Shown here: in pieces, positions 1-56,300 of the stretch
Position numbering within the stretch: position 1 is the stretch's first letter
How the letters are laid out: each line of letters begins with the position of its first letter
NCBI GenBank assembly: GCA_030765845.1
Contig: JAVCDJ010000148.1
Location: forward strand, 1-56,300
Direction: 5' to 3'
Length of the DNA: 56,300 bases
From: Candidatus Stygibacter australis
GTDB taxonomy: Bacteria; Cloacimonadota; Cloacimonadia; Cloacimonadales; TCS61
Position numbers and translations under genes: made by a program
The notes under the pieces: model-generated
What the model saw: only the letters and a program-made list of their open reading frames with translations
What the model was told of the DNA's origin: nothing
The model's database searches: none

Positions 1-482
1 ACAGCCTCTTCATACAATAAGAATTTACAAGTGGTAATGATTTCAGCTTGACAGATCATTTATAAAAAATCATATTCGGTAATCGATAAAACAAGAAGTT
101 ACCATAACTTTTATGCTAGGTTTTACATTAATTTGTACTATATAAATCCCTAGTAGGTACTCTCAAACTGTGTCGTGTCCGGGCTCTTTATACACAGTTC
201 TTAACAACCTTAAGCATGATTAAGATGTTAATGATGAGTAGTTTATACGTGATTTTATTAGTTAGAATTGCGAGATCAGGGTGGATGTTGTCAATCATTT
301 GTTTTTTATTTTAAACGGCATCCCCCGACACTGTTCGATTTCACGCTACGCTCTCAAACAACTTCGCTTTCATGAAGTCAAGAATCTAAACCGGATTTAT
401 ATTCTTCTAACATATTTTTGCAACATCAATCTCAATTCATGATCCTTTTCTTAACCGCATATCGGATTTCATTTTCAATCAA
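1..482. other. non-coding stretch, no gene recognised
   Basis: No reading frame of useful length or recognisable protein is visible on either strand. A stretch near 166-175 (AACTGTGTCG) and its approximate inverted counterpart near 329-340 look a little like eroded insertion-sequence ends, but no transposase remains between them, so nothing firm can be said. Confidence 0.4.
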
Positions 483-581
483 TTATCCATTACAATTGCG
501 GCAGTAAACAGTATCGTCCAGTTTGCCATAAATATCGCAGATCATCTTCAAGAACGCAATGTCATTTTCTGTATTGCTCAT
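483..581 (-). CDS. possible 32-residue small protein with a CxxC pair
   Basis: A short frame begins with ATG at 581, preceded seven bases upstream by a GAGG ribosome-binding site, and ends at a TAA at 483. The product carries a terminal YCRNCNG motif, like half a zinc ribbon. Its start lies just beside the large hairpin at 593-672. It could be a real small protein, the 5' end of a decayed gene (the reading does not continue past the stop), or chance. I do not recognise a family. Confidence 0.25.
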   Translation of the reverse strand: MSNTENDIAFLKMICDIYGKLDDTVYCRNCNG

Positions 582-592
582 ATACTAACCTC

Positions 593-672
593 ATGTCCTC
601 CTTGAGTCAGCCCATAGCACGTGATAACAATTAAATGTTATCACGTGCTATGGGCTGACTCACGGAGGACAT
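593..672. repeat. 80-bp near-perfect inverted repeat (hairpin)
   Basis: Two 37-base arms (593-629 and 636-672) are reverse complements with a single mismatch, separated by a six-base ATTAAA loop. Both ends read ATGTCCTCC / GGAGGACAT. There is no T-tract after it, so it is not a simple intrinsic terminator. It may be a foldback element, a miniature transposable element or a processed RNA hairpin. Confidence 0.85.
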
Positions 673-891
673 TATCAAAGCAATCTGTCAATGAATTATT
701 TAGATAGTAGGAAGTTAGTTAAAATAAATTAACTATAATGCTATCCATCAGTTAATGCTGACATTTTCTTTTATTATCATAAGTATTTGCATGTGATATT
801 GTTTGAATACTTGATTATGTAAAATAAAAACAAAGACCCTAAAAGCTCAATCAGATAAAAAAAACTGGACATATATTACTTGGAAATAATG

Positions 892-911
892 TTGGCCGAC
901 GTGTCGGTCAA
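892..911. promoter_or_regulatory. TetR-type operator upstream of the tetR/RND operon
   Basis: TTGGCCGACGTGTCGGTCAA is a 20-bp imperfect palindrome centred 30 bases before the TetR start codon. Its two half sites differ at only one position (TTGGCCGAC versus TTGACCGAC). Location and symmetry fit an autoregulatory TetR operator that would also control the downstream exporter genes. Binding is inferred from position and symmetry. Confidence 0.7.
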
Positions 912-931
912 TAAAAAAGAGAGGTGAAAAG

Positions 932-1546
932 ATGAGCCCGAAAATAGTGGATAAAGAAGAGAAGAAACGGGGAATTATAATGGCTGCCATGCAGGTATTT
1001 TCCGAAAAAGGTGTGGTGAAAACAAAAATGGCAGATATTGCCAAAGCCGCAAATATCGGTAAAGGCACGATCTATGAATACTTTAAGAACAAGGATGATA
1101 TCTTTATCAATCTGTTTGAAATGCATTTTTCAGAAATCGGGAATGAAGCAGCTCAGATTATGGAAAAATATGATGACCCTGCTGAAAAATTAGAACAATT
1201 TGTTTCTCAGACAGTCACTTCACTATTAGAAGGTCATTATAATTTTGCACAGATCATGCTGGATATTTGGGCAGAAGGTATCAGAGAGCACAATGAGGAC
1301 ATCAACCGTGTTTTCAATCTGGAAAAGATCTATCAGCAATATCGAGAAGTTATCATTCAGATATTGCAGGATGGCATCGAAAGAGGCATTTTTAAGGCTA
1401 TGGATACAACTTTTACAGCTTCACTATTTATCGGAGCCTTAGACGGAATATTGTTACAATGGTTGATGCAAAAGGATCTGTTTGATACAGCAACACTAGC
1501 AGATAATTTTATGAATATATTTATAAATGGAATCAAGAAGAGGTAG
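932..1546 (+). CDS. TetR/AcrR family transcriptional regulator
   Basis: This 204-residue protein has the N-terminal TetR helix-turn-helix at about residues 33-51 (MADIAKAANIGKGTIYEYF), followed by a variable all-helical ligand-binding half. Family members are one-domain repressors released from DNA by small ligands. The ATG follows a GAGAGG ribosome-binding site, and the 20-bp palindrome at 892-911 lies just upstream, which argues for autoregulation. The exporter gene starts four bases after its stop, so it is probably the local repressor of the RND/LolA-like/barrel operon. The inducer is unknown; a lipid or hydrophobic compound would fit the target genes. Confidence 0.9.
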   Translation: MSPKIVDKEEKKRGIIMAAMQVFSEKGVVKTKMADIAKAANIGKGTIYEYFKNKDDIFINLFEMHFSEIGNEAAQIMEKYDDPAEKLEQFVSQTVTSLLEGHYNFAQIMLDIWAEGIREHNEDINRVFNLEKIYQQYREVIIQILQDGIERGIFKAMDTTFTASLFIGALDGILLQWLMQKDLFDTATLADNFMNIFINGIKKR

Positions 1547-1550
1547 TAAA

Positions 1551-4238
1551 ATGAGAAATAAACTATTAACAAAAATCGCTGAAATATCAGCTAAGAAACC
1601 TGGATTGTTATTGCTGATCACCCTGTTGATCACAATTGTTGCCATGTTTTTTGCTAAAGATCTGAAACTTTCTATGCAGTTCAAAGACCTGATGCCGCAA
1701 GACCATGCACTCGTAAAGGGATTCAATGAGATCCTCGATAATTATGATTCGGCTTCGGTTATTATTCTGGCAGCTACGGGAGATGAGAAATCACTTAAAA
1801 GTTTCGCCGAGGATGTGGCTCCCAGGATCAAAGAACTGGATGAATATGTAGCACGCGTTGATTATAAGATCAATACAGAATTTATGTTGAATAATGGAAT
1901 GATGCTGCAGAAAGTGAAAGACCTTAATGACAGTGAAGAGCTGTATTCCGATTTGAATCTAATTCCCTGGTTTACTCACTTGAATGACAGCTTTGAGAAA
2001 ACATATATCGATGATGATGAGAGCATTTCCACAAAACAAAAAGAAAATAATGCCATGATGATGTTTGATGGGATCGACAATATGGTGAGAACCATGACCA
2101 GATTTGGAGAAGGCGAAACAAGCAATACTGGAGCTGATAAGGCAGCTAAAACGTTTCTGATTGGTGATGAATATAGTCTTTCTCCCGAAAAGGATATGAT
2201 AATTCTTATGATCCAGCCGAAATTTACGATTGATGACATAGACAAAGTCGTTGCTGCTGTAGATAAAATTGATGAAGTAATCGCTAAAATAGTGGTGAAA
2301 TATCCAGGATTGGAAGCAGGCACGACCGGAACGATGTCATTAGCTCGTGATGAAATGGTTTCTGCAGAGAAGGATATGAACTACACTACGATCATCGCCT
2401 TGATCCTCATTCTGATCTTGTTCATTGTTTCTTTTAGAATGTGGATGGCTCCACTCATGGCAGGTATCACCATGATAATCGGGATAATTTGGACAGCCGG
2501 ATTCGCAGCCGTCACTGTGGGCAGTTTGAATATGATGACCTCAATGTTCGGGGTAATAATATTAGGATTGGGCATAGATTTTTCCATCCATATAATCTCG
2601 ATCTACACAGAATTGCGAGCAGAGGGTCATTCCATTGAAGCTGCGCTCAAAGAAACTTTCCTCAAATCGGGGGGAGGGATAATTACCGGAGCTATGACAA
2701 CGGGCTTTGCTTTCTACACATTAATGGTCTCAAATTCAGCAGGAATGTTTCAATTTGGACTGGTAGCGGGAAGTGGTGTGCTTCTTTGCATGGCTGCTAC
2801 ATTATTCGTGCTGCCTTCTATGCTTGTGATACAGGATAAATTGGGGAAATCTCAAAAAACAAAGGTTTCCACTAAATTCAATTTCCTGGGTGGCTATTCT
2901 CAGAAACTGGCAAATCACCCATATATTACAATTGTAGCAGTTCTTTTGATAACTACATTTTTAGTGATGTCTGCATCAAAGATAACATTTGATTATAATT
3001 ATCTGAATATGGAACCAGTGGGATTGAAATCAGTCAAACTACAACATCTTTTAGAAGATAAATATGATATGACACCGGATTATGCACTCTTCACGACCAA
3101 TTCCATTGAAGAATCGGAAAAGATCACAGAAGAAGCCCGGGACATGAAAATGATAGGTTATGTTTCTTCTATTTCGGATTATGTTCCCAGCCTGCAGAAG
3201 CAAAAAGATCGCAGTGTAATCATCGACAATATCCGCTCCAAACTATTGAATAATAATGATATAACACCAATTCTGAATTCAGATAAAGAGATGTTGATCG
3301 AGCAGGTAGAACGCCTGCAGGATAACATCATCGAGCTGGCTCAACTTGCTTATATGGGTGGTCAGGATAAATTGGACAAAAAGGCTCAGATCCTGATCGG
3401 AGATTTTGATGATCCCCAAAATAATGGTTCAATAGCAGAGCTGTTGTCAGTTGTAGATGGGCAAGATAACTTTTTAAAGGGCGTTAATCAATTCCAGACA
3501 GGGTTTTATGGTGCTTTCAAGAAATATTCACTTTCTATGGCTTCCACTAACATCATCACTGCCGCAATGTTGCCGGATGATATCAAAAACCAGTTCATCA
3601 GCAAATCAGGAGATCAGTACCTTGTTTCCATGTATCCCAAAGAAAGTGTGTGGAATCTGTCCTTTCTGGAGCGCTTCAAAAATCAGATGAACAAACTGGA
3701 TGAAAAGATCACCGGTATGCCTTTAGTATTTTATACGCTCATCGACATAGTGGGGCAGGACGGCAGAAAAGCTGCACTCTTTTCTTTGGTCATCATATTT
3801 ATCTTATTGCTGATAGATTTTCGGAGCATCAAACTGGCAATATTAGCAATGATCCCGCTTGTTCTGGGTGCAATCTGGATGATAGGGGTGATGCAGCTGG
3901 TTGGATTGCAACTCACTTTATTGAATGTGATGGGGCTTCCTTTGATCCTGGGGATCGGAGTGGATGACGGAGTTCACATTATCCATCGCTATTCTGCCGA
4001 AAAACGAGGCAGTATCAGGAGAATATTCACATCCACTGGAAGAGCCGTCCTGATTACAAGTTTAACCACGATGCTGGCTTTCGGTTCATTAACATTCGCA
4101 ACTTACCGTGGTTTGGGAAGTTTGGGGATAGCATTGTTTATTGGTGTGGGAACCTGCTTTTTGGTTACAGTTACCTTAATGCCGGCTGTTTTGCAATTGA
4201 TAGATAATAAACGTGAGAAACTGGTTAAGGAGAACTAA
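1551..4238 (+). CDS. MMPL/RND superfamily exporter
   Basis: The product (895 residues from ATG 1551, which has an AGAGG site nine to fourteen bases upstream; an upstream in-frame start at 1527 would overlap tetR) shows the RND plan. There is one N-terminal helix, a periplasmic loop, a bundle of membrane helices around residues 280-430, and a repeat of this layout in the second half. Each half has the conserved G-x-G-x-D-(F/D) region of MMPL proteins (LGLGIDFSIH and LGIGVDDGVH). Such proteins use proton-motive force to move lipids, hopanoids or lipoproteins to the outer envelope. It lies one base before the LolA-like gene, which suggests the two work together. Substrate unknown. Confidence 0.9.
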   Translation: MRNKLLTKIAEISAKKPGLLLLITLLITIVAMFFAKDLKLSMQFKDLMPQDHALVKGFNEILDNYDSASVIILAATGDEKSLKSFAEDVAPRIKELDEYVARVDYKINTEFMLNNGMMLQKVKDLNDSEELYSDLNLIPWFTHLNDSFEKTYIDDDESISTKQKENNAMMMFDGIDNMVRTMTRFGEGETSNTGADKAAKTFLIGDEYSLSPEKDMIILMIQPKFTIDDIDKVVAAVDKIDEVIAKIVVKYPGLEAGTTGTMSLARDEMVSAEKDMNYTTIIALILILILFIVSFRMWMAPLMAGITMIIGIIWTAGFAAVTVGSLNMMTSMFGVIILGLGIDFSIHIISIYTELRAEGHSIEAALKETFLKSGGGIITGAMTTGFAFYTLMVSNSAGMFQFGLVAGSGVLLCMAATLFVLPSMLVIQDKLGKSQKTKVSTKFNFLGGYSQKLANHPYITIVAVLLITTFLVMSASKITFDYNYLNMEPVGLKSVKLQHLLEDKYDMTPDYALFTTNSIEESEKITEEARDMKMIGYVSSISDYVPSLQKQKDRSVIIDNIRSKLLNNNDITPILNSDKEMLIEQVERLQDNIIELAQLAYMGGQDKLDKKAQILIGDFDDPQNNGSIAELLSVVDGQDNFLKGVNQFQTGFYGAFKKYSLSMASTNIITAAMLPDDIKNQFISKSGDQYLVSMYPKESVWNLSFLERFKNQMNKLDEKITGMPLVFYTLIDIVGQDGRKAALFSLVIIFILLLIDFRSIKLAILAMIPLVLGAIWMIGVMQLVGLQLTLLNVMGLPLILGIGVDDGVHIIHRYSAEKRGSIRRIFTSTGRAVLITSLTTMLAFGSLTFATYRGLGSLGIALFIGVGTCFLVTVTLMPAVLQLIDNKREKLVKEN

Positions 4239-4239
4239 A

Positions 4240-4983
4240 ATGAAAAGAAATATAATACTATTATTAATATTGGCAATAGCAATGTTGTTAGTAGCCGATC
4301 CCACTGTTGATGAGATCATTGCAAATGTTGACAAAACCGAAAGAGTGGAATCAAGTTTCAGCACAGGTAAACAGATAATCCTTACATCTTCCGGGAAAGA
4401 AAGAACCCTGGAGATGAAGACATATTCCAAAGATGAAAACGATAAGCAATTGATGGTATACACCGGACCCGGAAGAGTGAAAGGTGATAAAATACTGATG
4501 CTTAATGACGGAGATGATATCTGGTTTTTCACTCCCAAAACTGATCGAGTCAGGCATCTTGCCAGCCATGCCAAAAAAAAGAAAGTGCAGGGAAGCGATT
4601 TCTCTTATGAAGATCTAAGTGCTGGTAACCTGGCAGATGAAAATGATTATAAATTGCTGGGAACAGAAAAAATCGCTGACAGGGAATGCTACAAACTGGA
4701 ATTATTACCAAAACCTAATGGTACTCATTATTCCAAAATGATATTATGGGCAGACACAGAAAGATTTATTACCATGCAGGTAGATTATTATGAAGGCGAT
4801 GAATTATTGAAGCAGTTGACCATGAGTAATATTGAATTTATTGATGGACAGTGGGTGGCTAAGAAAATGGTGATGATAAACCTGCTGGAAGGTGGTGAAA
4901 CAACTTTGCTGATAGATAACATAGAATTTGGCAAAAAGCTGGATGATAATATCTTTACAACTAACAATCTTAAAAAACATTAA
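4240..4983 (+). CDS. outer membrane lipoprotein-sorting (LolA-like) protein
   Basis: The start at ATG 4240 has an AAGGAGA site and yields a clean signal peptide; an earlier GTG at 4213 lies inside the exporter gene. The mature protein of about 230 residues is beta-rich, with the features of the LolA/LolB-like family often encoded beside RND exporters. These include a KMKTYSKDEND-like strand region, a GDDIWFFTP segment and a C-terminal D-N-I-x-F end. The family fold is an open half-barrel that binds acyl chains in the periplasm. It probably carries a lipid substrate between the exporter and the outer membrane. Gene order and one-base spacing support a shared job. Confidence 0.8.
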   Translation: MKRNIILLLILAIAMLLVADPTVDEIIANVDKTERVESSFSTGKQIILTSSGKERTLEMKTYSKDENDKQLMVYTGPGRVKGDKILMLNDGDDIWFFTPKTDRVRHLASHAKKKKVQGSDFSYEDLSAGNLADENDYKLLGTEKIADRECYKLELLPKPNGTHYSKMILWADTERFITMQVDYYEGDELLKQLTMSNIEFIDGQWVAKKMVMINLLEGGETTLLIDNIEFGKKLDDNIFTTNNLKKH

Positions 4984-4994
4984 GAGGCAGCAAT

Positions 4995-6167
4995 ATGAAA
5001 CTTGTGATTTTTATTATAACTCTCCTTTCCATTGTCTCACTCTCAGCATTGGAATTTGATCTCTTTGGCTATTATGAAAACCTGTCTTCACTTACTCTAC
5101 AGGAAAATCCTGAATTCCAGTCATACAATAAATTGCGTCTGGATTTGAATAAAGAATATTCTACCTCAATCACGTTTAATTCCAACCTGGTTTTCCAGAC
5201 TTATCATGGTTTAAAAAGTATTAATTTACTCGATTATATACCATCAGAAACCGTAGCCGAATACGCTCAGCAAATCGGGATTCCGGTTGCAGATCTGTCA
5301 GAGAGATTCACAGATTCTTATGAGGATGAGTTTTTTTTGGAAAATGCCTATCTAAGTATCTACAAAAAGCATTTCAACCTGAGGATTGGCAAACAGCAAA
5401 TTGCGTTGGGAAGCGGCTATGCCTGGAATCCCACAGATATTTATAATCAGAAGAATATATTCGATCCCACCTATGAAAAAAGAGGTGTAAATGCTCTTAA
5501 ACTGGAAATACCCTATTCTTCTGAAGGTATGATATCCACCCTTATTTCATTTGGAGAAAACTGGCAGGAATCCACCCGATCGATTATGCTGCAGCAATTT
5601 TTACTAGGCTATGATGTGCAGCTTAGCTACGCCTATAAACTGAAGTATAATATGGACTACTTAACTCTGCAGGAAAGCAGTGAAGATAGAGATATGCTGG
5701 GCATCAGCTTTTCTGGAGCACTATTGGGTCTAGGTTTCTGGGGTGAAGGAGCATACAATCTGCTATCTAATTCAGATGATTTTAGTCAGGTGATCATTGG
5801 CACAGATTTCACCTTTGAAAATGGATTATATTTGATGGCTGAATATTATTATAACGGTTTGGGAAAAACTGATGAAGATTTATTTAATTTCAATGATTGG
5901 ATGGAATATTATACTGATAGCATCAATCTGGGACGCGATTATCTCTATCTGGGTGAAACATCTTCCATTGGAGAACTTATTGAGTGGTCGAATTTCATTA
6001 TTGGCAATCTGAATGATAAAAGTATCAGTTACAATCCCTGGATCAATTTTTCTCTAAGTGATAACGTCGATCTTGATATATATGGCTACATAGCTTTGGG
6101 AAATGAAAAAGCAGAGTTCAGTCAATTTGAAGATTCACTGGCAGCCAGACTTAAGGTATATTTTTAG
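4995..6167 (+). CDS. predicted outer-membrane beta-barrel protein, last gene of the RND operon
   Basis: This 390-residue protein begins with a signal peptide ending near LSA-LEF and then consists of alternating aromatic and polar strands. It ends in an aromatic residue after a final strand (LAARLKVYF), as outer-membrane barrels do. A GKQQIALGSGYAWNPTDIY segment resembles DUF1302/alginate-export-like barrels encoded with MMPL exporters. It begins 11 bases after the LolA-like gene with a GAGG site. I infer an outer-membrane partner of the exporter; no specific family is certain. Confidence 0.65.
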   Translation: MKLVIFIITLLSIVSLSALEFDLFGYYENLSSLTLQENPEFQSYNKLRLDLNKEYSTSITFNSNLVFQTYHGLKSINLLDYIPSETVAEYAQQIGIPVADLSERFTDSYEDEFFLENAYLSIYKKHFNLRIGKQQIALGSGYAWNPTDIYNQKNIFDPTYEKRGVNALKLEIPYSSEGMISTLISFGENWQESTRSIMLQQFLLGYDVQLSYAYKLKYNMDYLTLQESSEDRDMLGISFSGALLGLGFWGEGAYNLLSNSDDFSQVIIGTDFTFENGLYLMAEYYYNGLGKTDEDLFNFNDWMEYYTDSINLGRDYLYLGETSSIGELIEWSNFIIGNLNDKSISYNPWINFSLSDNVDLDIYGYIALGNEKAEFSQFEDSLAARLKVYF

Positions 6168-6239
6168 AAGCGGAGTAAAATAAACTTGAATTAATTTATA
6201 GCTCAGATAAAAAACGGGATTGAAATTCAAAGGAGTGAT

Positions 6240-6659
6240 ATGGAAAAGCCGTTAAACGATAAAAATGTATTTCCAGATGATGAAGTTCTAAGTAAATATC
6301 TGGAGGTAGCGAAAACTGCCTGGGATTCTTTTCTGGAATCACTGCAATTTGATCATCCTGATTTTAATACAGAGTGGCGTTATTATAAAGATGGCAAAAG
6401 CTGGCTTTTTAAGATCACAAAAAAGAAAAAGACTATCTGCTGGGTATCGGTTGGTGATAAGATGTTCAGGACTACATTTTATTTCTCTGATAAAGCAGAA
6501 GATATGCTGAAAAGCAGTAAACTTAAACCTGAATTCATTGATCAATTCATGAATGGCAAAAGATATGGCAAAATACGAGGATTGACAATAGAGATCAGAA
6601 CTCCAGCAGATTTGGAAGTGACGAACATCCTGATTGAGATCAAAGAAAAGCTGAAGTAA
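6240..6659 (+). CDS. DUF3788 family protein
   Basis: This 139-residue soluble protein matches the DUF3788 pattern: an early W-x-x-F segment, then EWRYYKDGKSWLFKITKKKK, then CWVSVGDKMFRTTFYF, and a late RGLTIEIRTPAD motif. The family is small, cytosolic and of unknown function, sharing a fold with DUF1801-like proteins. An AAAGGAG site precedes the ATG. It stands between the RND operon and a convergent membrane gene and shows no functional link to either. Confidence 0.75.
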   Translation: MEKPLNDKNVFPDDEVLSKYLEVAKTAWDSFLESLQFDHPDFNTEWRYYKDGKSWLFKITKKKKTICWVSVGDKMFRTTFYFSDKAEDMLKSSKLKPEFIDQFMNGKRYGKIRGLTIEIRTPADLEVTNILIEIKEKLK

Positions 6660-6672
6660 GTTCTATTGCGTG

Positions 6673-7122
6673 CTAATCTCTCCTGATAAATAATGCTCGA
6701 TTAACCCATAAACCAGCAATACCAAATAGTGATGGTATTGCCCATAAAACCAGAGCAGCTAATTTTATCTCATAATTCATACTATCACGAAAAAAGTAAA
6801 ATATTGGAAAGTATACACATATGGCAAACACCATCATTCCTGAAACAAAACCCAATAAGTTTTTTTTCAGTATTCCACCAAAAGCTAAAATAGTCAATGG
6901 TAAGACCCAGATTATGTCTGCAAGAGCGATCCCCTTTTCAACATCTGCTAAAGTTTGCTCAACTTCTGTCCCAGAAAAACTCTCGTTTTGAACTCCAAGT
7001 TTTACTGCTCCTTCCCAGTTTATTAGAGAGTAGGCCTGCATTAACCAGGCAAAGAAAATCAATAATAATGCAATCAATGATATCCAGACTCCTAAAGGAA
7101 ATTGCTTAAATTTTTTTTTCAT
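6673..7122 (-). CDS. small four-helix membrane protein, unknown function
   Basis: I do not recognise this 149-residue protein. It has four hydrophobic segments (about residues 11-30, 68-84, 89-113 and 121-143). A polar periplasmic-type stretch between the first two contains an acidic region, and the protein ends in a basic tail. It converges with the DUF3788 gene with 13 bases between stops and no obvious terminator. The GNAT gene lies upstream on the same strand about 50 bases away, so they may be co-transcribed. Confidence 0.6.
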   Translation of the reverse strand: MKKKFKQFPLGVWISLIALLLIFFAWLMQAYSLINWEGAVKLGVQNESFSGTEVEQTLADVEKGIALADIIWVLPLTILAFGGILKKNLLGFVSGMMVFAICVYFPIFYFFRDSMNYEIKLAALVLWAIPSLFGIAGLWVNRALFIRRD

Positions 7123-7172
7123 TATTCCCTGTAATATTTATCAAGTTATATAAAATTCTGATTTCATTGGTA

Positions 7173-7598
7173 TCAGTCATCCTTCACAAGACGTTTACCC
7201 AGACTAATAACTTCGTCTCTTGTGTAACCAATTGACTGATAAAATTCAATAACTGATTTATTGGAGCTGCGAACCTGCAGGTTGATTTTGGAGCAACCCA
7301 TATTAAGTAGTAGCTTCTCTGCTTCCATCATTATCTCCCTTCCAAATCCTGAGTGCTGGTGATCTGGATGCACAGCCAGATAGTATATCCATCCCCGGTG
7401 TCCATCATATCCTGCCATGACAGAGGTAATGATGTACCGCTCCAGAAAGCCCACCAGGAACAATTCAGGTTGAACAGCAAGTTTACGCTGGATATCTTTA
7501 TATGGGTCATTCCAGGGAACAATCAATCCACAGGCGGTCCATAACCGAATTACTTCGGCTGTATCTTCTTTCTGGAATGCTCTTATTTCTATTTTCAT
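7173..7598 (-). CDS. GNAT family N-acetyltransferase
   Basis: This 141-residue protein has the GNAT fold signature. Strand 4 with YYLAVHPDHQHSGFGREIM contains the acetyl-CoA pyrophosphate-binding Q/R-x-x-G-x-G/A pattern (here HSGFGR), and a late VIEFYQSIGY motif follows. Size and the VRSSNKSVIEFYQSIGY ending resemble YpeA/RimI-type enzymes that acetylate small amines or protein N-termini. The substrate cannot be read from the sequence. It is a single-domain enzyme of normal length. Confidence 0.85.
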   Translation of the reverse strand: MKIEIRAFQKEDTAEVIRLWTACGLIVPWNDPYKDIQRKLAVQPELFLVGFLERYIITSVMAGYDGHRGWIYYLAVHPDHQHSGFGREIMMEAEKLLLNMGCSKINLQVRSSNKSVIEFYQSIGYTRDEVISLGKRLVKDD

Positions 7599-7718
7599 TG
7601 TTTTGCAACTCAGATTCGATTTCAGAAATACATCATTCTTGGAAACCTGGTGAATATTGTGAATGCAGTAGACTTAGTGAGCTATATTTTTTGATCGAAT
7701 TATTGGGAAATAGTTCGA

Positions 7719-7895
7719 TCACACCTTTTTAAAGGCACGGCATAATTTTGTGCAGATGCCGCAATCCGTGCATTTCTCAAGATCAATTCCGGGTAACGCC
7801 TGGTAATATTTTTGTGTGATCGCTCCAGCGGGACATTTTCTGATAACAGGACACACGTGATCCTGGGGGCAATAATCTTCGTTAACCTTGATCAT
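7719..7895 (-). CDS. small 4Fe-4S ferredoxin-like protein (58 residues)
   Basis: This short gene starts at ATG 7895, inside the last codons of the DUF6132 gene (14-base overlap), and stops at 7719. The protein has seven cysteines: C9, C15 and C21 in a CP-x4-CP-x4-CP-like spacing, then C42-x2-C45-x2-C48-x3-C52, as in small anaerobic ferredoxins starting MIKV. It probably binds one or two 4Fe-4S clusters and passes electrons in the cytoplasm. The overlap suggests translational coupling with DUF6132. Confidence 0.85.
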   Translation of the reverse strand: MIKVNEDYCPQDHVCPVIRKCPAGAITQKYYQALPGIDLEKCTDCGICTKLCRAFKKV

Positions 7896-8082
7896 TACTA
7901 TTTTTCTTATCTTTTTTCTTTTTTATAATATCTGGCAGTAGTAAACCAAAGAAAGCTGCTCCAAAGATAATAGTTATATAAGGATTTGATGTTACCGGGC
8001 AGGAGCCACTCATGCAGCCCACAAAATGATAATAAAGCCAGCCCAGAACACCACCCGCAATAACTGATAATATTCTTATCAT
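7882..8082 (-). CDS. DUF6132 family small membrane protein
   Basis: This 66-residue protein has two hydrophobic helices (about 3-20 and 33-50) separated by the family motif VGCMSGSCPVTSNPY, then a highly basic tail. The C-x3-S-C-P motif with a glycine-rich first helix is characteristic of DUF6132, found in Bacteroidota and relatives, often near redox or rhodanese genes. Its function is unknown. Its end overlaps the small ferredoxin gene, hinting that the conserved cysteines have a redox or metal role. An AGGAGG-like site lies before the ATG. Confidence 0.8.
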   Translation of the reverse strand: MIRILSVIAGGVLGWLYYHFVGCMSGSCPVTSNPYITIIFGAAFFGLLLPDIIKKKKDKKNSNDQG

Positions 8083-8325
8083 ATTATAATACCTCCTAAA
8101 AAATTACCAAACCAAGATTGGCGTTACTAAAGTATAACTTGAATTTAGTAGATGTCAAATTTACTGAAAGAAGAGTGCTTTTGAACAGTCATATTCATTT
8201 ATTTCTTTAGCATCATATAGTATTACGCTTAGGATTAAAATCAATAATAGTATTTTCTTCTTTGAATCACAATGTGAAATGAAAAACCAGCCATAAGAAC
8301 AGCAAATTTTGAGTATCTTGAAAAT

Positions 8326-10554
8326 TTAGATCATTTCCCCAGCAAATTCTTCGCCATTACGTACAAAGATTGTTGTTTTCAAGCCTTCTGAAGATTCTTT
8401 TAGTTTTTCAATATAACCTGCTTCTTCACCTTCAGCAGGGATATTAAACCCCATAAAGACAATATTAGCATTGGCGCTGTTTTCCTGTATGATCTCAATT
8501 ACGGTTTTGTCTTTGGGTTTTATGATGATCTTAGTTTCTGCTTTAATGCGAACATCATTTATCATGTCATCCAGGCTCTTCAGCATGAACTGGCGATCTT
8601 CTTCTATCAAGATCACAGTATGGATAATAATTCTGGCATTTTTCCATTCACTGTTAAGACAGATCAGATGTGCCAAAAGCAGCATCAGATCTCCATTACT
8701 ATGTTTACCGCGCCACCAAATATCAATACGATCATGTCCACTTATTCCCGGCAGTTCATTTATCCTGACCAGCAATGAACTTTTCTGGATCCCCGTTATC
8801 ACTCTGATCGATCTAATTATTGAGATTAACCTGTCAGTTTTTTTTGACCAGCCAAACATTATCGTATTGGAATGCAATCCGGCAATACCATTTGATTGAG
8901 TAATATTGATAGTCCCGCTTTCGAACTCAGATACAACATTCACTTCATTAAAAGCAAGAATACCTGCATTCTCTAAAGTTTTGTTCATAATTGCAGTTTC
9001 TTCTTTAATATCATAAGTTCTGTCTTGCAAATCTCCTGTGATCATATTACAGACAGTGAGAATTCCACGTCGCTGATTTAAAGAATTTGCTAATTGTACC
9101 AAAGCCAGTCTTTTGCGTACATCTCCAGCAAAAACCAGAATATTGGGTCGCCAGTTACGGGGATCTTTCTCATGCGACTTCAGTTTGAGGAGAGCAAAAC
9201 GTGCTAATGTTCCCCAGAATCCTGCCCTGACATCTCCCCATTCTTTTTTCATAGAGCGCCTGCGCAATATCAAAAATAATATTATCTCAAAAGCAATTCC
9301 AACAAAACATGCCAGTGGACTGATAAGGAACATCACTGCCAGTGCTCCGATTGAACCTAAAAGAGAGATATACCAGGGAACTTTGATTTTAGGACGGTAA
9401 GATGCGTCTGCTGTAAGGCTCTCAAGAGCAGCACTGAGATTGATCATTACATAAAGCGTAAGGAATAATATTGATACGAATTGAGCAACCGCATTTAGTT
9501 CTTCCAGACTTACTGCAGCCAATGCAATTGCTCCACTGATCCAGGTGGAGATTGTTGGTTGACCGGTTTTGGATAGTTTAGCCAGGAATTTTGGTGCCAG
9601 ATGATCCTGAGACAGGGACTGCAATACCCGAGGACCTCCTAATACACTTCCAAATGCGGAGGATAATATTGCTCCAAATATTCCCGGAACAACCAGCCAG
9701 GAACCCAGAAAAGCTATCTTAGTCCAGGTTTCTACTCCAGTTGATGCCAGTTCTACATGACTCAATCTGCCAGTTACTGATAAAAATACTGGAACAAGTA
9801 AATAAATTATCAAACCAGTTATAACAGCGAGTAAAGTGCCTTTGGGAATAGATTTAATGGGGTTTTTGAGGTCACCACTCATCCCGATTCCGGCCGTGAA
9901 ACCAGTAACTGCCGGAAAGAATACGGCAAATATATACCAGAATCCCTTTGGTGCTGTTCTATACGTGGCAGTCATCTCTGGAGCATGAAGTTCATGTGTT
10001 AGAATGCCGATAATAAGTGCAACTATTGATATTCCCACGGCGATCAATATTGGGATTTGCAATTTGAGCACTAATCCCGCACTTTTCCCAGATAAAATTG
10101 TTATGATAATTATTGTTACAGCCGTGATCCCCTGCAGCATATAATGAGGCATTTCACCCCAGCCAGGATGCCAGAACATGGCAATTACTTCTGCTATCCC
10201 AAAGCTGTAAAATGTGATACTGAGCGTTCTACAGAGATAGAGTGGGATTCCAATTGCTCCCCCAAGTTCTAATCCCAGGCTTCGTGATATCATGTAATAT
10301 TCTCCACCTACACCAACACGCATATTTGTGGCAATTGAGGCAGCACTGAGAGCAGTGATAAATGTGATCGAGCTTGCCATTAGTACGATCAGCAAAGTTA
10401 AACCAAGACCCACATTACCCACTACCCAGCCAAAACGGAGATACATCACAAGACCCAGTATCGTGAGAACACTGGGGGTATAAACCCCTAAAAAAGTTCC
10501 AAATTTCTCTCCAACTGGATTAGGTATATCTTTTATATTTTCATTATTTTCCAT
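8326..10554 (-). CDS. SLC12/APC-superfamily cation-chloride cotransporter-like permease
   Basis: This protein of about 742 residues (from ATG 10554; a TTG at 10581 would add nine residues and neither start has a clear ribosome site) has about 12 membrane helices. They begin FGTFLGVYTPSVLTILGLVM, the signature region of SLC12-type transporters. GVGGEYYMISRSLG and a later FGSVLGGPRVLQ loop are also present. The last 260 residues form a soluble domain like the SLC12 C-terminus with a Usp-like fold. Eukaryotic members carry Na, K and Cl together; bacterial members are little studied. It probably moves ions or amino acids across the inner membrane. Confidence 0.85.
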   Translation of the reverse strand: MENNENIKDIPNPVGEKFGTFLGVYTPSVLTILGLVMYLRFGWVVGNVGLGLTLLIVLMASSITFITALSAASIATNMRVGVGGEYYMISRSLGLELGGAIGIPLYLCRTLSITFYSFGIAEVIAMFWHPGWGEMPHYMLQGITAVTIIIITILSGKSAGLVLKLQIPILIAVGISIVALIIGILTHELHAPEMTATYRTAPKGFWYIFAVFFPAVTGFTAGIGMSGDLKNPIKSIPKGTLLAVITGLIIYLLVPVFLSVTGRLSHVELASTGVETWTKIAFLGSWLVVPGIFGAILSSAFGSVLGGPRVLQSLSQDHLAPKFLAKLSKTGQPTISTWISGAIALAAVSLEELNAVAQFVSILFLTLYVMINLSAALESLTADASYRPKIKVPWYISLLGSIGALAVMFLISPLACFVGIAFEIILFLILRRRSMKKEWGDVRAGFWGTLARFALLKLKSHEKDPRNWRPNILVFAGDVRKRLALVQLANSLNQRRGILTVCNMITGDLQDRTYDIKEETAIMNKTLENAGILAFNEVNVVSEFESGTINITQSNGIAGLHSNTIMFGWSKKTDRLISIIRSIRVITGIQKSSLLVRINELPGISGHDRIDIWWRGKHSNGDLMLLLAHLICLNSEWKNARIIIHTVILIEEDRQFMLKSLDDMINDVRIKAETKIIIKPKDKTVIEIIQENSANANIVFMGFNIPAEGEEAGYIEKLKESSEGLKTTIFVRNGEEFAGEMI

Positions 10555-10666
10555 TGATTGAAATTTAAAATTGGGCAACAAAGTGTCAAATTAATCCTAA
10601 AGTAGTTAATATATATTATCTTTTATATAAATATGAGAAATATCTCACAAATGAGAGTATAGTTGA

Positions 10667-12505
10667 CTATTCCACAGTAACACTTTTTGCCAGATTACGA
10701 GGCTGATCAATATCCAGGTTTCTCAGATCGGCGATATGATAAGCCAGCATTTGAAGGGGAATTACTGATAAGAGCGGTTGGAGAATATCCAACGTTTCCG
10801 GAATATATATTACATCTTTACTGAAATCTTTGACCAACTCATCACCTTGAGTGGCAATTGTAATGATCCTGCCGCTTCGCGCATTCACTTCCTGAAGATT
10901 TGAGATAATTTTTTCATAAATTTCATCCTTCAGGGCAATGGCGATTACTGGCATGTTTTTATCTATCAAAGCAATAGGTCCATGCTTCATTTCAGCTGCA
11001 GGATATCCCTCAGCATGGATATAGGATATCTCTTTAAGTTTCAAAGCACCTTCCAGGGCAACAGGAAAATGTATGCCTCTTCCCAGGTATAGTGCATTTG
11101 AAGAGTCCACAATGGTTTTTGCGATTTCTCTGATATAGTCGTTGCTTTGGAGGATCAGCTCAATTTTTTCAGGTATAAGCCTTAATTCATTGATGAATCG
11201 TTTTCCATAGGCTGGTTCAATGTGATTTATCCTTCCCAGCATAACTCCCAGGAGAATAAGAACCGTAGTTTGGGAAGTAAAAGCTTTTGTGGAAGCGACT
11301 CCAATCTCAGTTCCGGCATGGATATATACTCCTCCATCAGTTTCTCTGGCTATGGTGCTTCCCACTACGTTGGTAATTCCAAAGACCTTGACACCTCTTG
11401 CCTTTGCCTCTCGCAAAGCAGCAAGTGTATCGGCAGTTTCACCGGACTGACTAATGACGAAAACAATTGTACCGGGTGTAATAATTGGGTTTCGATAGCG
11501 GAATTCACTGGCATATTCCACTTCTACAGGGATTCTGGCCAGAGATTCAATTACAAATTTACCAATTAGACCGGAATGCCAGGAAGTACCGCAGGCGATT
11601 ATCTGAATTTTCTGAATGCTTCTTAATTCGGCTGGGGTCATATTCAAACCACCCAGTCTCACTGTAGACAGTTTACTTATCAACCTGCCTCGGAAGGCAT
11701 TTTCAACTGAAACTGGCTGCTCAAATATCTCTTTCAGCATGAAATGCTTGTAATCACCTTTTTCTATTGCTGAAATATCCCAGTCCACTTCAGATATTTT
11801 TGCCTCAATTATCTCATTATCAAGGTTCGTGATCTCGAAGTTATCTTTTGTAATAGAGACAATTTCATCATCGTTAAGATAAATAACTTTTTTTGTATGG
11901 ATAATTACAGCATTTACATCAGATGCAACAAAAAACTCATCATTACCGATTCCAAGGATCAAGGGGCTGCCTTTTCTTGCTGCCACAATTTGTTTGGGAT
12001 CATCACTGCAGATCACAGCAATTCCATAAGCACCCTTAGCTAATTTCAGGGCTGTCTTTACTGCGATAACAAGATTATTATCTTTTTGATAGAAGAAACC
12101 AATCAGTTTTGCCAGAACCTCTGAATCTGTCTCACTTTCAAAAGTATAACCTTGATCCATAAGTTTATTTTTGAGAATTTTGTAATTCTCAATTATGCCA
12201 TTATGAACTAAGGCGATCTTGTTTTGGCTGCATATGTGCGGGTGGGCATTTATTGCAGTTGGTTTACCATGAGTAGCCCAGCGTGTATGACCTATTCCTA
12301 TATTACTATAAGTTCTTCCAGATTCAGGCAGGATACGCTCAAGTTCTACAATCTTTCCTTTTTGTTTAAAAACTTCTAATTGTAATTTTCTATTGATTAT
12401 TGCCAGACCAGCACTATCGTAACCTCTATATTCGAGACGCTTTAATCCTTCCATTACAATTGGGATAGTATTTCTCTTTCCTATATATCCTACAATTCCA
12501 CACAT
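10667..12505 (-). CDS. glmS: glutamine--fructose-6-phosphate aminotransferase (isomerizing)
   Basis: This 612-residue protein is of normal length for GlmS. Cys2 of MCGIVGYIG is the glutaminase nucleophile, and RLEYRGYDSAG and GHTRWATHG are the N-terminal glutamine-amidotransferase motifs. Two SIS domains follow, with CGTSWHSG, SQSGETADT and the C-terminal end LAKSVTVE. It makes glucosamine-6-phosphate for peptidoglycan and LPS. No glmS ribozyme is evident in the leader. It lies downstream of no operon partner; about 86 bases separate it from the permease gene. Confidence 0.98.
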   Translation of the reverse strand: MCGIVGYIGKRNTIPIVMEGLKRLEYRGYDSAGLAIINRKLQLEVFKQKGKIVELERILPESGRTYSNIGIGHTRWATHGKPTAINAHPHICSQNKIALVHNGIIENYKILKNKLMDQGYTFESETDSEVLAKLIGFFYQKDNNLVIAVKTALKLAKGAYGIAVICSDDPKQIVAARKGSPLILGIGNDEFFVASDVNAVIIHTKKVIYLNDDEIVSITKDNFEITNLDNEIIEAKISEVDWDISAIEKGDYKHFMLKEIFEQPVSVENAFRGRLISKLSTVRLGGLNMTPAELRSIQKIQIIACGTSWHSGLIGKFVIESLARIPVEVEYASEFRYRNPIITPGTIVFVISQSGETADTLAALREAKARGVKVFGITNVVGSTIARETDGGVYIHAGTEIGVASTKAFTSQTTVLILLGVMLGRINHIEPAYGKRFINELRLIPEKIELILQSNDYIREIAKTIVDSSNALYLGRGIHFPVALEGALKLKEISYIHAEGYPAAEMKHGPIALIDKNMPVIAIALKDEIYEKIISNLQEVNARSGRIITIATQGDELVKDFSKDVIYIPETLDILQPLLSVIPLQMLAYHIADLRNLDIDQPRNLAKSVTVE

Positions 12506-12852
12506 ACTAAATACCTTCTATTTGTTTCATTGATTGTAGAAAATACTTAATAATCTATCTGTCAAGGTTATAATTATCAGGTAGAATATGTGAAGAATAA
12601 TTCAGTGAAAGCCGGACTTGTAAAATCCTGTAGTTAGTGGCAAGGGACGATTCAAATACAGGATGGTGTAAATATATTGACCCTGGTTTACTGTACCCCC
12701 ATACAATTCGCAGAGAAGGAGAAGATTGGCTGGCTGCAGCTTTCTTACTTTGTGCTTGACAGTGGAAATATTAACTGGAAAATTAAAGCTATCAATGTGA
12801 TATGTCCAAAACTGTAATAAAAAAAGAAACGAGTTTTAACCTGGGAGGGATT
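12506..12852. other. intergenic stretch holding a gene remnant
   Basis: The 347 bases before the beta-helix gene contain the remnant described at 12634-12759 and otherwise no gene. An upstream in-frame start at 12802 for the next gene is less likely than 12853, which has the ribosome-binding site. Confidence 0.6.
12634..12759 (+). pseudogene. remnant of a paralogue of the anchor-domain gene at 14538-15449
   Basis: About 100 bases here align closely with 14984-15092. The same frame gives [12 protein letters not shown]...[12 protein letters not shown] against [12 protein letters not shown]...[16 protein letters not shown] at 12631-12633 replaces the TGG (Trp) of the intact gene just upstream, and the frame stops at 12757-12759 after unrelated residues. 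No start, no signal peptide and no sorting tail remain. It is best explained as the decayed middle of a duplicated copy. Confidence 0.85.
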
Positions 12853-14508
12853 ATGAAGAAGACATTTTTAATTTGTATCTTGTTTTGTATGCTGGCAGTG
12901 ATGAATGCGGCACTACTTGTTGATGGTCAAATGGAAACAGCAAACCGAAGCATTATAAATGTTCCGGGAGATTATACTACAATACAGGAAGCAATAAGTG
13001 CATCTGTTAATGGTGATACTATTTTGGTGGATGAAGGTACTTATTTCGAGAATATCAATTTTATAGGAAGAGCGATTACTATAGCCAGTTATTATCTGAT
13101 CGATGAAGATTATTCCCATATAGAAAACACGATTATTGACGGCAGTCAACCTTCGAATCCTAACTATTCCTCAGTTGTGAGATATACTTCCGGGGAAGGT
13201 TTAGAATCCATATTATGTGGATTTACACTCACTGGAGGTGCTGGAAGCTATGAACCCGGTGTAGGAATGTTCGGGGGCGGGATCAGTATGCATAATTCGT
13301 CACCCAGACTGGAAAACCTGATAATAACCGATAATGTGATCCTCAATTCCAGCGGAGGCAGCGGTATATATTGCAGTATGTCATCTCCCAGTATTTATAA
13401 TGTAGTAATCACTAATAATTCCAGTGGTTGGGGAGCTGGAGTATTCTGCTTCGGAAACGTGGTTCCGAGTCTGGAAAATGTGATAATTACCGGTAATTCA
13501 GCCTACGAAAATGGGGGAGGTATATTTAATAACATGACCAATATGACCTTGAAAAATGCGACTATTTCGGGTAATTCTGCAGGCGATTCAGGAGGTGGGA
13601 TCTGTTGCTGGAATAATTCAGATCCAACTTTTGAGAATGTTATAATCAGTGATAATTCAGCATGGGATACAGGTGGAGGAATATATTGCTGGGACAATTC
13701 CAACCCGGTATTAAGAAATGTAATAATTACCGGTAATTCAGCCGACGAAGAGGGTGGAGGAATAGCATGCCTGACAAATTCAGGCATAGAAATGATCAAT
13801 GTGACCATGTCAGATAATACTGCTGATATTGGAGGTGGGATCTGGTGCAGGAATAATTCAAATCCTGAGCTGCTAAATTGCACTTTCTGGAATGACCTAC
13901 CGGAAGAGATATGTTTTCATTACGGTGATAATCCCAATACTGTTACAATTTCGTATTCAGATATTCAGGGAGGAGAAGAAGCAATCGTTATTTACAACGG
14001 AGCGGTTAACTGGCTGGAAGGTAATATTGATGAAGACCCGTTATTTGCTGGAACAGGAGAATATCCTTTCTCTTTACTGGATGATTCTCCCTGCATTAAT
14101 GCCGGTATTCAGGATATAACAGGATTGGAATTACCGGAACTCGATCCTGCTGGAAACCCCAGGGTTTTTGGTGGCAGAATAGATATGGGTACTTTTGAAA
14201 ATCAGAACGTTATTGTGAATACAGATGAAGAACTGGTAGATCCGGCTGCAAAGCTCAGTCAAAATTACCCAAATCCGTTCAATCCCACTACTACCATTGC
14301 CTTTGAAATCCACGGTGAGGATGCGCAACTCGGCATCTACAACATCAAAGGTATGAAGGTAAAACACTTCTCTTTAACCAGCCGGCAAACATCAATTACC
14401 TGGGATGGAACCAATGATAATGGTCAGACAGTTTCGTCAGGAGTATATTTCTACATGCTGAGATCAGGAGGTTTTGAACAAAAAAATAAAATGCTCTTGT
14501 TGAAATAA
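12853..14508 (+). CDS. secreted right-handed beta-helix repeat protein with C-terminal sorting tail
   Basis: The start ATG 12853 follows a GGGAGGG site and gives a signal peptide. Residues about 40-100 (VPGDYTTIQEAISASVNGDT) are the classic entry of pectate-lyase-like beta-helix proteins. Then come about eight coils with repeated NVIITGNSA-x-x-x-GGGI motifs, as in polymorphic outer membrane proteins. A C-terminal domain follows: YPNPFNPTTTI, a GMKVK turn, then SGVYFYMLRSG and the end NKMLLLK, the sorting tail used for surface export in the FCB group. It is probably a surface adhesin or carbohydrate-binding protein; no catalytic residues are recognisable. Confidence 0.85.
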   Translation: MKKTFLICILFCMLAVMNAALLVDGQMETANRSIINVPGDYTTIQEAISASVNGDTILVDEGTYFENINFIGRAITIASYYLIDEDYSHIENTIIDGSQPSNPNYSSVVRYTSGEGLESILCGFTLTGGAGSYEPGVGMFGGGISMHNSSPRLENLIITDNVILNSSGGSGIYCSMSSPSIYNVVITNNSSGWGAGVFCFGNVVPSLENVIITGNSAYENGGGIFNNMTNMTLKNATISGNSAGDSGGGICCWNNSDPTFENVIISDNSAWDTGGGIYCWDNSNPVLRNVIITGNSADEEGGGIACLTNSGIEMINVTMSDNTADIGGGIWCRNNSNPELLNCTFWNDLPEEICFHYGDNPNTVTISYSDIQGGEEAIVIYNGAVNWLEGNIDEDPLFAGTGEYPFSLLDDSPCINAGIQDITGLELPELDPAGNPRVFGGRIDMGTFENQNVIVNTDEELVDPAAKLSQNYPNPFNPTTTIAFEIHGEDAQLGIYNIKGMKVKHFSLTSRQTSITWDGTNDNGQTVSSGVYFYMLRSGGFEQKNKMLLLK

Positions 14509-14537
14509 TATAATTGAATATATTTGGAGGGAAGATA

Positions 14538-15449
14538 ATGTTCAAAATTACATTTAGGATTTTTTTATGCGTAGGATTTATATTTTGCATAAATTATGCT
14601 TTGAGTGCACAGGTAACAGTTTACAATAATTTTGGTGAGGAACATGAAGGATGGGATTATAATTACCAATTGGGTTGGACAGTTGCCGGAGAAAATGTAC
14701 CTACTCAGTTTGGTATAGAGCAGGCAATGAGTTTCACTGCAACAGAAGAAGGTTTTCTTAGCGATATCTGGCTTGGAATGTTCAGTGTTCCTGATAATGT
14801 TACCCCTGATACGGTGTATGTTAGGCTAGCGTTAAATACAGAAGGTTTACCACCAGAACCTGCCGATGTATTAGAGGAATGGACAATTATTGGTTTCCCT
14901 GGCTGGACTCAATGGGATCCTCCTGTTCGTATTGAAGGTAATGGATTGACAATAATCTTACAGGGAGAGTCCTACTGGCTATGGTTAGTGGCAAGTGACG
15001 ATTCAAATACTGGATGGTGTATGAATATTGACCCGAGCTTGCTCTGTCCTCATACGATTCGCAGAGAAGGTGAGGATTGGCTGGGTGTCAGCAATGAGAC
15101 AGCAAGTGCATTTAGAGTGGATTTGGAACCATTCGATGGAATCGATGGGGGTGAAATTGTAATTGAAAATGGAAAATGGAAAATGGAAAATTATCCTAAC
15201 CCCTTTAATCCTGAAACATCAATTTCATTTTACACCACTGAGAGCTTAGAAAATACGAAGCTTACGATATACAATGCGAAAGGTCAGAAAGTTAAAACAC
15301 TGGTTAATGGAATATTGCCAGCCGGTCAGCACACGGTAGTCTGGAATGGAAAAGATGATAAAAATAATTCTGTTTCCAGTGGAATATATTTTTATAAAAT
15401 GCAAAGTAGAGAATATCAGGATATGAGGAAGATGATCCTGATGAAATAA
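14538..15449 (+). CDS. secreted choice-of-anchor-like domain protein with sorting tail
   Basis: ATG 14538 has a GGAGGGAAG site and begins a signal peptide ending near LSA. The body (about residues 25-205) is a beta-sandwich with [20 protein letters not shown] and [17 protein letters not shown]. It resembles choice-of-anchor domains found before sorting signals, though I cannot fix the exact family. The tail has [12 protein letters not shown] and ends RKMILMK. A period-7 repeat (GAAAATG, four units, 15165-15192) encodes the linker between body and tail. It follows the beta-helix gene by 29 bases and may be co-transcribed. A decayed paralogue lies upstream at 12634. Confidence 0.8.
15165..15192 (+). 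repeat. four-unit GAAAATG heptanucleotide repeat inside a coding region
   Basis: Four consecutive seven-base units, the last ending in T instead of G, lie in frame between the body and the sorting tail of the gene at 14538. Because the unit is not a multiple of three, gain or loss of one unit would shift the frame and remove the tail. Confidence 0.85.
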
Positions 15450-15483
15450 AATATTTTAATTTTGTGAAAAGAAAGGGGATCTT

Positions 15484-15855
15484 ATGGAATTAGGAGCTTT
15501 TTCGGTAAGTTTGAGTGTGAAAGATATAAATAAGTCCAAGACGTTTTATGAAAAACTTGGGTTTAAAGAGTTTGGTGGCGAAATTTCTCAAAACTGGCTG
15601 ATCCTTAAGAACGGCATTTGTGTAATCGGCTTATTCCAGGATATGTTCGATAAGAATATTCTCACTTTCAATCCGGGCTGGGATGAGAATGCACAAAAAC
15701 TTGCATCGTTTACTGATGTAAGAGAACTTCAGAAAAACTTGAAAGCGGAAGGAATGGAAATTCAAACAGAAGCAGAGGAATCAACGCAGGGGCCAGCAAG
15801 CTTTGTAATAATTGATCCGGATGGGAATCCCATCCTTTTTGATCAGCATGTTTAG
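15484..15855 (+). CDS. VOC superfamily (glyoxalase/bleomycin resistance-like) protein
   Basis: This 123-residue protein has the paired beta-alpha-beta-beta-beta layout of vicinal-oxygen-chelate proteins. It opens with FSVSLSVKDINKSKTFYEKL and closes with PASFVIIDPDGNPILFDQH, both highly typical. It lacks features that would point to glyoxalase I or to an antibiotic-binding protein. The metal-binding positions are incomplete (no clear first His), so substrate and metal dependence are unknown. An AAGAAAGGGG site precedes the ATG. It follows the sorting-tail gene by 34 bases but its role is not obviously linked. Confidence 0.85.
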   Translation: MELGAFSVSLSVKDINKSKTFYEKLGFKEFGGEISQNWLILKNGICVIGLFQDMFDKNILTFNPGWDENAQKLASFTDVRELQKNLKAEGMEIQTEAEESTQGPASFVIIDPDGNPILFDQHV

Positions 15856-16001
15856 TATTATATTGATGAGATTTAAATAATTACTCACACTTAGGAGTAA
15901 TATCCTTTAGTAGGTAATTGACGCTAATTCCCTTATCAAATTTAAATGAATTTTACTAAATCAGATTTATAAAGTAAATGTATTTATCTCAGCTCAGAAA
16001 C

Positions 16002-16031
16002 AAAAAAAAAGCCCCATAATAACTATGGGGC
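16002..16031 (-). terminator. intrinsic terminator of the DOMON/DUF5777 operon
   Basis: On the minus strand, an eight-base-pair stem GCCCCATA/TATGGGGC with a five-base loop (16011-16031) is followed by a run of nine T residues (16002-16010). It lies 19 bases beyond the stop of the DOMON lipoprotein gene. Confidence 0.9.
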
Positions 16032-16049
16032 ATTATTATTCACAAAGCA

Positions 16050-18608
16050 CTAAAATTGGACATCTTCGTCTTCTGCTTCAGCGTGCATGGAGTTGAAATC
16101 ATCAGCACCATTAAATCCATGAGCAAAAATGACCTTATATTCGTTACCGGGAACTATCGCTCTATCATACATATCTCCCGAATTTAGAGGGATTGTGAAC
16201 CTCATCTCAGATGATCCACTCTCTTCATGGCCGAAAACCCTTCTCACGTTGTTCTCGCCACCTAATCCTAAATCTGCGGAATGCAATATTTCAGATACGC
16301 CAAAATCATCCCGGATATAAGTTATACCATTATCAACATATCCAATGATGAAGTTAGCATCCTGCATCTCTTCAGAGGGATCAAATCCTACTGCCAGCCA
16401 GCCTGTGGTAGGAGCTTCCAGCATGCATCTCAGAGAGTCACCCACAATCTTCCATTTGAAGGTGAAGCCACTCTTATAAACCACGTTAAATCCCAGAGTA
16501 TCATCGTCCAGACTGATATCACCACCTGTTGTAACTCCATTTTCTCCACCACCAGTTGTATTATCAACTGTAAAGGAAGAAAATCCTGCATTAGCATGCA
16601 TGGATGAAAAACTGTCATCATTACCATAAGCGAGGATCACGGGATAATTTTCATCCCAGTTAAGAGGTTTATCATAAGGATCACCACTATCGAGAGGCAT
16701 GGAAAAATAGATGAAGGTTTCACCTCCTGTTTCCAATCCTCCAGTGAAGTAAATATCTTCTGTTCCGCCATTATTAACATCAGCTGAATGGACAGTAGGT
16801 GTATTTCCCCAATCATCACGCAGATACCCGATTGAATCGTTTTCCACATAACCGATAATGAAATTTGCTCCCTGCATCACGTTTACCTGATCAAAACCGA
16901 TAGCAACCCAGCCATTAGTGGGTGCTGATACAACTACGTGAATTGTGTCAGGATCGACCAGCCAGTAATATTTCATGCCAATAGTTTCCAGAGATAAATA
17001 CAGTGTGGTATCAGGAAAGGTATGGGTATTTCCACCACCTCCACCGCCACCACCAGTAGTATTATCTACTGTGAAGCTGGAAAATTCTGCCCCAGTATGC
17101 ATGGCAGAAAAATCATCATCAAGACCATAAGCAAGAATTACAGGGTAGCTTTCATCCCAGGCCAGGGGTTTATCATAGGGATCACCACTATTCAGCGGCA
17201 TGGAAAAATAAATGAAGGTTTCTCCACCTGATTCCAATCCTCCTGTATGATAAATATCTTCTGTTCCACCATTAACTATATCTGAAGAATGGACTGAAGG
17301 TGTATTTCCCCAATCATCTCGCAAATAACCGATTGTATCATTTTCCACATAGCCAATGATGAAATTTGCGCCCTGCATCACATTATCCTGATCAAAGCCT
17401 ATCCCTACCCAGCCAGTTGTCGGAGCTGATACTAATACATGGATTGTGTCAGGATCTACCAGCCAGTAATAACTTATATCACCTTCTTTCAAAGAAAGAT
17501 ACTGGGTGGTATCAGGAAACGCTGTGGTATTTCCAGTGCCACCGCCACCAGTAGTATTATCAACTGTAAATGATGAAAATTCTGCTGCAGTATGCATAGA
17601 CATAAAGCTGTCCTCAGACCCGTAAGCGAGGATGATCGGATATGATTCATCCCAGGCCAGGGGTTTATCATAACTATCACCACTATCCAGGGGAATTGAG
17701 AAATAGATAATTGATTCTCCATTAGCTTCTATACCACCCATATTATATAGATCCGAAGTGCCACCCATACTCTCATCCGAAACATGAATTGTAGGTTCAC
17801 TTCCCCAGTCATCTCTGAAATAGCCAATAGAATCACTTTCTACATAGCCTATAATGAAATTGGCATTTTGCATCACGTTATCCTGATCAAAACCAATTCC
17901 AACCCAGCCGGTTGTAGGGGCAGTAACTACACAATAAAGTGTATCAGTATCTACCAGCCAATAGAATTTCATCCCGCTTGTTTCCAAATGCAGATATTGA
18001 GTAGTATCTGGCATTACTGATGTGTGACCATCTCCGCCATTTCCTCCACCAGTAGTAGATATAGTAATATTTGCATATCCAGTTGCTGAATGCATGGAAT
18101 CAAAATCATCATTATTTCCCCGCGCCAGTATTACAGGATAGGTTTGATCAATTTCCAGCACCTGATCATATTGATCTCCGGAGTTCAGAGGAATAGTAAA
18201 TTCCAGCTCGGATATTCCGCCACTTTCTGAAGCTGCGATCATAGTGATATTATCTTCACCATTAAGACTAATATCCGAAACATGAGTAGTGTTAGATATT
18301 CCCCAGTCGTCTCGCATGTAACCAGTTCCGTCACTAACATAGCCCATAATAAAGTTCCCGTTTTTCATTTGGGAACTTGGATTGATCCCTACACTTAACC
18401 AGCCAGAAGTATTTCCACTTAGAATGCAATGCAGATCAGTATCTTCAACTTTATATTTAAAGGTTACTCCTGCTGCGCTAACCTCCGAAAAGCCCAGACT
18501 ATCAATAATTACTTCGTCAGGACCCATGATCTCGTCACTTAGCCTGTTACAGCCAGAATAAAAGACCATTACAACTAATAATGAGAATATCAATATTTTG
18601 AATTTCAC
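16050..18608 (-). CDS. surface lipoprotein with five DOMON (predicted heme b) domains
   Basis: This 852-residue protein starts at a GTG with an AGGAGGGG site. It has a lipobox ending YSGC with Cys20. Five repeats of about 140-150 residues follow, joined by Gly/Thr-rich linkers. Each has the DOMON pattern GWVGIGFD-x4-MQ-x-ANFIIGYV, then RDDWG, then a GDPYDKPL-like segment. All five keep a Met in the M-x-x-x-NFI motif and a His in the S/A-M-H motif; in repeat 1 these are about Met81 and His173. Cellobiose dehydrogenase's DOMON cytochrome uses Met and His in similar positions. I infer a five-heme electron-transfer lipoprotein. Carbohydrate binding is the alternative. Confidence 0.82.
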   Translation of the reverse strand: MKFKILIFSLLVVMVFYSGCNRLSDEIMGPDEVIIDSLGFSEVSAAGVTFKYKVEDTDLHCILSGNTSGWLSVGINPSSQMKNGNFIMGYVSDGTGYMRDDWGISNTTHVSDISLNGEDNITMIAASESGGISELEFTIPLNSGDQYDQVLEIDQTYPVILARGNNDDFDSMHSATGYANITISTTGGGNGGDGHTSVMPDTTQYLHLETSGMKFYWLVDTDTLYCVVTAPTTGWVGIGFDQDNVMQNANFIIGYVESDSIGYFRDDWGSEPTIHVSDESMGGTSDLYNMGGIEANGESIIYFSIPLDSGDSYDKPLAWDESYPIILAYGSEDSFMSMHTAAEFSSFTVDNTTGGGGTGNTTAFPDTTQYLSLKEGDISYYWLVDPDTIHVLVSAPTTGWVGIGFDQDNVMQGANFIIGYVENDTIGYLRDDWGNTPSVHSSDIVNGGTEDIYHTGGLESGGETFIYFSMPLNSGDPYDKPLAWDESYPVILAYGLDDDFSAMHTGAEFSSFTVDNTTGGGGGGGGNTHTFPDTTLYLSLETIGMKYYWLVDPDTIHVVVSAPTNGWVAIGFDQVNVMQGANFIIGYVENDSIGYLRDDWGNTPTVHSADVNNGGTEDIYFTGGLETGGETFIYFSMPLDSGDPYDKPLNWDENYPVILAYGNDDSFSSMHANAGFSSFTVDNTTGGGENGVTTGGDISLDDDTLGFNVVYKSGFTFKWKIVGDSLRCMLEAPTTGWLAVGFDPSEEMQDANFIIGYVDNGITYIRDDFGVSEILHSADLGLGGENNVRRVFGHEESGSSEMRFTIPLNSGDMYDRAIVPGNEYKVIFAHGFNGADDFNSMHAEAEDEDVQF

Positions 18609-18620
18609 ATTCCCCTCCTA

Positions 18621-19379
18621 TTATTCCAGACGACGTTGAATGTTGAATCCTAATCTCAAATAGGAATCCTTATCTACACCAAAGCTTACTCTTCGGAAAC
18701 CCACATCATCTGAATTGCTCAGCAGGAAAATGAATTGATGAGCATAAGTATCCAATTTTATCCCAAATGCATAGGCATCTTCTGCTCCTATATATTGAGC
18801 AAGCCTGGCATCTGCTGTATCTCGATCCAAGACCGGATAATATTCACCTAAAAGACTGATATTGTCCACCAGTTCTAATGCGAACCCCAATCCTAAAACA
18901 AATCTCTCATTATAGCCATCGTAAGCTGTATTCAGAGTAGTTACAAATCTTTCAAGTATCTCTTCATTCTGGAGTGATAAATAGTAAAACATGTTACTTC
19001 TGGTAGGTTCAGGCTGACTCAATTCCTCATAAGAAAAATAGTCGATACCAAATTGCCCATAAACAGGAAAATCCTCAATGTCAATACGATATGCCAGGCC
19101 ATATATCTTTTCACTTTTACGCCGGCTATAAGAGATTTTTACTTCCGCTTTACGGTAGAATTGGTATCTGGCACTTAGATTGACATTCGCTCCCGCATCC
19201 ATACCCAGAAAATTATTCAAAGGATCATCAGTAATATCTCCATAAAACCGATGTCTGATCATGATCTCAAATTCTTTTGCCTTCAATCCTGAGGGATTGA
19301 TCAGATTGATCATGCTGAAATCGTATGCCAGTAGGGTTGAAACTATAAAGAGGAAAACAACGATGAACTTGAATCGCAT
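18621..19379 (-). CDS. DUF5777 family beta-barrel outer membrane protein
   Basis: This 252-residue protein has a signal peptide (ending near LLA-YDF). Strands follow with the family motifs EIMIRHRFYGD near residue 40, a FGIDYFSYEE region, and YAHQFIFLLSNS near residue 212. It ends RLGFNIQRRLE. DUF5777 proteins are predicted outer-membrane barrels that often sit near cytochrome or DOMON/YceI genes. It lies 12 bases before the DOMON gene and has a strong GGGAGGG site. I infer a porin-like sheath or anchor for the lipoprotein. Confidence 0.8.
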   Translation of the reverse strand: MRFKFIVVFLFIVSTLLAYDFSMINLINPSGLKAKEFEIMIRHRFYGDITDDPLNNFLGMDAGANVNLSARYQFYRKAEVKISYSRRKSEKIYGLAYRIDIEDFPVYGQFGIDYFSYEELSQPEPTRSNMFYYLSLQNEEILERFVTTLNTAYDGYNERFVLGLGFALELVDNISLLGEYYPVLDRDTADARLAQYIGAEDAYAFGIKLDTYAHQFIFLLSNSDDVGFRRVSFGVDKDSYLRLGFNIQRRLE

Positions 19380-19388
19380 TTTCCCTCC

Positions 19389-19724
19389 CTATTCAATTAC
19401 TAATTTTGCTGATTTCTTTCCTGTCTTATTGCAATTAGTACGAACCTTGATCTCATCTCCTGGCTTAGCATCTACGATTTTATAAAAAACTTCTCCAGTT
19501 TCCAGATTGTCCTGCTTTTCAATCATCTGTTCTACTACCTTCTCTCCATTAAGATAAACCAGGATTTCAAAGATAAAGTGTTTATCAATATCTTTTACTT
19601 TGTGTTCAAAATTCACGGTCAGAACAGAAGTTTCTTTATCGAAACTCAAATCAACTTTTGAAGCAGGATGTGCCAATAGTAAAGCACTCCCAACTAATAT
19701 TACTATAACCAATAAGTACTTCAT
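19389..19724 (-). CDS. small periplasmic Ig-like protein (SoxZ/desulfoferrodoxin-like fold)
   Basis: This 111-residue protein has a signal peptide cut near LLLAHPAS and a single beta-sandwich of about 90 residues. A DIDKHFIFEILVYLNGEKV segment is followed by AKPGDEIKVRTNCNKTGKK, which mirrors the fold shared by SoxZ and the desulfoferrodoxin iron domain. The iron-binding histidine set of desulfoferrodoxin is not complete (one Cys, two His visible), so it may have lost or changed metal binding. It lies nine bases before the DUF5777 gene in a common operon. Function inferred: periplasmic redox or scaffold partner. Confidence 0.5.
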   Translation of the reverse strand: MKYLLVIVILVGSALLLAHPASKVDLSFDKETSVLTVNFEHKVKDIDKHFIFEILVYLNGEKVVEQMIEKQDNLETGEVFYKIVDAKPGDEIKVRTNCNKTGKKSAKLVIE

Positions 19725-19827
19725 AACGCCTCCAGTAATTTAATTAATTCCCATACATTTTAAATATGATTAAAAATAATATAACTGGATTTGATGAATT
19801 TCTGTATTTTTTATAAAATAACCTGAT

Positions 19828-20061
19828 TCACATTTTTTTCTTTTTAAAATACATTGATTTTATCCAGCCAAAATTCAGGATAAGGTGAATTATTCCTACC
19901 AAAATAAAGATTGTTCCAGCCAGTTCATGCATTTCATACAAAAATTCCTCTCCCTGTATTGCAGAGGGGATCATTTTATAAAATACCAGTGATAATGCCG
20001 TAACCAAAAAAGCCAGAACCATAAAGATATTCACCACTTTTAACGCTTTGATTTTTTTCAT
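19828..20061 (-). CDS. DUF4405 membrane cytochrome-like protein
   Basis: This 77-residue protein has two membrane helices. A His in MHELAGTIF starts helix 2 and another appears in IIHLILNFGW, the usual axial heme ligands of the DUF4405 (flavinylation-associated cytochrome) family. A strong AAGGAGG site precedes the ATG. It is the first gene of the minus-strand set leading to the Ig-like, DUF5777 and DOMON genes; the 103-base gap to the next gene makes one transcript likely but not certain. It would form the inner-membrane end of an electron path. Confidence 0.75.
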   Translation of the reverse strand: MKKIKALKVVNIFMVLAFLVTALSLVFYKMIPSAIQGEEFLYEMHELAGTIFILVGIIHLILNFGWIKSMYFKKKKM

Positions 20062-20121
20062 AGATACACCTCCTTAATATATTCTAGTAATAATAGCGTA
20101 CTGCTCAAGTGCAACTACTGA

Positions 20122-20138
20122 AGGAATGAACCATTCCT
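20122..20138. promoter_or_regulatory. possible operator upstream of DUF4405
   Basis: AGGAATGAACCATTCCT is a perfect seven-base-arm palindrome with a three-base spacer, located 60-77 bases upstream of the DUF4405 start. It could be a binding site for a dimeric regulator of the redox operon. No regulator is known from the window, so this is tentative. Confidence 0.35.
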
Positions 20139-20218
20139 CTAACTTACGTAATCTTAAATTTATCAACTTCAACATTTCCCATCACTCCTGAACTCTAAGT
20201 AATCATTTCCCAGCAAGT

Positions 20219-20318
20219 TATCGAGTTAAGACACTGTATTCAGTGGATTGACTTGAGAGCGGTCATTGCCACCCTAAAAAATCTTAAGTCAATCTACATT
20301 CGCATCTTAACTCAATAT
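20219..20318 (-). repeat. dispersed ~100-bp nested-palindrome repeat, copy 1
   Basis: The reverse complement matches the element at 36983-37081 closely across its length. Both have outer arms (ATTGAGTTAAGATG-like/CATCTTAACTCAAT) and inner arms (GATTGACTTAAG/CTTAAGTCAATC, here with one G/A change) around a core containing GGGTGGCAATGACCGC. It sits directly after the stop of the minus-strand protease gene, in the same orientation relative to its gene as copy 2, so it may form the 3' end of the transcript. Confidence 0.85.
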
Positions 20319-20325
20319 TATTTTT

Positions 20326-23163
20326 TTACTTGAGCATCAACATTTTCTTAGTGACTGACCCTGCTGAAGTTGTTAGATTATAGTAATAAATTCCTGAGGA
20401 AACCTGGTTTTGCATATCATCAGTCCCATCCCACTGCAGGTTATAGGAACCTGCTGGCTGAATTTCAAATATCAGGTTCTTGATTTTTTGACCCTTTATA
20501 TTAAATATATTAAGTGAAGTAAATGAAGCCTCGGTGATAGTGTAATGAATTGTAGTTTGCGGATTAAAGGGATTTGGGAAGCAGGTTAGTTCAGTGATCT
20601 GTGGTAATTCATCTTCTGGAGCGGAATTCTGAGAGATCACGTCTTCGGCAATATAAGAATATTCAATTGTACCTGTACCCCCAAAAGTGTCAGTTACAAA
20701 CATGACTACATTATCATAATTTTCGTCATTATTGGGTAAAGTGATCTCACCATTAGCGAAATCATCGAGTTCCATTTCATATAATGCATAGGGAATATCA
20801 CCATTGAGCGAAACAAATCTTACATAATATTGCGAATAATCAGCATCACCCATAAAATTAACTCTCAGGCTGTTTTCCAGATTTGAGAAGGTTATATAAT
20901 TCACACTCCAATGCTGCATGGAATTAGTCTCTGAGGTGGGGTAGAAGGCTATATCGTCAATAGTTCCCATAGCATAATCACCAGTACCTACAGGATTATC
21001 ATTATAACCAAATCTTCCATCCATGAAGCCGGGGTCATTAATATAATTGGCAATTACCCAATTATTAAATACATCTTCTGCATTCACATCATCCCAGCCA
21101 GTGGTAATTAGAGCAGCATTTATGCCATCCATGCCATTTAATGGCTCCGCTACAAGGTTATGGATAATATTCACATCATCAAGGCAGTAATGTTCCCAGA
21201 GATAGATCATAAAAAGCCAGGTTTGGGGATAATCTGGACCCGCAGTCCACTGGATAAGGTTATTATCGGGATTCATGGTGAACATCACCATCCAGTAGGG
21301 ACTTACCCAGCCGGTAACCGTTTGAGCAAAACAGGAAAGACCTTCATTTACCCAGGTTTGCTCGTTTGAATCCATGGTATGATGAATAAGATGCTGGAAT
21401 TCATGAGCAATTGTGGAGAAGCAGTAGGAGCTGTTTATTCCTGAACCATGCGGGTTTTTATCGATATAGAGAACTTCCATATTATTGCTGTGAGTTCCTC
21501 CAGATATATCATTAGGGGCGAAAAATCCGTTAATATCCGCATCATCTATATCATATATCAGGATATTAACTTTTCCATTTTCGTCAATATCAGAAGGCAT
21601 CCCAAACATCTGGGTATCAAGTTCATAAATGCCATTATCAGGATCAGCAGCAGTAGAATCGTCAAACGCTCTTGCTACCAGTTCTACATCATTCGGTGTA
21701 ATATCAATATTCCATAAATCGTTATCTACATATACATTACAATATTCTCCCGAAATTTGACGGGTAGCAGTAATTTCCGTGTAACTATTATTATTAAAGT
21801 TATATGCCCAGAAATTCCTTTCTTCAAAAGTGCTTTCTTCCAAGGTAAAACTATACGTTTTTGTGGTTGAAGTGATATTAGAGATATTCATTACCATGTA
21901 ATCATATTCCGGTTCAAAAGCAGGTAAGGTTATTGATCCTTCGTTACCTGAAGCAACCAGATTAATAACTTCTGTAGCTCCGGAATTACTTACCATAAGG
22001 AGATTAACAATGAATTCTCCTGTATTTGCCGTAAAGCTGATATCCAGATCAACATCACCAGTTACAAATTTATAATAATCTGCCGCCCAGCCATTAACGG
22101 AGGCACTGCCACTTACAGGATAACTGTTATATGTATTTACACAGTGGAAGGTAGGCAGGTCAATAGTGGTATAATCACCCAGATAATTGGCATTTGTCCA
22201 TTGAGAGAAAATATAATTGAAAGGAGCTTGATAACCCAACTCTATCAGGGCATTCTGGACACCTGTGATGCCATTTGCCGTTTCAGCAACAATCTCAGAG
22301 ATAATATCATGTCCTCCATAATTTTCAGAAAGGAAGACGGTAAAGAGGTAAGTTTGGACATAGTCAGCAAATTCCTGGTCCCAGACTATCAGATTGTTGT
22401 CAGGCTGGTTGGGAAAATCCACGATTGGATCCGGATAACCATAAAGATACATAGCGTATTCAGAGCAACCTTCATTTACCCAGGTATCTTCATTGATATC
22501 CATACCCCAGTGGATCAGATGCTGCATTTCATGAGCCAGTACAGAAAGCCTGATGGGTGAAATGGGATTCAAGGGATTGCAGGTCATATAGATCATTTCG
22601 CATTCATTACTGTGACCTGGAGGATTCATTTGCTGAGCTTCTGCTTCCGTAACCTGATTATAGGCACTGAAATAGCCATCAAAGGAAGTTCCTTGAAAAC
22701 TCCCCAAAGCGGAATAAAAGATGATCATTTTGGGGTCATTATCAAGCTCATCTGGTACTGGACCAAAATACTCCGTATTAAGATCATAAATTCCCTGATC
22801 AGGAAATGCGATAGTGTGTTCTTCAAAATTAGCCAGGACAGTATCAACATCTACCTGAGTCATATTCACATTCCATTCGCTATCGGCAACGAAAATATAG
22901 CAATGTTCACCTACTGCCTGACAGGTTGACGGGGTTTGAATCCAGGCTGGTGGCATATCTGAAAAGTCCCAGCTCCAGAATACATCTGTATCACCAACCG
23001 AATAATCTCTGGTTTCTCGAGTTATATTTTGATGTTCGGGATTATTGAGAAATCTCTCAGTTTGACGGGTAATATCAGCTTGAAAGTCTGTAAATCCCTC
23101 AGCATTTGCATAAATCATACTAAAAGAAATAAACAGGGAAACAAAAATTAATAAGTACTTCAT
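20326..23163 (-). CDS. secreted double zinc metalloprotease (M30-like) with sorting tail
   Basis: This 945-residue protein has a signal peptide. Two successive modules each carry a zinc-protease motif: HEMQHLIH at residue 211 and HEFQHLIH near 588. In both, the helix is followed within about 13 residues by TWVNEG with the third-ligand Glu. This arrangement resembles hyicolysin-type (M30) peptidases. C-terminal features are FPNPFNPQTTI, SGIYYYN and the end KKMLMLK, the sorting tail. Both active sites look intact, so the duplication may give two proteases in one chain. Probable role: extracellular protein degradation. Confidence 0.82.
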   Translation of the reverse strand: MKYLLIFVSLFISFSMIYANAEGFTDFQADITRQTERFLNNPEHQNITRETRDYSVGDTDVFWSWDFSDMPPAWIQTPSTCQAVGEHCYIFVADSEWNVNMTQVDVDTVLANFEEHTIAFPDQGIYDLNTEYFGPVPDELDNDPKMIIFYSALGSFQGTSFDGYFSAYNQVTEAEAQQMNPPGHSNECEMIYMTCNPLNPISPIRLSVLAHEMQHLIHWGMDINEDTWVNEGCSEYAMYLYGYPDPIVDFPNQPDNNLIVWDQEFADYVQTYLFTVFLSENYGGHDIISEIVAETANGITGVQNALIELGYQAPFNYIFSQWTNANYLGDYTTIDLPTFHCVNTYNSYPVSGSASVNGWAADYYKFVTGDVDLDISFTANTGEFIVNLLMVSNSGATEVINLVASGNEGSITLPAFEPEYDYMVMNISNITSTTKTYSFTLEESTFEERNFWAYNFNNNSYTEITATRQISGEYCNVYVDNDLWNIDITPNDVELVARAFDDSTAADPDNGIYELDTQMFGMPSDIDENGKVNILIYDIDDADINGFFAPNDISGGTHSNNMEVLYIDKNPHGSGINSSYCFSTIAHEFQHLIHHTMDSNEQTWVNEGLSCFAQTVTGWVSPYWMVMFTMNPDNNLIQWTAGPDYPQTWLFMIYLWEHYCLDDVNIIHNLVAEPLNGMDGINAALITTGWDDVNAEDVFNNWVIANYINDPGFMDGRFGYNDNPVGTGDYAMGTIDDIAFYPTSETNSMQHWSVNYITFSNLENSLRVNFMGDADYSQYYVRFVSLNGDIPYALYEMELDDFANGEITLPNNDENYDNVVMFVTDTFGGTGTIEYSYIAEDVISQNSAPEDELPQITELTCFPNPFNPQTTIHYTITEASFTSLNIFNIKGQKIKNLIFEIQPAGSYNLQWDGTDDMQNQVSSGIYYYNLTTSAGSVTKKMLMLK

Positions 23164-23284
23164 ATTCTACTCCATAATAAATTTTTATTTTAATCGACTA
23201 AATAATAAACAGGGTAAGTTGTCAAATATATAATTTACTAATAGTTATGCGAGGAAATTAGTTTTATTTTACTCAAGTAATTGA

Positions 23285-25756
23285 TCATTTTTTGGAAACT
23301 TCTTCTTTAAGAGCTTGAATCTCATCTTTCAATTCTTTGATCCTGAATTCTCTGGCAATAAAGAGCTCGTGATAATGCCGCAGTTCCTGATTCTGCTTTT
23401 CCAGCTTTTCGGTTCTTTGCTGAACTAATTGCTCAAGATGGGTACGATGCTGTTCTAATTCTATTTCTTTTAGCTTGAATTCTGTGATGTCTTGAGAGAT
23501 TCCATAAATTTCAAAAATCTTTCCATTATCATTATATCGTGGAAATCCCTGTGTCACAATATGATGAATAGTATTATCTGGAAAATTGATTTTCAATTTA
23601 AGATTGTTAGGTACTCCTTCACGGCATTTTTTCGCACTTTCATCAAACATCTCCCAATCATCGGGATGAATTAGGTTTTTATGTTGGTCATAATTTGGTG
23701 CATTCTTAGTAGGATCTTGACCGAAGATGGTGAACATTTGCTTTGACCAGGTCAAATTTCCGGTTTTAATATTGTAGGTCCAATATCCGATATTAGCCAT
23801 ATCCTGAGCTGCAAGCAAAGTTTCATTTGTTTTCTTCAATTCATCTTCAACCTGCTTTCTTTCTGTAATATCAGAAAAAATCGAAAAAGCGCCGGATGGC
23901 TGGTCACTGTCATTTTCATATATTGGAGCAGAATTAACTGATAACCAGATTGTTTTTTCAGTACGACTATCAATAAGTCCGATTAAGATATTCTGGCAGT
24001 ATTTACCCTGACTTAGACTTAGGAATATTGGATCTTCTTCAATGGTAAAATCTGAACCATCTTCATGGAATGATTTCCATCTTCGAGGCTCTGGTTTTGT
24101 TCCTCTAATTTCATGCAAAGAGAAATTGAGAATTCTTTGAGCGGCTGGATTAGCATCAATTACTTCAGCATTTTGATTGAAGAACATCACACCTTCGGTG
24201 AGTGTGTCATACAGGCGATGATAATTTTCCTGACTTTTTATAAATTCCTTTTCTGCATTTTTCCGGGTTGTGATATCTGTGTTAAAACCTATAAAACGAT
24301 AGGGTTTTCCATTCTCATCCCAAAGTGCTTTTCCTCTACCAGTGATCCAACGGTAATATCCATCCTTGCATAGCATGCGAAAAGTTGATTTATATACTGT
24401 AATTTTACCCGACAAATATTCTTCAACTTTCTTGTGAGCTTCATCATAATCATCAGGATGAAGCTGGTCTTCCCAGGCATGAATTGTATATGGTAGTTCA
24501 TCTGGTTCATAGCCCAGCATTGTGGCAAAACGGTCGCTATGATAAGTGTAATCAGTCTTAAGATCCCAATCCCATAAGCCATCATTAGTGCCTTCCACAG
24601 CAAGCTTAAATCTTTCTTCACTGGCTTTTAATTTTTCTTCTGCCTTTTGCCGTTCAGTGATATCCCTTGCCAGTCCAAAATATACTATTTGACCCTGTAT
24701 CATACATTTTGAACCAGAAACTTCCACAGCTATCTGATGACCGTCTTTGTGAATATGAATAGTCTCAAAAATAACTGATTTTCCATCCTCAGTGTTAGCC
24801 CAGAAGTCAATGAATGCATCTATTGGGAAGTTTTTATCTACCTGGTTAATGGACATTGCCAAAAACTCTTCTTTGGAATATCCCAGCAGCTTACAGGCAT
24901 TTTCATTTACCTCAACAAATATTCCATTCTTATCAATAAGGAAAATGGCATCGGATGCCATTTCTATGAGATAACGATAGCGTTCTTCACTGGCAGCAAG
25001 TTTTAATTCAGCTAATTTCCTTAATGTAACATCTTGAATAACTCCCACAATTTTGATGGGTTGACCAGTTTCATTTTTATTAAGAATAGCTTTGGATATG
25101 ATTATTCTTGGTTCTATTTGATCAAGTGGTTGTATTTCAAATTCAAGGTCGTAAGGTATATCTTTTGAAATCAAATCTTCCAATGCCTGGTGTACATTCT
25201 CCCGATCGGGAATGCAATTCTCTACATATTCAGTAGTTATATCAACTTTTTCAAGTGGTATTCCATAGAGAGCTTTTGCTCCCACAGAAGCCCAGAATCT
25301 TTCTTTAATAATATCATATTCCCAATTACCTACGCTCCCTATTAGTTCTGCTGTTTCATGACGTAATTTAATTATTTCCAATTCTTCCTGCAACATCTTT
25401 TGCTGAGTAATATCCCTGCCAACCGCAAAATAATCTAATAATCTGCCATTCTGCTGAAACCTACCCTTGACTTTCCACTCTATCCATTTTATACCTTCTG
25501 CACTGTTAATCCGTTCTTGATGAGATGAATAGTTTTTCTTCTCAGATATTTTACTTAAAGAATCAATTGCTTTGTCACGGTCAGCTTCTACAATGAGTGA
25601 AAGGAAATTTGTGCCTTTTAGTTCTTTAAATGTTTTCCCAAATATCTTACAATAGGCATTATTGATGAAGCGGATTCTATAATCACGCTCAAATATAATG
25701 ATCAAATCTGAATGATTGTCTATAAAATACTTCAGCGTATCAATATGTTTTCTCAT
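23285..25756 (-). CDS. six-PAS sensor protein lacking an output domain
   Basis: Starting at ATG 25756 (GGGGTG site; a TTG upstream adds an unlikely hydrophobic prefix), the 823 residues hold six PAS/PAC units. The borders are marked by repeats such as AVGRDITQQK, VIQDVTLRKLAE, LARDITERQKAE, FNTDITTRKNAE, IFSDITERKQVE and GISQDITEFKLKE. A C-terminal coiled coil follows, closing with FIAREFRIKELKDEI, an ending common in PAS proteins of anaerobes. No His-kinase, HATPase, GGDEF or EAL domain is present. It may bind a partner through the coil or act as a sensor scaffold. Ligands unknown. Confidence 0.85.
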   Translation of the reverse strand: MRKHIDTLKYFIDNHSDLIIIFERDYRIRFINNAYCKIFGKTFKELKGTNFLSLIVEADRDKAIDSLSKISEKKNYSSHQERINSAEGIKWIEWKVKGRFQQNGRLLDYFAVGRDITQQKMLQEELEIIKLRHETAELIGSVGNWEYDIIKERFWASVGAKALYGIPLEKVDITTEYVENCIPDRENVHQALEDLISKDIPYDLEFEIQPLDQIEPRIIISKAILNKNETGQPIKIVGVIQDVTLRKLAELKLAASEERYRYLIEMASDAIFLIDKNGIFVEVNENACKLLGYSKEEFLAMSINQVDKNFPIDAFIDFWANTEDGKSVIFETIHIHKDGHQIAVEVSGSKCMIQGQIVYFGLARDITERQKAEEKLKASEERFKLAVEGTNDGLWDWDLKTDYTYHSDRFATMLGYEPDELPYTIHAWEDQLHPDDYDEAHKKVEEYLSGKITVYKSTFRMLCKDGYYRWITGRGKALWDENGKPYRFIGFNTDITTRKNAEKEFIKSQENYHRLYDTLTEGVMFFNQNAEVIDANPAAQRILNFSLHEIRGTKPEPRRWKSFHEDGSDFTIEEDPIFLSLSQGKYCQNILIGLIDSRTEKTIWLSVNSAPIYENDSDQPSGAFSIFSDITERKQVEDELKKTNETLLAAQDMANIGYWTYNIKTGNLTWSKQMFTIFGQDPTKNAPNYDQHKNLIHPDDWEMFDESAKKCREGVPNNLKLKINFPDNTIHHIVTQGFPRYNDNGKIFEIYGISQDITEFKLKEIELEQHRTHLEQLVQQRTEKLEKQNQELRHYHELFIAREFRIKELKDEIQALKEEVSKK

Positions 25757-25930
25757 TTTCACCCCATTTATTTTATAATTTATTATTGTCTTTCTCGCTT
25801 CCAATGTCAACACAAATATTAATAAAAAAAGTATCAAGGATTCCCTTTTTAAGATTGATTAGTTGAATTGTTTGACTATTTGTCACTACATTCATAATTA
25901 TTGTTTTGTAAAAAGAAAAAGGATATGATT

Positions 25931-26572
25931 ATGAAACTAACTAAAACAGAAGTTAGAGTAATTGGTTCATTAATAGAAAAAGAACTAACAACTCCAGATT
26001 ACTATCCCTTGAGTCTAAATGCTTTGCGTAATGCCTGCAATCAGAAATCAAATCGTGATCCAGTAATGAATGTAGATGAAGGAACTCTTATTCATACCCT
26101 TGATGAACTGCGGGAGAAGAAACTTGTGATATTTTCCAGTGGGCAGGGACAGCGAGTGATAAAGTATAAGCATAATATTGGAGAAGCTCTGAGTCTTGAT
26201 CAACGTGAAATCTCCTTACTGGCAGCCCTTTTTCTGAGAGGAGCGCAAACTCTGGGTGAATTGCGATTACATACTCAAAGAATGCATGAATTTGATTCTC
26301 TCAATGAAGTTCAGCAATTTTTACAAAAACTTACTGATCGTGAAATCCCATTGGTTATGCTTTTAGCACGCCAGCTTGGGCAAAAAGAACAGCGCTATAT
26401 CCATCTCCTTGATGATCAGGAAGAATTAATCGATGACGTACAAGAAATTAATGAAGAGAAACCTGAAAATGAAATTGCTGAGCTTAAAGAAAAAATTGAG
26501 CAACTGCAGGAGGAAATGATAGAATTAAAGCTTGATTATTATAATTTAAAGAAAGAACTGGGTATATCCTGA
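25931..26572 (+). CDS. YceH/UPF0502 (DUF480) family protein
   Basis: The 213-residue protein (ATG 25931, AAGGA site seven bases upstream) matches YceH throughout. LTKTEVRVIGSLIEKELTTP is the first winged helix, LNALRNACNQKSNRDPVM the central motif, and FLRGAQTLGEL the second winged helix. A C-terminal coiled coil of about 60 residues (EIAELKEKIEQLQEEM) ends it. The family has two winged-helix domains and may bind DNA, but its function is unclear. It stands alone, divergent from the PAS gene. Confidence 0.9.
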   Translation: MKLTKTEVRVIGSLIEKELTTPDYYPLSLNALRNACNQKSNRDPVMNVDEGTLIHTLDELREKKLVIFSSGQGQRVIKYKHNIGEALSLDQREISLLAALFLRGAQTLGELRLHTQRMHEFDSLNEVQQFLQKLTDREIPLVMLLARQLGQKEQRYIHLLDDQEELIDDVQEINEEKPENEIAELKEKIEQLQEEMIELKLDYYNLKKELGIS

Positions 26573-26574
26573 TA

Positions 26575-27252
26575 TCAAAGGAATAAAAAACTTAAGATAA
26601 CAGCGAAAACTAAAGCTGGCAGCATATTGAGCACTCTAACAGGTTTTATATTCATTATTCTAATACCCATTGCTATTAATATCAACCCACCAGTAGCCGT
26701 TACCTCGTTGATGATCAATGGGTTAAAGTAATCTCCAAATAGACTGCTCAGCAATGTGAGCCCCCCCTGATAGATCACCAGCGGTATCACAGAAAACATC
26801 ACTCCAATACCCAGGGTTGAAGTTAAAGCAATTGCTGCGAACCCATCAAGTAACGACTTTGCTAATAATAGGTTAGGTTTATTTCCCAAACCTTCTTCAA
26901 TCGCTCCCAGTATTGTCATTGAGCCCATGCAAAATAAGAGAAAGGCAGTAATCATACCCTCTGAAAATCTATCATTACTGCTGCTAACTTTTTGCTTGAT
27001 CCGATCTGTGATTTTCTCGATTACTTTCTCCAGATCAATTAATTCACCTATAATAGAACCCAATACTATGCTGAATACCAGGATCAAATAGTTTTGCGTT
27101 TTCATACCCATTGAAACTCCCAGAAATATAGTGAAAACACCAATTCCGTTAAATGCCGTCTGAGTGACCTTCTCTGGCAGTTTACGGTTCAGTAGCAAAC
27201 CCAGCAAACTGCCGGCAATTACTGCCCCAGCATTGATTATAGTTCCCAACAT
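26575..27252 (-). CDS. DUF554 family membrane protein
   Basis: This 225-residue protein has about six membrane helices. It begins MLGTIINAGAVIAGSLLGLL, followed by FNGIGVFTIFLGVSMGM and an LGSIIGELIDLE segment, the DUF554 (YdfK-like) signatures. Function is unknown; a transporter or channel is suspected. An AGGAGA site precedes the ATG. Its stop lies two bases from the stop of the convergent YceH-like gene, leaving no room for a separate terminator. Confidence 0.9.
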   Translation of the reverse strand: MLGTIINAGAVIAGSLLGLLLNRKLPEKVTQTAFNGIGVFTIFLGVSMGMKTQNYLILVFSIVLGSIIGELIDLEKVIEKITDRIKQKVSSSNDRFSEGMITAFLLFCMGSMTILGAIEEGLGNKPNLLLAKSLLDGFAAIALTSTLGIGVMFSVIPLVIYQGGLTLLSSLFGDYFNPLIINEVTATGGLILIAMGIRIMNIKPVRVLNMLPALVFAVILSFLFL

Positions 27253-27717
27253 AGTAATCTCCTTTTATGTTTTCTAAAATTCTCTACAAACACAAAAGAC
27301 GCAAGTTAATTAAAATAAAATCAGATAAGTAGGATTTAAGTAGAACGTGCATAGCGGGCGGTACACCGGAAGTGGGGCGTGAACTACGTGAAGTTATAGC
27401 AGTAATTAATTTACTCAAATGCATCATATTTGTCAATTTTTGGGGAATTGACCTTTCTGAGACCTTCGTAATGGTTGACCGTTATTAACAAAAAAATATG
27501 GCAGTGCTAATTGGTATATTGGTATAGGTTTATAACCTCATTCCTTCTGATCAGCCATTGCGGAGGTGCTGGCACCATGCGCAAGGTTTTAGCTGGTGAG
27601 AATTGAACAATCGCTATAATTCCGCGAGGATGCCCGAATCGATTATATTGACAAAATCTCTTAAAACACAATATGCTCTACCTGATTTGTGATATGCAGA
27701 TCAAAGGAGTAGATGAA
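27253..27717. other. intergenic stretch with a repeat and a GC-rich patch
   Basis: No gene is visible in these 465 bases. They hold the dispersed repeat at 27461-27608 and, at about 27347-27400, a patch visibly richer in G and C (GCGGGCGGTACACCGGAAG region) than its surroundings. The DUF362 gene follows. Confidence 0.5.
27461..27608 (+). repeat. dispersed ~150-bp palindromic repeat, copy 1
   Basis: Arms GACCTTCGTAATGGTTGACC and TGATCAGCCATTGCGGAGGT face each other across about 65 bases. The right side continues with CATGCGCAAGG and AGCTGGTGAGAATTGAAC. The whole segment matches the reverse complement of 31539-31703, but the outer left arm of that copy is missing here. No protein frame lies within. 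It is probably a non-autonomous element or REP-type repeat. Confidence 0.8.
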
Positions 27718-28758
27718 ATGTCTAATGTATATTTTCATAAAATTAATGCCAGCACTTCAATTGAAGAAGTGCAAGTAATAACAAGTGCATTACTTAACGA
27801 GATTATTGATAAAGAAAATATCTCCCTTGAGAAAAAGATACCCTTAAAGGTCCACTTTGGTGAAAAGGGTAATCATACATTTATTAAATCAGAAAACTAT
27901 CAGGGCATAATAGATTTTTTGCAAAAAAGAGAAATTGAAACCTGTTATATGGAAACCAGTGTGATGTATGGTGGACAAAGGCATAATAGAGAACTGCATA
28001 TTAAAACTGCTCAGGAACATGGTTTCACGCAGCTGCCGATCATCATTGCCGATGGGGAACAGGGAGAGGCATTTGCTGAAGTGGAGATCAATCAAAAAAA
28101 CTTCAAAACCTGTAAGATTGGAAAGTCATTTCTGGATTATGATCAACTAATAGTCATCTCTCACTTCAAGGGTCACACTCTGGCAGGATTTGGTGGATCC
28201 ATAAAGCAACTAGCAATGGGACATGCTGCTAAAGGGGGAAAGATGGCAATGCACATGGGGATCAAGCCGCATATCGTGAATCGAAAATGCATAAAATGTA
28301 ATCTGTGCAAAACCAGATGCAATGAGCAGGCAATAACTATCGGAAAGAAGTCATTCATCGATCCAGAAAAATGTGTAGGTTGCGGCGCCTGCGTCTCTAT
28401 ATGTCCTCAGAAAGCAGTTTCGATCTTTACTTTGACGAGTATTCTCCATTTTCTCGGGATCGGCAATAATTTTCAGGAAAAAATAGTCGAATACGCACTT
28501 GCTGCTCAAAAAGGGAAAAATAATATCTATATCAATTTTGCCATGAACATCACTTCTGGCTGCGATTGTGAACCAAGAAAAATGAAAATTCTGATGGAAG
28601 ATGTAGGGATATTCATTTCTACTGATCCCGTGGCAATTGATAAAGCATGTCATGATTTGATCAGGCAAAAAGGCAAGAAATTCCGCGGAGCCAGGCAGTT
28701 TGAATATGCAAAAAGTATAGGCTTAGGCTCCCCGGATTATCAACTGATAAAAAGTTAA
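27718..28758 (+). CDS. DUF362 domain protein with two 4Fe-4S clusters
   Basis: The 346-residue protein (ATG 27718 with AAAGGAG; the upstream start at 27673 lacks a site) has the DUF362 domain in its first half. SHFKGHTLAGFGGSIKQLAMG is the family core (positions 28160-28222). A bacterial ferredoxin segment follows, CIKCNLCKTRC then CVGCGACVSICPQKA, giving two 4Fe-4S clusters. Residues then resume the DUF362 fold, ending with DPVAIDKACHDL. Members are thought to take part in anaerobic electron transfer; exact reaction unknown. Confidence 0.9.
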   Translation: MSNVYFHKINASTSIEEVQVITSALLNEIIDKENISLEKKIPLKVHFGEKGNHTFIKSENYQGIIDFLQKREIETCYMETSVMYGGQRHNRELHIKTAQEHGFTQLPIIIADGEQGEAFAEVEINQKNFKTCKIGKSFLDYDQLIVISHFKGHTLAGFGGSIKQLAMGHAAKGGKMAMHMGIKPHIVNRKCIKCNLCKTRCNEQAITIGKKSFIDPEKCVGCGACVSICPQKAVSIFTLTSILHFLGIGNNFQEKIVEYALAAQKGKNNIYINFAMNITSGCDCEPRKMKILMEDVGIFISTDPVAIDKACHDLIRQKGKKFRGARQFEYAKSIGLGSPDYQLIKS

Positions 28759-28841
28759 ACCTATCGGGTTATAAAACAAGGACTGGCTTAAATAATAATA
28801 AAACCTCTTGCGATTACTTAACAGACCTAATCAGGGAATCA

Positions 28842-28901
28842 GGAATAACAACAAAGCACGTACTGACATTTTAATGTTAGATAGTGTTTTGTTGTTGTTC
28901 C
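28842..28901. terminator. bidirectional hairpin between DUF362 and RluA genes
   Basis: Arms GGAATAACAACAAAGCAC (28842-28859) and GTGTTTTGTTGTTGTTCC (28884-28901) pair with two mismatches, and a second small hairpin sits in the loop. It covers the 3' end of the RluA gene. The U-rich right arm supports termination, but no clean T-run follows, so confidence is moderate. Confidence 0.55.
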
Positions 28902-29800
28902 TTAAGATTTCTATATCTTTTTTCAGTTCGCTTTAGATGTAAGTCAAACTTTGCTGGGGGATCTATCTTTATATCTATCTGCTGCTTTGTGATTGGATGG
29001 GAAAACTCTAAACCAGTAGCAGTCAGGAATAACCCCTTTCCTTTGTATATCTGTCCTGGAGTGCCATACAATTTATCACCCAGGATAGGATAGCCAGATT
29101 CTGAAAGGTGTATCCGCAGTTGATGAGTTCTACCTGTCTCTGGTTTTAATTCCAATAGTGAAAGCCATTCATCTCTTAAAGAAGGTATTAGCTTAATCCG
29201 TTCATAGTGTGTAACAGCCTTTTTATCCTGCAGGGGAGATGTGATGGTATCCCTCAAAGGCGTTTTGCCAATGACAATTGCCTGATAGGTTTTGATTATT
29301 TTGTGTTCAGCAAACATCTCACCCAGTGCGATGCGAACCGGACGGGTTTTGGCAATCAGTAAAAGTCCTGAAGTGAGAGCATCCAGGCGGTGCACAGGTC
29401 TTGGCAAAGCCAGAGCTGCTGGTAAAGACGAAAGTGAAATATTATATAGCAAGGCATTTTCGACAGTGCGGAAACAATTTCCACTTACTTTTATTCCCGC
29501 CGGTTTATTTATCACTGCCAGATATTCATCTTCGAAGATAACAGGTATCTGCAATTTAAAGATCTTAGCTGGTTGAATATCTGGCTTGATAAACTCAATT
29601 CTTTGACCAGTTTCCACCCAGCTTGCAGTAGCTGCCTGGCTGCCATCGATCATAATATAACCGGCTTTAATTATCTTCTTAATATAATTTCGTGTGCATT
29701 GGTTTTCCAACAGTTCATTACCATAGTTAAGCAAATAATCTGTTAATCTAATACCAGAGATATTCTCAGGAACAATATGAGTATTGGTAATTTTCGGCAA
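28877..29800 (-). CDS. RluA family pseudouridine synthase
   Basis: This 307-residue protein starts at a TTG (AGGG site) just after the endonuclease stop, six bases apart. It has an S4-like N-terminal part (YIKKIIKAGYIMIDGS) and the catalytic RluA domain with RPVHRLDALTSGLLLIAKT, where the Asp after HRL is the catalytic aspartate. GRTHQLRIHLSESGYPILGD is the conserved C-terminal motif. It isomerises uridines in rRNA or tRNA; target positions cannot be assigned. A palindromic hairpin covers its 3' end. Confidence 0.92.
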   Translation of the reverse strand: MPKITNTHIVPENISGIRLTDYLLNYGNELLENQCTRNYIKKIIKAGYIMIDGSQAATASWVETGQRIEFIKPDIQPAKIFKLQIPVIFEDEYLAVINKPAGIKVSGNCFRTVENALLYNISLSSLPAALALPRPVHRLDALTSGLLLIAKTRPVRIALGEMFAEHKIIKTYQAIVIGKTPLRDTITSPLQDKKAVTHYERIKLIPSLRDEWLSLLELKPETGRTHQLRIHLSESGYPILGDKLYGTPGQIYKGKGLFLTATGLEFSHPITKQQIDIKIDPPAKFDLHLKRTEKRYRNLKEQQQNTI

Positions 29801-29806
29801 AATACC

Positions 29807-31435
29807 CTATTTTGCGTATAGCTTTACGTCATCCAGTTCCCAGGTTTCCTGACCAGCGGGATTTCCATCATAGTAATATCTGAAGAGTAGATAAATCTGT
29901 TCTTCATCTGGCAGGTCATCTTTATCATAAATCAGCCAGGAGCTGTTCTGCCAGTTATAATTACCTTCTGATAATACAGGGTCAAGCGTTACGGCATCAG
30001 CAGGAATGCCATCAATAGGGAGGTCTGAAGCTATATAAACCTGGAACTGGTCAGGTGAATTATTATCGTTACGGGCAGTACGAAAATTGAGATAAAACAT
30101 TCCTGCATTTCCTAAAGTAAGCAGGGGAGAGATGAGCCAGGCTTCCCGTGGAGTATATTCGTCTTTATTTCCTCTTGCTCTGGCAAAATTGTCATTATCC
30201 CAGGAAGAATGATGCCAGCCGTGCTGCGGATTGCCCTGTAAAACGAGCTGAGTGAAATCATCCAGAGACTCGTCAAAGGTCTGATCAATGAGCCATTTCC
30301 CTTTTTCCGGTAGAATAAATGCCTTAAGCTCTATATCCTGATCAAATCCGCTGAAAAGAATATCTGAATTGATAGCACCAATTGATACAGGGTTAAAGTA
30401 GATTGTTACCACTTGATTGATAATGTTCTTATTAACAGGAAGTTGGACTGTAGATGAATGATCATTAAATGAGAAAATATCAGAAAATTCCTCTATGAAA
30501 AGTTTCAAGTCTACTTTCTGATTTACCGCAGTAACATTGAATTCAAAAGTTGTAATATCGCTATTTTGAACTCCATCAAAGTGAATAATTTCCTGAGAAG
30601 TAGTAAGCCGTGGATTATATTCTGGTTCTCCCCAGATACTAAATGCATATTCAGGATGGTCTATATAGGGATTTCTATTATGCTGGTATTTAGTGTAAAT
30701 GATCTGATTGCGTCTTTTTTCATAATCATCAGGAGGATCCAGTTTGTGCCATTCGAGGAGGGTGGAGAGTTTGCCATAAAGAGGACCTTGAGTATTTGTA
30801 TAATCAACGATTTCCAGATCATAGGGAGTATCTGTGCCTTCATATCTGGTTGCCATATAAAATATGCAACGGGCAATATCGCCTTTCACGCGGTCAGGAG
30901 CTTCCCAACTGTCAATATCCGTATAACAGTTCTCTACTTCCTGTTCATCAAAGCCGCCCCAGTCAAAATCTTTATCACCTTTTGCTGAATTGACTGATCT
31001 ATCTTCGGGTCTCAGGTTATGGACATCCGTGTAGGCAATATCAGTTTCACGTCCGGGAAATCCATGAGATTTAGACCAGACATGTTCGCGGTTCCAGGAA
31101 TTTTCATGAGTAGTGCCTAATGCTTTATAATCGGTTCTGGAACCCATATCAGTCCAGGATTTGGGATAGCTGAAACCGGAATAAAAACAGATAATATTAT
31201 CAGGATTATCGGGATCTTGATCCACTTCCATCATGATATCGGCTGTGGCAATTTCACCGTCACCAAAATAAGGAAAGACGGTGTGCCCGGATATAATTTT
31301 GTGTAACTGAGCTTTAAGCAGTTCATTTTTTAACCCGTCACATCCCTGATAATAATCTGCAGGGGGAGTGAATGCACTTGAAAAGAGGGGCAGAGCCAGG
31401 CTCAAACAAATCGAGATAACTAATAAATTACGCAT
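29807..31435 (-). CDS. secreted endonuclease I family nuclease with C-terminal beta domain
   Basis: This 542-residue protein has a signal peptide, then the endonuclease I (EndA/NucM) core with its His-Me finger: NREHVWSKSHGF, TDVHNLRPEDRSVNSAKG and DFDWGG. Residues from about 280 on form beta-rich domains, the last like choice-of-anchor J, ending ELDDVKLYAK. Unlike the other secreted proteins here it lacks the KMLLLK-type tail. It would cut extracellular DNA or RNA for nutrients or phosphate. The RluA gene follows within six bases. Confidence 0.9.
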   Translation of the reverse strand: MRNLLVISICLSLALPLFSSAFTPPADYYQGCDGLKNELLKAQLHKIISGHTVFPYFGDGEIATADIMMEVDQDPDNPDNIICFYSGFSYPKSWTDMGSRTDYKALGTTHENSWNREHVWSKSHGFPGRETDIAYTDVHNLRPEDRSVNSAKGDKDFDWGGFDEQEVENCYTDIDSWEAPDRVKGDIARCIFYMATRYEGTDTPYDLEIVDYTNTQGPLYGKLSTLLEWHKLDPPDDYEKRRNQIIYTKYQHNRNPYIDHPEYAFSIWGEPEYNPRLTTSQEIIHFDGVQNSDITTFEFNVTAVNQKVDLKLFIEEFSDIFSFNDHSSTVQLPVNKNIINQVVTIYFNPVSIGAINSDILFSGFDQDIELKAFILPEKGKWLIDQTFDESLDDFTQLVLQGNPQHGWHHSSWDNDNFARARGNKDEYTPREAWLISPLLTLGNAGMFYLNFRTARNDNNSPDQFQVYIASDLPIDGIPADAVTLDPVLSEGNYNWQNSSWLIYDKDDLPDEEQIYLLFRYYYDGNPAGQETWELDDVKLYAK

Positions 31436-31483
31436 ATAACCTCACATAAATAATAATATCTTTTGAAGAAGATTTATTTACAA

Positions 31484-31508
31484 GGTAATAAATTGTAAAG
31501 TTATAAAA
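31484..31508 (-). promoter_or_regulatory. promoter-like segment shared with the region at 33001-33025
   Basis: A 25-base segment (GGTAATAAATTGTAAAG then TTATAAAA on the plus strand) occurs identically at 33001-33025. On the minus strand both read TTTACA, 17 bases, then TAA(A/T)TC, a fair -35/-10 pair. This copy is about 50 bases upstream of the nuclease gene and the other about 130 bases upstream of the saccharopine dehydrogenase-like gene. Confidence 0.5.
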
Positions 31509-31538
31509 AATCTGAACAAAAAAATAACATTAGGTCCT

Positions 31539-31703
31539 GTTCAATTCTCACCAGCCAAGACCTTGCGTATGGTCGAATGACCTTCGCAATGGTCGATCAG
31601 AGGATAGAAGTTTATAAAACTCTATATATAAGCCAGTTAGCAATGATGATATTCGGTTCAGAACGGTCAACCATTGCCAAGGTGCTCGACCATAAGCAAG
31701 GCT
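31539..31703 (-). repeat. dispersed ~165-bp palindromic repeat, copy 2
   Basis: The reverse complement matches 27461-27608. Here both outer arms are present, giving about 43-base arms (31554-31600 and 31662-31704, CTTGCGTATGGTCG-like against CGACCATAAGCAAG) around a loop of about 60 bases. No frame lies inside. It belongs to the same family as copy 1. Confidence 0.85.
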
Positions 31704-31747
31704 TTAGAAAGATCAATTTCAGTATCTAACATTATGAGATGAAATGA

Positions 31748-32872
31748 TCAAGAACTGCTTATACGGTAAATTATTCCTCTTTCTTTCTGGTATTGCAGGA
31801 TTTTATTAAGGCAGTCCTTTTCTTCTCCGATGTATTCTGGTGGATTGATACCAGGGCGCTTTAAATCACCATTTAAAACCAGAGAAACTGCAGAAGTGGC
31901 AGTATAACCAGTCGTGCGTGCCATTGAAGATATGCCGGTTTTTTCATCATATCTATCAAAGAGATCATATTGCCAGCGGATTGGTTTGCCATTTTCTTTT
32001 CCTTTTATGATAATTCTCATTACAGTAAATTCAGGTTCATTTTTACCCAGTTTCCATTTATCGATAAGTAAACGGGCAGTCATATCAATAGGCTTGATTT
32101 TAATACCCTTAATCATAATTTCAGCTTCACTGAAAAAGCCGGAATCCTTCAGCATTTTCATATATTCGATGTGACCTGGATAGCGCATGGTTTTCTCAAT
32201 CATATTTGGAATTTTAATAGTAAAGAGCAGAGAGCGTAAACCGTCAGTATTAAATGCTTCCAGCGTACCGATTTCGTTAAAATCCAGGAATTCGGGCTCA
32301 GAAAGGGCAGGCATAGTGACGAGTTTACCATCTTTGAGATAACGTGCGGGACGGATATATTCTTCGATGACATCAATAGGCGAAAAGGGAGCTTTGTATT
32401 GAAAGGGCAGGCTGCGTTTAAATGGTAATCCACCTACATAACATTCATAGCTTTCCACGCTCATTGCAACATGATGATAGCCTAAGATGATATTGCCCAT
32501 TCCAGGAGCAACACCGCAATCAACAATAGCTGTTACCCCTTTTTGCCTTGCCAGTTCATCAAGCTCAAAACAATCTTCTGGGAAGAAGGAGATATCTACG
32601 ATATTTTTTCCGGCTTCGATCACGGCTTTAGTCGTTCTGTATCCCATAAAACCAGGAACGGCATTTACTACAAGATCGCAGTCTGCAATAATTCTCTTAA
32701 TATTCTCAGATTTTGTAAGATCGGCAACTTGAGTTTTGATCCCGGGGATATTTTTTAGTGGAAGCAGATTTTCATCTTTAATATCTATTGAAGTGACCTG
32801 GTAATTTTGGGCTAGATCAAGTGCTATTGCACTGCCGACCATTCCAGCACCAAGGACTATAATTTTTTTCAT
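31748..32872 (-). CDS. saccharopine dehydrogenase-like oxidoreductase
   Basis: Starting at ATG 32872 (AAGGAG site; the track start adds an unneeded hydrophobic stretch), the 374-residue protein has a Rossmann nucleotide-binding motif GAGMVGSAIALDLA at its start. VVNAVPGFMGYRTTKAVIEAG and DCGVAPGMGNIILG are the saccharopine dehydrogenase family core. The family includes lysine pathway and carboxynorspermidine enzymes; which applies cannot be told. It ends in a C-terminal domain with GYTATSAVSLVLNGD. It is probably a cytosolic NAD(P)-dependent dehydrogenase of amino-acid or polyamine metabolism. Confidence 0.88.
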   Translation of the reverse strand: MKKIIVLGAGMVGSAIALDLAQNYQVTSIDIKDENLLPLKNIPGIKTQVADLTKSENIKRIIADCDLVVNAVPGFMGYRTTKAVIEAGKNIVDISFFPEDCFELDELARQKGVTAIVDCGVAPGMGNIILGYHHVAMSVESYECYVGGLPFKRSLPFQYKAPFSPIDVIEEYIRPARYLKDGKLVTMPALSEPEFLDFNEIGTLEAFNTDGLRSLLFTIKIPNMIEKTMRYPGHIEYMKMLKDSGFFSEAEIMIKGIKIKPIDMTARLLIDKWKLGKNEPEFTVMRIIIKGKENGKPIRWQYDLFDRYDEKTGISSMARTTGYTATSAVSLVLNGDLKRPGINPPEYIGEEKDCLNKILQYQKERGIIYRISSS

Positions 32873-33000
32873 TTTATTCTCCTTATATTTATGGATGATT
32901 CTACTGGCGAGTAGTAAGAAAATTATCAAATAACTTTCCTTTATTACCAATATCACCTTCGCCTGAATATTTATATATTTTTGTGAAGAATTATTTAAGT

Positions 33001-33025
33001 GGTAATAAATTGTAAAGTTATAAAA
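33001..33025 (-). promoter_or_regulatory. promoter-like segment shared with the region at 31484-31508
   Basis: This identical 25-base copy of the promoter-like segment lies upstream of the saccharopine dehydrogenase-like gene. See the other copy; the sequences around it (TTTTG-x-GAAGAA-x-TTATTTA) are also alike, so about 48 bases were duplicated. Confidence 0.5.
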
Positions 33026-33157
33026 TCGCAGAAAAAAAATTACAGGAAATAATAATTATTTCTTTACATTAATTCAGTAATTCTTAAATACTTACTCTAA
33101 GAACTTATTGTTTTCATATTAAGTGAAAAGAATAAATAACCGTATGAGAGGTAATTG

Positions 33158-35977
33158 ATGAAGAAGAGCTTTGTTATTATGTTTTTGGTATTATTATTAT
33201 CAGTGAATTTGTTTGCCATCGGGGGCAATATATTTGGTGAGGTGAAATCTGCCAAAAGTGGCGACCCGCTGGAAATGGTTGTTGTGAGGATTACAGATAT
33301 TAATGAAGGTAATTACACAAATTCCCAGGGGAAGTTTTATTTTAAAGATGTACCTTTGGGGACTCACACATTATCGATTGAGCTTATTGGATATAAGCCT
33401 CAACAAAAAGAGATTGTTGTGAAAGAAAGCGAAACCACTAGTGTCAATTTCAATCTGGAAATCGATGCTCTTCAGATCAGTGGAAGTTCAATTAATGCTC
33501 TCAGATCAATTCCGGGAGAAAGTCCTGTAGCATTTACCGAATTATCTAATGAGGATATTGCAGATAGGTATACTACCCAGGATATGCCGGAATTAATCGA
33601 GGATGTACCTGGTGTGTTTGCCTCTGGCAGTGGATTGGGAGAAGCTGAATTAAGTATTCGAGGCTTTGATGCAGAGAAAATTCAGGTATTAATTAATGGT
33701 ATTCCAGTAAATGATCCAGAATCCCAGAAAGTTTACTGGTCTAACTGGACAGGGCTTTCATCAAATGTGAATTCTGTGCAGGTGCAAAGAGGAGCTTCAT
33801 CATCATTATATGGCTCTGGAGCTTTTGGGGGCTCATTGAATATAGAGACTATGAAAGCTACACCAAAAGCAGAGTGGAGTCTTCGTAGTTCTGTAAATAG
33901 TTATCAAAGTCCAGATGAAACGGCAAATGGACAAGGAGAAATAGAGAAATATCAACCTATAAATTATAATGCAATTGTCCGCTACAATTCTGGTGATATT
34001 GGAAATTTCAATTTGATTATATCTACTGAACGGAAAGCAGGTGATTCCTATATTGAAGGAACCAGTTATGATGGCTGGTCATTTGGAGCCGAAAGTGAAC
34101 TGAGAGCAGGTCCTCATAAAATGAACTTCTCATTGATCGCTGCTCCTCAGAGTCATAATCAGGCTAGAACTACTTCTGATCCTGATTTATTTGATACTTT
34201 AGGAAGAAATTATAATAGAAGTCTTTCTGGCTATCAGGAAAATTACTATTTCAAGCCTCAATTTTCTATTCGTGATAATTGGAAGATAACTGATCAATCA
34301 TCAGTGATGACCAATTTCTTTGTTACGATGGGCGTTGGTGGTGGAAAGTATCTTAAAAATGATTATTTTGATGTGGAAACTGGTGAAGTAAGACCATTGG
34401 ATGCTGATATGGATAGCGATAGAAGACTTTTTGGTAAGCATGCAGCCTGGATATATGAGCAGACCGGTGAACTACCAGAAGGTTTGATCATTGATCCCAC
34501 AAATGATGACTTTTATATCTATACTTACCAGGGAGAAGAATATCGGTTCCGCTACAGCAGCGCAACCAATCTGATAACTAGTACATATGAAAATGGTTTT
34601 GAAAATGACATGAAGAATCAACATAAGCAATTGGGAATTAATTCATATTATCAAAACAAGGTTAATCATTACTTTGAAGTGATAGCAGGATATGAGTTCC
34701 GTTATTGGATGGCAGATCACTATGTAGAATCAAATGACTTCCATTACGCAGCAAATGATTCCTTAACCGATGCTTATAATATTTATGATCAGACACAAGT
34801 AAGTAGTGACTATTCAAGTTCTGTACGCAATTTATCAGGGTTTTGCAGATTCAATATCAGCCCCAGTGAGAAAATTAATTTTATGGCTGATGTACAGGCA
34901 GCCCAGTATTATTCTGAGGTAGAAGAAAATCCAATTCAAATATTTGATTTCGGAACAGGTCAATTCCTTGATGAATATATTTATAATACCAAAGAGATGA
35001 CAGATAATGATACTCTTTTATTTGATGATGAAGACTACAAGCGAACCTGGGAATTTGTTTCTCCCAAATTCGGTATGAATTATAAAGCTTCCGATAAATT
35101 CAGCATGTTTGTAAATTATTCTATCGCCAAAAAAGAGCCCAAAGTAAGAGACTGGTACAGTTATAAATATGGACCAAATCAAGATGGGTTCGTTGACGGA
35201 GTACAGATCAAAGAACTTAAACCGGAAAAAGTGGTTACTTATGAATTTGGATATAGTTATCGTGATTTCAATCGTAAAATCAACCTTAATATTTATCGCA
35301 CTCACTATCTGGATAAGATAGGTTCAGTAACAATGCCGGTTGATGGGGAAGAGCAGACTTTGACGACTAATTATGGAGATGCAACCCATCAAGGCATTGA
35401 ATTATCATTCTCTGGGAAAAGCATGGGATTTGAATATGGCTTATCGGGTACGCTTAGTCGTAACCGCTGGAACAAAATGAATGCAGAAACTATTGGCAAT
35501 ACTCCTGCAGAAGAATTAATTGGGAATGTAGTACCTTTTTCACCAGAACAAATGGCATCAGGAAATCTTGCATATACCTTCAAATATCTGCCAAATGACG
35601 GCAGCTTGAAAGTGGGAACAGATTTCAAATGGTGGGATGAGTATTATTGTAATGAAGAAAATGAATATGAAAGACCTATTGTCGATTATATTGATGAAAA
35701 TGGTGTGACCCATTATACTGAAGCTACCTTTGATTCAAAATTGCCACATTTCTTTACAGTAAATATGTCAGTAACATATGATTGTGTTGTATTTGGTAAT
35801 AAAGAATTGATGGTTAAAGTTGATTTCAAGAATGTCAATAATCGGGACGAAAATTATACTAAAGGATATGTAGGTACAGATTACGGCAGAAATGACTATA
35901 TGCTGGAAGAAAAAAATCTTTACGTAGTACCTGCACCTAAATTCAATATAGCTACAACAGTAGAATTAAAATTTTAA
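33158..35977 (+). CDS. TonB-dependent receptor with carboxypeptidase-like regulatory domain
   Basis: ATG 33158 follows a GAGAGG site and begins a signal peptide. Residues about 20-110 form a CarboxypepD_reg-like beta-sandwich (FGEVKSAKSGDPLEMVVVRI, then LGTHTLSIELIGYKP). The plug domain follows (SIRGFDAEKIQVLINGIPVND, VQRGASSSLYGSGAFGG). A long C-terminal barrel ends FNIATTVELKF with terminal Phe. It imports an unknown substrate, driven by TonB. The next gene, a secreted OB-like protein, follows by 19 bases and may be its surface partner. Confidence 0.93.
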   Translation: MKKSFVIMFLVLLLSVNLFAIGGNIFGEVKSAKSGDPLEMVVVRITDINEGNYTNSQGKFYFKDVPLGTHTLSIELIGYKPQQKEIVVKESETTSVNFNLEIDALQISGSSINALRSIPGESPVAFTELSNEDIADRYTTQDMPELIEDVPGVFASGSGLGEAELSIRGFDAEKIQVLINGIPVNDPESQKVYWSNWTGLSSNVNSVQVQRGASSSLYGSGAFGGSLNIETMKATPKAEWSLRSSVNSYQSPDETANGQGEIEKYQPINYNAIVRYNSGDIGNFNLIISTERKAGDSYIEGTSYDGWSFGAESELRAGPHKMNFSLIAAPQSHNQARTTSDPDLFDTLGRNYNRSLSGYQENYYFKPQFSIRDNWKITDQSSVMTNFFVTMGVGGGKYLKNDYFDVETGEVRPLDADMDSDRRLFGKHAAWIYEQTGELPEGLIIDPTNDDFYIYTYQGEEYRFRYSSATNLITSTYENGFENDMKNQHKQLGINSYYQNKVNHYFEVIAGYEFRYWMADHYVESNDFHYAANDSLTDAYNIYDQTQVSSDYSSSVRNLSGFCRFNISPSEKINFMADVQAAQYYSEVEENPIQIFDFGTGQFLDEYIYNTKEMTDNDTLLFDDEDYKRTWEFVSPKFGMNYKASDKFSMFVNYSIAKKEPKVRDWYSYKYGPNQDGFVDGVQIKELKPEKVVTYEFGYSYRDFNRKINLNIYRTHYLDKIGSVTMPVDGEEQTLTTNYGDATHQGIELSFSGKSMGFEYGLSGTLSRNRWNKMNAETIGNTPAEELIGNVVPFSPEQMASGNLAYTFKYLPNDGSLKVGTDFKWWDEYYCNEENEYERPIVDYIDENGVTHYTEATFDSKLPHFFTVNMSVTYDCVVFGNKELMVKVDFKNVNNRDENYTKGYVGTDYGRNDYMLEEKNLYVVPAPKFNIATTVELKF

Positions 35978-35996
35978 TTAATCCAAGGAGGAAATA

Positions 35997-36974
35997 ATGA
36001 AAAAGACCTTAGTTTTATTTATGTTTGCAATCATGATAGGCAGCTTATTCGCTGTTACTGTTCATGATATCCAATTCACTGAAGACCCGAGTGGAGATTC
36101 ACCTTACCTGGAACAGGTGGTGACAATTGAGGAAGCAGTTGTAGTAGGTGTTGGCTGGAAGCCCGGTGGCGGTCATGCTAGTTTCTTTATAGTAGACCCT
36201 GATGGTGGTGCCTGGAGTGGCGTATATGTATTTGATTATGATGAAGCTTATGTGTGGAGTCTGGCCGAAGGTGATCTGGTAACTATCACTGCTACTGTTG
36301 ATGAATATTATGAACTTACAGAACTTGCTTCAATAGAAGAATGTGAAGTGATAGGTACAGCAGCAGTTCCAGCACCAGTTGAAATATCAACTGCAGATCT
36401 GGCAAGTATGGAAGCCTATGAAGGTTGCCTGGTGCAGGTAGATGATGTCACAGTTACTGCTGCCCAGAATGAATATGGAGTATGGTATGTAACTGATGGC
36501 TCAGCACCCTGCCAGATAGATGACAGTTTTTTCTATCTGGACGAAGTTGAACCAGAAATAGTTATCACTCTCGGTGATTTCTGGGGAAGACTGGTTGGAA
36601 TGGTAGTTTATTCATATGATGAATATAGTCTTAATCCACGTTATGTTGCAGACATGTATCCTGAATCTAACACAACTGAAAGTGTAATTGATGCTTCCTC
36701 TGTTATCATTAGAGGTAATTATCCCAATCCTTTCAATCCTACCACAAGAATAGATTATTCACTGCAGCAGAGCACTGATATTGATCTTTCTGTATATGAT
36801 GTAGCTGGAAGACTGGTTAAGACTCTTTATAATGGAACTCAAACAAGTGGAAATCACTTTGAAGTCTGGGATGGTACAGATAATAGTGGAAAAGCTATTG
36901 CCAGTGGAATTTATTTTAGCAGAATTTCACATTCAAAGGGAGTAGAAACAAGTAAAATGCTCCTGCTGAAATAA
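35997..36974 (+). CDS. secreted OB-fold-like protein with sorting tail
   Basis: This 325-residue protein has an AAGGAGG site and a signal peptide ending near LFA. The body has two OB-like beta units; HASFFIVDPDGGAWSGVYVF and GCLVQVDDVTVT resemble DUF5689/OB-type domains of Bacteroidota surface proteins. The tail reads [17 protein letters not shown] and ends SKMLLLK. It follows the TonB receptor by 19 bases, suggesting a joint uptake system, with this protein capturing the ligand at the surface. The substrate is unknown. Confidence 0.8.
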   Translation: MKKTLVLFMFAIMIGSLFAVTVHDIQFTEDPSGDSPYLEQVVTIEEAVVVGVGWKPGGGHASFFIVDPDGGAWSGVYVFDYDEAYVWSLAEGDLVTITATVDEYYELTELASIEECEVIGTAAVPAPVEISTADLASMEAYEGCLVQVDDVTVTAAQNEYGVWYVTDGSAPCQIDDSFFYLDEVEPEIVITLGDFWGRLVGMVVYSYDEYSLNPRYVADMYPESNTTESVIDASSVIIRGNYPNPFNPTTRIDYSLQQSTDIDLSVYDVAGRLVKTLYNGTQTSGNHFEVWDGTDNSGKAIASGIYFSRISHSKGVETSKMLLLK

Positions 36975-36982
36975 GAAAAAAT

Positions 36983-37081
36983 ATTGAGTTAAGATGCTAC
37001 TGCAGATTGACTTAAGGTTTTTTTTGGAGTGGCAATGGTCGCTCTTAAGTCAATCCGATGAGTACATCGTCTTAACTCAAT
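36983..37081 (+). repeat. dispersed ~100-bp nested-palindrome repeat, copy 2
   Basis: Outer arms ATTGAGTTAAGATG (36983-36996) and CGTCTTAACTCAAT (37068-37081) pair with one mismatch. Perfect inner arms GATTGACTTAAG (37005-37016) and CTTAAGTCAATC (37034-37045) sit within. A run of eight T follows the left inner arm. It matches the reverse complement of 20219-20318 and lies nine bases after a sorting-tail gene, as does copy 1. Confidence 0.88.
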
Positions 37082-37097
37082 AGCTTAGGAATTAATA

Positions 37098-37129
37098 AAG
37101 CCTCATCTTTCATTTGAGAGATGAGGCTT
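37098..37129. terminator. intrinsic terminator between convergent genes
   Basis: An 11-bp stem AAGCCTCATCT/AGATGAGGCTT with a ten-base loop is followed on the plus strand by ACTTTTTATT. It stands between the OB-like gene and the second TonB receptor and may serve both strands; the T-run favours the plus strand. Confidence 0.85.
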
Positions 37130-37137
37130 ACTTTTTA

Positions 37138-39438
37138 TTAAAAATTGCAGGAAATTTCAATGCCAATATCTAAAGGCTCTTCGATAAATCCACATTGACG
37201 GGGATATTGCCTGAGATTACCATTTTCCCAGTACTGAATGATATATCGCACATGGTTATAGCTCAAAATATTTCTGGCAAATATCATGGTAGTAAAACTA
37301 ATTTTACTCAGTTCTTTCTTCCAGGATAAAGAAATATCTGAGGTGAAGGATGGCTGGGCATATCCATGATCTTCTAATGCGTCAATGATATCATTCATTT
37401 CTTCAAGAGTTACAGGATTGCCATATTCCTCATGTGCTTCTTCAAATTTATCCAGCATTATTGATTGTTGATAATCAAAGGCAAAACGACCATCCAGATG
37501 AAGTCTCAAATTCTCTGTAAGGTTACGGTTCAAGAAGAATTTCAAACTGTGACTCGGTAAATTGTTCAGCCGATCACTGGCATTATCCTCAAGGTAAATG
37601 ATCTCTCCATCAAGTCCAGTTATCCAGGCAGTATCATTAAATGAAGATTCCCAGTTCAGCTGCTTCACATAAGAATAATTCATACCTGCCTGGGTTCTAT
37701 TTGTTTTATACTGTAATTCCATCTCCAAACCCATCAGATCAAGATTACCGGCTAATCCTGAAGCAGAAGTTTCTGGGATCCAGGCAAATTGATCTATTTC
37801 ATTGTAATAGAGATTCATTCCTAGAGACAAATTCTGATTTTGCAGCCTTTGATATGATAATTCCATACCCCGAAGTTCTTCAAATTCTGATTTACCTGTT
37901 TCAAGATAATCCTGAGAATAAAGGTCACTGAATAAAGGAATTCTCACGGATTTCTGAAGAGTTAGTTTCATTATATTATTTTCGTTAATGGATGAGATCA
38001 AAGCAAGTCGTGGGCTTATGGCTTGATCAGCAAGATTGTGCTTGTCATAACGTCCTGAGATCATCATTTTAAGCTTCGGATGTAAATCAAAATAGCCCTC
38101 ACCAAAAACTGAAATCGTATTACAGGAAATATCATCATCAATCAGGGTGGCATATCCCAAATCATGGAAATATTGGTAAAAACCGGAACTGCTGTCAATT
38201 ACAGCAAAGCGTATAGGTGGCTGGAATGACATCAAAAAAGTGTCATCTTCCTTTCCCCATTGTGGTGCATAAAATTCATAACTATATTCTGCTCCAAAAG
38301 CAAGATTGATTTTTTTATTCGGCTCAAAATTTATTTGAATATTATAATTATATTCATTTTCTGAGAAAGATAGTCCTTTTTGAGATATATCTTCCAGATT
38401 CGCGTCTTCTCCTCTCCAATAACGGTATTCACAGATATCCGCGGAGTCAAAACTTAGCAATGATTTATAACTAAGAATGTCTGAAAAAGAGTAATGATGC
38501 TTGAGCTCAATACTGGCATATTTGCCTGAAACTCCACTCCAGATGTCATCGTTAAAAAGAGTTGTTGATTGAGTTGTATAGTTTTGGCTTGTAGTTGAAT
38601 ATCTTGCCAGAAGCTCATAATCTTCCTTGTATTTTGCATAGTATTGCATCTTGATTTCTGGCTGGTCATTGTAATCTGCATATAGGGGAGGAGGTAGTGA
38701 ACCAGTATCCATATTTCCCCATGAAGGACTCATAAATCCATAGCCATATCCATGAGCTCTATCAATATACCAGAATTTAGTTTCTTTGTTTCCATCCGAT
38801 CTCACCTGGCTGTATTTCAGGTAAGACTCAAAAGCATTATATTTATAATGGCTTTCAAAGGAATATTTATTAAAATTATAGAGCGTATTTTTTGAGTAAG
38901 ATAATTGATTAAGATCATTATCACAATTATTAATGGTAATGATATTGATAATTCCTGCAATTGCTCCAGGTCCATATGTAACTGAGCCAGGTCCTCTGAT
39001 AACTTCTATCCTTTGAATATCAGATATGTCTTTATTCAGTAATTCAAAGAAAGGTCCATGGCTATGTTTAAGATTTTCATTTTTTCCATTCACAAGTAGA
39101 AGAAATGAATAATTCTGATCTCCCAGAATACCTCTAAGTCCCATTCTTGGTCCCATAAAATGTTCCACATAAGTAAATCCTGGAACGTAAATCTCCAGAA
39201 GATCAAGAAGATTCCTTGCTGGTGTCAATTGGATATCCTGTTTATTAATTATTGTCAAGGCTACTGGAAGTTCACTTCCTTTGATATCAATGAGTGTACC
39301 GGTTCTGATCTTAAGATTAAGTAGTTCATCAAGTGACATTTCCAGAAGTTCTTCAATACTGTATTTTTCTTGACTATATAAATTATTGCAAAATCCAAAA
39401 ACAAAAAAAACAACTAGTATCCACATAAAATATTTCAT
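37138..39438 (-). CDS. TonB-dependent receptor
   Basis: This 766-residue protein has a signal peptide ending near LYS, then the short region SIEELLEMSLDELLNLKI seen before many plug domains. The plug follows with LRGILGDQNYSFLLLVNGK and IQRIEVIRGPGSVTYGPGAIAG. The barrel ends PLDIGIEISCNF with a terminal Phe. It has no carboxypeptidase-like domain, unlike the receptor at 33158. Substrate unknown; no transporter partner is adjacent. The long AT-rich gap upstream probably carries its promoter. Confidence 0.92.
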   Translation of the reverse strand: MKYFMWILVVFFVFGFCNNLYSQEKYSIEELLEMSLDELLNLKIRTGTLIDIKGSELPVALTIINKQDIQLTPARNLLDLLEIYVPGFTYVEHFMGPRMGLRGILGDQNYSFLLLVNGKNENLKHSHGPFFELLNKDISDIQRIEVIRGPGSVTYGPGAIAGIINIITINNCDNDLNQLSYSKNTLYNFNKYSFESHYKYNAFESYLKYSQVRSDGNKETKFWYIDRAHGYGYGFMSPSWGNMDTGSLPPPLYADYNDQPEIKMQYYAKYKEDYELLARYSTTSQNYTTQSTTLFNDDIWSGVSGKYASIELKHHYSFSDILSYKSLLSFDSADICEYRYWRGEDANLEDISQKGLSFSENEYNYNIQINFEPNKKINLAFGAEYSYEFYAPQWGKEDDTFLMSFQPPIRFAVIDSSSGFYQYFHDLGYATLIDDDISCNTISVFGEGYFDLHPKLKMMISGRYDKHNLADQAISPRLALISSINENNIMKLTLQKSVRIPLFSDLYSQDYLETGKSEFEELRGMELSYQRLQNQNLSLGMNLYYNEIDQFAWIPETSASGLAGNLDLMGLEMELQYKTNRTQAGMNYSYVKQLNWESSFNDTAWITGLDGEIIYLEDNASDRLNNLPSHSLKFFLNRNLTENLRLHLDGRFAFDYQQSIMLDKFEEAHEEYGNPVTLEEMNDIIDALEDHGYAQPSFTSDISLSWKKELSKISFTTMIFARNILSYNHVRYIIQYWENGNLRQYPRQCGFIEEPLDIGIEISCNF

Positions 39439-40018
39439 AGACCCTCCAAAAAGAAAGTATTAATAATGATTAGCTTCTTACAAATACTATTTACTCAAAA
39501 AAGACATTTTAAGTCAAGAAAATGTTAAAAAGTTAGCTTATTTATAAATTTCTATGGTCTAGATCATGCTGACATATTTGATAAATAATACAGTTGTTTT
39601 CTTAAAGGATATCCCATTTCTTTTATTCAAATTATTTAGCAATCTGTTTCATTTGACCCAAATTGGATCACTTTTTTTACAGCTTTAGGTTAAATATCAA
39701 TATTATATTGTATTAGAGGTGTTAAATGCCCTCTTTTTGCTCACTGTAACTCCCCAGTGGGTTCCCTGTGGGTTATGAGTGTATAATTTACTATCTTTGT
39801 GATCTATAAGTCCATTAATGTTATCTATATATATTATAACGTACCTAATGTAAAAACACGATATCCTTGATATCTCACCCCAAAATATATTTCTACGATA
39901 TATTCACTTTTAATAACATAAGGAATTCTACTTTTTTAATGCAACTAAGAGTAATAATTGACAATATTTCACCCAATCTAATGAATAGAAACATGCAAAT
40001 GCGTAAGGGAAATGAAGT
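39439..40018. other. intergenic stretch between divergent receptor and permease genes
   Basis: About 580 bases without a gene, likely holding the promoters of both divergent genes. The only structured site I see is an imperfect palindrome at 39654-39670 (TGACCCAA-A-TTGGATCA). A short hairpin-like stretch near 39745 is weak. Confidence 0.5.
39654..39670. promoter_or_regulatory. possible operator, imperfect palindrome
   Basis: TGACCCAAATTGGATCA has eight-base half sites with one mismatch around a central A. It lies about 215 bases upstream of the TonB receptor start and 350 bases upstream of the permease. It may be a regulator site; no regulator gene is adjacent. Confidence 0.3.
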
Positions 40019-41878
40019 ATGAAGTTAAAAAAAGAATTGGGTTTATTTGATGTATTTAGCATTGCTGCTGGAGCAATGATCTCTTCAGGTTTGTTCATTT
40101 TACCAGGTTTGGCGTATTTAAAAGTGGGACCTATAGTATTTATTGCCTATTTATTAGCTGGAATACTAGTGATACCTTCTTTATTTTGCAAAGCAGAACT
40201 GGCAACAGCAATGCCCAAAGCTGGAGGGGATTATTTTTTCATCAATCGCAGTATGGGTTCTGGTTTGGGTACCATTGCAGGTATGGCTGCCTGGTTCAGT
40301 CTAGCATTTAAAAGTGCTTTCGCATTATTGGGTATTGGCGCATTCTCTACTATATTATTTCCCAGTATCACTTATAATCAGGTTAAGTTGATAGCCCTTT
40401 TCTTCTGCATATTATTTATGTTCCTCAATATGGTGAGTGCCAGACATTCTGGAAAACTGCAATCTATTCTGATTATAGGACTCCTGATAATCCTTACTTT
40501 ATTTATTATCTTTGGAATAGGTAAAGTGCAATTATCAAATTTTTCAAATTTCAATCGGGGTTCAACGAGAGACCTTTTTGCCACAGCAGGACTGATCTTT
40601 ATTTCCTATAGCGGTTTAACCAAAATTGCCAGTATTGCGGAAGAGATCAAGAATCCTAACAAAAATCTACCCTTAGGAATGATCATCACCTTTATCGTCG
40701 TAACCCTGCTCTATGTTTTAGTTGTTTTCATTACAGTTGGTATAAGCGGTGATAAGTTAATAAACAGCGCTGGAATACCATCTCTAACACCTATTTCTGA
40801 TGCTGCTCGATTGTTTTCCGGCAATCTGGGTATGCTGATCATGGCTGTTGCTGCCCTGCTGGCATTTATATCCACCGGTAATGCAGGCATTATGGCTGCT
40901 TCCAGAATCCCTTTTGCCATGAGCAGAGATCGTTTGCTGCCAAAGTTTTTCAGTAGAATTAATAAGGAATATCAGACACCTCATTTTTCCATCATTATGA
41001 CTGTTCTTATTATGGTCTTTGTAATTATCTTTCTTGATCTGGAATTGCTTATAAAAACAGCATCCACAATAAGTTTGATATTATTTGCCATGATTAATTT
41101 AGCCGTTATTATCATGCGCGAAAGCCATATCCAGAATTATCAGCCAAAATTTAGATCACCTTTATATCCCTGGCTTCAAGTTACTGCAATAGTAGTTTAT
41201 GGTTTCCTTATATTTGAGATGGGGTCTACACCACTTTTGATCTCATCAGCATTTTTGATTATAAGCTATATCTGGTATCATCTCTACGGTAAGATAAGAT
41301 CAAATAGAGAAAGTGCCCTATTATATCTGATCCGAAGAATAAAGTCTTCAGAACTGGACTCTGCCGAACTGGAGCTGGAGCTAAAGGAAATTATTCTGGA
41401 AAGGGACAGTATTCAGCAGGATCGATTTGATATGATAATTGAGAAATGTCCAATATTAGATATGATCGATAAAGAAAGCAAAGAAGAATTCTTTGCTCGG
41501 GTTGCGGGTGTACTAAATGACTCGCTTACTTGTGGTGAGCGCGAAATATACCATAAACTTATCAGCCGAGAAGAAGAGAGCTCTACTGTGTTAACCCCTA
41601 TTCTGGCAATTCCTCATATCATTCTCTCAGGAGAGAAAAGATTTGAAATACTATTAGCACGGTCGCACAGAGGTGTTTATTTTTCAGAAACTGCACCCGC
41701 AGTAAAAATAATTTTTGTGATTGCAGGATCAAAGGATGAACGCCAATTCCATCTGAAATCACTGGCTGCTATTGCTCAGATAGTGCAGCAGCATGATTTT
41801 CAGGAAAAATGGCTCAATGCCCAGAATGTTGACTCACTGCGTGATATTATTCTGCTGGCTGATCGTTATAGAAATTAA
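40019..41878 (+). CDS. APC-family permease fused to a C-terminal PTS EIIA-like domain
   Basis: ATG 40019 follows an AAGGGA site. Residues about 8-425 carry the amino-acid/polyamine permease fold (12 helices), including GLFDVFSIAAGAMISSGLFI and SYSGLTKIASIAEEIKNPNK. A linker (about 430-480) leads to a PTS EIIA-type domain: ILAIPHIILSGEKRF places a His at about residue 533 in the spot of the EIIA phospho-histidine. Such fusions may let phosphorelay or a metabolite gate the transporter. No EI or HPr gene lies in this window. Substrate unknown, probably an amino acid. Confidence 0.88.
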   Translation: MKLKKELGLFDVFSIAAGAMISSGLFILPGLAYLKVGPIVFIAYLLAGILVIPSLFCKAELATAMPKAGGDYFFINRSMGSGLGTIAGMAAWFSLAFKSAFALLGIGAFSTILFPSITYNQVKLIALFFCILFMFLNMVSARHSGKLQSILIIGLLIILTLFIIFGIGKVQLSNFSNFNRGSTRDLFATAGLIFISYSGLTKIASIAEEIKNPNKNLPLGMIITFIVVTLLYVLVVFITVGISGDKLINSAGIPSLTPISDAARLFSGNLGMLIMAVAALLAFISTGNAGIMAASRIPFAMSRDRLLPKFFSRINKEYQTPHFSIIMTVLIMVFVIIFLDLELLIKTASTISLILFAMINLAVIIMRESHIQNYQPKFRSPLYPWLQVTAIVVYGFLIFEMGSTPLLISSAFLIISYIWYHLYGKIRSNRESALLYLIRRIKSSELDSAELELELKEIILERDSIQQDRFDMIIEKCPILDMIDKESKEEFFARVAGVLNDSLTCGEREIYHKLISREEESSTVLTPILAIPHIILSGEKRFEILLARSHRGVYFSETAPAVKIIFVIAGSKDERQFHLKSLAAIAQIVQQHDFQEKWLNAQNVDSLRDIILLADRYRN

Positions 41879-41906
41879 AAAAAAACTAATAAATACAGGA
41901 AGACAA

Positions 41907-43199
41907 GTGAAATATTTTATTGAAACTTATGGCTGCCAGATGAATGTGGCAGATAGCGAACTGGTGATGACCATTCTCGAAAGAAGTGGTTATGAAAAAG
42001 CTGCAGATATTGCCGAAGCTGACGTGATTCTTTTCAATACCTGCTCAGTGCGTCAACACGCCGAAGATCGCGTGATGGGCAGGATCAATAATGAGATGAA
42101 GTATAAAATCTCTCGAAATGTTAAAATTGGCGTGATTGGATGTATGGCACAAAGACTGGGAGAAGACATTATGCAGCTCAGTACTGGAGTTGATTTTGTG
42201 GTAGGCGTGGATATGTATGACAAACTGCCGGACATTATCAATTCTGCCTTTCATCAGGAAATGCTCAGCGTTACGGATATTAATAATGAACAGGTATATC
42301 CCGAAATTATGCCCATACACCAGGATCCGCTGAAAGCATTTGTCACTATCATGCGTGGGTGTAATAATTTCTGCAGCTATTGTATTGTTCCCTACACCAG
42401 AGGAAGAGAACGCAGCCGTGACCATAAAGAGATATTAGAAGATGTGAAAATTGCTGCTGATCAGGGAAGATATGAAGTTATGCTGTTGGGTCAAAATGTA
42501 AATTCTTACCAGTATGACGATATAAGCTTCCCTCATTTGCTGGAAATGGTAAATAAAATCCCCAATATAAAAAGGATACGCTTCACAACTTCACATCCCA
42601 AAGACCTCTCAGATCATCTCATCCAGGTAATGGCTGATTCAAATAAAATCTGCCAGCACTTTCATTTAGCCATGCAATCTGGTGATGATAAGATATTAGC
42701 AAGAATGAATAGAGGCTACACAGCTCAGCACTATTATGACCTGATTGTAAAACTCCGAAAGGCAATGCCGGAAATTGCCATTACTACTGATGTGATTGCC
42801 GGATTCCCGGGTGAATCAGAAGAACAATTTATGAACACTTATAACCTGATGAAGGATATTGAGTTTGATTTTGCTTATATGTTCAAATATTCTCCTCGCT
42901 CAGGTACAAAAGCTGCCGGTTTCATAGATCAGATCCCAGAAGAGATAAGGTTGGAAAGATTACAAAGATTGATCACTCAACAGGAAAAGATCACTCATAA
43001 GATATATCAACAGCAGATAGGGAAGACGCGTGAGATTTACGTGGAAGGTATCAGCAGGAAATCTGAACTTGAAGTTGCAGGGAAAACCCCTGATTTCAAA
43101 GTGACTGTATTTCCAGGTACTAAAGATAAAATCGGTAAATTTGTAAATGTGAAGATAGTTGACGCTGTAGGCTGGACATTAAAAGGAAAAGAAATTTAA
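41907..43199 (+). CDS. miaB: tRNA-2-methylthio-N6-dimethylallyladenosine synthase
   Basis: I place the start at GTG 41907, which has an AGGAAG site and gives the usual MiaB length of 430 residues; an earlier in-frame start would lie inside the permease gene. N-terminal UPF0004 cysteines are in TYGCQMN, FNTCSVRQHAEDR and GCMAQR. The radical SAM motif RGCNNFCSYCIVP has CxxxCxxC. The C-terminal part has a TRAM-like domain. The enzyme adds a methylthio group to i6A37 of tRNA. It is flanked by two transporters with EIIA domains, and overlaps the second by one base (TAATG). Confidence 0.95.
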   Translation: MKYFIETYGCQMNVADSELVMTILERSGYEKAADIAEADVILFNTCSVRQHAEDRVMGRINNEMKYKISRNVKIGVIGCMAQRLGEDIMQLSTGVDFVVGVDMYDKLPDIINSAFHQEMLSVTDINNEQVYPEIMPIHQDPLKAFVTIMRGCNNFCSYCIVPYTRGRERSRDHKEILEDVKIAADQGRYEVMLLGQNVNSYQYDDISFPHLLEMVNKIPNIKRIRFTTSHPKDLSDHLIQVMADSNKICQHFHLAMQSGDDKILARMNRGYTAQHYYDLIVKLRKAMPEIAITTDVIAGFPGESEEQFMNTYNLMKDIEFDFAYMFKYSPRSGTKAAGFIDQIPEEIRLERLQRLITQQEKITHKIYQQQIGKTREIYVEGISRKSELEVAGKTPDFKVTVFPGTKDKIGKFVNVKIVDAVGWTLKGKEI

Positions 43200-44926
43200 T
43201 GCAGGAACATTTAAGCAGCTGGATACAACATAAAAGCGCTTTACTGGAAGAGGTTAATGTCCTCTTTGTTATAGCAGTAATTCTCATTGTCGGCTTTATA
43301 TTCTCTCGTTTGGCTAAAAAAATCCATCTCCCATCAGTAACTATGCAGATAGTAGGTGGTATCATTATTGGCCCCCATATCCTCAATATTTTCAATCCAG
43401 AAATATATGAATCATTTCGCCCGATCACAAATTTTGCTCTTGGTTTTATTGGTTTTGCTATTGGTAGTCATCTTGATTTCCGCAAGCTGCATAATTCAGG
43501 AACCAGGATATTTCTTATAACTGTTTGTGATGTAATTATCACGGGCTCAATAATTTTCTCAGCACTATATTTCCTGGTGAAAATGCCATTCCCTTCCGCT
43601 CTTCTTATATCTGCAATTGCTATGACCACAGCACCAGGCTCTACTATTCATATAGTTCGTGAAAAAAGAGCTAAGGGTATTTTCACCAAAACTCTCCTGG
43701 CATCAGTAGCATTTAATAATGTGCTGGTAATATTGATATTCTATACCTTTTATTATTATTTATTTGCCCAATCCTCGCAAACTACCTTTTCCCTGATCCA
43801 GACTGTCTTTAATCCCTTTTTATTGCTCATTGAAAGTCTTATAGTGGGCGGGTTTGTAGGTTATTGCGTTATTTATCTTACTGAAAAACATAAAACCAGA
43901 CTTTCATTTCTGACTATGGTGGTTCTGGCTGTGATCATTACGGTAGGTGCTTCAGAATCACTGCATTTCTCAGGCATTCTTTCCAGTTTGATCCTCGGGA
44001 TCATTCTCACTAATAAATCAAGGTACAAAAGTGAACTTTTCGGAGCTTTCACTGATATTGAAAAAGAAGTTTTCTCTCTCTTCTTTGTTCTTTCAGGTAC
44101 GCATTTCAATTTCAAAGCAATTGCTGTTGCAGGTTTTGCTGGTAGTATTCTGATCATAAGCAGATTCATTGGGAAGGTTTCTGGTCCATATCTGGGTGCC
44201 TTATTCTCCGGCTCCCAAAGATCTTTAAGGAATAATATCGGATTCAGTATGTTTCCCATTGCCGGTCTGGCAATAGGTCTTGTGATGCTCTGTGCTAATT
44301 CACCATTTTTAGCTGAATATTCTGCCCAGATAACTGCTGTGATACTTACCGCTGTTGTGGTGTATGAGTTATTGGGTCCCATCTTCACTGGCCAGGCTCT
44401 CAAAAGAGTAGGTGAAGCAGATAAAGACCGCATCAGACTGCTGGAATTTCTCCAGGAGGAATTTATTCTCATCAACCTTGATAATAAGGATAAATGGGAA
44501 GCTCTCGATATCCTCACTGAATTTCTCTTTCGAACCCATAAATGCCAGGAATACATGACCTTGGAAGAACTCAAAAATTCTGTTCACGAAAGAGAAAGTG
44601 AGATTTCTACGGGTATCGGTAATAATATTGCTATCCCGCACGCTATTATAAAAGGTGGTCCGCGGATAATGGGTGTTATCGGTATTTCATCCCAGGGTAT
44701 CGAATTTGATTCTATTGATGATCAACCCGTTAATATCGTGATCATGATCGCTACTCCCAGAGAAAGCATAGATCTGCACTTGAATGTACTTGCTCACGTT
44801 GCCAGAATTTTTGGTCATCAGCCCTTGATTAAGGAAAAATTGATCAAAGCTAAATCTCCTGCTGAAGTTTATGAAATCCTCCAGTCAGAAGAAGTAGAAA
44901 GACTTAATCCCTACTTTGAAGAATAA
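43199..44926 (+). CDS. CPA2-type cation/proton antiporter fused to a C-terminal PTS EIIA-like domain
   Basis: The ATG overlaps the miaB stop. Residues about 18-400 form the Na/H exchanger fold: LPSVTMQIVGGIIIGPHIL, then GFAIGSHLD, and AMTTAPGSTIHIVREK. The C-terminal ~150 residues are an EIIA-type domain, GIGNNIAIPHAIIKGGPRI, placing a His at about residue 481 where EIIA proteins are phosphorylated. It resembles the permease upstream in plan, so both may respond to one phosphorelay. Expected role: sodium or potassium-proton exchange in pH or ion control. Confidence 0.9.
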   Translation: MQEHLSSWIQHKSALLEEVNVLFVIAVILIVGFIFSRLAKKIHLPSVTMQIVGGIIIGPHILNIFNPEIYESFRPITNFALGFIGFAIGSHLDFRKLHNSGTRIFLITVCDVIITGSIIFSALYFLVKMPFPSALLISAIAMTTAPGSTIHIVREKRAKGIFTKTLLASVAFNNVLVILIFYTFYYYLFAQSSQTTFSLIQTVFNPFLLLIESLIVGGFVGYCVIYLTEKHKTRLSFLTMVVLAVIITVGASESLHFSGILSSLILGIILTNKSRYKSELFGAFTDIEKEVFSLFFVLSGTHFNFKAIAVAGFAGSILIISRFIGKVSGPYLGALFSGSQRSLRNNIGFSMFPIAGLAIGLVMLCANSPFLAEYSAQITAVILTAVVVYELLGPIFTGQALKRVGEADKDRIRLLEFLQEEFILINLDNKDKWEALDILTEFLFRTHKCQEYMTLEELKNSVHERESEISTGIGNNIAIPHAIIKGGPRIMGVIGISSQGIEFDSIDDQPVNIVIMIATPRESIDLHLNVLAHVARIFGHQPLIKEKLIKAKSPAEVYEILQSEEVERLNPYFEE

Positions 44927-44927
44927 T

Positions 44928-45698
44928 ATGCCTCCTTTATCTTATCATGACATCTGCGACTGGGAAACAAGGTTCATTCTCGGTGATAGAATTATTGAGA
45001 TCAAATTCTGGAAAACTATTGCTGAAAATTATCAAGGAGATATTCTCGAATTAGGAGCAGGAACCGGATGTTTCACTATCCCTTTAATTAAATCGGGTTT
45101 AAATGTCTGTGCCGTTGATAATTCTGCTCCAGCCTTACAGAAACTTAAATCTAAAGCAGCTGCCATTACTGATGGGGGAGAGCTGATTGTTTTAGAAGCG
45201 GATATGCGTTATCTTGATCTTGATAAAAAATTCTCTATTTGTCTGGCTACATATTCCACCTTTCAATATTTGCTGAATTCTGAAGATCAGTATAAATGCC
45301 TAAAAACTATAAATGATCACCTGCCTCTCGGAGGAACACTATGTCTTGATTTGGATAATGATATCCTTCATCCACCTCAAAATCTGCCTCTCACTAAATT
45401 ATACTCTTCATATAATACCCCTCTAAAGGTTGATATTATCATGTCCACCTTCTGGAATACTGATAATTCGCAAAATATTAGACACTGGCACGATCATTAT
45501 CAGGTGAGATATAATGACGGATCAATAACTGATTTCACAAGTAATATTTCTTTAAAGAAAGTCTCTCTTAAGGAAATTACTGATTTACTAACAAAAAGTG
45601 GTTTTTATATCCTAAATACTTTTGGAGATTATGATTTTTCGGATTTCTTAAATGAGTCTCATCGATTGATAGTAGTTGCCCAAAAGATTCCAAATTAA
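44928..45698 (+). CDS. class I SAM-dependent methyltransferase
   Basis: I take ATG 44928, one base after the antiporter stop; a TTG at 44916 overlaps it. Motif I is DILELGAGTGCFTIPLI, followed by an acidic second strand CAVDNSAPAL and a YSTFQYLL region typical of small-molecule or rRNA methyltransferases. Its 256 residues form one domain. The substrate is unknown. It shares four bases with the convergent NusG-II gene, stop to stop, so no terminator lies between them. Confidence 0.85.
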   Translation: MPPLSYHDICDWETRFILGDRIIEIKFWKTIAENYQGDILELGAGTGCFTIPLIKSGLNVCAVDNSAPALQKLKSKAAAITDGGELIVLEADMRYLDLDKKFSICLATYSTFQYLLNSEDQYKCLKTINDHLPLGGTLCLDLDNDILHPPQNLPLTKLYSSYNTPLKVDIIMSTFWNTDNSQNIRHWHDHYQVRYNDGSITDFTSNISLKKVSLKEITDLLTKSGFYILNTFGDYDFSDFLNESHRLIVVAQKIPN

Positions 45699-46078
45699 TA
45701 AGTTAAAGGTATCTCCTTATCACCAGCTTCTTTTATTACAGATATAACTAATCTCTGAGGTACACAAATTATCGGCTGTCCATTACTCCAGCCCTGGTTT
45801 ACGCATATTTGATGTGGACATGATGATTCTCTTAATCTGAATCTTTCATCCTTGATTTCTAAAATTGTACCCTGATTGATTTCTATCACCTGATCTTTTG
45901 CTAATTGGTATCTCCCAAATACCTCATCATTAATTACTATTTGAATATTTTGAGCTTGCTTACCTGATAATTGCAGATAAAATCCCACAAAGATGACTAA
46001 TAAAAGGAAAATTATCAAAATCCTGTCAGCAGCATTGAGCAATTTCAGTCCGTGTTTTATTTTATTTCCAGATACCAT
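45695..46078 (-). CDS. NusG domain II-containing membrane-anchored protein
   Basis: Starting at ATG 46078 gives 127 residues; a start at 46111 is possible but overlaps the AmrS gene more, and neither has a clear ribosome site. One membrane helix (RILIIFLLLVIFVGFYLQL) is followed by a NusG domain II-like beta domain. It contains the family motif SSCPHQICVNQGW, with two cysteines, and ends IICVPQRLVISV. The family is small and secreted or surface-anchored, function unknown, often next to AmrS or FMN-related genes. Confidence 0.82.
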   Translation of the reverse strand: MVSGNKIKHGLKLLNAADRILIIFLLLVIFVGFYLQLSGKQAQNIQIVINDEVFGRYQLAKDQVIEINQGTILEIKDERFRLRESSCPHQICVNQGWSNGQPIICVPQRLVISVIKEAGDKEIPLTY

Positions 46079-47039
46079 AATTAATATGTCCACACTCCGG
46101 ACATTTTCCATTTTTAATTTTCAAAGGGATATTATAACCACGTGCTCCTAAATCAGCCTGACACTCCTCACAGATCAGCCGATTATCAAAGGGAATATTA
46201 CCTAAATATACATGAGCCAGTTTCTTTTGTGCCTGTTTATAAGCGTAATGAAGTCTTTCTGTATTTGTTGCCGGATTGTTTAATTTATAACACGGATAAT
46301 ATCTGGAAAAATGAAGCGGTATGCGATAATCTACTCCGGCAATAAAATCTATCAGATCATTAATATCTTTATCACTGTCATTTTCATCGGTTATTAAAAG
46401 ATTTGTGATTTCCAAATGACAATGTTTCGCAGCATATCTGATCGTATCAAGTACTGGTTGCACACTTCCCAGACAATTTCGCTGATAAAATTCATCTCTT
46501 ATTGATTTCAGGTCAATATTTGCTGCTGTGATGTGGGGGAGAAGCGCAACCAAAGGCTCATGATTTATATATCCATTAGATATCATTACTGTCTTGATCC
46601 CATTATTCTGCAGATATTCAGATGTTGACTTCATAAATTCATACCAGATAATAGGTTCTGTATAAGTAAAAGCAATAGAGTTGAGATTATATTCATGCAA
46701 TATCTGTAGTAATCCCTCTTTGGTCAGCTTCTGGGTATCAGCTTTCATCTGTGATATTTGATAATTCTGGCAGTAATTGCAGTGTAAATTACAATAATTA
46801 GGCCCTATTGATAATATCCTTTCTCCAGGCAGAAAGTGATATAAAGGCTTTTTCTCAACCGGATCATAAGGATTAAGAGACACAGTATTCCCATAATTGA
46901 GGGTAAACAGCTTACCCATGACATTTTTCCTTGATTTGCACCTGCCCAGTCTATCAGGCAAAATTACACAATTAACAGGGCAAAGCTGACAATGAACTCT
47001 ACCATCACCTAGTTCTTGATAATATTCTGCTTTTTTCAT
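46062..47039 (-). CDS. amrS: AmmeMemoRadiSam system radical SAM enzyme
   Basis: This 325-residue protein has an N-terminal zinc/cysteine site (HCQLCPVNC, then GRCKSR). The radical SAM motif is YCNLHCNYCQNYQIS with CxxxCxxC. FTYTEPIIWYEF and ISNGYINHEPL follow, and it ends with a cysteine-rich rubredoxin-like piece. Family members work with AmmeMemo proteins; the reaction is not settled. No AmmeMemo partner is in the window; the NusG-II gene follows with a short overlap. Confidence 0.92.
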   Translation of the reverse strand: MKKAEYYQELGDGRVHCQLCPVNCVILPDRLGRCKSRKNVMGKLFTLNYGNTVSLNPYDPVEKKPLYHFLPGERILSIGPNYCNLHCNYCQNYQISQMKADTQKLTKEGLLQILHEYNLNSIAFTYTEPIIWYEFMKSTSEYLQNNGIKTVMISNGYINHEPLVALLPHITAANIDLKSIRDEFYQRNCLGSVQPVLDTIRYAAKHCHLEITNLLITDENDSDKDINDLIDFIAGVDYRIPLHFSRYYPCYKLNNPATNTERLHYAYKQAQKKLAHVYLGNIPFDNRLICEECQADLGARGYNIPLKIKNGKCPECGHINYGIWK

Positions 47040-47077
47040 AATTTGAAGATATTATCTCCCCCACATATTGTCAATAT

Positions 47078-47313
47078 TTCTAACAATACTCAATTGGCAT
47101 ACCCCCGAAATTAAAATGTTTTCTGACTTCAAGAATGCCCTGGAGGGGCATCACAATAATAGCCACGGGTTTCACCCGTGGCTATTGTAATATCAACCTT
47201 ATAGGGTGTAATTTAATTTGATTAAATTGTATGATGTAACATGTTATAATTCAATTAATTATGATAAAATATTAAAAGAATAACAGGGGGATGACAGTTC
47301 TAACAATACTCAA
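47078..47313. repeat. pair of 16-base direct repeats 220 bases apart
   Basis: TTCTAACAATACTCAA occurs at 47078-47093 and again at 47298-47313. The 204 bases between hold the REP-like hairpin. This could mark an inserted element with its flanking duplication, or a small tandem duplication. Confidence 0.6.
47135..47190. repeat. REP-like double hairpin (GCCACGGGT...ACCCGTGGC)
   Basis: The first small hairpin is ATGCCC-tggag-GGGCAT. The second is a perfect 13-base-arm hairpin, AATAGCCACGGGT (47158-47170), loop TTC, ACCCGTGGCTATT (47174-47186). This CACGGGT/ACCCGTG unit is a typical repetitive extragenic palindrome. No other copy occurs in the window, and no RAYT transposase is seen. Confidence 0.8.
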
Positions 47314-47642
47314 GATAAGGAGTCCTTAAATCACATAATTTATAACTTGCGAAAAAATCTCATTTAAAGCAAACTAAATGCTATCTAAGTTCTCAACAGG
47401 TATGAAATAAGAACTGTAACGATGCTTGTGGTAGCATTCCAATGTTATGTTGTGTATCATCACATCCCTTATAAGTCTCTGCATAAATAATGGTTCACTT
47501 TAAAAAAGAGGAATTATTGAGATTACTATAATAATCCACAACTAAATAGAATAGTATAAAATAAATTATCAAAGCAACAGTATCCGATTTGGATAAATAC
47601 TAAATAAGAGACTTTGGGTAAGCAAAACCACATAACTTCATC

Positions 47643-47692
47643 CTGCACTCGAAACGATACCACATTTTTTTGTTGTGTCGTCTTGAGTGCAG
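47643..47692. repeat. imperfect hairpin with T-rich loop
   Basis: Arms 47643-47663 (CTGCACTCGAAACGATACCAC) and 47672-47692 pair with about four mismatches, around an eight-base T-rich loop. It has no T-run outside the stem and no adjacent gene end, so its function is unclear; it may be a decayed element. Confidence 0.6.
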
Positions 47693-48230
47693 TTTCCTGG
47701 AGTATCTACTTTTTCGATAAGAGTATTAGGTAAATAGAAAATCTCAATGCTACTTTTTCTACTCAACATCTTCAAATAATTTGGTTGGAAAATTGTTTTT
47801 AATCCTAAATGGGGGAGTGTCAGGTATGCTGACAAGATGCTTTTATTTCATCTGATTTATTGAAATATTAAGATCAGATATGCCGTTTAATTTCAAAACA
47901 GCACCTAAACTATTTCGACAAAAAATAGTCAAAAAAGCGCATTAAGACGGGATGACTATCAGTATACAGCATAGAAACATATCTTCACTCACGTAAGTTT
48001 ACATAATATATATTATGGCACTATACAAAAATTGATGTGGATCGGGGAGAGCAGACTTTCTCTGACGGGAATGTGTTTTAATATTACTTTTTATTTTTAA
48101 GCTCTTATTGAGGCTCTATGGATCTGAAATTTATTTTAATATGAAATTAGATTCAAAGTTATTTCATTAACATTCTGATAAAAGATTGACTAAATGTAGT
48201 GGACAGCAATTTTCAGATTTGGAGGATAAT

Positions 48231-49106
48231 ATGCGAAGTATGACCGGATATGGTAAATCAATATATTCTGGCGAAGATTATATGATTGAGTTTGAGATCA
48301 AGTCTGTTAACAGCAGATTTTTAGAAATAAGGATAAATATACCACGTGAGTTGTCATTCATGGAGATGGAAATAAATAATATCATCAAAGATCGGATCAA
48401 TAGAGGAAAAATATCCGGGAGAATTAGCCTAATATCATTCAAACCACCAGAGCTTAAGATAAATGCGATCAAATTAAAAGCATATAATGAAGTTTTTGCG
48501 AAAATTAAGCAAATTACAGGGAATAAAGACGATATACCCTTACAGCTATTTCTGGAAAATGAAGAAATTGTCTATCAGTCAGATGATCTATCAAAGGATA
48601 ATGATCTTAAATCCAAGATAATAACAGTAGTAGAAGATGGGATCAAAGATCATCAGGATTCAGCTTTAAAGGAAGGGAAATCAATGCATGATTATATGCT
48701 GAAAGCACTTAAAGAGATGAGAGAATCTTTAAGCAAGATAGAAGTTGCCTTTCCCGCCTATAAAACTGAAGTTAATGAGCAGATACAATCACATGCTAAA
48801 GAACTATATGGTAATCAATTAGGTGATGAAGAATTAAAGCGATTAGCGCTTGAAATAGCTATATATGTAGAAAAATCTGATGTTACTGAAGAGATAGTAC
48901 GGTTGCATCATCATTTTAATAAATTTCAGGAAACTATTTATAATGACGACGATATGGGCAAGAATCTTAATTTCATTCTACAGGAAATGCATCGAGAGAC
49001 TAATACTTTAGGTTCAAAATATAATCATAATGCCATTTTTGAAGAAATGATCAATATTAAAGAAGAAATAGAGAAATGCCGGGAAATTGTCCAAAACATA
49101 GTATAA
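48231..49106 (+). CDS. YicC/YloC family endoribonuclease
   Basis: ATG 48231 has a perfect GGAGG site; an upstream TTG at 48186 adds a meaningless stretch. The 291-residue protein begins MRSMTGYGKS, the YicC signature. VEIRI-like strands (EFEIKSVNSRFLEIRI) follow. The C-terminal half carries LNFILQEMHRETNTLGSK, the strongly conserved family ending. YicC proteins are reported ribonucleases that act on small RNA. It begins a cluster with a membrane protein, rnr and waaA. Confidence 0.92.
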   Translation: MRSMTGYGKSIYSGEDYMIEFEIKSVNSRFLEIRINIPRELSFMEMEINNIIKDRINRGKISGRISLISFKPPELKINAIKLKAYNEVFAKIKQITGNKDDIPLQLFLENEEIVYQSDDLSKDNDLKSKIITVVEDGIKDHQDSALKEGKSMHDYMLKALKEMRESLSKIEVAFPAYKTEVNEQIQSHAKELYGNQLGDEELKRLALEIAIYVEKSDVTEEIVRLHHHFNKFQETIYNDDDMGKNLNFILQEMHRETNTLGSKYNHNAIFEEMINIKEEIEKCREIVQNIV

Positions 49107-49116
49107 GGGAGTTAGG

Positions 49117-49557
49117 ATGGAAAACAGGGAAGATTTACTGAGATGGACCTCTCACCCACTATTAGATGAAGCAGTTAAAACAATATTTTTGATCGCAATT
49201 ATGGTATTAGTGTCAATGATATTATACCAGACAGCAATAATTACCTGGAAAGCACCTATCTATTTTTATCTTGGGATGCTATTTTTTATAGGCAGCATGA
49301 TAACATGGTTCATTCCAACTACTTATATATTATTTGATGATAAGATACAGATATGGTATTGGAAGATAAAATTAGAACGAAACTGGTCTGATTTTGGGTG
49401 CTGGTATACAGATAAAAAGGGTGTTATGCTCAGCACATTTAAAAGACCCCGCAGATTAGATAATTTTCGCGGTCAATCATTGCGATTCAGTAAAGATAAG
49501 CATGAACAAGGTAAATTATTTGAATTACTGGCTGAAAAAGTTGGGGAGCGATATTAA
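49117..49557 (+). CDS. small membrane protein with PH-like C-terminus, unknown
   Basis: This 146-residue protein has two adjacent membrane helices (about residues 21-44 and 50-70). A basic, Trp-rich cytosolic domain follows (KIQIWYWKIKLERNW and FRGQSLRFSKDKHEQ), which looks like a bacterial PH-like fold. I do not recognise a named family. It lies ten bases after yicC with a GGGAG-like site and overlaps the rnr start by one base (TAATG), so it is co-translated with RNase R and may help it or be a passenger. Confidence 0.7.
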   Translation: MENREDLLRWTSHPLLDEAVKTIFLIAIMVLVSMILYQTAIITWKAPIYFYLGMLFFIGSMITWFIPTTYILFDDKIQIWYWKIKLERNWSDFGCWYTDKKGVMLSTFKRPRRLDNFRGQSLRFSKDKHEQGKLFELLAEKVGERY

Positions 49558-51656
49558 TGTATGACAATAAGTTAGGTGAAAGAATAGAGAAATTCCTGAA
49601 GCATAATGAAGGGAAAGATTTTAAAAGCGGAGAGATATATAAAGCATTGCATTTAAAGAAGCATAAAAGACGTGATCTGGAAGACACATTAAGGAAATTG
49701 AAGCAGAAGCGCAAAATATCAGGTAAAAATAAGCGTTACTATCTTGATGCCTCTACCCTATCGCAGGAATATATAGGAATCTTTGATGCCAGACCGCTGG
49801 CTCAAGACAGATCTTTTGCTTTTGTGATTCGCGAAGAAGGAGATATTTATATCTCACGGGAAGATATAATGAATGCCTATGATGGAGATGAAGTATCAGT
49901 TGGGATCAAATTTGAAGGTAAAGGCAAATTACATGGCTATATCACGGGAATCCGCCAGCGCGCCAGAGAGAGAGTGGTTGGTAGAATGGAGAAATATCAA
50001 GGTCGAAAATATTTGATTCCTGATAATTCACTCTTACATAGTGATTTTGAGATATATGATGCAGGAGCAGCAGTTTCTGGAGAAAAAATAGTTTGCCAAA
50101 TCACCAATTGGGGGGATCCTGATAAAAGGTTATTACCTGGCTGCAAAGTTATTGAAATATTAGGTAAAGCTGGAGAACCGGAAGTAGAGATAATGTCAGT
50201 AATTTGTGAATATAATCTACCTTTGGAATTTCCTGAAAGCGTTATGCAGGAAGTATCAGAGCTGGATGATGGGATTACTGAAGAAGTGATCAATGAACGT
50301 ACTGATTTAAGGGATATATACACAATCACTATCGATCCGGCATCTGCCAGAGATTATGACGATGCGATATCACTTGAAAGACTTGCTGAAGGTTATAGAT
50401 TATATGTGCATATTGCAGATGTTGCGCATTACGTAAATGTAGGTTCTGCTTTATTTGAAGAGGCATTACAGCGGGGAAACAGTTATTACTTTCCACGCAA
50501 AGTATTGCCTATGTTGCCCGAAAAACTATCCAATGGAATATGTTCATTGCGTCCTGATGAGGAAAAGCTTACTTTAACGGTGATATCTGAATATAATGCA
50601 GACGGTTACATTCTTGATCAAAAAGTAGTGGAATCGGTAATAGAATCAAATGCCCGGCTGGCTTATGAAGAAGTAGATGACTTTATGGAGAAGCGAGAGC
50701 ATAATCTGGATGAGGACACACAAAAACTGATATTACTGATGCAGGAGCTTTCGGCCAAATTGCAGAAAACAAGAATTGAACGAGGTTATCTGAGTCTTGA
50801 TATGCCTGAAACAGAATATATCTTTGATGAAGAAGGGCACGTTATCGATCTGCAAAGAAGCAGGGAGACAGAATCACATCAGATGATAGAAAATTTCATG
50901 CTTTCTGCCAATGAATATGTGGCAGTTACTCTATCGCGATCAGCTACTTTATACAGGGTGCATGAAGCTCCGGGACCGGATCAATTAGATGATATTAAAA
51001 GACTTGCAGGTATCTATGACTTTAGTTTTGATCTTTCACATACTATTAATAAAGCCTTTCAGATTGCTCTGGAATCATTGGATACAGAAGACAGGCATCG
51101 GGTTTTTGACCGCGTGCTGCTAAGGCACATGAAAAAAGCAAGATATGATATTATTAATCAGGGGCATTTTGGTTTGGCTTTGCAGAATTATACACATTTT
51201 ACATCACCAATCAGGCGGATTTGTGATCTGGTGGTACATCATCAGATAAAGGCGTTGATCAAGAATTCCGCAAGTGATGATGGGTATGTATTCACTCGCA
51301 GTAAACTGGAAGATATTGCCGTGATAGCTACGGAAAAGGAAAAACTGGCTGATACTACAGAAAGGGAAGTTGATACCAAAAACAAACTTCTCTTTATGAA
51401 AAAGAGAGTTGGTGAAGAATACTCCGGAGTCGTGATCGCAGTGAAAGCAAAAGGGATAATTATTGAGATTGATAAGTACCCCGTCAGCGGGATAGTTCCA
51501 CTTTCATCGATCAAGGATGATCATTATGAATATCATGCTGCTTATGATACTCTGCTGGGAATTCACAAAGCCCAATCAATTCGCCTGGCTGACCGTTTTA
51601 AAGTAATCCTCGTTAAAGTAGATGATGATATAATATTTGAAATTAAAGATAAGTAA
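49557..51656 (+). CDS. rnr: ribonuclease R
   Basis: This 699-residue protein has an N-terminal winged-helix RNase R part and cold-shock-like RNA-binding domains. The RNB catalytic domain contains TITIDPASARDYDDAISLER, with the acidic metal-binding residues, and HFTSPIRRICDLVVHHQ. A C-terminal S1 domain follows (SGVVIAVKAKGIIIEI). It degrades structured RNA 3'-5'. It starts within the stop of the small membrane gene and ends one base before the waaA ATG. Confidence 0.95.
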   Translation: MYDNKLGERIEKFLKHNEGKDFKSGEIYKALHLKKHKRRDLEDTLRKLKQKRKISGKNKRYYLDASTLSQEYIGIFDARPLAQDRSFAFVIREEGDIYISREDIMNAYDGDEVSVGIKFEGKGKLHGYITGIRQRARERVVGRMEKYQGRKYLIPDNSLLHSDFEIYDAGAAVSGEKIVCQITNWGDPDKRLLPGCKVIEILGKAGEPEVEIMSVICEYNLPLEFPESVMQEVSELDDGITEEVINERTDLRDIYTITIDPASARDYDDAISLERLAEGYRLYVHIADVAHYVNVGSALFEEALQRGNSYYFPRKVLPMLPEKLSNGICSLRPDEEKLTLTVISEYNADGYILDQKVVESVIESNARLAYEEVDDFMEKREHNLDEDTQKLILLMQELSAKLQKTRIERGYLSLDMPETEYIFDEEGHVIDLQRSRETESHQMIENFMLSANEYVAVTLSRSATLYRVHEAPGPDQLDDIKRLAGIYDFSFDLSHTINKAFQIALESLDTEDRHRVFDRVLLRHMKKARYDIINQGHFGLALQNYTHFTSPIRRICDLVVHHQIKALIKNSASDDGYVFTRSKLEDIAVIATEKEKLADTTEREVDTKNKLLFMKKRVGEEYSGVVIAVKAKGIIIEIDKYPVSGIVPLSSIKDDHYEYHAAYDTLLGIHKAQSIRLADRFKVILVKVDDDIIFEIKDK

Positions 51657-51657
51657 T

Positions 51658-52884
51658 ATGGTGATTTTTTATTTATATTTATTACTCATAACACTGCTGG
51701 AAGTAATTTTATTTATTCCTTTATTGATCATTTTCATTTTAGCTGGTATGAAGGGTAGATTGGGGCTTGATATATTAACCAGACAAAAAAGCATCTGGTT
51801 CCATGCTGCATCTATGGGCGAAGTAAATGCCCTGAAGCCTCTTCTGATCAAAACTGCAGAACAATTTGGAGCCGAGAGAATAGTTCTTACTACTATGACT
51901 ACTACAGGACTATTGACCGCATCAAAAATTGATCTGCCAATAGCAGTATCCTATATACCATTTGATTTACCAATTATGATGTCATTATTTTACAGAAAGA
52001 TAGACCCTCAGCTCATTGTGATCATGGAAACAGAATTCTGGCCGCAAATGCTTTTTCAAGCTAAGTTAAGGAATATTCCGGTAATATTGGTGAATGCACG
52101 TCTTACTGCTCAATCTTTTAGTAAATATCTTGGGACCAGACATTTCTGGCAGGAACCGTGGCAGGCCATAAAGGCAATTAATGCTCAGTCAGAGCATGAT
52201 AGGAATAGATTTAGAGAATTAGGTTTCACCCATGTGAGAAATTGTGGAAACCTGAAGTTTGCTATTGATCTTCCTGATCATGGCAATATTGATAAATATT
52301 TAAAATATGGCATTTCTTATCAAGATTTTGTTTTAACTGTGGGGAGTTCAAGACCTGGTGAGGAGCAGTTAATTATGGATATTTATCCTCAATTGAAAAA
52401 AGAAATATCTAATCTGAAACTGATCATCGCTCCCAGACATCTGAAGCGCATTGAGGAAGTGAAAGCAATATTTAACGGTCAAAAAGTTGTAATGCTTTCT
52501 GAGTTCAAAATCCATACTGATTTTGATATCCTTATTATTGATAATATTGGCTTATTAACAGAGATTTACAGTTTTTCTGATCTGGTTATTGTTGGGGGCA
52601 GTTTTACTGATTTTGGTGGACATAATCCTCTGGAAGCAGCATATTACAATAAACCTGTGATAATGGGTGTATATCATTCTTCCTGCAGGGAATCAGTTAA
52701 TAGATTGCTGGAAAAGCAAGGCATATTCATAGCTGAGCAGCAAGATCTACTCAAGACAATATTGGAATTATATCTTGATCATGATCTGAGGATAAATACA
52801 GGGAAAAATGCCCGTAATGTACTGATAAACAATGCCCATTCACTGGAAGAAAATCTGGATACAATCAAGTCGTATTTAGAGTAA
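51658..52884 (+). CDS. waaA: 3-deoxy-D-manno-octulosonic acid transferase
   Basis: Starting at ATG 51658, one base after the rnr stop, gives 408 residues. An N-terminal membrane anchor precedes the Kdo transferase domain, with SIWFHAASMGEVNALKPLL and MTTTGLLTASK. METEFWPQMLFQAKLRNIP is the donor-side motif, and the GT-B domain ends with GGSFTDFGGHNPLEAA. It adds Kdo to lipid A, which shows that the cell makes LPS. Confidence 0.94.
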   Translation: MVIFYLYLLLITLLEVILFIPLLIIFILAGMKGRLGLDILTRQKSIWFHAASMGEVNALKPLLIKTAEQFGAERIVLTTMTTTGLLTASKIDLPIAVSYIPFDLPIMMSLFYRKIDPQLIVIMETEFWPQMLFQAKLRNIPVILVNARLTAQSFSKYLGTRHFWQEPWQAIKAINAQSEHDRNRFRELGFTHVRNCGNLKFAIDLPDHGNIDKYLKYGISYQDFVLTVGSSRPGEEQLIMDIYPQLKKEISNLKLIIAPRHLKRIEEVKAIFNGQKVVMLSEFKIHTDFDILIIDNIGLLTEIYSFSDLVIVGGSFTDFGGHNPLEAAYYNKPVIMGVYHSSCRESVNRLLEKQGIFIAEQQDLLKTILELYLDHDLRINTGKNARNVLINNAHSLEENLDTIKSYLE

Positions 52885-52890
52885 TAATTG

Positions 52891-54072
52891 ATGAAGATCC
52901 GTATGCTGTTCCTGATGCTTATTCTGGTGTACTTTCTATCAGGAGAGATCTGGCTGCCCTGTCCAAAATCGTTAAGCGGACACATCGAAACCTCGCTTGG
53001 TATGCACTTCTGGGAAGATCACCTTTATTTAAGAAATCTGCAGGTTCGAGGTTTGGTATATCTATATCCTGGAATAAGAATAAATTGTGTAGCCCGAGGA
53101 AATAAGGAAATAAATCAAATTGAATTCAGTAAAGAAAATAAGCCAGAATATAATCAATTGCAGCCAGGATTTGATGAATCATATCTGGAATTATATGGGC
53201 ATTATTATTATAATGACATGCAATTTAGCACATCCTGCAGGATAGGAAGAATTAGATTTCTGCAATTTCCTGATAATAATATCATCTCCAGATTTGATCA
53301 AGTTGCGGGAATGAGTGATATACGCTCAAGATATGAACCATCCGGTTATAATGGCTCAATATTGATAAATGATCTTAATTGGAGGAATATTGGCTGGCAT
53401 AATACTGTCTATCAATCGGGATATGATCATGCAGATATCAGTCTTCTGAATAATTATCTTTATTTCAACTATGATAATGACTGGATGATACTGGAAGCCA
53501 GAGCTGGAAAATTACCGATTAGAGATCATGGCAGCGATTCAGTACTTATGGAATCTGCCTGGGGCTGGTGTGGTTTAATTGGTTTTAATTGGAAGGGCTA
53601 TGACCTGAATCTCTATTACGAAACTGTTGATAATACTATCTATACTGGCTTATCAATAAAATTTGCCTCTTCCCTATTCACTCGTTTTGCTGGAAAAGTT
53701 AGAATGGATTATAATCGTGCTTGTGAGGGTTTTGTATTTCAATATCCACTTTTTTATCAGGATATAAATATTGCTGATCATAAGCCTGAAGGTATGACTA
53801 AAGTCGGAGAGATCAGAGCAGAAAGAGTCATCAGCTTCTGGAGAATAGGGATGCAGCGTAATTTCTATGAAAATATTATTAATAGAGAAGGGATTACTGA
53901 TCCTGAATTTACAAAGATTGTGATAAAAACTGAACCAATGCTTCTTGGGATAGAAAGCATTGTAAGTCCTGTTCATAGTTTTGATAAATTATCTGATATT
54001 AAGAAATGGGATTCTCAGGGGATCAGACCGGGAATTTTAACACAACAAGTTATCTACGAATTTTACCAATAA
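52891..54072 (+). CDS. secreted protein of unknown function, beta-rich
   Basis: ATG 52891 lies seven bases after waaA, with no ribosome site visible, so translation may be coupled. A signal peptide (MLFLMLILVYFLSG) is followed by about 370 residues rich in aromatic strands, without cysteine pairs or repeats. It looks like a barrel or a large beta-sandwich protein, but I do not recognise the family. It closes the yicC-rnr-waaA cluster just before a terminator. Periplasmic or outer-membrane location is inferred from the signal peptide. Confidence 0.6.
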   Translation: MKIRMLFLMLILVYFLSGEIWLPCPKSLSGHIETSLGMHFWEDHLYLRNLQVRGLVYLYPGIRINCVARGNKEINQIEFSKENKPEYNQLQPGFDESYLELYGHYYYNDMQFSTSCRIGRIRFLQFPDNNIISRFDQVAGMSDIRSRYEPSGYNGSILINDLNWRNIGWHNTVYQSGYDHADISLLNNYLYFNYDNDWMILEARAGKLPIRDHGSDSVLMESAWGWCGLIGFNWKGYDLNLYYETVDNTIYTGLSIKFASSLFTRFAGKVRMDYNRACEGFVFQYPLFYQDINIADHKPEGMTKVGEIRAERVISFWRIGMQRNFYENIINREGITDPEFTKIVIKTEPMLLGIESIVSPVHSFDKLSDIKKWDSQGIRPGILTQQVIYEFYQ

Positions 54073-54073
54073 A

Positions 54074-54098
54074 AAAACCACCATAATCTGGTGGTTTT
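54074..54098. terminator. bidirectional intrinsic terminator
   Basis: AAAACCACCA (54074-54083), a five-base loop and TGGTGGTTTT (54089-54098) form a ten-base-pair stem, with A and T runs on both sides. It separates the secreted protein gene from the convergent phosphomannomutase gene and can stop both strands. Confidence 0.9.
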
Positions 54099-54119
54099 AG
54101 TATATATTTACCTGATAAA

Positions 54120-55475
54120 TTAAATTAAAAATTTCTTCACCCTGTCTTCAACGGTTTGCTGGATTTCCTTTAGTCTTTCTTGAGTCTCTGCTTCAAAACG
54201 GAGTACTAGTAGTGGTGTGGTATTAGATGCTCGGCATAACGCCCAGCCATCCGGGAAAGTTAATCTCATTCCATCAATATCGTTGACTTCATATCCTTCA
54301 GCGATAAAGGAATCCCGTACTTTAGCCACAATTTTGAATTTATCAGCGTCAGTGCTTTCTATATGTAATTCAGGCGTATTATACATAACTGGCTGATCGG
54401 ATAGCATCTCACTTACAGGGAGTTTAGAATTTGCCACGATTTCCACCAGTCGTGCTCCCACATAGATAGCATCATCATATCCTAAATACCTGTCTTTAAG
54501 GAAAATATGTCCACTCATCTCACCAGATACTTTAATACCTTCCTGATGCATTTTCATCTTGATATTGGCATGACCTGTTTTATACATTATCGGGATACCA
54601 CCCTGTTTTGCTATGTCATCAAATAGATTCTTAGAGCATTTCACATCTGCAATGATCTTTTCACCTTTATTATCTTTGAGGAAATCACGTACGATAATAT
54701 TCAATATCTGATCTCCATATAGCATTTTGCCTTTTTCGTCAATTACGCCAATACGATCAGCATCTCCATCAAGCCCCAGACCAATTTCAAAATGTTCATC
54801 TTTAACGAGCTTCTGCAGATCTTTCATGTTCTTCTCAACTGTAGGATCAGGATGATGATTAGGGAATGTGCCATCCATCTCACAGTAAATTTCAGATACT
54901 TCACATCCGCATCTTCTAAGTATTTCAGGCAGATAAGGACCACCAGTACCATTACCTCCATCAACAGCAACTTTTACTGGACGGCTGATATGCAGGTTAT
55001 CTACTATATAATTGATATAGGTATCACTCAAAGTATCATCTTCTGTTCTTACTCCACTTCCTGCTTCGAAATCATTATTCTGGATAAGATGCAGTATATC
55101 CTGAATTTGTTTGCCAAAAACACTTCCTAAGCCAAGATTCATTTTAATCCCGTTATATTCGGCAGGATTGTGACTTGCAGTAATTACCACTCCCCCATCT
55201 GTATTGAGTTTCCAGATAGAAAAATAAAGCACTGGAGTTGCTACTATACCGACATCGATCACATCTAAACCGCATTCCAGCATACCACGAGTGAATTCTT
55301 TTTTAAATTCAGGAGTCGAGAGTCTGGCATCTCCTCCAATAGCACAATTTTTAGCTCCCTTTCGTTTTATATAAGTTCCATATCCTCTACCAATTAAATA
55401 AAGCACTTCCGGTGTAAGATCTTGATCTACCACACCTCTAATATCATATTCTCTGAATATTGATGGATTAACCAT
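54120..55475 (-). CDS. phosphomannomutase/phosphoglucomutase
   Basis: This 451-residue protein has the four-domain alpha-D-phosphohexomutase plan. FREYDIRGVVDQDLTPE leads, TASHNPAEYNGIKMNLG carries the catalytic phosphoserine loop, and LGLDGDADRIGVIDE binds the metal. GEMSGHIFLKDRYLGYDDA is the sugar-binding loop, and a C-terminal RASNTTPLLVLRFEAET ends it. It interconverts mannose or glucose 6- and 1-phosphates for LPS and polysaccharide. It follows rdgB by nine bases. Confidence 0.93.
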   Translation of the reverse strand: MVNPSIFREYDIRGVVDQDLTPEVLYLIGRGYGTYIKRKGAKNCAIGGDARLSTPEFKKEFTRGMLECGLDVIDVGIVATPVLYFSIWKLNTDGGVVITASHNPAEYNGIKMNLGLGSVFGKQIQDILHLIQNNDFEAGSGVRTEDDTLSDTYINYIVDNLHISRPVKVAVDGGNGTGGPYLPEILRRCGCEVSEIYCEMDGTFPNHHPDPTVEKNMKDLQKLVKDEHFEIGLGLDGDADRIGVIDEKGKMLYGDQILNIIVRDFLKDNKGEKIIADVKCSKNLFDDIAKQGGIPIMYKTGHANIKMKMHQEGIKVSGEMSGHIFLKDRYLGYDDAIYVGARLVEIVANSKLPVSEMLSDQPVMYNTPELHIESTDADKFKIVAKVRDSFIAEGYEVNDIDGMRLTFPDGWALCRASNTTPLLVLRFEAETQERLKEIQQTVEDRVKKFLI

Positions 55476-55484
55476 TGTTCCCCC

Positions 55485-56078
55485 TTACAGTATATTTAAT
55501 TCCTTAATTTTTTCTATCATTTTCTTGAAAGCCCTTCCTCTATGACTGATCTTATGCTTCTTTTCAGAACTCATTTCCGCAAAAGTTTTTCCAGTTTCAT
55601 GACATAAAAATATGCTGTCATAGCCAAAACCTTTATCTCCCTTTTCCTCAAAAATGATTTCACCTTCAACTTTTCCTTCGACAGTGGCTATCACTTTACC
55701 ATTACCACCAGCCAATGCGACCACTGTTCGGAAGCTGGCATTCCTATCTGCGATGTCAGTCATCTCATCCAGCAATTTCATTCTATTATCACGATAGCTG
55801 CAGGTTTCTCCGGCATACCTGGCAGAATACACTCCAGGGTCTCCATCTAAAGCATCCACAAATAATCCAGTATCATCAGCCAGTACATACATCTTTGAGC
55901 GCAGAGCCATTTCTTCAGCTTTTTTGATCGCATTACCTTCAATAGTGTCTTTATCTTCCACTACATCAGGGAGATCATCAAAATCTGCTGCAGAAAGCAG
56001 TTCAAAATCGAGATCAGAGAGGATTTCTCTGATCTCGCTGAATTTATCTCTATTCTTTGTACCAATTAAGATCTTCAT
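55485..56078 (-). CDS. rdgB: XTP/dITP diphosphatase (RdgB/HAM1)
   Basis: This 197-residue protein is of normal length. TKNRDKFSEIREIL is the N-terminal nucleotide-binding motif, and ADDTGLFVDALDGDPGVYSARYAG carries the metal-binding acids and active-site region. GDKGFGYDSIF is the conserved family motif. It removes deaminated purine nucleotides to keep them out of DNA. The adjacent DUF1232 gene lies three bases upstream. Confidence 0.95.
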   Translation of the reverse strand: MKILIGTKNRDKFSEIREILSDLDFELLSAADFDDLPDVVEDKDTIEGNAIKKAEEMALRSKMYVLADDTGLFVDALDGDPGVYSARYAGETCSYRDNRMKLLDEMTDIADRNASFRTVVALAGGNGKVIATVEGKVEGEIIFEEKGDKGFGYDSIFLCHETGKTFAEMSSEKKHKISHRGRAFKKMIEKIKELNIL

Positions 56079-56081
56079 TAA

Positions 56082-56300
56082 CTATTTTCTTGTCAGTTTA
56101 TTGAAGAAAGTGGATATTTTTTTGACAACATTACGAGATAAAAATCTCTCAGCCACGAATATCGAGTTCTTAAGAGTAAGTAGAAGATCATCTTCCCCAC
56201 TCCAGTGTTCACGAACTATTTCCGGATCAATCTCGTTAAGAATGGCATTCAAGCCATAAACGACCAGTAAAAGATCATCTACCAGCCCCAGCACGGGGAT
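56082..56300 (-). CDS. DUF1232/YkvA family protein, 5' end cut by window edge
   Basis: The visible C-terminal 72 residues begin I-P-V-L-G-L-V-D-D-L, the conserved YkvA/DUF1232 helix, then LNEIDPEIVREHW and a basic end. The frame stays open to the window end, so the first part of the gene is missing here. The family is small and membrane-associated with unknown function. It lies three bases before rdgB in an operon. Confidence 0.75.
   Translation of the reverse strand: MPVLGLVDDLLLVVYGLNAILNEIDPEIVREHWSGEDDLLLTLKNSIFVAERFLSRNVVKKISTFFNKLTRK

Follow-up and report, generated by a model that had tools for sequence, protein, structure and literature searches.

A possible extracytosolic b-type redox relay encoded by a four-gene block in Candidatus Stygibacter australis

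We describe a conserved block of envelope genes in Candidatus Stygibacter australis (Cloacimonadota) and propose, with slightly less than even confidence, that it encodes a b-type extracytosolic redox relay that would serve a metal centre and, through its DUF5777 and DOMON proteins, the cell surface; heme binding, metal binding and electron flow are the predicted parts of this reading. As the initial annotation of the window (the whole stretch of 56,300 nucleotides that was analysed) had described, four consecutive open reading frames lie on the minus strand at positions 16050-20061, in the order P0004, P0003, P0002, P0001 and separated by 103, 9 and 12 bases. Directly past the last gene, a hairpin with a T run (16011-16031, minus strand) is terminator-like by consensus scan, a resemblance and not a proof of function, and a promoter scan at the block gave a result equal to that for shuffled sequences. 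The block contains no ABC importer, and CxxCH is absent from all four proteins, in keeping with the earlier proposal of b-type instead of c-type hemes.

The four proteins

P0001 (16050-18608, minus strand; 852 aa) is a lipoprotein with the lipobox FYSGC (Cys20) and five stretches matching Pfam DOMON (PF03351; 295 bits, cut-off 32.7; E 5.6e-89), joined by Gly-rich linkers of 28-34 residues; many of its relatives have a single DOMON. Each repeat carries the one Met and one His that had been pointed out earlier (about 92 residues apart in repeat 1): Met81/His173 in repeat 1 (18075-18479), Met246/His339 in repeat 2 (17577-17987), Met411/His504 in repeat 3 (17082-17492), Met578/His671 in repeat 4 (16581-16991) and Met748/His842 in repeat 5 (16068-16478), all on the minus strand and at spacings of 92, 93, 93, 93 and 94 residues. 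The pair is invariant in 42/42 DOMON domains from genomes of the phylum that cover both sites, as is a third His (440) that the initial annotation did not mention. Outside the phylum, 109 of the 117 domains, as aligned, keep the Met. Natural Met-to-His swaps are seen in two domains (loci L125 and L185), and in three WOR-3 copies a Trp, both residues of the pair and the third His have been lost together.

An AF2 model of repeat 3 (pLDDT 94) matches the cytochrome domain of cellobiose dehydrogenase (1pl3, 1d7c, 1d7b) at TM 0.72-0.75 in Foldseek, with further matches to pyranose dehydrogenase cytochrome b and ethylbenzene dehydrogenase gamma; the best match is dopamine beta-hydroxylase, and CBM9 modules were also matched. 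To our knowledge, the dopamine beta-hydroxylase DOMON is not a heme protein. Comparison of the DOMON profile with the cellobiose dehydrogenase cytochrome sequence (position-checked at Met65 and His163) was not significant, with Met falling on Met and His not on His, and PDB sequence searches with P0001 and with the DOMON profile returned nothing meaningful. The modelled fold and the ligand conservation support the earlier assignment of these domains to the Met/His heme-b type, in which heme binding is predicted.

P0002 (18621-19379, minus strand; 252 aa) is a DUF5777 outer-membrane beta-barrel (PF19089; 61.4 bits, cut-off 23.1; E 9.9e-17); a PDB search with its profile gave nothing meaningful, and the literature searched contained no mention of 'DUF5777'. 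The mature protein, at about 234 residues, is far below the size of MtrB-type sheaths, and its length suggests, by comparison with known barrels, roughly 12-14 strands, a barrel probably too small and narrow for a 15-kDa DOMON. No redox protein able to fill it is evident.

P0003 (19389-19724, minus strand; 111 aa) is exported, with a predicted mature N-terminus at His19, and this residue, His41, His49 and Cys98 are invariant in a 38-sequence alignment of the family. Its AF2 model (pLDDT 93) is a beta-sandwich for which Foldseek gave the best E value to SoxZ (4e-4) and a TMt of 0.73 to the superoxide reductase (SOR) 4d7p. Other Ig-like folds match too. The earlier label of a periplasmic Ig-like protein is refined here: the fold is SOR/SoxZ-like and has the invariant His and Cys residues. 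Pfam Desulfoferrodox (PF01880) matches weakly in 11 of the 38 sequences (best E 4.5e-4), the best family member examined scoring 20.2 bits, under the cut-off of 22.2, and a PDB search with the family profile gave nothing meaningful. The His of the SOR motif CNxHG is replaced in 38/38 sequences, leaving the His4Cys iron site incomplete; this incomplete ligand set, with an ordinary desulfoferrodoxin elsewhere in the genome, rules out an ordinary superoxide reductase. On the modelled fold and conserved residues, P0003 is a candidate mononuclear metal protein.

P0004 (19828-20061, minus strand; 77 aa) has two predicted transmembrane helices, seen as hydrophobic segments on inspection of the sequence. 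His45 and His59 (H-x13-H) lie 14 residues apart on the second predicted helix and are invariant across 18 aligned relatives. The initial annotation had described it as an inner-membrane two-His DUF4405 protein; the family assignment is marginal for P0004 itself (PF14358; 26.4 bits, just under the cut-off of 26.7), with a relative at locus L133 passing at 28.1 bits. Within the family, 12/18 members match DUF4405 (best E 5e-9) and 10/18 match Ni_hydr_CYTB, which supports a DUF4405-like, putatively heme-binding mini b-type cytochrome of the inner membrane.

Distribution, heme supply and alternative readings

P0003 and P0004 occur together in 37 of 125 genomes of the phylum (odds ratio 66 by a Fisher test that ignores shared ancestry); in 22 of the 37 the genes are on different contigs, and the odds ratio is 39 without same-contig cases, again with ancestry ignored. 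Because the two co-occur even when unlinked, the block is a core pair (P0004 and P0003) with an add-on module (DUF5777 and DOMON). The core pair is also present without DOMON. Only some members of the phylum have P0004 linked to the block, and where it is unlinked its neighbours are housekeeping-like and uninformative on function.

DUF5777 is found in 16/125 genomes of the phylum, with an adjacent DOMON gene in 16/16 and P0003 likewise in 16/16; the phylum-wide search that had been suggested thus confirms a conserved multi-gene block. Other phyla have the DUF5777-DOMON pair as well (DUF5777 at 31 of the 78 DOMON loci in a cross-phylum set), two genomes (G088 and G094) have apparently lost both genes in one deletion, and nine relatives within the phylum combine a DOMON with a T9SS-type sorting tail, which supports a surface location for some of the phylum's DOMONs. 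The strict pairing, the joint loss and the sorting tails all favour a true porin-cytochrome-like conduit, with a DOMON or P0003 inside the DUF5777 pore and electrons crossing the outer membrane, but the barrel seems too narrow, the DOMONs hang on long linkers and one DOMON is enough in many species, and we consider this reading unlikely. The porin-cytochrome-like layout of the initial annotation holds for its inner-membrane, periplasmic, barrel and lipoprotein parts; a trans-outer-membrane conduit is disfavoured by these features and by the want of an evident pore-filling redox protein.

Ferrochelatase was detected in one of the 125 genomes and AhbD above cut-off in none, and no terminal heme-synthesis enzyme was detected in the source genome. 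Cytochrome bd was not found in the phylum, 124 of the 125 genomes have no cytochrome c assembly gene, and the source genome has no Cytochrom_C_asm gene. Judged from gene content, the phylum seems to be without its own heme synthesis and without ordinary c-type cytochromes; with none of the known enzymes for the terminal steps of heme synthesis detected, heme b would have to be scavenged. This scarcity, the likeness of five repeated heme-type domains to heme-capture arrays and the position of a barrel gene beside a lipoprotein gene would suit a heme auxotroph in which the DOMON lipoprotein, on the cell surface, binds environmental heme and passes it via the barrel to the periplasm. We hold such capture to be improbable, since the DOMON-DUF5777 pair is also present in a ferrochelatase-bearing genome (L118 = G125), the block is without an ABC importer, P0004 resembles cytochromes and not transporters, and P0003-P0004 occurs without DOMON. 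Moreover, DOMONs of this subfamily adjoin COX1 in genomes of the Desulfobacterota type, accompanied in the one case inspected by DUF2231 and an SCO1-like protein; this is a respiratory setting, and two of these genomes have AhbD above cut-off. A surface binding or adhesion system in which the ligand of the DOMONs is a sugar or some other non-heme compound is suggested by the CBM9 and dopamine beta-hydroxylase matches and the missing terminal heme-synthesis enzyme, but is very improbable given the invariant Met/His, the Met-to-His swap, the joint loss of ligand residues, the presence of the cytochrome-like P0004 in the block and the COX1-near relatives.

A proposed b-type relay and its relation to known systems

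In the relay that we propose, P0004 would oligomerise in the inner membrane, His45 and His59 from several chains holding heme b, and would pass electrons from the quinone pool or the cytosol to the periplasmic face, where they could be exchanged with P0003. The latter would ligate a redox metal, either Fe or Cu, by the His at its mature N-terminus, two other His and a Cys, and its free N-terminus may stand in for the fourth His that a superoxide reductase has. Some species, the source among them, would use DUF5777 and the Met/His DOMONs to extend the relay as far as the outer membrane and the surface, the DOMONs acting as flexibly tethered one-electron carriers and not as a rigid wire. Its heme b would be scavenged, and its probable role would be the reduction of an external or periplasmic oxidant, such as Fe(III), Cu(II) or O2-derived species.

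In favour of the relay we count the Met/His conservation, the natural swaps and joint ligand loss, the cellobiose dehydrogenase-like model, the COX1 setting, the P0003/P0004 co-occurrence, P0003 in every DUF5777 genome, the T9SS-type DOMON tails and the lack of cytochrome c assembly genes. Two published cases also argue for it: a DUF4405 protein has been shown to bind heme b (PMC11334425), and the plant CYBDOM HYP1, in which a b561 core is joined to a Met/His DOMON, reduces ferric chelates (PMC10784544). Against it stand the lack of terminal heme synthesis, the dopamine beta-hydroxylase top match, the missing CNxHG His of P0003, the partial linkage of P0004, the non-significant profile match to cellobiose dehydrogenase and the disregard of ancestry in the Fisher tests. 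A broader proposal, possible but doubtful, is a hitherto undescribed envelope system for electron transfer, built solely from non-covalent heme-b cytochromes and an N-terminal-His SOR-like metal enzyme and loaded extracytosolically with scavenged heme. It would allow lineages that neither make heme nor mature cytochrome c to pass electrons between the inner membrane and the surface.

No described system combining DOMON, DUF5777, SOR-like and DUF4405-like proteins was found in the literature searched, in agreement with the initial annotation; one paper on DOMON and extracellular electron transfer deals with a different MtrA-DOMON. Plant CYBDOM (HYP1) likewise joins a membrane b-type cytochrome to an extracytosolic Met/His DOMON, with electrons leaving to Fe(III)/Cu(II) (PMC10784544), but fuses b561 and DOMON in one chain, whereas here the genes are separate, the membrane component is a DUF4405-like protein with two helices, a barrel and a SOR-like protein are added, and the envelope has two membranes. 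The DUF4405/FezC cytochromes, tied to flavinylation and ferrosomes (PMC11334425), are His-bearing transmembrane heme-b proteins, as P0004 is predicted to be, but DUF4405 cytochromes have six transmembrane helices and four central His in one chain where P0004 has two of each. MtrCAB/Pcc systems similarly encode inner-membrane, periplasmic, barrel and lipoprotein components together; the block differs in its lack of CxxCH, a genome without cytochrome c maturation, a small barrel and predicted single-heme b-type domains on linkers, and membership in MtrCAB is ruled out by the absence of c-type heme. P0003 shares its fold with superoxide reductase/desulfoferrodoxin and SoxZ, and its His and Cys positions resemble the SOR centre, but it is exported, its predicted mature form begins with a His, and the last His of the SOR set is missing. 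The cytochrome domain of fungal cellobiose dehydrogenase shares the DOMON fold with Met and His, whereas P0001 is a bacterial lipoprotein array with no flavin domain.

Known outer-membrane electron conduits use c-type cytochromes, which need heme and maturation machinery. Our findings suggest that several uncultured phyla may rely on b-type cytochromes of the DOMON kind in their place, possibly carrying heme that comes from outside. Testable roles follow for DUF5777, for the short form of DUF4405 and for a new family of SOR-like metal proteins, and the block can serve as a marker of redox activity outside the cytosol in cases where a search for CxxCH comes up empty.

A core pair and an optional outer module

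The four minus-strand genes reported by the initial annotation (window 16050-20061) are present where it placed them, encoding a 77-residue DUF4405-like membrane protein (P0004), a 111-residue exported protein (P0003), a DUF5777 barrel (P0002) and a lipoprotein (P0001) in which Pfam recovers the five DOMON stretches; DUF5777 is likewise recovered, and DUF4405 is borderline. The host genome, G000, measures 3.8 Mb and is about 95% complete; those relatives of its block that bear a name belong to Candidatus Cloacimonadota. With 103, 9 and 12 bases between the genes and, 3' of the last one, a terminator-like hairpin, at least the final three genes look like one operon. Upstream of the block, on the same strand, lies a 945-residue secreted protein that combines two metallopeptidase-like halves (HEMQH, HEFQH) with a tail of T9SS type (20326-23163). 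Also on this strand are an 850-residue protein with five PAS-type stretches, in which Pfam finds no kinase or cyclase domain (23285-25837), and a bacterial cation-chloride-cotransporter-like protein (8326-10581; AA_permease and SLC12 domain, E 2e-14).

Among 125 Cloacimonadota genomes, DOMON occurs in 19, DUF5777 in 16, P0003 in 43 and P0004 in 44 (one marginal match excluded), and the 16 genomes with DUF5777 all carry DOMON and P0003, 15 of them also P0004. P0003 and P0004 occur together in 37 of the 125 (Fisher p 2e-18), on separate contigs in 22 of these 37, and remain associated when same-contig cases are removed (p 5e-12), both tests taking no account of shared ancestry or genome incompleteness. 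Within the phylum, four-gene blocks were observed in genomes G089, G083, G097 and G099; other families have a P0003-DUF5777-DOMON arrangement with one DOMON per protein. Genomes G088 and G094 retain intact P0004 and P0003 together with a short chimeric frame (L084:5182-5367 and L104:6370-6573) in which the beginning of DUF5777 runs into the final part of a DOMON. These frames suggest the scars of two independent DUF5777-DOMON deletions, with assembly error a possibility. The block is a unit, and its layout is accordingly a core pair (P0004 and P0003) with an optional outer module (DUF5777 and DOMON). A divergent P0003 paralog on G000 contig C235 (L102:25-429) adjoins putative ABC transporter permease genes, an arrangement repeated at loci L101 and L103.

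Putative heme and metal sites

Each of the five DOMON repeats contains the Met/His pair originally noted, at spacings of 92, 93, 93, 93 and 94 residues. Met411, His440 and His504 (P0001 positions within repeat 3) are invariant in 42 of 42 domains of the phylum, a set collected with the Pfam model and free of selection for Met. The repeat 3 structure model (pLDDT 94.3) retrieves dopamine beta-hydroxylase first in Foldseek, followed by pyranose dehydrogenase and cellobiose dehydrogenase, each through its cytochrome domain, and by the gamma subunit of ethylbenzene dehydrogenase. Outside the phylum, His replaces Met in two domains, and two others flagged as having Glu at this site have Met immediately adjacent. 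Three WOR-3 domains, each the upstream copy of tandem genes beside an intact copy (L132:5294-5839, L138:5311-5859, L143:5316-5837), have jointly lost Trp400, Met411, His440 and the terminal His of the presumed pocket, the last being misplaced by the aligner and read as Pro when the alignment is anchored C-terminally. At the level of residues, such conservation and its exceptions are the pattern that a heme pocket would show. Gly-rich linkers of 28-34 residues separate the five domains, which therefore resemble beads on a string. Elsewhere in the phylum, nine DOMON paralogs have a type IX sorting tail, which would place them on the cell surface.

The P0004 family resembles DUF4405 and, more faintly, cytochromes of the b561 type. 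H-x13-H is invariant in it, and b-type cytochromes use this spacing to hold two hemes stacked along a single helix. Heme b binding has been shown for a longer protein of DUF4405 (PMC11334425).

P0003, initially described as Ig-like, does match other Ig-like folds, slightly behind a leading resemblance to SoxZ and superoxide reductase: its AF2 model (pLDDT 93) finds SoxZ with a best E of 4e-4, and superoxide reductase 4d7p is among the highest by TM score (0.64/0.73). Among the family's weak Pfam matches, Desulfoferrodox is the most frequent (11 of 38 members, best 4.5e-4). His19, His41, His49 and Cys98 are kept in all 38 relatives, and profile comparison places His49 and Cys98 on superoxide reductase ligands (hhalign probability 76%). 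All 38 have Ala, Gly or Cys immediately before His19, which fits a signal-peptidase site, and mature P0003 would thus begin with this His. Whereas superoxide reductase has the His of CNxHG, P0003 is missing it; our guess is that its role falls to the free amine of the N-terminus.

Relatives beyond the phylum and possible function

Scanning GTDB species at one genome each yielded 78 DOMON loci, a set in which Met conservation is partly selected, as one of three scan patterns included Met. DUF5777 shares the locus in 31 of the 78, 21 of these outside Cloacimonadota (WOR-3, Fermentibacteria/Aegiribacteria, Hyd24-12, Coatesbacteria and proteobacterial bins). P0003 is also found in WOR-3 loci L132, L138, L143 and L151, in three of the four after a small protein that has two TM segments and H-x13-H. 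In ten Desulfobacterota-type loci (L144, L145, L148, L152, L156, L158, L171, L175, L176 and L182), a single-DOMON protein adjoins a COX1 heme-copper oxidase, which it may serve as a b-cytochrome; at L145, the one examined, DUF2231 and SCO1-like proteins also lie beside DOMON.

For the block itself we favor, at somewhat under even odds, a b-type relay with a metal center. The initial proposal of an envelope conduit holds for its parts and its b-type concept and was too specific as to the conduit: a strict porin-cytochrome conduit now seems improbable, about as much so as a system for heme capture. The closest working analogue of the block is the plant CYBDOM ferric reductase. A literature search found no paper naming DUF5777.

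Heme supply

Ferrochelatase was detected in one of the 125 phylum genomes and not in G000, and the same holds for cytochrome c assembly; cytochrome bd was found in none, and AhbD reached its cut-off in none (best in G000, 62 bits versus 500). Outside the phylum, ferrochelatase is present in the genome of locus L118, and AhbD exceeds its cut-off in two Desulfobacterota-type genomes; in four WOR-3 genomes, AhbD-like proteins fall short of it at 287-306 bits. Within Cloacimonadota both heme-type proteins co-occur despite these absences, and heme is either scavenged or made by an as yet undescribed route.
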